Virus record (IMG/VR): IMGVR_UViG_3300027849_001076
Span: 1-37,706 of that record
DNA: 37,706 nucleotides
Direction: 5' to 3' (one strand)
DNA from: a virus
Part shown: piece by piece, positions 1 to 37,706 of the stretch
How positions within the stretch are numbered: the first letter of the stretch is position 1
Layout: each line of letters starts with the position of its first letter
The notes under the pieces: generated by a model
Seen by the model: only the letters and a program-made list of their open reading frames with translations
Told to the model about the DNA's origin: nothing
Database searches by the model: none
Made by a program: the position numbers and the translations under genes

Positions 1-2502
1 TTATGCTGCTATGTACATCATTTTCAATTGCTTGCGCTGAATATTCTCTATGCTATGCATTGGATCATTTTTGGCTTCTAAGAATTTTTCAATTACAAGC
101 TTTTTCACATCTTTTGCATAATGAGGATAATGTATATTAGGAGTATTCAGGGCCCTTAAAACCATATCTTTTTTACCTTGTAATCCATATATAATAGCTT
201 TTTGAATCGCGTCCTCAAAACTAGTAACCTTTTTTACTTGATTTTGTGCTGCATTTTTTTGATTTAAGCTCAAGCTCGCAATCGATAGAAAAGAATTAAC
301 TTGAGCACCAAACACACCTTGAATGTTAAGCTTTGTATTTTTTACCAGTAAAATATCTTTTTTGGCTGATTGCCTGTCTGACGAGAATCTAAGGATTGCA
401 CTGTTGAAAAGACTGTTGGCGGAATCAATGTCTAAATAATATTTATTTTCAACATCTTCAACATTTGTTAAATCAATAGCTTTCTCTTCAATAGCATTAA
501 TAAATTGTATGCCTATCAAAGCTCGACTATCACGAGAGTTATGAACCAAGACACTCTCATACTCTTTTCTAGCTGCCCAATAATCACCTTTTTCTTTTAA
601 TACTTTGGCACGTTCAATAGATGCAATTAGCAACTTAGGGTAAGCAATCTTAACTTCATCAATAACCTTTAAAGCACTTTCAAACTGACCAATTCCTTTC
701 AACGTTAAACCATATTTCAGTTTAATTAAAGGATTATTCTTTACTGCAACACTTAGTCCGTGATAATAATCTAAACCTGTTGAATACTCACGTGTGACTA
801 GAAGTAGATGGAGTAACTCTAAATGCAATTCTTTGAAGTGTGGTTTTTTTCTACAAACGGAAGTCAAGTAACTTATAGCTTCTTTTGACTTGCCCTCTAA
901 ATTCAAAATCCTTGACTTTGTCAAATCAGGTACATAATCCTCATAGCTTGTAATGCTAAATCCTTTCTCTAAATACACCTTGGCAGTGGTGAAATTGCCC
1001 AGTTTTGCATTAATATAAGCAATAGAGAAGTTTACTATCTTCGAAGTTTCATCATCAGGAAATAATTCTAAGATTTTTGTATACAGATTAAGGCTTTCTT
1101 TATATTTTTTTAAATCAGACAGAACTGAGGCTTCTCCAATCATACCTCTAGACTCACTGGGGAACTCAGCCTGAATTCTTTTATATACATCTATTGCGTC
1201 AGTATATTTACCTAGGCCCTTTGTTATTTCAGCTTTACAAGCAAGCGCATTATGGTCTACTTCATTTAGATGACAGGCTTCATTTATATATTTTAAGGCA
1301 GTCCATAAATCATGCTTCTCCCTGAATACACGAGCTTTGCCAGTTAAACCATATAGTTGACTATTAACATCACCATTCATTGATTTGTCGAAAAAATTCA
1401 ATGCGTCTTCAAAACGCTCTAGGTGTAAGGATGCGTCACCAGCATGGCCATAAGTTCTATAGTCATCAGGCGCAACTTCTGTTGCACGAACAGCCCATAA
1501 GTATTGTAAATCGAAGAATTGGAGCTTTTTTGCATACTCGGACAAACTACACAAAGATAAAGCAGCATACTTACCATGACCATCATTATGTAATTGCGAT
1601 GAAACTAGGGTCTCTACCGCAGTTTTTGCTTCTTCGTGTTTAGAACTTCTCATTAACAGGTAAACACTTCTAATTTGTTTGTCTACACCGACTTTAGCTT
1701 CAGAAGAGCTAATCGTACTTTTTCGAGCCCTTTTATGAGGTAAATTAGCAAAAGAGTTATCTGGAGTTAAATCGTTGGATATATCTTCCACATTTCCAAC
1801 AATAGTGTGAGGTTTAAAGATATTAAAAATATCATCAGTGAAGGGCTTAGCATTTTGTATATTATTTTCACGTAACTTACAAAGCAAATCGAAAGCAATT
1901 TTTTGTTGTATATATTTTAAATTCAATTTTTTATTACTAAGTAAGCTGAGCACTCCGTTCTTAGCAAGGAATCCCTCTATAAAAGCAAAATCTTCATTTG
2001 AGAAATTGTATTTACCACATACTTCTTTAATACCAATTGAAATTTCATTTATTAAAGTTTGGCTATCTAATAAGATTTTGAGAAGGTTAACTGTGATCTT
2101 GCTATCGAGATTGAGAACTAGCTGAAGTGATGCAGCATCATACAGGTCTAAACTACGTGTAAAAACAATCTGATTGACATACCTCAAAGATTCGGGATCA
2201 TCTATAAAGATATCATCTAATTCTGTCACTAAAACCTGCTTAGTCTTAATTGATACTCTAGAATCAAACAGCATTAAAAACATAGTTAAACAATCAGAAT
2301 TTGTAGACTCTCTATATAGTTTTTTCTTTATTTCACTTTTGGAAGTATTAACTAAATGAACACAATCCTCTTTCTGGCGCAAATCAGAAAGAACACCAGC
2401 TCTTATTTTTTTAAACTCTTGAGTGTCTGCCTTAAACATATTAATAGCTGTTCCATCAACTTGAACAGCTATGCCTGAAGAACCTGAAATATATGCATCC
2501 AT
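1..2502 (-). CDS. TPR-repeat protein of mobile-element cargo, function unknown
   Basis: The 833-residue protein is complete; its TAA stop is the first three bases of the window. The first ~250 residues are helical with no motif I recognise. A basic, serine-rich linker follows at about 253-270. From about 275 to 700 it is a run of tetratricopeptide-like helical pairs, with recurrent ALxxxxKA and GRxxEA-type patterns. No signal peptide or membrane segment is visible, so it should be cytosolic. Its start lies one base beyond the stop of the zinc-ribbon gene, so the two are almost certainly co-translated. TPR superhelices usually bind proteins or peptides; a sensor or scaffold role for its partner is inference. 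A defence role is possible from the location beside an integrase but is not shown. Confidence 0.8.
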   Translation of the reverse strand: MDAYISGSSGIAVQVDGTAINMFKADTQEFKKIRAGVLSDLRQKEDCVHLVNTSKSEIKKKLYRESTNSDCLTMFLMLFDSRVSIKTKQVLVTELDDIFIDDPESLRYVNQIVFTRSLDLYDAASLQLVLNLDSKITVNLLKILLDSQTLINEISIGIKEVCGKYNFSNEDFAFIEGFLAKNGVLSLLSNKKLNLKYIQQKIAFDLLCKLRENNIQNAKPFTDDIFNIFKPHTIVGNVEDISNDLTPDNSFANLPHKRARKSTISSSEAKVGVDKQIRSVYLLMRSSKHEEAKTAVETLVSSQLHNDGHGKYAALSLCSLSEYAKKLQFFDLQYLWAVRATEVAPDDYRTYGHAGDASLHLERFEDALNFFDKSMNGDVNSQLYGLTGKARVFREKHDLWTALKYINEACHLNEVDHNALACKAEITKGLGKYTDAIDVYKRIQAEFPSESRGMIGEASVLSDLKKYKESLNLYTKILELFPDDETSKIVNFSIAYINAKLGNFTTAKVYLEKGFSITSYEDYVPDLTKSRILNLEGKSKEAISYLTSVCRKKPHFKELHLELLHLLLVTREYSTGLDYYHGLSVAVKNNPLIKLKYGLTLKGIGQFESALKVIDEVKIAYPKLLIASIERAKVLKEKGDYWAARKEYESVLVHNSRDSRALIGIQFINAIEEKAIDLTNVEDVENKYYLDIDSANSLFNSAILRFSSDRQSAKKDILLVKNTKLNIQGVFGAQVNSFLSIASLSLNQKNAAQNQVKKVTSFEDAIQKAIIYGLQGKKDMVLRALNTPNIHYPHYAKDVKKLVIEKFLEAKNDPMHSIENIQRKQLKMMYIAA

Positions 2503-2503
2503 T

Positions 2504-3352
2504 TTAGCTTTTCACCTCTTCATACGGTATTTTGAGTTCTTCTAAAATATCTATGATTCCGAAAATTAAACCCTTACTACCTTTTCTTATAGGATTGCTA
2601 GTAATCGTAACTTTCTCAAAACTTTCTTTTGATATTGTTCCATAAATATGAGCCTCTATGTAGCTATTTGTATCAGTATCAAACAAGAGTTTAGCCATAT
2701 CAGAGTCTGACATGCCCTTTTTTATATTAGGATGTAACTTAATTAATGCTAGTTTTTTTCGATTTTTCCACGTTGACCTATAGCCTTTGGGTGCATCTTC
2801 AGTTACCACGAGTTGATGCTTATCACAAAAATCGTACGTATCGTCTTGAAAAAAAGACGTTCTATTTTTTATAAATTTCTCACCAAATTTAATAGAAACA
2901 TCCCCATAATAGCCGCTACCACCTTCATCTTTAGCTAATAAGCCATAATGGATATCTTCATAATAGCCTGGGCTTACTTTTGATTCATAAGCATCTCTAT
3001 TCAAGTCGTATTTATTTTGCTCATAGCTTCTCATACTAGAAGCTACTTGTTTATGGAAAGGAACAATACTTCTGTTACTTTGAAGAACATTAAATACATC
3101 AGTAAAGCTTCTATTCATCACAACAAAGGAACTATCAACAAAATTCTCGAAATTTTCAGACTCTACTTCATTACCTTGAACTTTTATGGAACTATGCGCG
3201 AGTTCGTAGCGTTCTTGAAGTTCAACCTCTTCACTTTCAGCTTTCCTTATATTAGGAAATCCAATATCTGAATAACAAACATCACAATGAGTGCCACTGA
3301 TATTTAATTGAGTACTACATACATCACAAAGGTCATTCTTTTTTAATTGCAT
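2504..3352 (-). CDS. Zinc-ribbon protein with unassigned C-terminal domain
   Basis: About 282 residues from ATG 3352, which I prefer to an upstream TTG at 3388. Near the N terminus two CDVC knuckles about 15 residues apart form a probable zinc ribbon. The middle is polar and tyrosine-rich. The C-terminal ~160 residues carry GYYGDVSIKF, an RTSFF segment and a late YIEAHIYG segment. Their order weakly recalls ADP-ribosyltransferase-like or DUF3626-like proteins, where an R/Y-containing strand, an S/T-rich strand and a final E-containing strand form the NAD site. I cannot establish this by eye, so the function is unassigned. It is the promoter-proximal partner of the TPR gene and lies 187 bp beyond the end of the integrase gene, as island cargo commonly does. 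Confidence 0.75.
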   Translation of the reverse strand: MQLKKNDLCDVCSTQLNISGTHCDVCYSDIGFPNIRKAESEEVELQERYELAHSSIKVQGNEVESENFENFVDSSFVVMNRSFTDVFNVLQSNRSIVPFHKQVASSMRSYEQNKYDLNRDAYESKVSPGYYEDIHYGLLAKDEGGSGYYGDVSIKFGEKFIKNRTSFFQDDTYDFCDKHQLVVTEDAPKGYRSTWKNRKKLALIKLHPNIKKGMSDSDMAKLLFDTDTNSYIEAHIYGTISKESFEKVTITSNPIRKGSKGLIFGIIDILEELKIPYEEVKS

Positions 3353-3539
3353 ATTCAAATCATCCGTTATTTGAACATATATTAACAAGTACTTTTATTT
3401 AAGTATGTAAGATATATCGTACATTTTTCTAAAATAACTATCCTATAAATCATCGATATCAATACAAAAAATAATAAACTACAAACTATTTTGCTTTCCC
3501 ATATAATTGACTTTTACTTGATTTTTCAATATCAAACAG

Positions 3540-4814
3540 TCACTTAACTGAATACTTATCAATTGATAACTTTTTTCCCCAATTTTCCAATGCAGTTCTT
3601 CTAGCCTCCATATATTCCTGCATATTATAAACCCCCTGAACCCCCTGTAATTGGTGATTTAGAATTTTTTCAATCACTATTGGGTCTGTTTCAACATCGG
3701 TATCACCTAAACGAGTCGCAACTGTTCTTCGTAAATCGTGAGGTACAAATTTTGGGACTCCCAATTTTTCTTGTTTACGACTTATGGAACGTGATAGTGA
3801 GTGCCTGTCAATCGGTTGCTCACCTGGGCCTGATTTATTAGTTGTTGTACTCGGAAATACATATTTAGAGTTGAGATAACCGAATGCTGCCCGTAACTCA
3901 TCAAGCAAAATAAGCATATTTTGAGTAATCGGTACTTTATGAGTTCTTTCGCCATCTTTGTTTTGCTTGACGCGCTCGGCTGGGATTGTCCATATCATTT
4001 TATCAAAATCAAATTCTTGCCATTGTGCGCCTGTGACCTCTATTGGCCTACAACCGGTTAAAGTAATACATTTCAATGCGTAAATAACTTGCTGGCTGAT
4101 ACCTAGCTTTGGTAGGCGGTCAAATACTTGAATCACTTCGTCAAACTCCAGCGCTCTGGTTCGCGACTTTTCAAGGCCACCTACACTCTTCTTTTTAACT
4201 GTGCTAATTGGATTACCTTGGATTAAATCTCGATCAACACCAAAATTAAACATTTGCTTAAGGATAGATAGTGTTTTATTCGCCTGCGTTTTAGCACCTC
4301 TATCTGTTATTGGATCAAGAACTTTTTTGAAAATTTCACGGCGGGTTATTTCTTTAAGTTTATAGTTGCCAATAAATGGCAAAATGTCTTTTTCAAACAT
4401 TCTTATTACAGGGTCTACACCTTTACGATTAGCTTTAATATCTCTTTCAATAAACTCATTCGCAAGAACTGCGATTGTCGGTGAGGTGCTTTCTTGCTTT
4501 CCAATCAGCGCTGCTTTCTTTTTTTGTAAAAAAACATCAATACCGCGCGACACATCACCAATATACTGCTTAGCAAGCTGCCTAGCCTCACTCACTGTTA
4601 TCACCGATGAGTTGCCTAAGGCTAACCTTCTTTCTTTCGAACCTCGGCCTCCTAGGCGGTAATACAGATAATATACCTGTGAGCGCTTTCCTTCTTTATT
4701 TGGCTTACCAATATTTAAATAAAAACCGGAAATCTCAGTATCATTGATTTTGGTAATTTCCAAAGGGGTATTTTTGAGTATAGATTCAGTTAATTTTACT
4801 TTGATTGACGCCAT
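3540..4814 (-). CDS. int: P4-type tyrosine integrase with DUF4102-like N terminus
   Basis: A site-specific recombinase that integrates and excises a genomic element at a tRNA. I chose ATG 4814 (424 residues) because an AGGTG ribosome site lies about 8 bases upstream; an upstream in-frame start at 4856 is less likely. The N-terminal ~95 residues resemble the DUF4102 arm-binding domain, and a SAM-like core-binding domain follows. The catalytic domain appears intact: Arg256 in TGCRPIE, His359 and Arg362 in HDLRR, His387 in LNHQ and Tyr396 in GVYNMQEY. Length is typical of P4/CP4-57-type integrases. The start lies about 200 bp from the tRNA-Pro fragment and the gene reads away from it, which fits that fragment being its attachment core. 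Confidence 0.95.
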   Translation of the reverse strand: MASIKVKLTESILKNTPLEITKINDTEISGFYLNIGKPNKEGKRSQVYYLYYRLGGRGSKERRLALGNSSVITVSEARQLAKQYIGDVSRGIDVFLQKKKAALIGKQESTSPTIAVLANEFIERDIKANRKGVDPVIRMFEKDILPFIGNYKLKEITRREIFKKVLDPITDRGAKTQANKTLSILKQMFNFGVDRDLIQGNPISTVKKKSVGGLEKSRTRALEFDEVIQVFDRLPKLGISQQVIYALKCITLTGCRPIEVTGAQWQEFDFDKMIWTIPAERVKQNKDGERTHKVPITQNMLILLDELRAAFGYLNSKYVFPSTTTNKSGPGEQPIDRHSLSRSISRKQEKLGVPKFVPHDLRRTVATRLGDTDVETDPIVIEKILNHQLQGVQGVYNMQEYMEARRTALENWGKKLSIDKYSVK

Positions 4815-5019
4815 TTTTCGCACACCTAGAGTTAAGTCAAAAATTTTGTCGCACACTTATCGCACGAGCTGATTTGAGCTCACTAAACTTCACGTTTGTT
4901 CACTAGGTATAATTTAAAAGCTTAATCCTTTCAATAGCAATAACTTACAATTACTTTGAATACTTCACTGTAGAACACTTTTAGCCACTTTTGTACACGA
5001 TAAAGCACGGGTGATTTTT

Positions 5020-5064
5020 ATGGGGTGGCAGGGGTCGAGAGTTCGAATCTCTCCATACCGACCA
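5020..5064 (+). repeat. 3' fragment of tRNA-Pro(GGG): attachment-site core
   Basis: The segment reads as the 3' part of a tRNA. It has the anticodon loop ATGGGGT (anticodon GGG), a T-arm GAGAG-TTCGAAT-CTCTC, an acceptor strand CATACCG, discriminator A and an encoded CCA at 5062-5064. It matches the pattern of proteobacterial tRNA-Pro(GGG). The 5' half is missing: upstream bases form no D-arm or acceptor partner. A lone tRNA 3' end is the usual footprint of integrase-mediated insertion into a tRNA gene, so this is the attachment repeat at the right end of the element lying to its left. The intact tRNA would be beyond the left edge of the window. Confidence 0.85.
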
Positions 5065-5123
5065 TTATTTCCCCTTTAATATCCTGCACTTACACCAAAT
5101 TGAAATGTAACTTCTAAAAGCTC

Positions 5124-5156
5124 ATTTGTACTATATTTGTATTATATTTGTATTAT
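5124..5156 (+). repeat. Three tandem 11-bp repeats (ATTTGTAYTAT)
   Basis: Three head-to-tail copies of ATTTGTA[C/T]TAT lie 60 bp right of the tRNA-Pro core. The period of 11 bp is about one helical turn. Such direct repeats near a recombination core may be arm-type integrase sites, which is inference. If so, DNA to the right of the core would also belong to an integrative element. The rest of 4857-5302 is AT-rich, and apart from these repeats and the tRNA fragment I see nothing in it. Confidence 0.5.
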
Positions 5157-5302
5157 TTGTTTTTACTTTCTTCCCAGAACACACTCTCAAGCATAAGAAA
5201 TATTTATTCGCCAGATCAAATAAAGATTCAGCAGTAGCTAAAATTGAATTCGCATATTACGATGTTTATGATTAGATAATAAAAAATATTTAGGGAGAAA
5301 CG

Positions 5303-5464
5303 ATGTCAGGAGTTCTAAAAATTATTGTAGCGTTATTTTTAATAGCGCTAATCGCTGTGCTAACCATTTACGGTAACATCATTGGCTTTTTAATAGGGTT
5401 AGGTATTGCCATTGTCCTTAACGGCATGTTCAATAGATGGGACAAGAAAAAAGAAAGCCGCTAA
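5303..5464 (+). CDS. Small membrane protein (53 aa) at left prophage end
   Basis: The ATG at 5303 follows an AGGGAGAAA ribosome site. The 53-residue product has two closely spaced hydrophobic segments (about 5-22 and 25-41), then a basic tail ending RWDKKKESR, so it should sit in the inner membrane. It converges on the tail operon and shares a bidirectional terminator that overlaps its stop codon. Small membrane proteins at prophage ends are sometimes lysogenic-conversion or exclusion factors, but nothing here shows this. It may mark the left boundary of the prophage. Confidence 0.6.
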   Translation: MSGVLKIIVALFLIALIAVLTIYGNIIGFLIGLGIAIVLNGMFNRWDKKKESR

Positions 5465-5478
5465 TCTGCGGCTTTTTG
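5454..5478. terminator. Bidirectional intrinsic terminator
   Basis: AAAGCCGC (5454-5461) and GCGGCTTT (5468-5475) form a perfect 8-bp stem with a 6-base loop. A T-run follows on both strands. It ends the small rightward gene and the long leftward structural operon. Confidence 0.85.
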
Positions 5479-5481
5479 TTA

Positions 5482-8007
5482 TTAAGAATATATGGGTGGA
5501 ATAACTATATTTTCTTCGCTTGGTGCGGTGCTATCGTCGTCTAAATAGACTCTATCATCGTCTAACTCTGCGGTTACGCTTACTTGGTCTGTGGATGATG
5601 GTTTTATATCGCGAATTAATACGCCGTTGCACCAACGTTCGTTGATACCAAACATGTACAAAGGTGGTTCTATTGAGCCGTCAAATACTGGCGTGAAGTC
5701 TAGGTCGTCATCAATTATCACTTCGTTATTAGCACTTCCTTTTGTAGCGTTGTATGGGCCGGATAATTTACCGTCTGGTTTTCTGATCGCTAATATATGC
5801 TCCTCGCCTGTTTGCCAGTCCAAGCCATCATCATCAACAAATATTGAACGGCCATTAACTAACAAAACCCTACCTGTTTGTTCAAAGCCTGGTATATCGT
5901 CGGCAAGTGCACAGTAGTCTAAATAGCGTGAATTGAGAGCATCCATTTCTGTTTTAAAGTCAAAACGTGTACGGCGATAGCGACGACTACGGCGCTTACG
6001 CATACCATATTGATAAGCTTTGTCTCGATTTGTAATGCCAAATGCTCTTACTTTTTCAGGATTAATCCCCAAATCACCTGGTAATAAACACAGGATAGTT
6101 TCTGACTTCCATGTAATTGGACTGAAGTATTCCACTTCTATACCATCGGGTTCGTCGTCATCAATCAGTTTTATAGAGCGCTTTAGCATGCCTATGTAAT
6201 TATCTGGCTGATACATGTGCTTATAGATAGTTCGCTTTTGGTCGCGCACAGGGGTGATTTGGCCATAGTCAATGGTTGGCTCGGCAAAGCCAACAGCAAG
6301 CACTCGCTTTAAGACTTCAAACATGGTGCTTTCACTATCAAACACCGCATTAAACTCATCATTTCGGTTGTGCCAAACGGGGTGTAATGTTTGGAGTGCT
6401 TGAAGTCCTATTTTGCTATCACTGTGTCCTGAACTTCGTATTACATGCGCAAAAAAAGGCGCTATATCTCTTGTTGGCCTTGGAGAGCTCCACACGCCGT
6501 TTTCGTATACAGGTAAAATTCGGGTGCCAATTACTTTGAATTTATTCTCCGCAGAGCCGGCTAATGCATTGGTACCACGAATTTTTACTGCAATAGTAGT
6601 TAGGCCATCGTAGCTTGTGGCGCTTTGCAACTCAGCTTTTAATGCGGTCCAAAATACATCATCATAAATGCGAGTGTCATCACTGGCGGCTGTTACGCGC
6701 TTAACGCGTATTTCAGGGCGCATCAACAATGGCAGTGTAAACGGTATTGTTTTCCCTAACTGGTCATTAGTTGAATTTGAAAATACTTGATCAGGTAACG
6801 CTGTCCAGTTTTGCGCACCTTCTGCCCTATACTCAATTCGAACAGCAACACTACGACTTAAAAAATTACCATCATCATCAAGTTCACCAAGACCTTTAGG
6901 TAAATAAAAATCTAACCATAACTTATCTGTTAACTCGCCATCAGGACACGCGAAAAAAGGACCGTTAAACTGACCATCTCCACCACGCTCCTCTGCATCC
7001 ACTGCTGCGCTAGAGTCATATTCTGTAACAAACTCAGTCCATGTGGGGTCGTCTTGAAATTGACTGTCGACTTTATTTACTTGGCTCCCATTTGAGCTTT
7101 TGGCTAATAGCTCATAGTAGCCATCGTTTTGCCCTTCTATAGATCCTGTAACTGTTAGTATTTCACCAACATCAAACGGCGGCACTGTTTTGTAACGAAT
7201 AGGCCCTATCTCTGGCTCGTATTCAGCCACATACACAACTAACGTGTCGTTTATAAATGTATAAAAGTACGTGCTATTGTTACCACCAGAGCTTGTAACA
7301 GCACCTTTAAGCTCAATACCTGTGCTTCCTGATGTTGAGCCAACTTCACTTGATGTAAAAACATTGCGATAAGCTTCGTGGCTCGTTACATTTTCGCTAG
7401 GCCTAAAAATCTGATAATCAACATCACCGGTATATCTACTTACAGGTGTGTCAGCAATAAATATTTCTTCAGGCAATATTTCATAATCACCAACACCAAC
7501 ACATAGCATTAAATAAAGCCATTGCTCGTTATCGATATATTCTCGGCGCGGCATTGTTAAATAATCAGGATAAATTAAATGCCGACCTGCTCCTTCGGGA
7601 ATAATCCCCATGAGTTTAGGCTTATTACCCTGTGCATTTACATTATAAATACTACTACCATCTGGGGTTGTTGAATTGTAGTTATCAGGGATCTGATTTG
7701 CAGTGTAAACCGCGTAACCCACTGCAATAATGGCAATGACTGCATAGGCAATTGTGGCTGGATCTTTTGGTTCAACAATAATACTTACATCGTCATTCTG
7801 TGAGAATTGATAGGTTTTCCAGTTGCCTGGGACGAGTATTTTACTATTTACTATTACTGTAAAAAGCGGCTCATCACTTTCAAAGTAAGCAGGTACATTT
7901 GTAGTCAGCCAATCATGTAATGTTATGCCAAGTTCGCATTTACACATTTCCACGACGGATGGATCTAACTTGTTAGGGTAAACTTTTATATCAACCCACA
8001 TATTCAT
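5482..8007 (-). CDS. TipJ/gpJ-type host-specificity tail tip protein
   Basis: The last late gene, about 841 residues. I start it at ATG 8007, with GAGGT eight bases upstream, rather than at 8124, which would bury 134 bases in the peptidase gene. Residues ~1-80 look like a beta-grasp (MoaD/lambda gpI-like) domain ending in VSIIVEPKDPAT. A hydrophobic stretch AYAVIAIIAVGYAVY follows at about 87-101. The rest resembles the TipJ family: the PRREYIDNEQWLYLMLCVG segment, a long beta-rich middle and an RKRRSRRYRRTRFDFKTEMD segment near 690. By family this is the central fibre and tail-tip hub contacting the host. It is shorter than lambda gpJ (~1130 residues) and lacks long C-terminal fibronectin repeats. 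Confidence 0.88.
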   Translation of the reverse strand: MNMWVDIKVYPNKLDPSVVEMCKCELGITLHDWLTTNVPAYFESDEPLFTVIVNSKILVPGNWKTYQFSQNDDVSIIVEPKDPATIAYAVIAIIAVGYAVYTANQIPDNYNSTTPDGSSIYNVNAQGNKPKLMGIIPEGAGRHLIYPDYLTMPRREYIDNEQWLYLMLCVGVGDYEILPEEIFIADTPVSRYTGDVDYQIFRPSENVTSHEAYRNVFTSSEVGSTSGSTGIELKGAVTSSGGNNSTYFYTFINDTLVVYVAEYEPEIGPIRYKTVPPFDVGEILTVTGSIEGQNDGYYELLAKSSNGSQVNKVDSQFQDDPTWTEFVTEYDSSAAVDAEERGGDGQFNGPFFACPDGELTDKLWLDFYLPKGLGELDDDGNFLSRSVAVRIEYRAEGAQNWTALPDQVFSNSTNDQLGKTIPFTLPLLMRPEIRVKRVTAASDDTRIYDDVFWTALKAELQSATSYDGLTTIAVKIRGTNALAGSAENKFKVIGTRILPVYENGVWSSPRPTRDIAPFFAHVIRSSGHSDSKIGLQALQTLHPVWHNRNDEFNAVFDSESTMFEVLKRVLAVGFAEPTIDYGQITPVRDQKRTIYKHMYQPDNYIGMLKRSIKLIDDDEPDGIEVEYFSPITWKSETILCLLPGDLGINPEKVRAFGITNRDKAYQYGMRKRRSRRYRRTRFDFKTEMDALNSRYLDYCALADDIPGFEQTGRVLLVNGRSIFVDDDGLDWQTGEEHILAIRKPDGKLSGPYNATKGSANNEVIIDDDLDFTPVFDGSIEPPLYMFGINERWCNGVLIRDIKPSSTDQVSVTAELDDDRVYLDDDSTAPSEENIVIPPIYS

Positions 8008-8389
8008 AAAATTTAACCTCAATAAATAAGCGTTTAAAGTCGTCAACGCTAACAATTGACGGGCCTTTTTTACGTGATGTGTGTAAAACGGCCAATTGGC
8101 CATCAATGTGTTCAACTGTCCCAATGTGAATTAAGTTACCCATTTTGAAACCGCATACAACGGCGCCTGGCTTTGGTTCACATAAAACAAATTGGTTAAC
8201 TATCTGGAAGTAAGCATTTGTGAGGGAATATTTATCGTCTGGGTTAATATGCCCAAACGATTCAAAAAGCGGATTTCCATAACCATAGTGCTGCCGGTGA
8301 CGAGTTTGCCCCCAACAGTCAAATCCAGACATATCGCGCCCCTCATTCACGTAAGGAACACTTAAATAATCATTAATTGTATGAAGCAT
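7991..8389 (-). CDS. NlpC/P60-like tail-tip peptidase
   Basis: A 132-residue cysteine peptidase-like protein of the tail tip, comparable to the C-terminal half of lambda gpK. The nucleophile is probably Cys25 in SGFDCWGQ, and the catalytic His is likely His88 in NLIHIG, matching the HVGI motif of NlpC/P60 enzymes. The preceding GAVV and GFKMG turns also fit. By family it would cut peptide crosslinks of host peptidoglycan during DNA injection or help assemble the tip. It overlaps the TipJ gene by 17 bases and follows the DUF1833-like gene by two bases, the usual L-K-I-J order. Confidence 0.85.
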   Translation of the reverse strand: MLHTINDYLSVPYVNEGRDMSGFDCWGQTRHRQHYGYGNPLFESFGHINPDDKYSLTNAYFQIVNQFVLCEPKPGAVVCGFKMGNLIHIGTVEHIDGQLAVLHTSRKKGPSIVSVDDFKRLFIEVKFYEYVG

Positions 8390-8391
8390 AT

Positions 8392-8883
8392 TTAGCTGAA
8401 GTATTTAAGCCCAGGTGCGATGGTTGGGGTATAACGGTTTTTAGGCCAGGCTTTATTGACCAAATCATTAAATGAGGCAACTACATTTAAACTTGATGCA
8501 GTGGCCTGAACATCAACCGCCCTCATTTCAATCGGTGGCTCTGCGGGCGCGGTTAAGTTACTCGACGTATAAACACGGTAAATTACTTTGATTGTCAAAC
8601 CCGCATCAATAGCCTGATTTACTTTGATTAGTGCTTCGCCAGTCACATTATCAATTTGAAATTGTAAGTCTTGCCGCCCCTTTACGCCGCGGGCTGGAAG
8701 TGAAACCCCCATCCCGCTGGCTAAAAAGGTAACCAATTCGCCCCCTTCAATACCTGCTGTTACATCATTAAAACCTTCACAAATTCTTAATGTCCATAAA
8801 GAATCGGCTTGCAGCTCTAATGTGTGAATTGGCAGGTCATTGACTGGAGCGCTGGCGTAAACACGTTGGAGTACTGTGCTCAT
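8392..8883 (-). CDS. DUF1833-like minor tail protein
   Basis: 163 residues without signal or membrane segments. The segments TLRICEGFNDVTAG, LPARGVKGRQDLQFQIDN and NKAWPKNRYTPTIAPGLKYF recall the DUF1833 family of minor tail proteins in marine and enteric siphophages. It sits just before the NlpC/P60 gene, where lambda-like phages place gpL. It probably forms part of the tail-tip ring. Family assignment is from memory of conserved motifs; the structural role rests mainly on gene order. Confidence 0.75.
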   Translation of the reverse strand: MSTVLQRVYASAPVNDLPIHTLELQADSLWTLRICEGFNDVTAGIEGGELVTFLASGMGVSLPARGVKGRQDLQFQIDNVTGEALIKVNQAIDAGLTIKVIYRVYTSSNLTAPAEPPIEMRAVDVQATASSLNVVASFNDLVNKAWPKNRYTPTIAPGLKYFS

Positions 8884-8889
8884 GATTTA

Positions 8890-10983
8890 TCAACTAAAGC
8901 TGTAATATGATTCAACGGCTTCATCACAACTTAACACTAAGCACTGGCCATCATCTGACAGTTCCTTAAGATACGTTAGAAGCTCTCTTAAGTCGTTTTC
9001 CGTCATGTAAGGTGTGCCGTCTTGATTCAGATAAGTACTTGGTAGCTTGTGGCCATAAAATACAAGCAGTTCACTTTTTTCAATTGCACTATCAACCCTC
9101 AGCTTTACTTGCTCTATATTATGATTAGACATTCCTGACTCTAACCCGTATCGGCCCATTTTTATTGGCTCTAATGTTGAGTTATATACACCTGCATTCT
9201 TGTTGGTGAATCCATAACCAAAATTCTTCTCCATCAACGGTAAGAAGCTATCATGCAAAACGCTTGACGGTGTTACCCACCCGCTAACTTTCATACCAAA
9301 AGACTCAATAGCATTCTTACTATCCACCATTTCTCGATCAACGTTTTCAGCGCTTATAGACGTATTCGACATCACAGGGTGGGTTACTGAGTGGGCTAAT
9401 ATGGAGCAGCCATTTAAATAGTAGTCTCTATATTCATCGGCATTTGATGCATTAAGGTTTCCTGTTTTCAATGCAAAGCTTGGTAGAAAATTAAACTCTC
9501 TAAATAGTTTGTAGACTGCTTTATCTGTCGCATTCAAATCATCAAAAATGAAAGCAAATGTAGGCTTTTGCTTTGAGCGAAAAACTTTCTTAGCTGAGTT
9601 GTATTTAAGCAGCTCATCTTCTATTGAGCTTTTAAAGCAAAGTTTGGATACAATCAGCGTGGGCTCAGCAGGATTTAATGCAGTGCCATCGTTAACCGCT
9701 AGATTAGAAAAATCTATATCGGCAATTATTTTCCGACCTTGATATGTGGCTATCCAAGTGTAGATTTCACCATCAACAATACCTAGTTCTTCCTTATCAC
9801 CAGACACATCAAAAACCTTATTCCAACTAGAACCATCAAAAGCTTCAAATATTAACCGGTATTTGTGTTGCTCTGGATTATAGGAATCGACCCAAAAATA
9901 AGAAAGCTTATGGGGTTGTTCTTTATTAAAGCCATAAAGCTCTAAGCGCTTAAAGGCTTGGTACTTTAGCTTTTTCTTATATCCGGGTAAATACTCTGTA
10001 TTTAGAGGGCTTAAATCAGATGCGTATTTAATCCATATGCTGCTTATAAAGTCATTACTAAAGGACATAAATGGCGCTTCAAACACACTGCCTGACAAAT
10101 CTAACCCCTCAGATTCAATCTTTTCTTTTGCTTTTTTGACTGTTTCGGTGTCAGCAGAGATTACGCAATCAGGTGATATTATAAGCGCAGTGCTTTCGAG
10201 ATCAGTAGATGAATTAAGGATTGCTGCTACATTTACGGGTAATAGTGACAAATCAATTATTGCACTTAACTTACGTACAGTTGAAGATATTTCAGAGCTT
10301 CCTTCAAAAAACACTGTTTGGTCATTAGTCCAGCCTAACTCTGTCATTTCTAACGTCCCTGTATCAAACACATAAATCCAACCAGTTCCGTTCCAACGCT
10401 CTATAATAAATCTAAAGTAATTATGGCCTGAGCTTTGGTAGGCATCATTCCACAATACTCTAACTCTCATTATCCAATCTTTATCAAAGCCTTCTAATAA
10501 CTTTAAACTTTTTATTGATTTATATACATGGCCTCTTTTAAATCCATCTGGGGCATAGTAACTTTCTAAGCTACTCAAATCATTAGAGCCATTTCTAATA
10601 AAACATGGATAGTTTTTATAGTCTAAAAATTGCAAGTTACTAACTTTCTCAATCATTGTCGGGATGTCATAAGCTGACTTAACCCACTCACCTGCTGAAT
10701 AACCATATATGCCATTAAAACTCTCAGCTGGGTCTTTCCATACCTCTGCAAGCTCCCCGTTTGGCGGGGCTCCTGCTGAAACCATTGCTGATTTAGTTTC
10801 GTAACTTAAGCGGCCATTAACCATTGCTTGTAGAGCCGCAAAATTATCTTTGATGGCTTTTGAAATACTGTCTTTATTTACGCCATTAACATTAACCGTT
10901 TCGTTGTCGCTCCCCGCTAAAATAGTGTTTAATTTTTCTAATAGTGATTCTAATTCTGTAACTAAACTAAAAAAATTGCTCAT
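8890..10983 (-). CDS. Tail protein with C-terminal NodB-like polysaccharide deacetylase domain
   Basis: A 697-residue tail protein. Residues 1-115 are a fibre or spike base: a coiled region, then RLSYETKSAM and APPNGELAEVW, common in tail fibre N termini. Residues ~130-280 and ~305-455 look like two diverged copies of one beta domain: both have an LxLxGF segment, a W(N/V)D(A/S)Y segment and a final (Y/K)VFD. Residues ~473-697 form a NodB-homology deacetylase: IFDD with catalytic Asp481 and metal Asp482, and HSVTH with metal His531 and His535. It probably deacetylates host capsule, O-antigen or exopolysaccharide during adsorption. The gene lies between distal-tail and DUF1833-like genes, so the enzyme is probably virion-borne. 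Enzymatic activity is inferred from motifs. Confidence 0.85.
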   Translation of the reverse strand: MSNFFSLVTELESLLEKLNTILAGSDNETVNVNGVNKDSISKAIKDNFAALQAMVNGRLSYETKSAMVSAGAPPNGELAEVWKDPAESFNGIYGYSAGEWVKSAYDIPTMIEKVSNLQFLDYKNYPCFIRNGSNDLSSLESYYAPDGFKRGHVYKSIKSLKLLEGFDKDWIMRVRVLWNDAYQSSGHNYFRFIIERWNGTGWIYVFDTGTLEMTELGWTNDQTVFFEGSSEISSTVRKLSAIIDLSLLPVNVAAILNSSTDLESTALIISPDCVISADTETVKKAKEKIESEGLDLSGSVFEAPFMSFSNDFISSIWIKYASDLSPLNTEYLPGYKKKLKYQAFKRLELYGFNKEQPHKLSYFWVDSYNPEQHKYRLIFEAFDGSSWNKVFDVSGDKEELGIVDGEIYTWIATYQGRKIIADIDFSNLAVNDGTALNPAEPTLIVSKLCFKSSIEDELLKYNSAKKVFRSKQKPTFAFIFDDLNATDKAVYKLFREFNFLPSFALKTGNLNASNADEYRDYYLNGCSILAHSVTHPVMSNTSISAENVDREMVDSKNAIESFGMKVSGWVTPSSVLHDSFLPLMEKNFGYGFTNKNAGVYNSTLEPIKMGRYGLESGMSNHNIEQVKLRVDSAIEKSELLVFYGHKLPSTYLNQDGTPYMTENDLRELLTYLKELSDDGQCLVLSCDEAVESYYSFS

Positions 10984-10987
10984 ATCA

Positions 10988-11452
10988 TTATTCCTGGTAA
11001 GTGTCTAAAGCGTCTGAAACGCCATTTACAAATTGTTCAATTGTGTTTGGTTCAAGCAAGCGGTTAGCTGTAGCTTCCTCACTCACCACTTGTCGTTTTT
11101 TAATCTCGATATTTGCGCTGTAGTTCCAGAACCCGCCATTGTAGGTGCAGGACTCAAGCGGGCTTTGAATAAACCGCACTTCATGTTCAATTACGCCCTC
11201 AGGGGTGCGAACTGGCATTAAAAACCAGTTAACAGCATCGTTAACGCCGTGGGTTACAAAGCCTTCGAGTATTTGTGCTTGGTATTTATTGAGTTTCCAG
11301 GTTGCGCCCATAGTGGTGGGTACCGACTGAAAACGCTTTCGCTGGCGAGCGCGGCCGCTTGCCATGTCTGTGCGTAATAAATTAGAGTTTTGTGATAATC
11401 GATGGCTTGAAACGAGTGGCAGTTTTAAATCTTTTGGGTATTTTACTAGCAC
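10988..11452 (-). CDS. Minor tail protein downstream of tape measure (gpM-like)
   Basis: 154 residues, starting at GTG 11452, two bases after the tape-measure stop. The region with NKYQAQILEGFV, WFLMPVRTPEG and VRFIQSP is typical of small distal-tail or minor tail proteins that follow tape measures. It probably forms the ring joining tube and tip. I do not recognise a specific domain with certainty; position is the main support. Confidence 0.75.
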   Translation of the reverse strand: MLVKYPKDLKLPLVSSHRLSQNSNLLRTDMASGRARQRKRFQSVPTTMGATWKLNKYQAQILEGFVTHGVNDAVNWFLMPVRTPEGVIEHEVRFIQSPLESCTYNGGFWNYSANIEIKKRQVVSEEATANRLLEPNTIEQFVNGVSDALDTYQE

Positions 11453-11454
11453 GT

Positions 11455-13578
11455 TTATACCCCCTGCCGTTGTAAGCTATAGGTGTTTTCAAGTGCAGAG
11501 GACGTCTCGCCACCTTGGCGGATATCACTCACAAATATGTTAATAACATCTTCACCATTGAGCTGGTTTCGACTTTGCGAGCCTGCACGGCTAGCATCTT
11601 CAATCACATTTACAGTGACACTAGAGCCCAAGCTTTGCCCTTTTGTGTGATCAACAACGGTTTCTTGAGGATGTAGCATGGCCAACTGGCCGCCTTTGCC
11701 ATCTAGACCACCGCTTCGTGGGCCATCCCATGTATAACCACCACCATTGAAAGAGGCTAAACCACCGACTTTTGCAGCATAAAGACCACCGGCAGCTATA
11801 ACGACACCTGCAGCAGCTGCACCTAGAACAGGCCCCACATAGGGGATGTCAGCGAGCGCACCATAAGCTTTCATTGCGGTGTCATAAGTATTAGTCCAAA
11901 TACTTTGCATTGAATTTCGCTTTTCTTCATCAAGCATTGTTTCGCCTATAGCCATAGCTGACTTGGCATAGCTGGCGTTTTTGCCTTCCATACCGTCAAA
12001 GTAGCCACCCATTACATTAAGCAAGCCGTTATAGCCTTCTTGCATCATTTGGTTTCGCTGCGCTTCACCTTCGGCTAGCTTTTCTTGGTGCTCGCGTTCT
12101 TTTTCTTCCCGAGCGGTAAGCTGCTCTTGCTTAATGATGCTTATATTTTGCTCATGCTGGGCTAATGCTTGCTCTTTGGCTGTGTTGTACTCTGCTTCTA
12201 TCTCAGTAGTGATGAGGTTTTTATCACGTAGTAACTGAAATTCACGTTCCATTTCTTGCTGTTTACGCTCAAAACGACGGTTCTCGAGCTCTACTTCTTT
12301 GCCATCTTGTGCTAATTGCGCATCAAATATTTGTTGGTATTGGCTACGAGCTGACTCAATTAGCTTTTGTGCTTTTTCATTCGCTTCTTTAGGGTCCGTG
12401 TTTACCAGTAAATCACTAAGGTCTTTCTTTTTTGGGTTGTTTACTTGCTCTTCGGCTGCGGCTTGAAACTTGTCTTGTACTTCAGCAATCCACGTTTTAA
12501 TTTTCTCTGATGGCATAGGCGCCATTGATAAGTCACTAAGTTCCTCAGCTAGTTTGTCAGTTGTAGCTGAAAATGAATCGCCAAATGATTCAAGCTCTTT
12601 TAAACCTGAAGACTCCATATCTAAAGCTTCAAGTACTGGATTTATTGCCCTGGCAATATTTGCAAATTTTTGTACTGCTACATTTGCAAGTTCAGCAACA
12701 CCTTGCCTTAAAAGCAAAAAAACAACTTGTAAACCACGGCCCATATCACCTAAAAAGCCAATGCCTGTGGCTACTTTAGTAACTACTTGCTGAGCAATAG
12801 AACCAAAACCACCGGCTTCTTTTGCTGATTCGGTCCACATATCTGAAATAGCGCCAATAATAGGCGCTGTTTCAATAGCTAGTGTTTGGCCAAAACTGTG
12901 TGTGGTTTTTTGAGCTTTATCGAATGCATCGTTTGCCATTTCGACTTTAGCGGCATCGATGCGATCGAACGTCATACCCAGAGCATCGGCTTCTTGCATC
13001 ATGGCGGTTATGCCATCAGCGCCGGCGTCCATCACGTTGATCATCTTAGCGCCCGACTTACCCATTAAGCTTTGTGCTAGGTAAACCTTTTGGCTTTGGT
13101 CTTCAACGCCTTTGAGCTTGTCGGCAATCAGTTTAAATTGCTCTTCTGGCGCCAGGCCTTGCAACTCTTGAACCGATAAACCTAAACCATCAAGCGCATA
13201 TTTAGCTTCACCTGTGCCCGTTTGCCCCACTTGGCCTAGGTTTTTTTGCATGGTTTGCAGTGATTTATTTAGCTCTTCGTTAGAAGCACCATATAAATTA
13301 GCGGCATGCTGCAAACCACCTAAAGCCTGAGTAGTAATACCTAAACGGTCGGCTGTTTTAGCTTGTTGATCAATAAACTCAGCATTTTTTGCATAAATAG
13401 AGGCATACGCGGCTACTCCTGCCGCACCAAACCCCGCCATTACTTTAGCGCTACTGCCTACCATTTTGCGGGTTTTATCAGCCCACGATGAGGTTTTTTT
13501 ATTGGCTTTATTGAGCTCAGCAGTTAGCTTGCCACTTTTACCGATTAAATCGATAGTGAGCGTTGCAATTGATGCCAT
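11455..13578 (-). CDS. Tail tape measure protein
   Basis: 707 residues. The N terminus (IDLIGKSGKLTAELNKANK and a following Ala/Gly-rich hydrophobic stretch to ~65) and the block at ~80-185 with DRLGITTQALGGLQHAAN and LMGKSGAKMI match PhageMin_Tail-type tape measures. Two hydrophobic regions (around 265-300 and 575-610) could insert into the host membrane during DNA ejection. A long Glu/Gln/Lys-rich coiled coil lies between them (~390-510). The protein sets tail length; 707 residues implies a fairly short siphovirus tail, near 100 nm by the usual proportionality. It directly follows the chaperone genes, as is standard. Confidence 0.93.
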   Translation of the reverse strand: MASIATLTIDLIGKSGKLTAELNKANKKTSSWADKTRKMVGSSAKVMAGFGAAGVAAYASIYAKNAEFIDQQAKTADRLGITTQALGGLQHAANLYGASNEELNKSLQTMQKNLGQVGQTGTGEAKYALDGLGLSVQELQGLAPEEQFKLIADKLKGVEDQSQKVYLAQSLMGKSGAKMINVMDAGADGITAMMQEADALGMTFDRIDAAKVEMANDAFDKAQKTTHSFGQTLAIETAPIIGAISDMWTESAKEAGGFGSIAQQVVTKVATGIGFLGDMGRGLQVVFLLLRQGVAELANVAVQKFANIARAINPVLEALDMESSGLKELESFGDSFSATTDKLAEELSDLSMAPMPSEKIKTWIAEVQDKFQAAAEEQVNNPKKKDLSDLLVNTDPKEANEKAQKLIESARSQYQQIFDAQLAQDGKEVELENRRFERKQQEMEREFQLLRDKNLITTEIEAEYNTAKEQALAQHEQNISIIKQEQLTAREEKEREHQEKLAEGEAQRNQMMQEGYNGLLNVMGGYFDGMEGKNASYAKSAMAIGETMLDEEKRNSMQSIWTNTYDTAMKAYGALADIPYVGPVLGAAAAGVVIAAGGLYAAKVGGLASFNGGGYTWDGPRSGGLDGKGGQLAMLHPQETVVDHTKGQSLGSSVTVNVIEDASRAGSQSRNQLNGEDVINIFVSDIRQGGETSSALENTYSLQRQGV

Positions 13579-13579
13579 G

Positions 13580-13822
13580 TTAATTTCTCTTTTGTTTACG
13601 CCAAGGACAGGTATTTAAAAACGCTTCGGCTTCGCGGCGTTTTTGCTCGTATTCAATTTTTCGTTGTTCGCTTCTGTCGAATGTCAGGCCCATTTTTAGC
13701 CCTTGGTGGACTAAGCGCAGTTCCAGTTCGTCAGCTGATAAGCGTTTATGAAGGTCGTAGAGTGAGCAACCCAAGCTATCTGCTAGGTTGCAGAGCGCTT
13801 GTAACTCAGGTTGCTGTTTTAG
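13580..13822 (-). CDS. Tail assembly chaperone extension (T domain), made by -1 frameshift
   Basis: This frame is open from the slippery site at 13822 to 13580, giving 80 residues. A stand-alone TTG start at 13774 is possible but has no convincing ribosome site. The -1 frame is continuous with the end of the upstream chaperone, so the natural product is probably a fusion of 111 + 80 residues, like lambda gpGT. The C terminus is Arg/Lys/Glu-rich (SEQRKIEYEQKRREAEAF), as is common for T domains that bind the tape measure. Confidence 0.82.
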   Translation of the reverse strand, partial: LKQQPELQALCNLADSLGCSLYDLHKRLSADELELRLVHQGLKMGLTFDRSEQRKIEYEQKRREAEAFLNTCPWRKQKRN

Positions 13823-14154
13823 TTTTTTTCAATCGCCTCAAGGTTCTCTTGAGCAAGGTTAGTGAAAAATAACCCAGTGGTGTGGATCATACCCAGCTGC
13901 TGCATATCAATAAGATTAGGCAGTTTAGCGGCTTCTTTATCGTCAAACTTGCCGTGCAGCATGTAGTAAGTATTGCGCTGCGCCATTTTCTCAAGCTTTT
14001 TAGGGTCGGCGTGTTTATCGCTAAATAACTCACGGGCTTTTACTTCATCCATTGCCGGCAGTCGGTGTAATACAATTTTGCCTACTCCTTCAATGTCAAA
14101 CTCACGGGAAGAAGTAGGTAACTTCCCCGCCATAATTTGGGCTGCTGTAATCAT
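13819..14154 (-). CDS. Tail assembly chaperone (gpG-like)
   Basis: 111 residues. Position between tail tube and tape measure, small size and a terminal frameshift signal identify it as the lambda G equivalent. It reads EFDIEGVGKIVLHRLPAMDE near the N terminus and ends EAIEKN. It should coat the tape measure during tail assembly and be absent from mature virions. The final codons GAA AAA AAC TAA contain the slippery heptamer. Confidence 0.88.
   Translation of the reverse strand: MITAAQIMAGKLPTSSREFDIEGVGKIVLHRLPAMDEVKARELFSDKHADPKKLEKMAQRNTYYMLHGKFDDKEAAKLPNLIDMQQLGMIHTTGLFFTNLAQENLEAIEKN
13822..13828 (-). promoter_or_regulatory. Programmed -1 ribosomal frameshift site A AAA AAC
   Basis: The zero-frame codons GAA AAA AAC TAA contain A AAA AAC in the correct X XXY YYZ register, one codon before the stop. 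Slippage by -1 leads directly into the next open frame (CTA AAA CAG ...). Downstream, GCAACC (13791-13786) and GGGTTGC (13772-13766) form a stem of about ten pairs. A second GCAACC copy (13814-13809), seven bases past the heptamer, could pair instead. Confidence 0.85.
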
Positions 14155-14163
14155 TTAACCCCC

Positions 14164-14622
14164 CTAAGCTGCAGGTAGCGTTGAGAAGTCAACTTCTTGA
14201 AGTTTGCCAATGCAAGCAAACATTTGTTTACCTGAATCTTTACCCGATTCACCACTAAAGTAGTCATGTGGTAAAAACTCAACATCTTGTACTTCACCAC
14301 TGGCGCGGGTTACTTTAATGCTAATAGGTGTGCCGGCCTTTACCATATCGCAAAACGCTTTTTGGTCTACATTGGCTGGTTTATGGCGAAAACTAAGCTC
14401 CCAATCTTGGTCCTCAGGTAGGCATTTCTCACTGTATGAACGTCTATCGGCTGCAATGTCGGTATCGTCTTCATACACTTTGCCTGAGTTAATTTGTGGG
14501 ATGATATCAAGTCCTGGCAAAATAGCGTCGACTTCACCTACACCCGTAGTACAAAATTGCAGTGTAGACTTATGTGAATCAACCGTATCTGCGGCTGGTG
14601 TAGTTACTGGAGTGGCTGGCAT
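14164..14622 (-). CDS. Major tail tube protein
   Basis: 152 residues, the size of lambda-like tail tube proteins lacking an Ig-like domain. Segments such as GEVDAILPGLDIIPQIN, EDQDWELSFRHKP and the alternating hydrophobic pattern fit a beta-barrel tube subunit. It lies between the DUF3168-like connector gene and the chaperone pair, the fixed place of the tail tube gene. No direct motif proof, but gene order is strong. Confidence 0.85.
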   Translation of the reverse strand: MPATPVTTPAADTVDSHKSTLQFCTTGVGEVDAILPGLDIIPQINSGKVYEDDTDIAADRRSYSEKCLPEDQDWELSFRHKPANVDQKAFCDMVKAGTPISIKVTRASGEVQDVEFLPHDYFSGESGKDSGKQMFACIGKLQEVDFSTLPAA

Positions 14623-14623
14623 T

Positions 14624-15022
14624 TTAAACCTCGTTATTTATGGTGTGGTATTTAAAAATATATTCGTATGACTCGCGGTATAAATGCGAGCCGGTTTCAA
14701 AGTAAGGTATGCGGCCTTGCTTTAATGCGATTTGCACGTTTATGTCATTATCAACAAAGCCTTGTTTGTTAAAAATGTTATCAAGCTCTTTGGCTATGGC
14801 TTTGGCCGTAGCAGGTAGTTTGCTGTAACAATCAAATTGAATGAGTGCTTCGCTTTGGTTGTCTTCCATGTGAATTTCGATAGGTGTGTCATCTGTGATC
14901 ACACTAAGCAATACATAGTTATCATCTGAGTTATGGTTAACAGTAAAGTGCAGGTTATTGCCAATTAAGGCGCTAAGCGCTGATGACGCGAGTGCTTTTG
15001 TGCGTATGCTGTTTTCTATCAT
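14624..15022 (-). CDS. DUF3168-like tail completion protein (HK97 gp11 / lambda gpU type)
   Basis: 132 residues. The start resembles the DUF3168 family (I..S(I/L)RTKALA.SALSALIG), followed by alternating strands and a helical SKLPATAKAIAKELDNIF segment. By family it terminates the tail tube at the head-proximal end. It overlaps the gp10-like gene by four bases (ATGA-type), indicating translational coupling. Confidence 0.83.
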   Translation of the reverse strand: MIENSIRTKALASSALSALIGNNLHFTVNHNSDDNYVLLSVITDDTPIEIHMEDNQSEALIQFDCYSKLPATAKAIAKELDNIFNKQGFVDNDINVQIALKQGRIPYFETGSHLYRESYEYIFKYHTINNEV

Positions 15023-15525
15023 TTTTGTTTGTTCTTTTTAGCAATGCGACGTTCAGCAAGCTTTATGCGCTTTGCTAAATTTCTGTTTATGACAACAACA
15101 GCTTGATTAGTACGCTTTTTGAATGCTTGGCGAATAAATGGGTCTGCCTGTTGGTTGTTAGTGCCGTATTCAACTTGCACAATGTAAGGCACTTTAAACA
15201 CACCAACACGTACTAGCGATACAACCCCTTTACCAAAGCGGCGGGTTTCTCTTCCTTGGCGGTTGGTGCTGGCTTTTACTTGAATGCGCGATCTTAAAAA
15301 GCCAGGGCGAATCTCTACTTTTTGGCCGCGCTTGGTTTTAACCTTACGAACTATGTCTGACTCGGGTGCGTTGCGCTGCATACCTTGCTGATATTTAATG
15401 GCGCCTTGTTTTATCGCGCTGGTCATCATGCCGGTGGCTTTTTTTGCCCCCACTTCTTTGGCTATATCGAGCAGTGCTTTTTCCATTTCTTTAAGGCCAG
15501 AAATATCAATACCTGTATCAAGCAT
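15019..15525 (-). CDS. HK97 gp10-family head-tail connector
   Basis: 168 residues, strongly basic. The N terminus IDISGLKEMEKALLDIAKEV, the central KTKRGQKVEIRPGFLRSRI and the later VPYIVQVEYGTNNQQADPFIRQAF are characteristic of HK97 gp10-family proteins, which bridge the head-closure and tail-terminator rings. It overlaps the upstream closure gene by eight bases. Confidence 0.9.
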   Translation of the reverse strand: MLDTGIDISGLKEMEKALLDIAKEVGAKKATGMMTSAIKQGAIKYQQGMQRNAPESDIVRKVKTKRGQKVEIRPGFLRSRIQVKASTNRQGRETRRFGKGVVSLVRVGVFKVPYIVQVEYGTNNQQADPFIRQAFKKRTNQAVVVINRNLAKRIKLAERRIAKKNKQK

Positions 15526-15847
15526 GTGTTATCTCCTTCACCGCGATAATAGTTAATACGTTTGCAAAGTCCTGATTAACGGGCGTGCCAATGATTTCAA
15601 ACACGCGTTGCTTATAAACAATTTGCTGTGTTGGGGTTATTTTATTGCTGTAACGGCACGAGATTGTGTGAGTTATTTCGCCCATTAATTGGCCGCTTTG
15701 CTCAAACTCTTTTGCTGCACCTGTTTGTATGTTTACCCATTTATAAAACTCATGTTGATGGCTGTTAGTGTTATAGCCATCATTTGATTTTGTGCCTTTA
15801 CCAAAACTGGCTTTGCAGTTGTATTTAGCAGCTGGGAGCGATTTCAT
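15518..15847 (-). CDS. Phage head closure protein (SPP1 gp16 / H-T join type)
   Basis: 109 residues. The pattern KWVNIQTGAAKEFEQSGQ, ITHTISCRYSNKITPTQQIVYK and FEIIGTPVNQD matches the head-tail joining family, in which a small beta barrel plugs the portal after packaging. It overlaps the connector gene upstream by four bases. Confidence 0.88.
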   Translation of the reverse strand: MKSLPAAKYNCKASFGKGTKSNDGYNTNSHQHEFYKWVNIQTGAAKEFEQSGQLMGEITHTISCRYSNKITPTQQIVYKQRVFEIIGTPVNQDFANVLTIIAVKEITHA

Positions 15848-16458
15848 AGCAGTTCCACGGCTAGTTCGTCAGCAATAGCTTTGAATGCATTAGGCATGTC
15901 GTAAAGTTTGACGGGCGCAGTGTCTTCACGGTTACGAAACCAATCACCAATAAGTACTAATATGGCTTGTTTTGCTAGGTCGTATTTGTCCTGGTCTATA
16001 AGTGTTTCATTATCAATGATGGTACCCTCATTTGTGAGGGTACCATGTCCAAATACGCATTCAATTTGCACTGCATCTGCTACTTTAAAGCCTACAGCTG
16101 GCCATTGCCCACCTAGTTTAGGAGTAATTGTGGCCGTTAATCCATGTTCAATTACACGGTATTCACTTGGGTCAATAGTAACGAGCTGCCCCAAGTTATT
16201 AATATATTTAATTGATGTGATGCTCCGAAGCGGCGCGTAAGGCAGGTGTATTTCTTTGCAGAAATTGGGTAGTGCAAACTGCCATGTTTGCTCTACTAAT
16301 AACCGGCCACTACGTTGTTCAAAACGTTTGCGCGCTCTAGGTACCAAACTTTGCAAATAATCATGATGATCATCATCAGCATGGGTATGTGCTGCCAGTT
16401 CTTCTACAGTGAATGGCTCAATACTTGGCGCCTGTATTAACTTTCGGAGCATTTTCAT
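15844..16458 (-). CDS. Head-tail connector protein (gp6-like)
   Basis: 204 residues. The start LRKLIQAPSIEPFTVEELAAH, the helix YLQSLVPRARKRFEQRSGRLLVEQTW and the LPYAPLRSITSIKY strand are typical of phage gp6-like adaptor proteins that dock under the portal. Fused beta segments run through the middle, and the last ~50 residues (KYDLAKQAILVLIGDWFRNRE) return to the helical family core. It is the first of the overlapping connector block. Confidence 0.88.
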   Translation of the reverse strand: MKMLRKLIQAPSIEPFTVEELAAHTHADDDHHDYLQSLVPRARKRFEQRSGRLLVEQTWQFALPNFCKEIHLPYAPLRSITSIKYINNLGQLVTIDPSEYRVIEHGLTATITPKLGGQWPAVGFKVADAVQIECVFGHGTLTNEGTIIDNETLIDQDKYDLAKQAILVLIGDWFRNREDTAPVKLYDMPNAFKAIADELAVELL

Positions 16459-16463
16459 TGTTG

Positions 16464-16718
16464 TTACTCTTTGCCGTCAGTGTTTTCGTCGGTTTCACTT
16501 TCTGCGTCTTCATCAGTCGCATTAAGGTCAACAACTTTTACATCTAGCTCTTTGCTGCAGTAGTCAACTGCTGCTTTGTCACTTGATAATTCGCCTACTT
16601 TAATAAGTGGCTCAAGTAACTCAGCATCGCCTTTTACAAGTGCGTTTGGCTCAAAAGATTGATCTGCAATTACACATGCAACCAGTACACGTGCAGTAAT
16701 TAGCTTTTTAGCTGCCAT
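16464..16718 (-). CDS. Small acidic head-associated protein, unassigned
   Basis: 84 residues from ATG 16718, preceded by AAGGAA; an in-frame TTG six bases upstream is less likely. The N-terminal half is hydrophobic-mixed, and the C terminus is very acidic and low-complexity (DEDAESETDENTDGKE). Small proteins of this kind often sit between capsid and connector genes of HK97-like phages. The role is unknown; no decoration or chaperone motif is recognisable. Confidence 0.75.
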   Translation of the reverse strand: MAAKKLITARVLVACVIADQSFEPNALVKGDAELLEPLIKVGELSSDKAAVDYCSKELDVKVVDLNATDEDAESETDENTDGKE

Positions 16719-16735
16719 GGTCAAATTCCTTAAAT

Positions 16736-16760
16736 AAAAAAAGCCCCTTTACAGGGGCAA
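16736..16760 (-). terminator. Hairpin after the major capsid gene
   Basis: GCCCC and GGGGC (16743-16747, 16754-16758) flank a 6-base loop, and the minus strand then runs into at least seven T. It sits 13 bases beyond the capsid stop, inside the late operon, so it is probably a partial terminator or mRNA 3'-end stabiliser. Confidence 0.75.
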
Positions 16761-16772
16761 TTGGAGCATCAA

Positions 16773-18017
16773 TTAAGCGGCTGCATTTTGGTAGTACTTA
16801 ACAGCACCACCTACATCGATGCAGCGGCCACCAGTGCGCATAAACGCTAAGAAACCAACTTGGCCCTTACGGCTATATGCGCTATCTGTGAATCGGAAGA
16901 ACAACATTTGCGATACATCACGCACAATGTATTTAGAGAAATCACCAAATAAAACCGACTTAGCGTTAGCCGCCATAGTTGGAATGTGCTGGTTAGTTGC
17001 ATACGGTTTACCTAAAATGGTATTAGGCTCTGAGGCTTCCATACCTGGTAACCAAAGTGGGCGGCCTTGCAGGTCTTTAAGTTTTTTGACTACTTTGATT
17101 GTAGCGTCGTTCATCATGTAACCGCATTGCATACTGCGGCGATACGCAGGGTCTACGCTGTGTTGTAAATCAACCAAGTCATCAAACGTAATGGTAGCAA
17201 TTTGGCCTGAACCCCCTACTTTACCCGCTGTGGTATCGGCTAAAATACCGTGTGGCATTGAAGTACCTGTACCATTAATAAACGCATCTTCTGAGGTGCG
17301 GCCAATGCGCATACCAATTTGACTATTAATGTAACCTTCAAGGTCAAACTGAGTGTCTTGCAATAATTGGAACGGTACCGCAATCACTTTAGAGCTGATC
17401 ATGTGCGTATCAATGTTACGAACACCAAATGAAGTATCTTCATCATCTGCTGTGCCATTTTCTGCTAACCATTCGCCTTGCTCAGCCGTTGCGTTAGCTG
17501 TAGGCCATGGAATTGTAGAGCCGGTTGCAGTTGGCACTACTGTTGCCAGCTCTCGCATGCCGCCATACGCTTTAAGCGCTTGTGAAATGCCTGGTGCAAT
17601 TTCATCAGCTGTTAAATAGCCACCTTCTGAACCTTGCCCTGTACTCATAGTATTTTTAGGGCTGTCGATACGTGCTTGTACTGCTGCTCGTTCGTTTTCA
17701 TTCAGTGCCGACATACCACCGCGTAACCAAGATGCATAAGCAGCTTTTTCTTGATGAAGTTGATGCTCAGCTTCATCAGTAGAAATACCGTTATTATCGG
17801 CACGGTCTTGAATGGTTTGCTTTGACTTAGCTTGTAAGTCGAGCACTTTTTGTTGGCGGTCTAAGTCGCCATCAATTGCATCTATTTTATTTACTAGGTC
17901 GTCGTACTGCTTTTGCTTGTCTTCGCCCCAAGCCTGGTCTTTTGGGTGATCCGTTACTAATTGGTTTAGGGTTACAGCTAAACCTTTTCGCTGCTCACGC
18001 TTTTGTTGGATAGACAT
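16773..18017 (-). CDS. HK97-family major capsid protein
   Basis: 414 residues from ATG 18017, preceded by GAGGAAA. Residues 1-110 are a charged coiled coil, the delta/scaffold domain removed in HK97-type maturation. The mature shell protein probably begins near 115-125, just before the GSEGGYLTADEIAP motif that opens many HK97-fold capsid proteins. Later motifs include GTGTSMPHGIL, the GRPLWLPGM segment and FGDFSKYIVRDV, all typical of the family. The neighbouring ClpP-type protease is the probable maturation enzyme. The gene is bracketed by intrinsic-terminator-like hairpins. Confidence 0.96.
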   Translation of the reverse strand: MSIQQKREQRKGLAVTLNQLVTDHPKDQAWGEDKQKQYDDLVNKIDAIDGDLDRQQKVLDLQAKSKQTIQDRADNNGISTDEAEHQLHQEKAAYASWLRGGMSALNENERAAVQARIDSPKNTMSTGQGSEGGYLTADEIAPGISQALKAYGGMRELATVVPTATGSTIPWPTANATAEQGEWLAENGTADDEDTSFGVRNIDTHMISSKVIAVPFQLLQDTQFDLEGYINSQIGMRIGRTSEDAFINGTGTSMPHGILADTTAGKVGGSGQIATITFDDLVDLQHSVDPAYRRSMQCGYMMNDATIKVVKKLKDLQGRPLWLPGMEASEPNTILGKPYATNQHIPTMAANAKSVLFGDFSKYIVRDVSQMLFFRFTDSAYSRKGQVGFLAFMRTGGRCIDVGGAVKYYQNAAA

Positions 18018-18043
18018 AATTATATTTCCTCAATTTTAAGTAC

Positions 18044-18067
18044 AAAAAAAGCACCCGTAGGTGCTTT
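18044..18067 (-). terminator. Hairpin between prohead protease and capsid genes
   Basis: AAAGCACC and GGTGCTTT (18048-18055, 18060-18067) form an 8-bp stem with a CGTA loop. Seven T follow on the minus strand. It looks like an intrinsic terminator but lies within the late operon, so it needs antitermination or is leaky. Confidence 0.8.
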
Positions 18068-18086
18068 AGTAGTGGTGCCAGCGGAG

Positions 18087-18830
18087 CTAGCCAGTAGTTA
18101 GCAGCATGTTGGCAAATCGTTCTAGCCGCTCACGTTGCTCAAATTTATCTTGTGGTTGTTGGGGTTTAGGTGCATTTTGATATGACGTTAAATCCCACGC
18201 TTTATTGGTGGATTTATCGTTTGTACCATCTTGCATAATGCTATCTACAAAGCCATGATCTAATGCCTCTTGCGCAGTAAACCATGTTTCGTTCTTCATC
18301 CAGGTGCGCACTTGTTCTTCGCCTGCTTCAGTGCGTTTTTCGTAGTCGTTTACAATGGTGTTGTCGACTTTATCAAGCATATCGGCGGTGTCGCGTATCT
18401 CTTGTGCATTACCAAGGGCAAGTGTCCAGGCGTAGTGAATCATATAAAAGCCCGAATCAGCTATTTCAATAGTGTCACCTGCTAATGCAATACGTGTTGC
18501 TGCACTGGCTGCTATACCATCAATATGAACATGGATTTTTGCAGAGTGCGCTTTTAAGCTTGAGTAAATAGCGGTTGCTTCAAAGACGTCACCACCTGGG
18601 CTGTTAATATAAACATCGATGTCGGTTGCATCAGTAATGCTAAGCAAGTCGCGCTTTATCATTTCTGCTGATACGCCCCACCATGGATCAATTACATCGT
18701 AAATCAAAAATGCTGGGCGGCTTTCGCCTGCGTTGGCCAGTGGTGATTGCTGTTTTACTTGATAACCAACTTGGTCACGGTTTTGGCAGTTATTTTTAAC
18801 TAACTGCATTAGTTTGCGGCTGTTATTCAT
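18087..18830 (-). CDS. ClpP-type (S14) prohead protease
   Basis: 247 residues with a Clp protease fold. The INSPGGDVFEA strand-turn, the nucleophile Ser109 in GIAASAA and His132 in YMIHYAW are visible; an acidic third residue probably lies in the DTADMLDKVDN helix. The C terminus is Gln/Arg-rich and probably a scaffold-interacting tail. By family it digests the capsid delta domain within the prohead. Its start overlaps the portal stop by four bases, indicating coupled translation. Confidence 0.94.
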   Translation of the reverse strand: MNNSRKLMQLVKNNCQNRDQVGYQVKQQSPLANAGESRPAFLIYDVIDPWWGVSAEMIKRDLLSITDATDIDVYINSPGGDVFEATAIYSSLKAHSAKIHVHIDGIAASAATRIALAGDTIEIADSGFYMIHYAWTLALGNAQEIRDTADMLDKVDNTIVNDYEKRTEAGEEQVRTWMKNETWFTAQEALDHGFVDSIMQDGTNDKSTNKAWDLTSYQNAPKPQQPQDKFEQRERLERFANMLLTTG

Positions 18831-20071
18831 GATTCGTTTTCCATTGGTTGATTATTTGCAATTGGGTCGTATGGCAAAGCGTATTTACCACCAATTTCAG
18901 GGAGGTTTTCAAGCTTACGCACTTCGTCTATGCTCATCCAACCGGGGCCTTGTGAGCCACCAATTGCTTGGCGGTAGGCTTCGTTTCTGTCTTTAAGCGT
19001 TAAGCGCATTAAATTAGCGGCTATAAACTCGGCAAACATCGGTTTGTTTAAAAACAGTTTGCGGTTTATCTCTTGTTCAAAGCGGTTTAAGTGTGGCCCT
19101 AGTGTAAAACGTAAGAACGATAAGCCAATTTCACCGATACCTGAGCCCCATGATGTTGATTTTTGCTCTTGGTTTACCATAAAACTAGGTAACCCAAATG
19201 CGCGGGCTATATCGGTAATTTGAAATTCACGCGATTCAAGCAGTTGTGAGTCTTTAGCTGATACGCTAAGTTGCTTTACGTCTGTGCTGTTATCAAGCAC
19301 GAGTGGAAATTTTGAGTTTTCAATACCACCATAGGCCTTAACCCATGCGTTTCTAAATGATTCTTTTTGTGTTTCGTCCCACTTACCTTGCTTAACAACT
19401 GCCACGCGCTGAGTTGAACCCGATTTAAAAAACTCGCCGCTGTGTTGCTCCATGGCAAGCTCAAGGCCAATGCTGTTGAAAGCGCCCCACTGAATTACTG
19501 ACATAGATTTAAGGCCGTTAAAACCGAAGCCCGGAAAGTGTAATATGTCGTCTTGGTCAAAACCGCGGGCGTTGCCATCCAATGTAAAAAAGTAATTTAG
19601 CCTGCCGTTATTGTTAACAACGTTCATACCTACTGGGCTGATTGGTAAAATCTCTTCTATATCACCATTTCGATCACGTAATAACACCGCATAACCATCA
19701 CCATGTAATAACATACTTGAAACCATGAACTCCCAAAACGCGGCAGCGCTCCATACTGGTGTAGGTTGTAAGTTAAAAAGATTAGCTAAGTTATGGTTAG
19801 CAAGGCGATTTTTATCGCCATTATCACCACGCTCATAGATATGTACGGGCATCTGTGCAATTGCACCGGCAATTAGACGCACACAGGCAAACACGATTGA
19901 CACTTTCATTGATGTTTTAGGTGTTACTGCAGGGCCTGCCAGAGATGGCATGACGCCAAACAAATCAGACAAGTTATTTATATCCTGCATCGCTGTGTTT
20001 TGCTCTGCAGTATTATTGACTGTTGGCACACTTTTGCTGCTGTTACGACTTAAAAACGGGATTTTAAACAT
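18827..20071 (-). CDS. HK97-family portal protein
   Basis: 414 residues. Motifs SIVFACVRLIAGAIAQMP, the LHGDGYAVLLRDRNGDIEEI wing and the ITDIARAFGLPSFMVN helix followed by the W-G-S-G segment are diagnostic of Phage_portal (HK97 type). It forms the dodecameric DNA-packaging channel. The start overlaps the last base of the terminase gene. Confidence 0.95.
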   Translation of the reverse strand: MFKIPFLSRNSSKSVPTVNNTAEQNTAMQDINNLSDLFGVMPSLAGPAVTPKTSMKVSIVFACVRLIAGAIAQMPVHIYERGDNGDKNRLANHNLANLFNLQPTPVWSAAAFWEFMVSSMLLHGDGYAVLLRDRNGDIEEILPISPVGMNVVNNNGRLNYFFTLDGNARGFDQDDILHFPGFGFNGLKSMSVIQWGAFNSIGLELAMEQHSGEFFKSGSTQRVAVVKQGKWDETQKESFRNAWVKAYGGIENSKFPLVLDNSTDVKQLSVSAKDSQLLESREFQITDIARAFGLPSFMVNQEQKSTSWGSGIGEIGLSFLRFTLGPHLNRFEQEINRKLFLNKPMFAEFIAANLMRLTLKDRNEAYRQAIGGSQGPGWMSIDEVRKLENLPEIGGKYALPYDPIANNQPMENES

Positions 20072-21786
20072 TAGAATTCCAAAAATTCTTGATTAGAACC
20101 ATCATCTTCTTCTGGCTGCCATGAGCCAATGAAGGCCAGCAACTTAGCGACGGCGGTATCTATTTTGTTGTCTTTATGTTCTTTTACTGGGCGAATGTAT
20201 TTACCGTCCATGGTTTCTTTGGCTATTACGTTGCCTAGGCACCAAGTAAGAACTGGATCACCGTTATGGTGTATGCGGCCTTGCCTGAGTAAGTTTTCAA
20301 ACTCACGCATTGCCGGTGAAAAATTGGTGTAATTTTGTGATACCTTAATTGGCTCTATGCCTGTGCTGTTTTGTACGCGCTGTGCTATAGGTGCTGCACC
20401 TGCAGGGTCGTAAAATAAGCCGGTCACTTGGTAGTTTTCGTTATCAGTTTCGATAGCGCGCTCTACTTCGTCGTAATCTATGCTGGTACCTTCGCATTCA
20501 ATTAAGTGGCCTTGGTCTACCCAGTCACGATAAATGTCTATTTCGTTTGCTTTAGCCTCTGTTACATAGGTTTTCGCAAAGAAGTAGTAATGTAATTTGC
20601 CGTTTATCTCGCGTGTAAAACACGTTACATCGGCTGTTAAGTCGTCCGACTCTGAAAGGTCGACGCCTTTTGTGCATTCTTCGCCAGTAAATTGCTCCAT
20701 TGTAAGCTCGGTATCAGCAGCTGATAGCCAATCTTCAAGGTTAAGCCAGGACTCGCGAGCACCTACCCATAAATTAAGGTGCTTAGTTTTAAATGCGTTT
20801 TGCTTACGCGCTGACTGCCTTGCTTTTGTAAGCTGGTTTAAAAGAAACTCAACCTCTACAGATACACCAAAATTAGGATTGGCTTTGCGTAGTGCTTCTT
20901 CGCTTTGCCAGTCGTCATCTTTATCTATGGTGTAAATCATTGCGAAAACAGTTTCGTCGGTGCGGGTTCCTTCAAGAATCTCTTGGCACTCTTTTTGGAA
21001 TTGCCCACATGGCCCAAACCAATTAGAACCCGCTGTTGATATGATCCATTCAAGTGGCTGCTCTCGGGCACCCATGCCGGTGATCATCGTATCGCGTTGG
21101 TCGTCATCATCATGTTCGTGGTACTCATCACATAAATAACAACTTGGCGAACCACCATCACCAGGATTACCAATTAAGCGTTCAAACTTGCCGCCGTCCG
21201 TTGTTTTTTCTATCTGCTGAGCAAACAATTCAATATTAAAACGGCGCCTAAATATAGGCTGTTTTAACGCCATCTTTTTAGCTGGATTAAACACTTCGTT
21301 TGCTTGTTTTTGTGTAGTCGCACCGCAGTAAACTTCAGCGCCTGGTTCATCATCATTCGCTAGCATGTATAAACCAATGGGAGCAACCCAAGTAGATTTG
21401 CCGTTTTTACGTGGTACTAACGTGAATGCTGTACGAAAACGCCGGCGATGAGTTTCTATATGTTTCCAGCCGTAAACTTGTGCTGTTATCCACTTTTGCC
21501 AGCCGCTCAAATTAAGCAAGCCTTCATGCCCTTTTGCTCTGGCCCATTTGCCTTTTACATGGCTAAAGGTTTCTAAAAACCAAATAACTTTAAGGGCTGC
21601 TTCAGGGTCAAAGTAATATGGAAAGTCCTTACTGCCTGCCCTTACTAGGTCGTGGCTTTCACGTTCTACAGCGGCCATCTCATATTTGTTAGATGGCCGC
21701 TTACCGCTTAAAACATCAGATGCATACTTTTCGATATCAGCTAAGTGATCACGTTGAAACGTTGGGTAATTACTACGGTTTTGCAT
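20071..21786 (-). CDS. terL: Terminase large subunit
   Basis: 571 residues. The ATPase half has Walker A PRKNGKST (about 125-132) and an acidic Walker B region CYLCDEYHEH (about 216-224). It is followed by the STAGSNWFGP coupling segment. The nuclease half starts with GVDLSESDDLTA (first catalytic acidic residues) and includes GLFYDPAGAAP and KIDTAVAKLLAF near the C terminus. It powers DNA packaging and cuts concatemers. Length and motifs match HK97/Terminase_1-type enzymes. Confidence 0.96.
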   Translation of the reverse strand: MQNRSNYPTFQRDHLADIEKYASDVLSGKRPSNKYEMAAVERESHDLVRAGSKDFPYYFDPEAALKVIWFLETFSHVKGKWARAKGHEGLLNLSGWQKWITAQVYGWKHIETHRRRFRTAFTLVPRKNGKSTWVAPIGLYMLANDDEPGAEVYCGATTQKQANEVFNPAKKMALKQPIFRRRFNIELFAQQIEKTTDGGKFERLIGNPGDGGSPSCYLCDEYHEHDDDDQRDTMITGMGAREQPLEWIISTAGSNWFGPCGQFQKECQEILEGTRTDETVFAMIYTIDKDDDWQSEEALRKANPNFGVSVEVEFLLNQLTKARQSARKQNAFKTKHLNLWVGARESWLNLEDWLSAADTELTMEQFTGEECTKGVDLSESDDLTADVTCFTREINGKLHYYFFAKTYVTEAKANEIDIYRDWVDQGHLIECEGTSIDYDEVERAIETDNENYQVTGLFYDPAGAAPIAQRVQNSTGIEPIKVSQNYTNFSPAMREFENLLRQGRIHHNGDPVLTWCLGNVIAKETMDGKYIRPVKEHKDNKIDTAVAKLLAFIGSWQPEEDDGSNQEFLEF

Positions 21787-21796
21787 TTAGATGAAC

Positions 21797-22258
21797 TCAG
21801 TACACATCATCAAATAGACCAGGCTGCAAATTATTAAACCGCTGATCTGTCGCAGGACTACCACCAATCTGATTTATCAAGCTATTCAGTTTGCGCCAAT
21901 CATCATTGTACTGGCTAACCTCTGGCCGAGTTTTATGTTGAATGCCATTGCGGCCTTCAGTTGTATACTTCCAATTATTTTCATCTAAGTATGTAAGGGC
22001 CGCTTCCATGCGCGCAATTACAATGCAGTACTCTTTAAAAAACCGAATATAGTGAGGCTTAAAGCGATTAATCTTTACATACTCAGGTATATCACTATTC
22101 CATATCTGCTGTTCTGGCTTTGACATTCCACGCGGACGCGATTGGGTCGCGATCTTTTTCGCGTCCTTATCACTAATTTCCTTGTTTTCAGTAGAGTTAG
22201 GGAACGGAACTACCTTGTTAGTTCTATCCTCTGCTACTGATGGATATCTACCTGCCAT
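21797..22258 (-). CDS. terS: P27-family terminase small subunit
   Basis: About 153 residues from ATG 22258; an upstream TTG at 22267 adds only three residues. Segments such as GMSKPEQQIWNSDIPEYVK, the YCIVIARMEAAL helix and QYNDDWRKLNSLINQIGGSPATDQR match P27/Terminase_4 small subunits. These bind the packaging site and present it to TerL, which starts ten bases downstream. Confidence 0.9.
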   Translation of the reverse strand: MAGRYPSVAEDRTNKVVPFPNSTENKEISDKDAKKIATQSRPRGMSKPEQQIWNSDIPEYVKINRFKPHYIRFFKEYCIVIARMEAALTYLDENNWKYTTEGRNGIQHKTRPEVSQYNDDWRKLNSLINQIGGSPATDQRFNNLQPGLFDDVY

Positions 22259-22350
22259 AATTACCAAATAATCTCTTCAAATGGGTTTTTCAATTTCAAT
22301 TCTGCCCCGCATAAAAATCTAATTGAGGGGGCGGTGTACGTGAGGTAGCG
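22259..22350. other. Candidate cos region between HNH nuclease and terS
   Basis: This non-coding gap lies exactly where many HK97-type phages keep cos. It contains a G/C-rich inverted element: GCCCCG and GGGGGCGG (about 22302-22334) separated by an AT-rich spacer. The cohesive ends cannot be read from an integrated prophage, so this is a positional inference. Confidence 0.35.
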
Positions 22351-22728
22351 CTAAACTTTGCCTACCCCCGGGTCAATGCTGTGGCGTGACTCAAGTGCTG
22401 TTTTTTCTTTATCACATGCTTGGCATATGGTCTGAAGGTTATCTATCTTATCGTCACCACCTTGGCTGATAGGCTCGATGTGATCACATATGCCATGGTA
22501 AGCACCATGCAACTCAACAGATGTTAGAACACCTTTAGCTTTGCATATCTGACACAAGAAGTTATCACGATGAAATATAAACTCTCTTGTTCGCTGCCAC
22601 ACACGGCCACCTCTACCTGATTGTTTGTTTCCGTTACGCTTACGGCCAAACGGTACACGTTTAGGGCATGGTTCACCTCTGTGAACAGCTTTGCACTTAG
22701 TGCACCAAGTACCTGGCTTAGTTGCCAC
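22351..22728 (-). CDS. HNH homing-type endonuclease beside terminase
   Basis: 125 residues from GTG 22728; an in-frame ATG at 22797 would overlap holin by 80 bases. A first zinc knuckle WCTKC / GEPCP lies near the N terminus. The HNH fold has FLCQIC, CDHIEPISQGG with the catalytic His, a DNLQ Asn and CQACD. HNH proteins next to terminase assist specific cos cleavage in HK97-like phages (established for HK97 gp74), the likely role here. The start is uncertain. Confidence 0.9.
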   Translation of the reverse strand: MATKPGTWCTKCKAVHRGEPCPKRVPFGRKRNGNKQSGRGGRVWQRTREFIFHRDNFLCQICKAKGVLTSVELHGAYHGICDHIEPISQGGDDKIDNLQTICQACDKEKTALESRHSIDPGVGKV

Positions 22729-23074
22729 TGCGCTGTTCCAGAATCTTATTGATACGCTCTTTTCTATAGTTAGCATCAATCTCAAGAAGTTCATCAAAAC
22801 GCTTCTGCTGATGCTTGGAGTCTTCCAAAAGCAACTCTTTCATGCGAGCCCTATGGAACTCCTTATCATCTTCATATTTCTTTGCTTCACGCTCGTTACG
22901 TTTGTACTGAAACCAGTAATTAGCTAAGAACGTAAGAGCTGCAAATACAATCCCTAGTAATATTGCCCACTCATTCAAGCTAAACACTCCTCCTGCAGCA
23001 GTGGCTAAGCTAGCACTATACGTTGTAGCACTTACAACTTTCTGCGTAGCTATATCACTAATCTCTATTCGCAT
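22718..23074 (-). CDS. Holin (HP1-type, single hydrophobic segment)
   Basis: 118 residues. A weakly hydrophobic Ala-rich stretch (about 12-30) precedes a clear membrane helix WAILLGIVFAALTFLANYWF (about 36-55). A highly charged coiled C-terminal tail follows (KRNEREAKKYEDD onward). This topology matches HP1/Phage_holin_2_3-type holins. It should trigger membrane depolarisation, releasing the SAR endolysin. The start overlaps Rz1 by 17 bases. Confidence 0.82.
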   Translation of the reverse strand: MRIEISDIATQKVVSATTYSASLATAAGGVFSLNEWAILLGIVFAALTFLANYWFQYKRNEREAKKYEDDKEFHRARMKELLLEDSKHQQKRFDELLEIDANYRKERINKILEQRSGN

Positions 23075-23339
23075 TGTTCCAACTTCTTGCTCTTAATAAT
23101 TGTTCATTGCACGTATCAATAACAGACTCTAAATAAGCCGTGTACTGGCTATGTGATGCATTATCACCAACAACATGAGAACTAACACTACATGGCTTGA
23201 TAAACTCATTAGGCATCAACACAAACTCATATTTAGTTTGTACTATTGTCTTTACTGCAGGCTCCAACCCTTGCGTACTTGAACATGCTGATAACAGTGC
23301 TAGGCACACAATCGTTAGCCCAGCTCTTAGTTGTTTCAT
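23058..23339 (-). CDS. Rz1: o-spanin lipoprotein (Rz1-like)
   Basis: 93 residues. A short signal peptide ends in the lipobox LLSACSS, with lipidated Cys19. The mature protein is small and carries three further cysteines. Lipid anchoring in the outer membrane and pairing with Rz in the periplasm are family properties. It starts inside the end of the Rz gene in another frame (107-base overlap), as is typical for partly embedded spanin pairs, and extends well beyond it. Confidence 0.85.
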   Translation of the reverse strand: MKQLRAGLTIVCLALLSACSSTQGLEPAVKTIVQTKYEFVLMPNEFIKPCSVSSHVVGDNASHSQYTAYLESVIDTCNEQLLRARSWNNANRD

Positions 23340-23661
23340 TAGTTGAAAGCCTTAACGCATCAAGCTGCGCTCTAGAAGATTGGAGTTTAGTTTTAATTGA
23401 AGTAAGTTGTTGCTGGTGATCAGCTCTCAGCTTAGCCAGTAAATCACGCTCTTTAAGTAGCTGCTTATTTCGCTTATCAGCATCAGCCAAGCTATTAGTT
23501 AAATGCTCTGCATGGTTTTTATAACTTTGAACTGATGCTTTAATCTGTTTATTATTATCAAGTGCTTGTGTTAAGTCAGACTCAACAGCCATATACTTAA
23601 CAACAGTAATGCCCAGCATCGTTGCTAAGCCTGCAAAAACAATCTTATTTAAACTAAGCAT
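23233..23661 (-). CDS. Rz: i-spanin (Rz-like)
   Basis: 142 residues. An N-terminal membrane anchor (about 7-25) precedes a long periplasmic coiled coil (about 30-110) with heptad-like Leu/Gln/Lys pattern. The C terminus has two cysteines (CVP and GAC). It should span the periplasm with Rz1 and fuse the two membranes in the final lysis step. It overlaps the endolysin gene by eight bases. Confidence 0.85.
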   Translation of the reverse strand: MLSLNKIVFAGLATMLGITVVKYMAVESDLTQALDNNKQIKASVQSYKNHAEHLTNSLADADKRNKQLLKERDLLAKLRADHQQQLTSIKTKLQSSRAQLDALRLSTNETTKSWANDCVPSTVISMFKYARVGACSKDNSTN

Positions 23662-24127
23662 CAGTTAACTCACTCAAACATAGCTGTCGTTCCAACTCTC
23701 GGCGCTTAACCAAGCCTGGTAACTTACGGCCATCAGCATAAACCCAGCGTTGTAATTCATTACATGCCTTAACACGCTCACCGTTATTTAAGTATTTAAG
23801 CAGCGTACTACTACGGAAGTTCCCAGCGCCCACGTTATAGTGAAACGACATATATGCCGCATGCTCACTGGTAGTAAGCGAAATATTCACCGCTCTCAAT
23901 AACTGCTCATTATGATCACCTAAGTCCATAGCAAACAGGTTTAAACATTCTTTTTCAGTGTAAGTCTTACCAAGCTCAGCTGTTTGAGTATGGCCAAAGC
24001 AAGCAGTAACCACACCAACAGGGTCCACATAGCCTGTTCTTACTTCACCCTCAAATTCAGCAACCATTACACCCGTTAAGGCAAGAACGCCCGTAACACC
24101 AGCGGCTAATAGTTTATTAATCTTCAT
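23654..24127 (-). CDS. SAR endolysin, GH24 lysozyme
   Basis: 157 residues. The GH24 catalytic triad fits E-8-D-5-T spacing exactly: Glu26, Asp35, Thr41 in EFEG...YVDPVG...TAC. The N-terminal ~23 residues are hydrophobic and Gly/Ala/Val-rich, ending right before the active site. This is the hallmark of signal-anchor-release endolysins (P21/P1 type), secreted by Sec and held inactive in the membrane until the holin acts. It is the first gene after the late terminators. Confidence 0.93.
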   Translation of the reverse strand: MKINKLLAAGVTGVLALTGVMVAEFEGEVRTGYVDPVGVVTACFGHTQTAELGKTYTEKECLNLFAMDLGDHNEQLLRAVNISLTTSEHAAYMSFHYNVGAGNFRSSTLLKYLNNGERVKACNELQRWVYADGRKLPGLVKRRELERQLCLSELTDA

Positions 24128-24143
24128 TTAAGGCCTCAAACGT

Positions 24144-24177
24144 AAAAAACCCGCTAAGGCAAAACCTAAGCGGGTTA
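24144..24177 (-). terminator. Late-operon leader terminator 2
   Basis: AACCCGCTAAGG (24148-24159) and CCTAAGCGGGTT (24165-24176) form a near-perfect 12-bp stem. Six T follow on the minus strand, and the endolysin start is 17 bases further on. A strong intrinsic terminator here would block late transcription unless antiterminated. Confidence 0.88.
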
Positions 24178-24211
24178 CAACAACAGGATGTAAGGATAAA
24201 TCAGCAGACAC

Positions 24212-24243
24212 AAAAAAGCCCAAGGTGTTAACCTCGGGCTTTA
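24212..24243 (-). terminator. Late-operon leader terminator 1 (tR'-like)
   Basis: On the minus strand AAGCCCGAGGT and ACCTTGGGCTT form an 11-bp stem with one G-U pair around a TAAC loop. At least six T follow. It begins about 24 bases after the predicted late start, like the short leader and terminator at lambda pR'. Confidence 0.88.
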
Positions 24244-24273
24244 TGATGCAGCTTTGCTAAGCTTACCTGAGTT

Positions 24274-24301
24274 AGTATAGTTATTGGGCGCCCGATTGCA
24301 A
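24274..24301 (-). promoter_or_regulatory. Predicted late promoter (pR'-like) with palindrome in the spacer
   Basis: -35 TTGCAA (24301-24296), a 16-base spacer and -10 TATACT (24279-24274). The spacer contains the perfect 8-bp palindrome GGGCGCCC (24286-24293). In lambda the Q-binding element also lies between -35 and -10, so this palindrome is a candidate Q site. No experimental start is available. Confidence 0.65.
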
Positions 24302-24330
24302 CTTTTATTTCATACCATTCATAATATCGT

Positions 24331-24477
24331 TTAATTTCTTAGTTTAAAAACTTGCTCTTTGATTTTAGCCTTAACTAAGTCATTTTTTAAATTAAGACTA
24401 ACCACTCCATCTATATCAATATTTACAGTTTCTAGCTGTGCCTTAGAAAAACTATTATTTTTGAATGATGAAAACAT
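24331..24477 (-). CDS. Small protein (48 aa) downstream of Q-like gene
   Basis: The 48-residue frame starts at ATG 24477, four bases after a perfect GGAGG. The product is hydrophilic and unrecognised (it starts MFSSFKNNSF and ends FKLRN). It starts 17 bases after the Q-like gene and ends just before the late promoter, so it is the last gene of the leftward early operon. Confidence 0.7.
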   Translation of the reverse strand: MFSSFKNNSFSKAQLETVNIDIDGVVSLNLKNDLVKAKIKEQVFKLRN

Positions 24478-24494
24478 AAAACCTCCAAAATAAA

Positions 24495-24845
24495 TTAAGC
24501 TGCCTGTTTAATTATTACGCCCTTAGCCAGCAAATGGCCCTCAAGCCAAGCTGCGCCACTAAGCAAAAGTTTCTTAGCCTTAGTTTCGCCAATGTCTAAA
24601 TTATTAGCGATCACCTTAGTGCTCAATTTAGAACGGTAACTCATCATAACCACCACTTTCGTTTTTGGAGCATACAACCCCAGCATTGCCACAGCTTGGT
24701 CAATCAACAAACCCATATCATCATCAATTAACGCCACTACACCATCATTCGATGCAGAGCTCAGCGTAAGCCCCAAACCAGCCTGAGACCACACACCCCA
24801 TTCATTAAGCAAATCATCAATAGTCGTAACTAACTGCATCATCAT
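24495..24845 (-). CDS. Q: Antiterminator Q-like protein
   Basis: Up to 116 residues; three consecutive ATG codons (24845, 24842, 24839) follow GGGGA, and the third has the best spacing. It resembles PF06530-type antitermination proteins: LNEWGVWSQAG near the N terminus, a central DDDMGLLIDQAV, then YRSKLSTKVIANNLDIGETKAKKLLLSG, a helix-turn-helix-like segment, and AWLEGHL. The family binds late-promoter DNA and RNA polymerase so that it ignores terminators. Position just upstream of a late promoter followed by two terminators supports this strongly. Confidence 0.78.
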   Translation of the reverse strand: MMMQLVTTIDDLLNEWGVWSQAGLGLTLSSASNDGVVALIDDDMGLLIDQAVAMLGLYAPKTKVVVMMSYRSKLSTKVIANNLDIGETKAKKLLLSGAAWLEGHLLAKGVIIKQAA

Positions 24846-24885
24846 TCCCCGTTAAAGCCAAATAACAAATTAAACTATACTGGTC

Positions 24886-25152
24886 ACCCTTATTTTTACC
24901 GTGACCACCTACCGTGACCGCTGAAACCCTTGTATTTACTCTATTGGTCATACTGGTCATACTGGTCATACTGGTCATAGTGTTTTTACATACACAAGAA
25001 CAAACATATAAATAGAAAGTACAAAATACGCGTGTCCGCTCGCACCCGCGCGCGTATGTGTGCGCGAAAACACCGTGACCACCATGACCACCATGACCAC
25101 ACCAACAACCACGCACCTTACAGCGGTCACCGCAACTGGTCATGGTCATACT
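24886..25152. repeat. Iteron-like TGGTCA/TGACCA array; candidate replication origin
   Basis: Direct 9-bp repeats: four copies of (a/t)yTGGTCAT end to end at 24943-24978, and three copies of CC(G/A)TGACCA in the opposite orientation at 25073-25099. Single copies with TGGTCAC or GTGACC lie at both edges (24887-24920, 25131-25148). An AT-rich stretch (24984-25028) sits between the inverted clusters. The array adjoins the helicase gene, so origin function is plausible inference. No believable gene covers 24846-25159. Confidence 0.65.
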
Positions 25153-25159
25153 AAAAAAT

Positions 25160-26527
25160 TTACTTAGCATTCCAAAACCCCTCAGGCGGCACATAAAACG
25201 CAGGGCGTTTACCATCAACACGCTTTTTCTTCTTAATAAAACCAAGCCTATGCATAATCTGGCCAACACGCTTTTGCTCAGGCGGACGCATAGCATGAGG
25301 ATCCATACCAAGCACCTCAGTCATAATATCGGCCAACGAATAATCACCACGCATATTCTTAAGCAGCCAATCGTAAATAAGCCCCTCCCACACATCAGAA
25401 TCAAACCTATCTTCCTGCTGTTCTTCAAACAAATGCTTATATTCATCAGTAGGCCACCACGGCATACCACCATTAAACAAATGAAGCGCCTCAGCCCATA
25501 GCTGATCCCTATCACGGGCAATTGCATCCTGGCATATCTTTGTACACATCACAGGCCAATATCGCCGGTTACCCGTAGAATCCTTTAAATACCTATCTTG
25601 GTTAGTGGTACCCACAAACACACACTGCCTCGGGAACTCCTGTACCATACGCCCATAACTTGGGCGGTACCTATCAACCTTAGAACCAAAAAACTGTTTA
25701 GCCTTCGTGTTTTCCGCCTTATTAAACGAATCAAGCTCAGCCAGCTCTATACCCCACATCCCCTGCATTTGCTGGAACGTATCTTTTTCACCAAGCGCCA
25801 TAGGCGTATCAGTAAACCAATCACCAAACAAATTGTTACACATACTCGACTTACCTAAGCCCTGCGAACCCTCAAGAATCAAAACCGAATCCACCTTAAC
25901 AGGCGGGCACATAACCCGCGCAACAGCCGAAACTAAAAAAAACGTACCAACCATAGCTGCATAGTCAGTATCTTCAGCACCCAAGTAATTATGCAACCAC
26001 ACAGCAACGCGAGGCGTACCATCCCACTTAACGGTATTTAAATAATCCTTAACAGGATGAAAAGCATGCTCTTCTGAATGAACCAAAATAGCACCCAGCA
26101 CATCATTGGCCCTAGGCGTAAAACCATAGGTTTCAGAAAGGTAAATACGTAAGCGCTCAGTGTCAGTGTCGGTCCACTCACCCACCTTACCCTTTAAAAA
26201 AGGCGGCTTCTTACGTTTAATAATGCGGTAACTAAAGTCGCAATAGCCCAAAACGCCATCAAAAGCAGGGTCATTTTCAAGCACCAGTTTAGTATTACTA
26301 ATACTTGCTTGAGGCATGCCCGAATTCGTTCTTTGGAAACGGTCTTGCCACTGCTCATCCCCCACTGAACGCTGTCGCGCGTCAGCGTTTTGCGGCGGCG
26401 GGTTATTTTCTTTATTACCATCATTAGCACTAGGCTTATCGACTACACTCAGTAACTGTGCTTTAACCGCATCAAGGCCAGCATTAACGTGTAAATCATT
26501 CCAATCGTTTAAACTACTTTTAGCCAT
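25160..26527 (-). CDS. VapE-like (PF05272) replicative helicase/ATPase
   Basis: 455 residues. Walker A EGSQGLGKSS (219-228) and Walker B ELAELDSF (261-268) are clear, followed by the FVGTTNQDRYLKDSTGNRRYWPV sensor region. This is the virulence-associated-E family, D5/SF3-type helicases of phages and phage satellites. The N-terminal ~100 residues are a low-complexity linker, and the C terminus has a probable winged-helix segment (QKRVGQIMHRLGFIKKKKRV). With the primase it should unwind and initiate phage DNA replication. It overlaps the primase stop (TAATG) and is followed by the iteron array. Confidence 0.93.
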   Translation of the reverse strand: MAKSSLNDWNDLHVNAGLDAVKAQLLSVVDKPSANDGNKENNPPPQNADARQRSVGDEQWQDRFQRTNSGMPQASISNTKLVLENDPAFDGVLGYCDFSYRIIKRKKPPFLKGKVGEWTDTDTERLRIYLSETYGFTPRANDVLGAILVHSEEHAFHPVKDYLNTVKWDGTPRVAVWLHNYLGAEDTDYAAMVGTFFLVSAVARVMCPPVKVDSVLILEGSQGLGKSSMCNNLFGDWFTDTPMALGEKDTFQQMQGMWGIELAELDSFNKAENTKAKQFFGSKVDRYRPSYGRMVQEFPRQCVFVGTTNQDRYLKDSTGNRRYWPVMCTKICQDAIARDRDQLWAEALHLFNGGMPWWPTDEYKHLFEEQQEDRFDSDVWEGLIYDWLLKNMRGDYSLADIMTEVLGMDPHAMRPPEQKRVGQIMHRLGFIKKKKRVDGKRPAFYVPPEGFWNAK

Positions 26528-27570
26528 TATGCCGCCTTATCCACAACAGCAGCAAAGTCAGGTATTGCTACCAAACCACCCACCGCAGCTGCAGCATCAT
26601 TAGCCATACTTACGCCCGGGTTCCCCTTCGTATTAGCATCATCATCAGCACAAAATATAAAGGTTTTATCAGCAAGCTTGTGTTTAAGCTCAGTAGCCAC
26701 CGCCATCAAATTACCCGCATCAAGTGCAACAGCACACGGCCACTTAGTCGCCATGTGTATGCTCGCCCCAGTGGCATACCCCTCACAAACAGCCAAAATA
26801 TTGCAGCTGCTCGCCTTACCAATAAAGTGGAACAACCCAGCCTTGCGGCCATGCTTTAAAAACAACTTAGTACCCTGCTCATTAATAACCTGAATATTCC
26901 AAAGCGCCTTATTAATATCAATTAACGGCATCACTAAATCACCACGCTTAAAATGTAAAAAACTAAAATCGCGGGTTTCCTTATCAGGCAAATCAGCAAA
27001 AAATTGTTTAATTTCTTTACCACCTGTCACAGTCTCAGCAGTAAAATTAGGCCTAAAAATAACTATCACAGCACTTTTAAAGCTGCTTAAACCAAAACTG
27101 GCTACCTTCTTGGTAGCCAAATATTTATTAGAGTTAACAGGTTTAGTAAATTGGTCGACAAGTATTTTGGAAAAATCAGCAATCACACCATGCCAACGCT
27201 GGCGCGCGGCTTCATCTTCTGCCTCTTGCGCTTCGCGCTTTTTAGCGCGTTGTGCAAATTCAGCGCTAAGCCTGGCTTGTTCTTCTGGGGATATCGGTTC
27301 ACGCTTAACAGTAAACCCATTATCAATAGCCATTTTAAAAACCGATTTAATCGTAGTACCGCCGCCAGCCTTAATACTGCGCCACGTACTTTTAATATCG
27401 CTTGGTTTATATTGTTCACTGCCAGCGCTCCAACTATCAAACGCATCAAAGCCCGCATCACCAAACTCATTTTTAATACCCATGCACACCTTAACCCACT
27501 CATCACGTGAGCAATTAGGGTCAAGGTACTGCAATGCATCCTGTAAATCCTGCAAAGTCGTTTGCTGCAT
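26527..27570 (-). CDS. PriCT-2 / Toprim phage primase
   Basis: 347 residues. Residues ~7-85 match PriCT-2 (ALQYLDPNCSRDEWVKVCM, SWSAGSEQYKP, STWRSIKAGGGTTIKSVF). A charged linker and a zinc-ribbon-free middle follow. The Toprim core has CEGYATGAS (Glu263) and FCADDDAN (about 306-313). It lacks an obvious helicase domain, which the next gene supplies. It should synthesise primers at phage forks. Confidence 0.92.
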   Translation of the reverse strand: MQQTTLQDLQDALQYLDPNCSRDEWVKVCMGIKNEFGDAGFDAFDSWSAGSEQYKPSDIKSTWRSIKAGGGTTIKSVFKMAIDNGFTVKREPISPEEQARLSAEFAQRAKKREAQEAEDEAARQRWHGVIADFSKILVDQFTKPVNSNKYLATKKVASFGLSSFKSAVIVIFRPNFTAETVTGGKEIKQFFADLPDKETRDFSFLHFKRGDLVMPLIDINKALWNIQVINEQGTKLFLKHGRKAGLFHFIGKASSCNILAVCEGYATGASIHMATKWPCAVALDAGNLMAVATELKHKLADKTFIFCADDDANTKGNPGVSMANDAAAAVGGLVAIPDFAAVVDKAA

Positions 27571-27659
27571 TGTTATTATTCCTGTGTTTTATTAAAGCGC
27601 CCCCTTAAATTAGTATGTTCAGTAACTAAACCTACAAACCAAAATAAGGAAGCTAAACC

Positions 27660-27869
27660 ATGAAAGCCGATAACCCGTTTGATAAACATCTAGAAGCTGT
27701 TAAATCACAAATGCCAACCCACTTAAAAAATGTAGCTATTGACCTAGTAGACCAAATGGACCTAGCCAAAAAAATTACAGATACAGTTTTCGAAGGTGCA
27801 TCAACACCCGAGTTAACCATTCAAGTTTATGATCGACTAATCAAAGAGCTTGTGCGCGAAACTGATTAA
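27660..27869 (+). CDS. Small rightward protein (69 aa) opposing the early operon
   Basis: ATG 27660 follows AAGGAAG at good spacing. The product is hydrophilic and probably all-helical with no known motif. It diverges from the primase gene and its last 29 bases overlap tail-to-tail with the leftward 63-residue gene. It lies on the strand opposite the leftward early transcript. It looks real by its ribosome site; the role is unknown. Confidence 0.65.
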   Translation: MKADNPFDKHLEAVKSQMPTHLKNVAIDLVDQMDLAKKITDTVFEGASTPELTIQVYDRLIKELVRETD

Positions 27870-28032
27870 GTAGCTCGTCACAACTAATTAATTCACTCGT
27901 GTAAGGGAGTCTTAAAAACACTCCCTTACAACTTTCATCACAAACTTGCTTACCTTGATTGGCTAAGTTCTTCACGTAGCAAATAACATCTTCCTTAGTT
28001 GAGCCAATGCTTTCGCTTTTTTTGTTATCCAT
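27841..28032 (-). CDS. Small leftward early protein (63 aa)
   Basis: ATG 28032 is preceded by AGGTGA with good spacing. The product carries three cysteines (VICYVKN, VCDESCKG) and no membrane segment. It follows the Cro-like gene and precedes the primase in the leftward early direction. The function is unknown. Confidence 0.6.
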   Translation of the reverse strand: MDNKKSESIGSTKEDVICYVKNLANQGKQVCDESCKGVFLRLPYTSELISCDELLNQFRAQAL

Positions 28033-28128
28033 AAATCACCTGTATAAAAAAACATATATCGCGCAGGTTTGTTCCTTGTTATGTCATTGCACTAAAATTA
28101 ACCACACAACAACACAGGAGTAACCCAC

Positions 28129-28263
28129 ATGAAAACTATCAACCTAAGCAGCTTTTTTGCTTTCCTCAGGCGGATAAATATCAGGCCGCAGCTCATACCT
28201 AGACACACCCGTGACTTTTTCAATAAGAATTACTTTATCAGGCGCAACTTTGCCGGTTCTTAG
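28129..28263 (+). CDS. Possible 44-aa ORF antisense to the Cro-like gene
   Basis: ATG 28129 has a strong AGGAG site and an upstream TAAAAT -10-like box (28093-28098). The product (MKTINLSSFF onward) becomes basic and loses any pattern once it overlaps the opposite-strand Cro-like gene. It may be the leftover start of a gene replaced by recombination, or a small antisense transcript. The coding claim is weak. Confidence 0.3.
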   Translation: MKTINLSSFFAFLRRINIRPQLIPRHTRDFFNKNYFIRRNFAGS

Positions 28264-28365
28264 CCAGTTAGATACGTTTTGTTGAGAAGTTTGAATTGCA
28301 TCGGCAAGTTTTACTTGGCCACCTAAAGTAGCAATTGCTTTTTGTAATGCTGGTTGAGTAGTCAT
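28144..28365 (-). CDS. YdaS/Cro-like HTH regulator
   Basis: 73 residues. The helix-turn-helix is clear: GGQVKLADAIQTSQQNVSNWLRTG, with the recognition helix around SQQNVSNWL. YdaS-type Cro proteins have this layout, followed by a short tail (SRYELRPDIYPPEE). It diverges from the CI-like gene and leads the leftward early operon, so it should promote the lytic state by repressing the CI promoter. Its promoter overlaps two operators. Confidence 0.88.
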   Translation of the reverse strand: MTTQPALQKAIATLGGQVKLADAIQTSQQNVSNWLRTGKVAPDKVILIEKVTGVSRYELRPDIYPPEESKKAA

Positions 28366-28396
28366 TTTGATACCTACTTTGTGATTGACCCCTCAC

Positions 28397-28424
28397 ATCA
28401 TACAACTTAAATTGTAATTTACAA
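28397..28424 (-). promoter_or_regulatory. Predicted leftward early (cro) promoter
   Basis: -35 TTGTAA (28424-28419), a 16-base spacer and -10 TATGAT (28402-28397). Operator 1 lies inside the spacer and operator 2 touches the -35, so repressor binding should block it. Confidence 0.55.
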
Positions 28425-28463
28425 CAAATTAAGTTGTTTTCTATATTACAAATTTTCTTGTAA
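28402..28463. promoter_or_regulatory. Left operator region: three repressor sites
   Basis: Site 1 is ACAACTTAAATTGTAA (28402-28417), site 2 ACAACAAATTAAGTTGT (28421-28437) and site 3 TTACAAATTTTCTTGTAA (28446-28463). All are imperfect palindromes with (TT)ACAA(C/T)...(G/A)TTGT(AA) ends. They sit between the divergent Cro-like and CI-like genes. Site 1 recurs identically in the right operator region. Confidence 0.85.
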
Positions 28464-28492
28464 AATGAAAAAAACCATATAAATTAATAATT

Positions 28493-29119
28493 ATGAATAC
28501 ATTAGCTAAGCGTTTAAGTTATGTTTTAGAGATGAAAGACATAACTCAGGAAAAAGTCGCTAGCGCTATAGGTGCTAGTCAGCAGTCCATTCATGCCATA
28601 TGTTCAGGTAAGACCTTAAAGCCGAGAAACCTTGTCGCCATAGCAAGGTTCCTAAATGTATCACCAGATTGGTTAGAATCTGGCAGTGGTAGTATGGGTG
28701 TAAATGAAAATAACACTATAGAAATGAAAAAATTTAGTCCTAACGTCCCCTTGATCAGCTGGGTGCAAGCAGGTCATTGGGCTGACATTCATTTGAACGA
28801 TGTAGAAACGTTTTACCCCTGCCCTGAAAAGCACAGCCAATCAACCTATTCACTTGAAGTAAAAGGCGAGTCAATGTCGCCCGACTTTATCAATGGCGAA
28901 ATAATCTTTGTTGATCCAGAGGTCGAAGCGCGTAACGGTTCGTGCGTTGTTATTAGGCAAAATGGCAATACAGAAGCTACATTTAAACAACTTATTATTG
29001 ATGGCTCGCAAAAATACTTAAAAGCACTCAACCCAAACTGGCCTAACCCAATAATAGAAATGCTCCCTGATGCCACCATTTGTGGTGTAGTTATTGGCAG
29101 TTATAGAAAAAGGAATTAA
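28493..29119 (+). CDS. cI: CI-like phage repressor (HTH + S24 LexA-type peptidase)
   Basis: 208 residues. The N-terminal HTH (about 7-60, ITQEKVASAIGASQQSIHAICSGK) binds operators. The S24 domain has the self-cleavage bond Ala93-Gly94 in VQAGHW, nucleophile Ser127 in GESMSP and Lys165 in ATFKQL, all intact. It should hold lysogeny and be inactivated by RecA-stimulated cleavage after DNA damage. No ribosome site precedes the ATG, and a TATAAA box (28478-28483) lies about ten bases upstream, so the mRNA may be leaderless as for lambda cI from pRM. Confidence 0.95.
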   Translation: MNTLAKRLSYVLEMKDITQEKVASAIGASQQSIHAICSGKTLKPRNLVAIARFLNVSPDWLESGSGSMGVNENNTIEMKKFSPNVPLISWVQAGHWADIHLNDVETFYPCPEKHSQSTYSLEVKGESMSPDFINGEIIFVDPEVEARNGSCVVIRQNGNTEATFKQLIIDGSQKYLKALNPNWPNPIIEMLPDATICGVVIGSYRKRN

Positions 29120-29130
29120 CAGGTAATCTC

Positions 29131-30363
29131 ATGATAAAAAATATTATTTTGTGTATATTTGGGTGCATCATAACTGCGTTCACATTTTTTTATTCAACAA
29201 TTGCACTTGGCGTTATCGTATCTATTTTGGTCGTGACTCTATTTTTAAGTTTATGGGGACAAGACGCAATAGTTACAAAAGTAAAACAGTACCCTATTTC
29301 AGCCATTATTTCTGTTATTGCACTCTATACTACTGTAATTGTCTTAATTGCGATCTCTCATGAGGACTTCTATAACGATAGCAAAACATTGACTCTCCCT
29401 GATGGGTTCATTGCCTCTTTCTATGCATCTGCATTTCAGGATCTAATTTTTTATTTACTAATTACATTAACGACAGCATTTGTAATTAAGTACATAAAAG
29501 TTAAGGATCCTCTTGACTATAATTTCATAGAAAAAATCCTCCATATGTTCCCTTTAATTAAAGATGACGAGATTCAAAAGGATTACATAACCCACAAAAT
29601 GAATATACTTTCTTGTGAAATTATTCAAACGGAGAAAACTATCGTCTACCAAGAATGTGACGAAGAATTCTTAAAAATACTAACAAATACAAACTCTATA
29701 TATAGAAATATTCACCATAATTATAACGTTACTGAAAAAATAGGTTCTTTAGGCGTTGCCCCAGATACTTCTGTGATTGAGAAATTTAAGGGTAGCCATT
29801 GGGGTGAGTTACATCATGTTACATTTGTGGGTAACGATCCCTCTAAAACAAGTGAGATTCCTTATAAGAAATTTACCGGCAAGTCCTATTCTGATGAATA
29901 CTATATAAACCTAAAAGCAGGTAAGCAAGGTAGGCTAACAACGAACTATTGGTTTTGGATGGATATGAAAAACGAAGGAAGAACAACTCCTAGTTTTTTC
30001 ACAAAAGAGTACATAATCTTCTTAAAAAATGAAACACAATGCACTCTTGAGTTTGTTGTAAAATCCAACACTAATGATGATGTAACCTTTAGTTTAAAGC
30101 CTGGGGAAGACTGGAAATCAAAACCTTTCAAAGATTTAGTTCCAGATAAGGATGAAATAAGTATTAAAATAACTAATACTGATGAATTAAAAAAAGCACA
30201 TAAGTGTGCTAGTGCTAAAACAGATACTGATAAAAATGATCCCGCAGGAACAGAAACTATTGTCGAAAATCCTCCTGTTCCAGATAATGTAACTGTCGAG
30301 GTAGACACTACGATTAAAATTAATGACGATAGTAAGGGTGGAACTAACCCAAAAACCAAATGA
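29131..30363 (+). CDS. Four-helix membrane protein co-transcribed with CI
   Basis: 410 residues; ATG 29131 follows AGGT and is 11 bases from the CI stop. Four hydrophobic helices occupy about 3-20, 24-43, 54-76 and 101-122, and a ~290-residue soluble domain follows. It ends in a Thr/Pro/Asp-rich low-complexity tail. No known domain is recognisable. Because it shares the CI transcript it should be made in lysogens, like rexAB in lambda; a superinfection-exclusion or conversion role is inference from position. AT-rich base use differs from the AC-rich early genes to its right. Confidence 0.8.
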   Translation: MIKNIILCIFGCIITAFTFFYSTIALGVIVSILVVTLFLSLWGQDAIVTKVKQYPISAIISVIALYTTVIVLIAISHEDFYNDSKTLTLPDGFIASFYASAFQDLIFYLLITLTTAFVIKYIKVKDPLDYNFIEKILHMFPLIKDDEIQKDYITHKMNILSCEIIQTEKTIVYQECDEEFLKILTNTNSIYRNIHHNYNVTEKIGSLGVAPDTSVIEKFKGSHWGELHHVTFVGNDPSKTSEIPYKKFTGKSYSDEYYINLKAGKQGRLTTNYWFWMDMKNEGRTTPSFFTKEYIIFLKNETQCTLEFVVKSNTNDDVTFSLKPGEDWKSKPFKDLVPDKDEISIKITNTDELKKAHKCASAKTDTDKNDPAGTETIVENPPVPDNVTVEVDTTIKINDDSKGGTNPKTK

Positions 30364-30407
30364 TATTTAGTTAAGGAAGGCTTAAGGTTTTATCATTAAT
30401 ATAGTAC

Positions 30408-30434
30408 ATGACAATAGAAAAAATATGTTATAAT
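30408..30434 (+). promoter_or_regulatory. Strong extended -10 promoter of the mini-peptide unit
   Basis: TG-T-TATAAT (30426-30434) is a perfect extended -10 element. ATGACA (30408-30413) is a -35-like box at 15-base spacing. The predicted start is near 30441, and no repressor operator overlaps it. Confidence 0.65.
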
Positions 30435-30476
30435 CTACTCATGAAGATTCATTCACCACAACACAAGGGGGTCGTT

Positions 30477-30530
30477 ATGGCTCACGTAGTTAAAGAACAT
30501 GTTGTTAAAGAACATGTTGTTAAAGAATAA
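30477..30530 (+). CDS. 17-residue peptide with tandem HVVKE repeats
   Basis: The frame MAHVVKEHVVKEHVVKE starts at ATG 30477, five bases after AAGGGGG, and stops at TAA 30528. The DNA repeat unit is 15 bases (gttaaagaacatgtt). An in-frame ATG at 30441 would lie at the predicted transcript start. The unit has its own promoter and ends at two terminators, giving a transcript of about 150 bases. It may encode a peptide, or the RNA itself may matter. I know of no family. Confidence 0.45.
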   Translation: MAHVVKEHVVKEHVVKE

Positions 30531-30566
30531 TCATAATAAAAAATCTATTACTTTAGTAATTTAAAG

Positions 30567-30592
30567 AACTGGACTACAAGTCCAGTTTTTTT
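30567..30592 (+). terminator. Terminator of the mini-peptide unit
   Basis: AACTGGACT (30567-30575) and AGTCCAGTT (30579-30587) form a 9-bp stem with a 3-base loop, running into seven T. Confidence 0.9.
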
Positions 30593-30616
30593 ATAGCTAT
30601 AAAAAATTTCTCTTTT

Positions 30617-30642
30617 AAACCGCCTTTTTCGGCGGTTTTTTT
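30617..30642 (+). terminator. Second tandem terminator before the right operators
   Basis: AAACCGCC (30617-30624) and GGCGGTTT (30631-30638), then T-run. With the previous terminator it insulates the rightward early operon from CI-side transcription. Confidence 0.88.
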
Positions 30643-30672
30643 ATGCCTATCAAAAAGTACTCACGAACAAAA

Positions 30673-30746
30673 TTACAATTTAAATTGTAATTTAATGTTG
30701 ACTCAAACAATTTAAGTTGTATTCTAAATAACAACTTAAATTGTAA
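30673..30746. promoter_or_regulatory. Right operator region: three repressor sites
   Basis: Site 1 is the perfect 18-bp palindrome TTACAATTTAAATTGTAA (30673-30690). Site 2 is ACAATTTAAGTTGT (30707-30720), and site 3 is ACAACTTAAATTGTAA (30731-30746), identical to left-region site 1. Together the two regions form an OL/OR-like pair 2.2 kb apart. Confidence 0.88.
30698..30725 (+). promoter_or_regulatory. Predicted rightward early promoter
   Basis: -35 TTGACT (30698-30703), a 16-base spacer and -10 TATTCT (30720-30725). Operator site 2 fills the spacer and site 3 lies at the start point. Confidence 0.6.
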
Positions 30747-30755
30747 GACCGTACT

Positions 30756-31160
30756 ATGAACACTCAACGCACAGAAACCGGATACCAGCTTGACGGCATG
30801 CACGTTAACGCCAAGCCCTATTCACGCCTACCAACCCAACAAGCGCGCACTTTGTTATTGGTGGCTAAAGGCCTACCACAAAAAAGCATAGCTGCTGAAT
30901 TGGGCGTAAAACTGTGCACAGTTCGCCAAGCATGTAACGAGCTCAGCTTTAAATTCAACACCCATTCCATGCGCCAAACGGTACACCAAGCAATCAAGCA
31001 AGGCGTACTGCGCTACACAGTTTGCATAGTGCTTTGCCTAATTAGCGCAGCAAATAACGACCTAGAACGCAGCTTTAGAACTATTCGGGTAGCCCGAACA
31101 GTTCGCACCACCCGTTTACGCCGCTTGCGTGAACTACAAAACGACTTACTAGCAGCCTAA
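30756..31160 (+). CDS. LuxR/GerE-type HTH protein, first right early gene
   Basis: 134 residues. Residues ~25-85 match the LuxR-family C-terminal HTH: LPTQQARTLLLVAKGLPQKSIAAELGV, a variant recognition helix (LCTVRQACNELSFKF) and an AIKQGVL end. A short hydrophobic stretch (YTVCIVLCLISAA) and an Arg-rich tail follow. No receiver or autoinducer domain is present. It is probably a phage transcription regulator acting on early or lysogeny promoters. No clear ribosome site precedes the ATG. Confidence 0.8.
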   Translation: MNTQRTETGYQLDGMHVNAKPYSRLPTQQARTLLLVAKGLPQKSIAAELGVKLCTVRQACNELSFKFNTHSMRQTVHQAIKQGVLRYTVCIVLCLISAANNDLERSFRTIRVARTVRTTRLRRLRELQNDLLAA

Positions 31161-31179
31161 CGGCACAAGGAGAATAGCG

Positions 31180-31344
31180 ATGACCAAAGTATTTTTATTC
31201 CCAACAGCCCGAAATAACGCCGCAACAGGCCCGTTACTTCACAAGCTAAAACAAGCGCAAAAGGTATGCCCATTTCAATTGATCATACCCGAGCAAAAAG
31301 CAGCTAACAGCCCATACCCCGAGCCACCGCCACACGCGGCCTAA
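31180..31344 (+). CDS. Small early protein (54 aa)
   Basis: ATG 31180 follows AAGGAG at good spacing, 19 bases after the previous stop. The product ends in a proline-rich tail (SPYPEPPPHAA). No motif is recognised. It is co-directional with the early operon. Confidence 0.65.
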   Translation: MTKVFLFPTARNNAATGPLLHKLKQAQKVCPFQLIIPEQKAANSPYPEPPPHAA

Positions 31345-31456
31345 CTCAGGGCAAAAGTTTCACAACCTGCTGGCGCGCACTTGCCCAACTAGCCCAGCCG
31401 AATGGTTGCCGTAAGCAACCAACCAACAACACAACAGGAAAAAAGGACGAACAATC

Positions 31457-31720
31457 ATGCTAAACGTATTCACAGCATTGGTAATAAACCAACTAAAACA
31501 ACGCATTCACTTTATGAACCAGCATATGCAGGGTGAGGAACTTCGCCTTTACGAATCGGGTACCAAGTTCTGTGTAATAGTCCTGGTCAACACTCATAAA
31601 GAAAAACTAATAGGGTCAATTGCACTTAATGCCAGCGCCAAACGCGACCTATGCGTTACCAAAGCCTTTTTAAGCCTAATAGAAAACACCCGCACATTAA
31701 AAACAGCAGTGGCCGCATGA
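31457..31720 (+). CDS. Small early protein (87 aa), unassigned
   Basis: 87 residues, starting at ATG 31457 after a purine-rich AGGAAAAAAGGA leader. It is mixed alpha/beta by pattern, with a hydrophobic CVIVLVN strand. No family recognised. Its stop overlaps the next small gene by four bases (ATGA). Confidence 0.7.
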   Translation: MLNVFTALVINQLKQRIHFMNQHMQGEELRLYESGTKFCVIVLVNTHKEKLIGSIALNASAKRDLCVTKAFLSLIENTRTLKTAVAA

Positions 31721-31812
31721 AATCATTCAAGAAAAACCTAATGGCAACACTCTTTATAACAGTATTCATTGCATTACTAATTATTGAACAAAACCTAGAC
31801 CAGTGGGTTTAA
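31717..31812 (+). CDS. 31-residue single-span membrane protein
   Basis: The frame starts at ATGA overlapping the previous stop. A basic head (KSFKKN) precedes one membrane helix (LMATLFIT...ALLII) and a short acidic/polar tail. The overlap with its neighbour argues for translational coupling. Role unknown. Confidence 0.6.
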   Translation: MKSFKKNLMATLFITVFIALLIIEQNLDQWV

Positions 31813-31882
31813 CCAGTAATTTCTGACAGCTCACTCAACGAGTGGGCTGAATTGAAGTTACTACAACACCAGGATAATGAAC

Positions 31883-32641
31883 ATGACCAACCAACTTTTA
31901 TCAGTAGTCGATGCATTCGACACCTTAGTAACGGCTTACAACCAAGAAGTAGCCGAATTTGATCAACTGGTCACTGATGCCGACCAGCTGCAAGAGCAAA
32001 ACGACAAACTAACCACCTTGGTCAAAGACTACGAACAAGGCGCAGCTGTATTACTTAAAAACCTTGAGAACGCCCAAATAAAGCTGGCGCAAGCGAACCG
32101 TGAACGCGACCAGGCATTAACCAAAAATCAAGATGCAAACATTACCCTTGCTGCATTTAAAGAAATAGCCGGCACACCTAAAAAGCTGCGCGAAAAAGTT
32201 AAAAGCTACAAAGACCGCCTAGAAAGCCAACGCCTAGCCGCCGAGCAGCAAAAACGTAAATACCAAGACGAATGCAAGAAAAATACGCAGTTAAAAGAGC
32301 AAATACTTGAACTTGAAAACCGCCTAGATGTAGCTGCAATAAACCAAATTTACAGAAACGACAACGACATAATTCAAACCTACCCCTACCACCTAGGTGG
32401 CATGGTTGAAGGGCACGACGAACAACAAACGCCCCTGCTCTACTTAAATCAGAGCGGCCGTGGCGGTTTAATACTGCTTAACAAAGACGACGAAGCCGAG
32501 CTAGTAGAAGCACCCAAAGGTGGTTTACGCCCTAAAAAAGAAACACTTGAGCACTGCGGTAAATGGCTTCGCCGAGCAAAAGCAAATGGCTGGCAAACCG
32601 ACGTAAAAGACATAAAAGCATTAGCAAACAGCAGCGACTAA
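31883..32641 (+). CDS. Coiled-coil early protein (~252 aa)
   Basis: Start ATG 31883 is favoured over 31877 by spacing to AGGA. Residues ~15-155 form a long coiled coil rich in Gln, Lys and Glu. A compact C-terminal domain (from ~160, YPYHLGGMVEGHDE through RGGLILLNKDDEAELVE and WLRRAKANGW) follows. No known domain recognised. It is stop-start coupled (TAATG) to the next gene. Confidence 0.75.
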   Translation: MTNQLLSVVDAFDTLVTAYNQEVAEFDQLVTDADQLQEQNDKLTTLVKDYEQGAAVLLKNLENAQIKLAQANRERDQALTKNQDANITLAAFKEIAGTPKKLREKVKSYKDRLESQRLAAEQQKRKYQDECKKNTQLKEQILELENRLDVAAINQIYRNDNDIIQTYPYHLGGMVEGHDEQQTPLLYLNQSGRGGLILLNKDDEAELVEAPKGGLRPKKETLEHCGKWLRRAKANGWQTDVKDIKALANSSD

Positions 32642-32811
32642 TGAATAGCTTTGAGCAAGCAACGCTCGAAACCTTAGTCAGCTTTAAAGCAAAAAAGCCA
32701 GAAGAGATCAGCCGCTTACTAACTAACAAAAAGCTTCAACAAGAAGCCTGCCAACTAGTTAAAAAGTGGAACGACAAACGTAAACAACTGGGCTTAGTCC
32801 CTTGGGAATAA
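32641..32811 (+). CDS. Small early protein (56 aa), unassigned
   Basis: The ATG shares a base with the previous stop (TAATG), so translation is probably by re-initiation; this decides the start over an upstream in-frame ATG. The 56-residue product is helical and basic, ending LGLVPWE. Unknown role. Confidence 0.7.
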   Translation: MNSFEQATLETLVSFKAKKPEEISRLLTNKKLQQEACQLVKKWNDKRKQLGLVPWE

Positions 32812-32813
32812 CA

Positions 32814-33395
32814 ATGAACACAGAACTAAACGACGTAATGCTCGACCTTGAAACCATAGGCCAGCACTCAAACGCGGTTATCGTCTCTATTGGCGCCGTA
32901 TTTTTCAACCCGCTTACAGGCAACATTGGAGCAGAATTTTACCAAGTCATCGACCTAGAAGACGCCATGAACTACGGCACAGTAGACGGTGCAACCCTAA
33001 AATGGTGGATGAAAAAAAGCGACGAAGCCCGCGCTATTTTTAACAGTAAAGACACCATGCTATTAAAAGATGCATTACTCGAACTCAACGACTGGCTATA
33101 CCAAATTGAAGGTTACAAAAACCGCATTGTATGGGGTAACGGCGCAACGTTCGACAACACCATTTTAACCAACGCCTACACCGCCACAAAAATGACCAAA
33201 ACATGGCATTTTAGTAACGATCGCGACGTACGCACTGTTGTAGATATTGGTCGTAGAGTGCTAGGCATCGACCCTAAAAAATCAAACGAATTTAAAGGCA
33301 ACCCACATAACGCGCTAGACGATGCCAAGCACCAAGCTAAATACGTAAGCGACATTTACAAACAATTAAAGTTAAACACCAATGCACAAATTTAA
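32814..33395 (+). CDS. DEDDh 3'-5' exonuclease (DnaQ/RNase T-like)
   Basis: 193 residues from ATG 32814. Motif I is DVMLDLETIG, with the DxE pair. A middle acidic region (LNDWLYQIEGYKNRIVWGNGATFDNTIL) holds motif II with GATFD. Motif III is HNALDDAKHQAKY, with catalytic His and Asp. By family it degrades DNA or RNA 3' ends; it resembles phage and host exonucleases related to the RecE/Exo VIII-like 3'-5' group. The precise substrate is unknown. Confidence 0.87.
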   Translation: MNTELNDVMLDLETIGQHSNAVIVSIGAVFFNPLTGNIGAEFYQVIDLEDAMNYGTVDGATLKWWMKKSDEARAIFNSKDTMLLKDALLELNDWLYQIEGYKNRIVWGNGATFDNTILTNAYTATKMTKTWHFSNDRDVRTVVDIGRRVLGIDPKKSNEFKGNPHNALDDAKHQAKYVSDIYKQLKLNTNAQI

Positions 33396-33507
33396 ACGCA
33401 ATTGCATAGCCCAACAACGGGCTCGCATACGCCAATTTTATAAACGTAAAAATACAATGAAAAAAACACAGCCAAATGAGAGCAAGGTGACTTATGAAAA
33501 AGCCTAA
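33382..33507 (+). CDS. Possible 41-aa basic protein overlapping exonuclease and xis
   Basis: The frame overlaps the exonuclease end by 14 bases and the xis start by 14. The product is Arg/Lys-rich (CIAQQRARIRQFYKRKNTMKK). Overlaps at both ends are common in this operon, but no ribosome site is obvious. Confidence 0.4.
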   Translation: MHKFKRNCIAQQRARIRQFYKRKNTMKKTQPNESKVTYEKA

Positions 33508-33715
33508 ATTAATGAAAGCCCGCTGCTGGGCCAAAAACCACTTTCACAGCGACTCACTACCAAGTTACCAATCACTCCGCGACTGGGTAGCAACCGGTTA
33601 TGTACTAGGTGAATTGGTAGGCCCAGGCCAACAAGTGTATATTTACGAAGACCAACAACCAGGAACGCATGCAAAAGCAAAAGAAATTGCATTGCAACTA
33701 GCAGCGAACAGCTAA
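33494..33715 (+). CDS. xis: Excisionase (Xis-like)
   Basis: 73 residues, winged-helix type. SLPSYQSLRDWVATGYVLGELVG is the helix-turn-helix/wing region, followed by QVYIYEDQ, as in lambda-type Xis proteins. The integrase gene starts one base after its stop. It should bend attachment-site DNA and steer the integrase toward excision. Confidence 0.82.
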   Translation: MKKPKLMKARCWAKNHFHSDSLPSYQSLRDWVATGYVLGELVGPGQQVYIYEDQQPGTHAKAKEIALQLAANS

Positions 33716-33716
33716 C

Positions 33717-34892
33717 ATGGCACCAAGAAAACGACTTAACAAAAACCGAGACTTGCCGCCGTTTTTATACTTTGATAAAAACGCCGGCTATCAACTCAAG
33801 CTGGTAAACGGCAAGCGCAAAATTATTAGCCAAAACCGTACCGAAGCAATCATCATTGCCAACGAGTACAACCGCATAAAACGCGGCGGCTCATTACTAG
33901 ACGACCTAATCAACGACACCGCATCAAAAACCAGCTTTAGTAGCTTGGTAGATAAAATAATTGAGCGCATGACCGCCGATAAAAAACCCGGCACCAGTGT
34001 AGTATCTACGTGGTTAAACGACGCCGAACGCGTTAAGTCATACTTCACCATGCCAGGCGAAGAAATCACACTTAGCGACGTAACCGACTACATGAACCAC
34101 TTTCATCAAAGCGCCAGTAACAACGTATACAACCGCAAATTAAGCTTTCTTGAACTCGTATTCGACTACGCCAAAGATACAGGCCACATGCTCACCAACC
34201 CAGCTGCGCTTAAAATAAAAAAACCAAAAGAAGCCAAAAAGCGCAAAGCCCTGGACGTAAACGCATTTGAAAAAATACGCGCCGCCGCCCCACTCTGGCT
34301 AAAAACAGCCATGGACTTAACCATGCAAACCACCCATGCAGTACTCGAAGTATCACGCATAGAATACAAACTAAAAAAAGCAGAACCAGGGCGCTGTGGG
34401 TGCATTTGGTATAAAGAGCCACTCACAGACCAATACGGTAAAATTTACGGTGAACTGGCAATACACCGCCAAAAAACCTATAAAAGTGAAGCGTCGCACG
34501 TAATAATACCTATCAACGACACAATAAAAGCCATTATCGACAACAGCCGCGACAACACCGTATCGCCCTACGTCGTGCACAAGCTCCCTAAAAAGAACTC
34601 GAACCCAACCAGTGCACTGGTAAACCACATCACCCAAATAGTAAGCAAAAATATCAGCCGTGAATTTTCAAACGTACGCGACCAACTAGGCCTTTACAAC
34701 AACCTAAAACCAGAAGAACGCCCAACCTACCACGAAATACGCGGCCTATCAGCACGCCTAATAAAAGCCCAAGGCTGGGATCCACAAACACGAATGGGCC
34801 ATTCAGACAGCAAATCAACCAAAGTCTACACCGAATTCGGCAAGCAAATAGAATGGGTGCAAGTGCCTAATTTGACGGTGAGATTGATTTAA
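33717..34892 (+). CDS. int: Prophage tyrosine integrase
   Basis: 391 residues. An N-terminal arm-binding domain (LPPFLYFDKNAGYQLKL) is followed by a SAM-like core-binding region (about 72-165). The catalytic domain has His339 and Arg342 in YHEIRGLSARL, His362 in MGHSDSKSTKVY and Tyr371. The usual first arginine (TGxR) is replaced: the aligned segment reads TTHAVLEVSRI. I recall the same TTHAVLE variant in other enteric prophage integrases, so it is probably a subfamily trait. With the adjacent xis it marks the right side of the prophage; the attachment site should lie close by. Confidence 0.92.
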   Translation: MAPRKRLNKNRDLPPFLYFDKNAGYQLKLVNGKRKIISQNRTEAIIIANEYNRIKRGGSLLDDLINDTASKTSFSSLVDKIIERMTADKKPGTSVVSTWLNDAERVKSYFTMPGEEITLSDVTDYMNHFHQSASNNVYNRKLSFLELVFDYAKDTGHMLTNPAALKIKKPKEAKKRKALDVNAFEKIRAAAPLWLKTAMDLTMQTTHAVLEVSRIEYKLKKAEPGRCGCIWYKEPLTDQYGKIYGELAIHRQKTYKSEASHVIIPINDTIKAIIDNSRDNTVSPYVVHKLPKKNSNPTSALVNHITQIVSKNISREFSNVRDQLGLYNNLKPEERPTYHEIRGLSARLIKAQGWDPQTRMGHSDSKSTKVYTEFGKQIEWVQVPNLTVRLI

Positions 34893-34904
34893 AATATTAC
34901 TTTT

Positions 34905-36128
34905 TTATTTTTTATTAGTGATGTCTATACCCATCTTAATTAACCTCGCCTTCTCACCCGAAGTTTCACTTTTTAAACGGTTATAATCTTGGTATTCTTC
35001 TGGCGAAGTTTTATTTTTACATGTAGTAAAAATCAAGTCCAAGCCATCAACTATTTTATTTAACTCCTTATATTCCTCCTTAATCTCGCCTTCACTTTGA
35101 GAGAGTTTATCCTTTAATTTTTTATTTAAAATTACAACTAAATTCATTTGATTTTTAGAAATTATCTCACCAACTTTAATATCTACTCTTTCATATATTA
35201 CTTTAGACAAGATAAGATTATATCTCTCTTGCTCTAAGGAGAAACTCAAACCTTTTTCATAGCTTTTCCTCATTGACGAAATAAAACCACCATAACTTTC
35301 AAAAACTTTATTTATTTCATCATGTTTTTCAAGTTTTTTCTGAAGTAAACCTAGTAATAACTTACCCGAGCAGATATAAGCCTTGATTGCAGGAGCAATA
35401 AAGTTAGTATAATTAATACCATCACCGAATGCGGCATCTCTGAACCTCTTTAAAATAAGGAAATTATTACTTTTTTTAAATTTACTAACACTTGTGTTAT
35501 GGCAAGAAAAATATAAATGCTCAAGAATTCCATACTCCTCTATTAAACTTTTATATTTCGAGAATTTAAATTCACCACTCCCAGCCTTCTGCGCCGAGTT
35601 CAACGCTAGTAAAAACACAAGTTCATTTGATAAAAATGACCTAAATATACGTGAATACTTCCTTCTATCATCTGGACAGCTTTCATCTACAAACTTCAAT
35701 ACTTGATATGCTACTCGTAAATAACTATTTATCTGAGGGCTTTCATTAATATCAGCGGAAGCCGAACTTTTTTCGTTTTCTAACCATTCATTACCTAATT
35801 TATTTAAAGTAACATCAACAGAAGACGCCTTAAGATCTGTCTTTGAAGTTATTTTATGTGCAATATCATTATGTTGTTCTAACAACAAATTAAAGGTATT
35901 TTCAAATGACTGTTGTTTGAAAGTTTTTACAACATAATACAAAGATCCTATGGCTAAAAAAGGGGAAAGTAATCCACCTAAATAACTTCCAAACGCTCCC
36001 CAATCCTGTGGGTTTTTAGATATAGCATTATTCGAAAAATTTAGTACGTAAGGTGTAACTATAAAAAACAACATAATCAATATAAATATTGTTACTTTAT
36101 AGCTTTCTCTTAATTTGAAATATGACAA
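34905..36128 (-). CDS. PutAbiC-like abortive phage infection membrane protein
   Basis: 407 residues from TTG 36128, with AAAAGG upstream; no ATG is better placed. Two N-terminal membrane helices (about 12-30, 47-66) flank a short loop with DWGAFGSYLGG. A cytosolic helical domain follows, with ENTFNLLLEQHNDI, LRVAYQVLKFVDE, RRKYSRIFRSFLSNE and KYKSLIEEYGILEHL. These match what I recall of the putative phage abortive infection family (PF16872, PutAbiC). It probably protects the lysogen or host from other phages. Converges on the integrase gene with 12 bases between. Confidence 0.82.
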   Translation of the reverse strand: MSYFKLRESYKVTIFILIMLFFIVTPYVLNFSNNAISKNPQDWGAFGSYLGGLLSPFLAIGSLYYVVKTFKQQSFENTFNLLLEQHNDIAHKITSKTDLKASSVDVTLNKLGNEWLENEKSSASADINESPQINSYLRVAYQVLKFVDESCPDDRRKYSRIFRSFLSNELVFLLALNSAQKAGSGEFKFSKYKSLIEEYGILEHLYFSCHNTSVSKFKKSNNFLILKRFRDAAFGDGINYTNFIAPAIKAYICSGKLLLGLLQKKLEKHDEINKVFESYGGFISSMRKSYEKGLSFSLEQERYNLILSKVIYERVDIKVGEIISKNQMNLVVILNKKLKDKLSQSEGEIKEEYKELNKIVDGLDLIFTTCKNKTSPEEYQDYNRLKSETSGEKARLIKMGIDITNKK

Positions 36129-36151
36129 TTAAAACCTTTTTATATAGTAAG

Positions 36152-36439
36152 TTAATGAGTGCTTTGTGCCTTAAACGTTTGATAACACTTAAATGAAAAC
36201 ACTACAGCAAAGAATAAAGCTAAAATAAATGGAATATAAAAAATGATGGAAAACTTATCAAATAGCGCGGTAATTACAGTTGTGTGTTCTTTAGTATGGA
36301 GGCCATATCCCCAATTAAGTAAATAACCAGTCAGTAACCACAAAAGCATTGAAATAAATGCACCAACTTGCCAAAAATAGCCTGTTATTTCGAAGAGCAT
36401 ATTTATAAATTCTGAAGAGTTATTTTTTCTACGAGCCAT
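36152..36439 (-). CDS. Small membrane protein upstream of PutAbiC-like gene
   Basis: 95 residues with two membrane helices (about 26-44 and 66-87) separated by a polar loop (GLHTKEHTTVITALFDKF). It lies 23 bases ahead of the PutAbiC-like gene in the same direction, so the two probably form an operon. No family recognised; it could be a partner of the abortive-infection protein. Confidence 0.7.
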   Translation of the reverse strand: MARRKNNSSEFINMLFEITGYFWQVGAFISMLLWLLTGYLLNWGYGLHTKEHTTVITALFDKFSIIFYIPFILALFFAVVFSFKCYQTFKAQSTH

Positions 36440-36572
36440 GCTGTCCCTGCAACTAGAAATACGATTTGTCTAAATTTAAGACACTCAGCCACCTAAAGCA
36501 AGAGCTAATAGATGACATAATGATCAAAAGTACTAACAGCAAAAAAAGCAAAACTATTAGTGCAATAACTTA

Positions 36573-36599
36573 AAAGCCCGAAAATTTATAGTGGGCTTC
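36573..36599 (-). terminator. Weak terminator after the DUF4145 gene
   Basis: AAGCCC and GGGCTT (36573-36599) pair around a long AT-rich loop and are followed by T on the minus strand. The stem is only six pairs. The rest of 36440-36647 is AT-rich with nothing recognisable. Confidence 0.4.
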
Positions 36600-36647
36600 A
36601 AAGATCATTCAATATAAAATTAAAATACCTGTAATTAATACCCACAC

Positions 36648-37463
36648 TTAAGGCTTTAGACTTAATTGTTTGTGCGGTTTTTTAAACTTATCTTGTAATT
36701 GAAGTGCTACCTTTTCAATTTCAGGTTCTATGTGTTTTCGCCTGAATATATCGAGTACCACTTCAAACACTTTGTATGAGTCTAATAAGTCATCTTCAGT
36801 TATTTTATCAGCATGCGTCGCTTCATTCCCTACAAGCCGAAGTGATTGAAGCCAGCGCGCCTCTAAAGGAAATTCATCAGCCATAGCCTCAATGTTTTGA
36901 TAGAGATTTCTCTCTTGTGTATAACCTAACTCTAAGCATAGCTTTTCAACCGCCCTTCTTAGCCGATTACCCGAAGAACAAGTGTCAGAAAAAAAGTGAT
37001 TAAACGAACTTAATAACTCTTCATTTATAGAGGTCGGTGTTGTTTCGCTCAATGGAAACAAGGGTAAAGGCGGGTTGAAGCTTTCAACTTTAATTTGTCT
37101 AACCGATGTATCATTATTTGGTATTTTAGCTAAGCCAGTAGATGACACATTTTCATTACACATACCACACTTGAAAAATGCAATAAATTGCGAAGGTTGG
37201 TACATTGCCCCATCAGCAGCAGTTAGAACAAGTGCTGCTAACTTAAAGAAGCTATTATCTTCTTTATTTGCGAAATCCATTAACTCATTGTCTTTAAACT
37301 GTTCCTGATAAGCTCTTCTTGCTTGCCAAGATAATTTCCTAGCAGTAAAGCTTTCAGTATCTAATTTAAGATTCATACTTTTACAGTATGGGCATGGTAA
37401 AGCGGGATAGCTCTCTAGAAAATTTAGTTTGGACACGTTAGCCCATAATTGCTTATTAAACAT
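36648..37463 (-). CDS. DUF4145-containing protein with N-terminal zinc-binding region
   Basis: 271 residues; ATG 37463 follows AGGAAA. CPYCKS at ~24-29 and a distant CGMC near 103 suggest a zinc site. The C-terminal half matches DUF4145: FNPPLPLFPLS, then SSGNRLRRAVEKLCLELG, ALEARWLQSLRLVGNEATH-type residues and a DLLDSYKVFEVVLDI helix. DUF4145 is found alone and fused to restriction and other defence enzymes; its molecular role is unsettled. Together with the PutAbiC-like gene it suggests a defence block. Confidence 0.78.
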   Translation of the reverse strand: MFNKQLWANVSKLNFLESYPALPCPYCKSMNLKLDTESFTARKLSWQARRAYQEQFKDNELMDFANKEDNSFFKLAALVLTAADGAMYQPSQFIAFFKCGMCNENVSSTGLAKIPNNDTSVRQIKVESFNPPLPLFPLSETTPTSINEELLSSFNHFFSDTCSSGNRLRRAVEKLCLELGYTQERNLYQNIEAMADEFPLEARWLQSLRLVGNEATHADKITEDDLLDSYKVFEVVLDIFRRKHIEPEIEKVALQLQDKFKKPHKQLSLKP

Positions 37464-37505
37464 AGAGTTTCCTAAAATATTCTAATTTACCAGCCATGCT
37501 ACCTA

Positions 37506-37706
37506 TTATCTACTTGGAACACCCAATATTCTTAATATTTCATTTTTAACGCTTAGTAGCTCATGAGCTGGTAACGAATCAGGCGCTTTGTTAAATATAC
37601 TATACCCTTTTGCATACCGCTCTCTATAATTATCATAAGCATCTGAGGTATAGCTATTCATTAGGTGCATATTAGGCTCACTCTTCAAGCTATTAAAAAG
37701 CTTCAC
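37506..37706 (-). CDS. Partial leftward ORF at window edge
   Basis: At least 66 residues, open to the window end; the GTG at 37706 is only a possible start. The visible part is polar and unrecognised (DAYDNYRERYAKGYSIFNKAP), ending ILRILGVPSR. Upstream sequence is needed to define it. Confidence 0.5.
   Translation of the reverse strand: MKLFNSLKSEPNMHLMNSYTSDAYDNYRERYAKGYSIFNKAPDSLPAHELLSVKNEILRILGVPSR

Follow-up and report, generated by a model that had tools for sequence, protein, structure and literature searches.

A membrane protein gene paired with a separate micro-ORF of about 8 to 17 codons appears to be a recurring genetic unit that has gone undescribed. One such pair lies in the window, the whole 37.7-kb record of a marine bacterial virus analyzed here, where the ATG of a 17-codon frame stands 113 nt past the stop codon of a gene for a 410-aa membrane protein (Table 1). 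All seven remote relatives of this protein likewise have a micro-ORF downstream, of 8 to 11 codons and within 38 to 160 nt. We found no described system of this kind in the open-access literature, which covers few subscription journals or preprints.

Table 1. Features of the immunity region of the window, and peptides encoded by the micro-ORFs of the remote relatives
Feature	Position	Strand	Remarks
CI-type repressor (HTH and S24 peptidase)	28493..29119	+	Operon head; the same operon carries the 410-aa gene
410-aa membrane protein gene	29131..30363	+	Hydrophobic helices at the N-terminus; begins 11 nt after CI
Promoter of the mini-gene	30408..30434	+	-35-like ATGACA at 30408-30413, 15-nt spacer, extended -10 TGTTATAAT at 30426-30434; predicted start about 30441
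Strong Shine-Dalgarno sequence AAGGGGG	30465..30471	+	ATG at 30477
17-codon micro-ORF, MAHVVKEHVVKEHVVKE and stop	30477..30530	+	Three 15-nt repeat units
Intrinsic terminator T1 of the mini-gene	30563..30592 (about)	+	Predicted
Terminator T2	30612..30640	+	Conserved at the end of the cargo slot; no specific feature of the mini-gene
Three operator palindromes	30675..30744		Adjoin the start of the sigma-region-4-like regulator gene (30756-31160)
L064 micro-ORF			MTIQSESKGM
L070 micro-ORF			MMSKVKGM
L071 micro-ORF			MRNEQTGP
L072 micro-ORF			MSNGFTGG
L077 micro-ORF			MKGEFTGP
L078 micro-ORF			MIVNGSDFTGA
L079 micro-ORF			MKNGFTGV

The mini-gene and its place in the immunity region

The window carries genes for terminase, portal, tape measure, primase/helicase, integrase, CI and Cro-type regulators, the gene content of a temperate tailed phage, and close relatives of it are found in Pseudoalteromonas genomes. 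The first-pass annotation had reported an extended -10 promoter, a very strong ribosome site and a 17-codon frame in its immunity region, and all three lie exactly where it placed them. The extended -10 is the only TGNTATAAT on either strand of the window, and the exact pattern AAGGRGG-N5-ATG occurs once in it, at the start of the micro-ORF. The frame remains open upstream, with in-frame ATGs at 30441 and 30408, and only the ATG at 30477 has a Shine-Dalgarno sequence. As an ordered set within 260 bp, an extended -10, a Shine-Dalgarno sequence with its ATG and a terminator occur once in the window and in none of 400 dinucleotide shuffles, which bears out the view that the unit is too organized to be an accident. 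The predicted promoter-to-terminator unit measures ~155 nt. Its transcript folds more stably than shuffled sequences (z = -3.6, much of it accounted for by the terminator hairpin), and Rfam covariance models gave no match at gathering score anywhere in the window.

Other parts of the earlier description need to be amended. Both of the tandem terminators assigned to the unit are present, but T2 is not part of it: T2 bounds the slot in many of 20 related loci and there ends quite different cargo. A 28-nt tail common to T1 and T2 (30585-30612 and 30635-30662, 82% identical) may have been the point of joining when the mini-gene came into the slot. Nor does the unit stand alone, as had been supposed: we saw no clear terminator to part the mini-gene from the CI/410-aa operon, and the 410-aa gene is its genetic partner. 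The operator pattern ACAATTTAAATTGT, with up to three mismatches allowed, matches at 28402, 28424, 30675, 30707 and 30731; the promoter of the mini-gene holds no match and is free of a CI operator, as the first-pass annotation had stated.

The region from CI to the operators, before the regulator gene at 30756, is a variable cargo slot across the 20 related loci, and in the window it holds the 410-aa gene followed by the mini-gene with its own terminator. In these loci (L005-L019 and L026-L030) the slot, upstream of the 134-aa gene, is hypervariable, with cargo on either strand that differs in nearly every phage. Such a slot between CI and the right operators is a ready place to seek exclusion genes. 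A second copy of the module was found only in a sister phage, IMG/VR record 2724679063, where the slot is identical. Between about 28,600 and 30,659 the two records differ by one base change and their flanks differ by several per cent; the repressor and its cargo were therefore swapped as one module. When positions 28200-30660 are compared with locus L007, the repressor-plus-cargo block is almost identical and the flanks are several per cent apart, which points to a recent exchange of the whole immunity module; at its first right operator, L007 is longer by 12 nt (AAATTACAATTT).

Beside the integrase, on the minus strand, are genes for a putAbiC-domain protein (34905-36128) and for a DUF4145 protein with a weak PD-T7-4 match (36648-37463), a second cargo region of likely defense genes. 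Profile comparison detected no relation between the putAbiC protein and the 410-aa protein.

The membrane protein family and its micro-ORFs

On sequence evidence, the 410-aa protein is the founding member of an unnamed family with seven remote relatives, all chromosomal and in Alteromonadales-type genomes. The first, in L064, is the only one among 109 Pseudoalteromonas genomes (BLASTP, 25% identity over 271 columns, E = 2e-20). Profile searches added three in 399 genomes of the family and three further in 395 genomes of the order, and returned none in a sample of 274 genomes of the class, which brings the family to eight members including that of the window. Identity to the 410-aa protein ranges from 17 to 26% where measured. 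The window protein scores about 1e-104 with profile A3, a value to be read with its own inclusion in that profile in mind; the evidence for membership that is independent of profiles is the BLASTP match between the window protein and L064. No family member rose above noise in Pfam, NCBIfam, PADLOC or PDB sequences where scanned, none of the eight matched PADLOC-DB 2.0.0 at E up to 0.1, and the window protein has no match in PHROG. A single-sequence AlphaFold model of the membrane protein had a mean pLDDT of 38, too poor to use.

The genes occur in several contexts. That of the window is the CI operon of a prophage, phage-type integrases lie beside the gene in loci L064 and L075, and type I restriction-modification and FRG genes lie beside it in L075. 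Several relatives lie between housekeeping genes and not in defense islands. In L064, a second small gene with a hairpin after it (about 4680-4806, minus strand; MALKPGPKP..., about 42 aa, rich in Lys and Pro) follows the family gene and its micro-ORF.

The hypothesis of a linked micro-ORF was formed on the first four relatives (L064, L070, L071 and L072). The other three (L077, L078 and L079) were fetched by protein profile only and then examined, as a blind test, and all three have a downstream micro-ORF. As controls we took the other genes in the collected loci that are 150 codons or longer, 183 in number, and applied one fixed definition: a strong-Shine-Dalgarno micro-ORF of 5 to 20 codons, at most 260 nt past the stop. 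Seven of the eight family members have one and none of the 183 controls does (Fisher p about 5e-12); three apparent control matches were the same family genes in larger extracts and were excluded. Because this definition was fixed after the first loci had been seen, added weight falls on the blind loci and the motif count. In that count, a micro-ORF of any kind ending in TGx or KGM was present in 7/8 family regions vs 2/183 controls, one of the two having been fetched by the motif itself. The Shine-Dalgarno sequence is weaker in L079. Our scan recognized a sigma-70-like promoter of its own in about six of the eight mini-genes (L077 has a weak match only, L078 none worth the name) and a terminator in five, with none at L072, L077 or L079.

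A reverse search of viral contigs for M-x-NGFTG-x followed by a stop gave 17 matches, none of them beside a family protein. One phage locus, L083, has a mini-gene (about 1890-2000, minus strand) with TGTTATAAT, GAGGTGG, a 28-aa frame ending in GNGFTGA and then a hairpin; the family membrane protein is absent from the 2.5 kb examined there. Its peptide could be a relative that works with another partner, or the resemblance could be fortuitous.

The product of the mini-gene and its possible action

The small peptides end in TG[PGAV] in five relatives (FTG in four of them) and in KGM in two. Codons for the shared FTG vary as TTT/TTC, ACA/ACT and GGC/GGA/GGT, so that positions 1 and 2 are fixed and the third is free; as change is confined to the wobble position, it is the peptide that is the conserved product. 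In the protein tree, the window protein clusters with the two proteins of KGM type (support 98/96) and the TG-type peptides go with the other proteins. Such tracking of protein clade by motif is what would be expected of a peptide recognized by its partner protein, and with eight members it is suggestive but falls short of proof.

The peptide of the window is the outlier of the family, with 17 residues and a C-terminus of VVKE instead of TG[PGAV] or KGM; its position and its partner, rather than a peptide motif, place it in the unit. It is probably a 7-codon gene, MAHVVKE, expanded by two 15-nt tandem duplications; 7 codons would match the usual gene size at this position. Repeat unit 1 differs from units 2 and 3 at two sites, both synonymous (CAC/CAT and GTA/GTT), which lends weak support to coding. 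The HVVKE repeats, on which the first-pass annotation had laid its emphasis, are probably incidental: they are absent from relatives beyond the identical sister module, and it is the architecture that recurs. The search for the repeat peptide in related prophages that it proposed returned only the sister copy, which is identical and has no silent-site variation to score; for the same reason this pair of phages is uninformative about selection on the peptide.

Wider searches for the repeat peptide agree. The sister phage aside, degenerate DNA patterns gave only chance matches in longer or unrelated frames among viral contigs and none among genome contigs, and blastn against phages and plasmids gave only short, low-scoring chance matches. 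When the 29- and 40-aa extensions of the frame in the upstream direction were used as tblastn queries, nothing convincing came back, and blastn of the cassette against 109 Pseudoalteromonas genomes found AT-rich chance matches only, L034 being one such candidate that was inspected and rejected. The HVVKE pattern with three mismatches had no true relative in the 399 genomes of the family; L051 and L052 proved to be the start of a membrane transporter gene, and the matches in L053 and L054 lie inside longer frames.

We propose a two-gene unit in which a separately transcribed micropeptide acts on the membrane protein, most likely as a labile, constitutive, antitoxin-like inhibitor, a reading in which our confidence is evenly balanced. 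The first gene would encode the effector, made up of transmembrane helices at the N-terminus and a soluble domain at the C-terminus, and the second would be the micro-ORF of 8 to 17 codons. Its peptide, made continuously and presumably short-lived, would bind and restrain the effector. Once an incoming phage, for instance, shuts off transcription or translation in the host, the peptide would be lost first and the effector released, resulting in exclusion or abortive infection. We infer the binding, the inhibitory rather than activating direction and the role in defense from the presence of a small peptide beside a membrane protein, which suggests an inhibitor pair that fires when expression stops; the CI operon, integrase and restriction-gene contexts fit such a pair. 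The location of several relatives among housekeeping genes, the small family of eight members and the deviant C-terminus of the window peptide speak against it. That the unit represents a new class of immunity or exclusion, in which a free peptide of ~8 residues recognized via its C-terminus restrains a membrane effector and reads out host expression, is a more tentative proposal, possible rather than probable.

The main rival makes the peptide an activator, trigger or signal ligand of the membrane protein, pheromone-like or a sensor of translation. The evidence of linkage and coding is identical for both readings, and high peptide output could be had from a very short ORF that one ribosome re-translates many times (PMC6495379). 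However, we saw no export signal or exporter, and a strong constitutive promoter is more in keeping with an inhibitor made all the time than with a switch, so we consider this reading unlikely. The first-pass annotation had left the choice between a signaling, toxic or regulatory peptide and a small RNA that pairs with targets through its 15-base repeats. Of these a regulatory peptide stands; such pairing is disfavored because relatives lack the repeats and conserve amino acids, not nucleotides. More generally, the RNA could be the active product, as a regulatory RNA or an RNA antitoxin with an incidental ORF, and a compact unit with a stable fold is what such a product would show. But much of that stability comes from the terminator hairpin, and the mini-transcripts of different members align poorly at the nucleotide level, while sharing a Shine-Dalgarno sequence, a short frame and C-terminal amino acids with synonymous codon change. 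An RNA product is improbable on these grounds.

Translation of a few codons might instead tune the stability or expression of a neighboring mRNA, the micro-ORF being a cis-acting minigene or a decaying leader. There is a published precedent within a toxin-antitoxin operon, axe-txe (PMC8708949), but its mini-ORF precedes the regulated gene and here the micro-ORF follows its partner, has a promoter and terminator of its own and conserves its C-terminal residues; we regard this as distinctly improbable. A stand-alone repeat peptide unrelated to the membrane protein (toxic, signaling or antimicrobial, such as a microcin-C-like precursor) would account for a 17-mer confined to this module and its sister, and mccA genes also have 7 to 8 codons and a strong Shine-Dalgarno sequence. 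It would leave unexplained why a micro-ORF follows each relative of the membrane protein; the neighbors scanned include no MccB-like gene, and the C-termini are not Asn, which makes it very improbable. Least credible is a chance arrangement or a remnant without function: the window peptide has no relatives and its repeats resemble slippage, yet the shuffles, the controls and the three blind confirmations stand against it.

Genes of eight codons are invisible to annotation pipelines. An octapeptide gene dedicated to a membrane protein would, if true, be among the smallest known genetic partners, and strong-Shine-Dalgarno micro-ORFs tied to an orphan protein family offer a search route for more. 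If the peptide is the antitoxin of the effector, it would give a lysogen a simple way to sense an invader's shutdown of gene expression.

Comparison with known systems

Like the moron and superinfection-exclusion cargo of temperate phages, the 410-aa gene and mini-gene occupy a variable slot between repressor and right operators. Unlike such cargo, they are two genes, one of them for a micropeptide, and relatives occur outside prophages too. The axe-txe minigene is also a very short ORF near a toxin-antitoxin locus, but it has two codons, precedes the toxin gene, acts in cis and has no conserved peptide (PMC8708949).

Among known genes, mccA, which encodes the heptapeptide precursor of microcin C, comes closest in size and design: it has 7 to 8 codons, a strong Shine-Dalgarno sequence and a short terminated transcript, and its length is conserved while most of its sequence is not (PMC6495379). 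ORFs of 2 to 8 codons were found to be repeatedly translated by one ribosome, with an output that drops with length (recycling estimates of 71 for 7 codons, 30 for 11 and 6 for 15) (PMC6495379). By analogy, the length of about 8 codons in most members may have its explanation here, and the 17-codon version of the window would be expected to undergo less reiterative translation. Neither mark of a microcin C cluster that we looked for is present. The neighbors examined include no MccB adenylating enzyme or exporter, the flanking genes being those for CI, the 410-aa protein (which has no Pfam match) and the sigma-region-4-like regulator; the partner is instead a membrane protein. No peptide of the eight has a C-terminal Asn; seven have TG[PGAV] or KGM there.

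Toxin-antitoxin and abortive-infection pairs with membrane effectors share with our unit a small, independently expressed partner and a setting in prophages or mobile elements; the differences are that here the partner is a free peptide of ~8 residues and the effector falls outside PADLOC, Pfam, NCBIfam and PHROG families. The antitoxins described so far are RNAs or considerably longer proteins, and to our knowledge none is a free peptide of about eight residues made from its own gene. By analogy, it is these pairs that come nearest to the likely logic of the unit described here.
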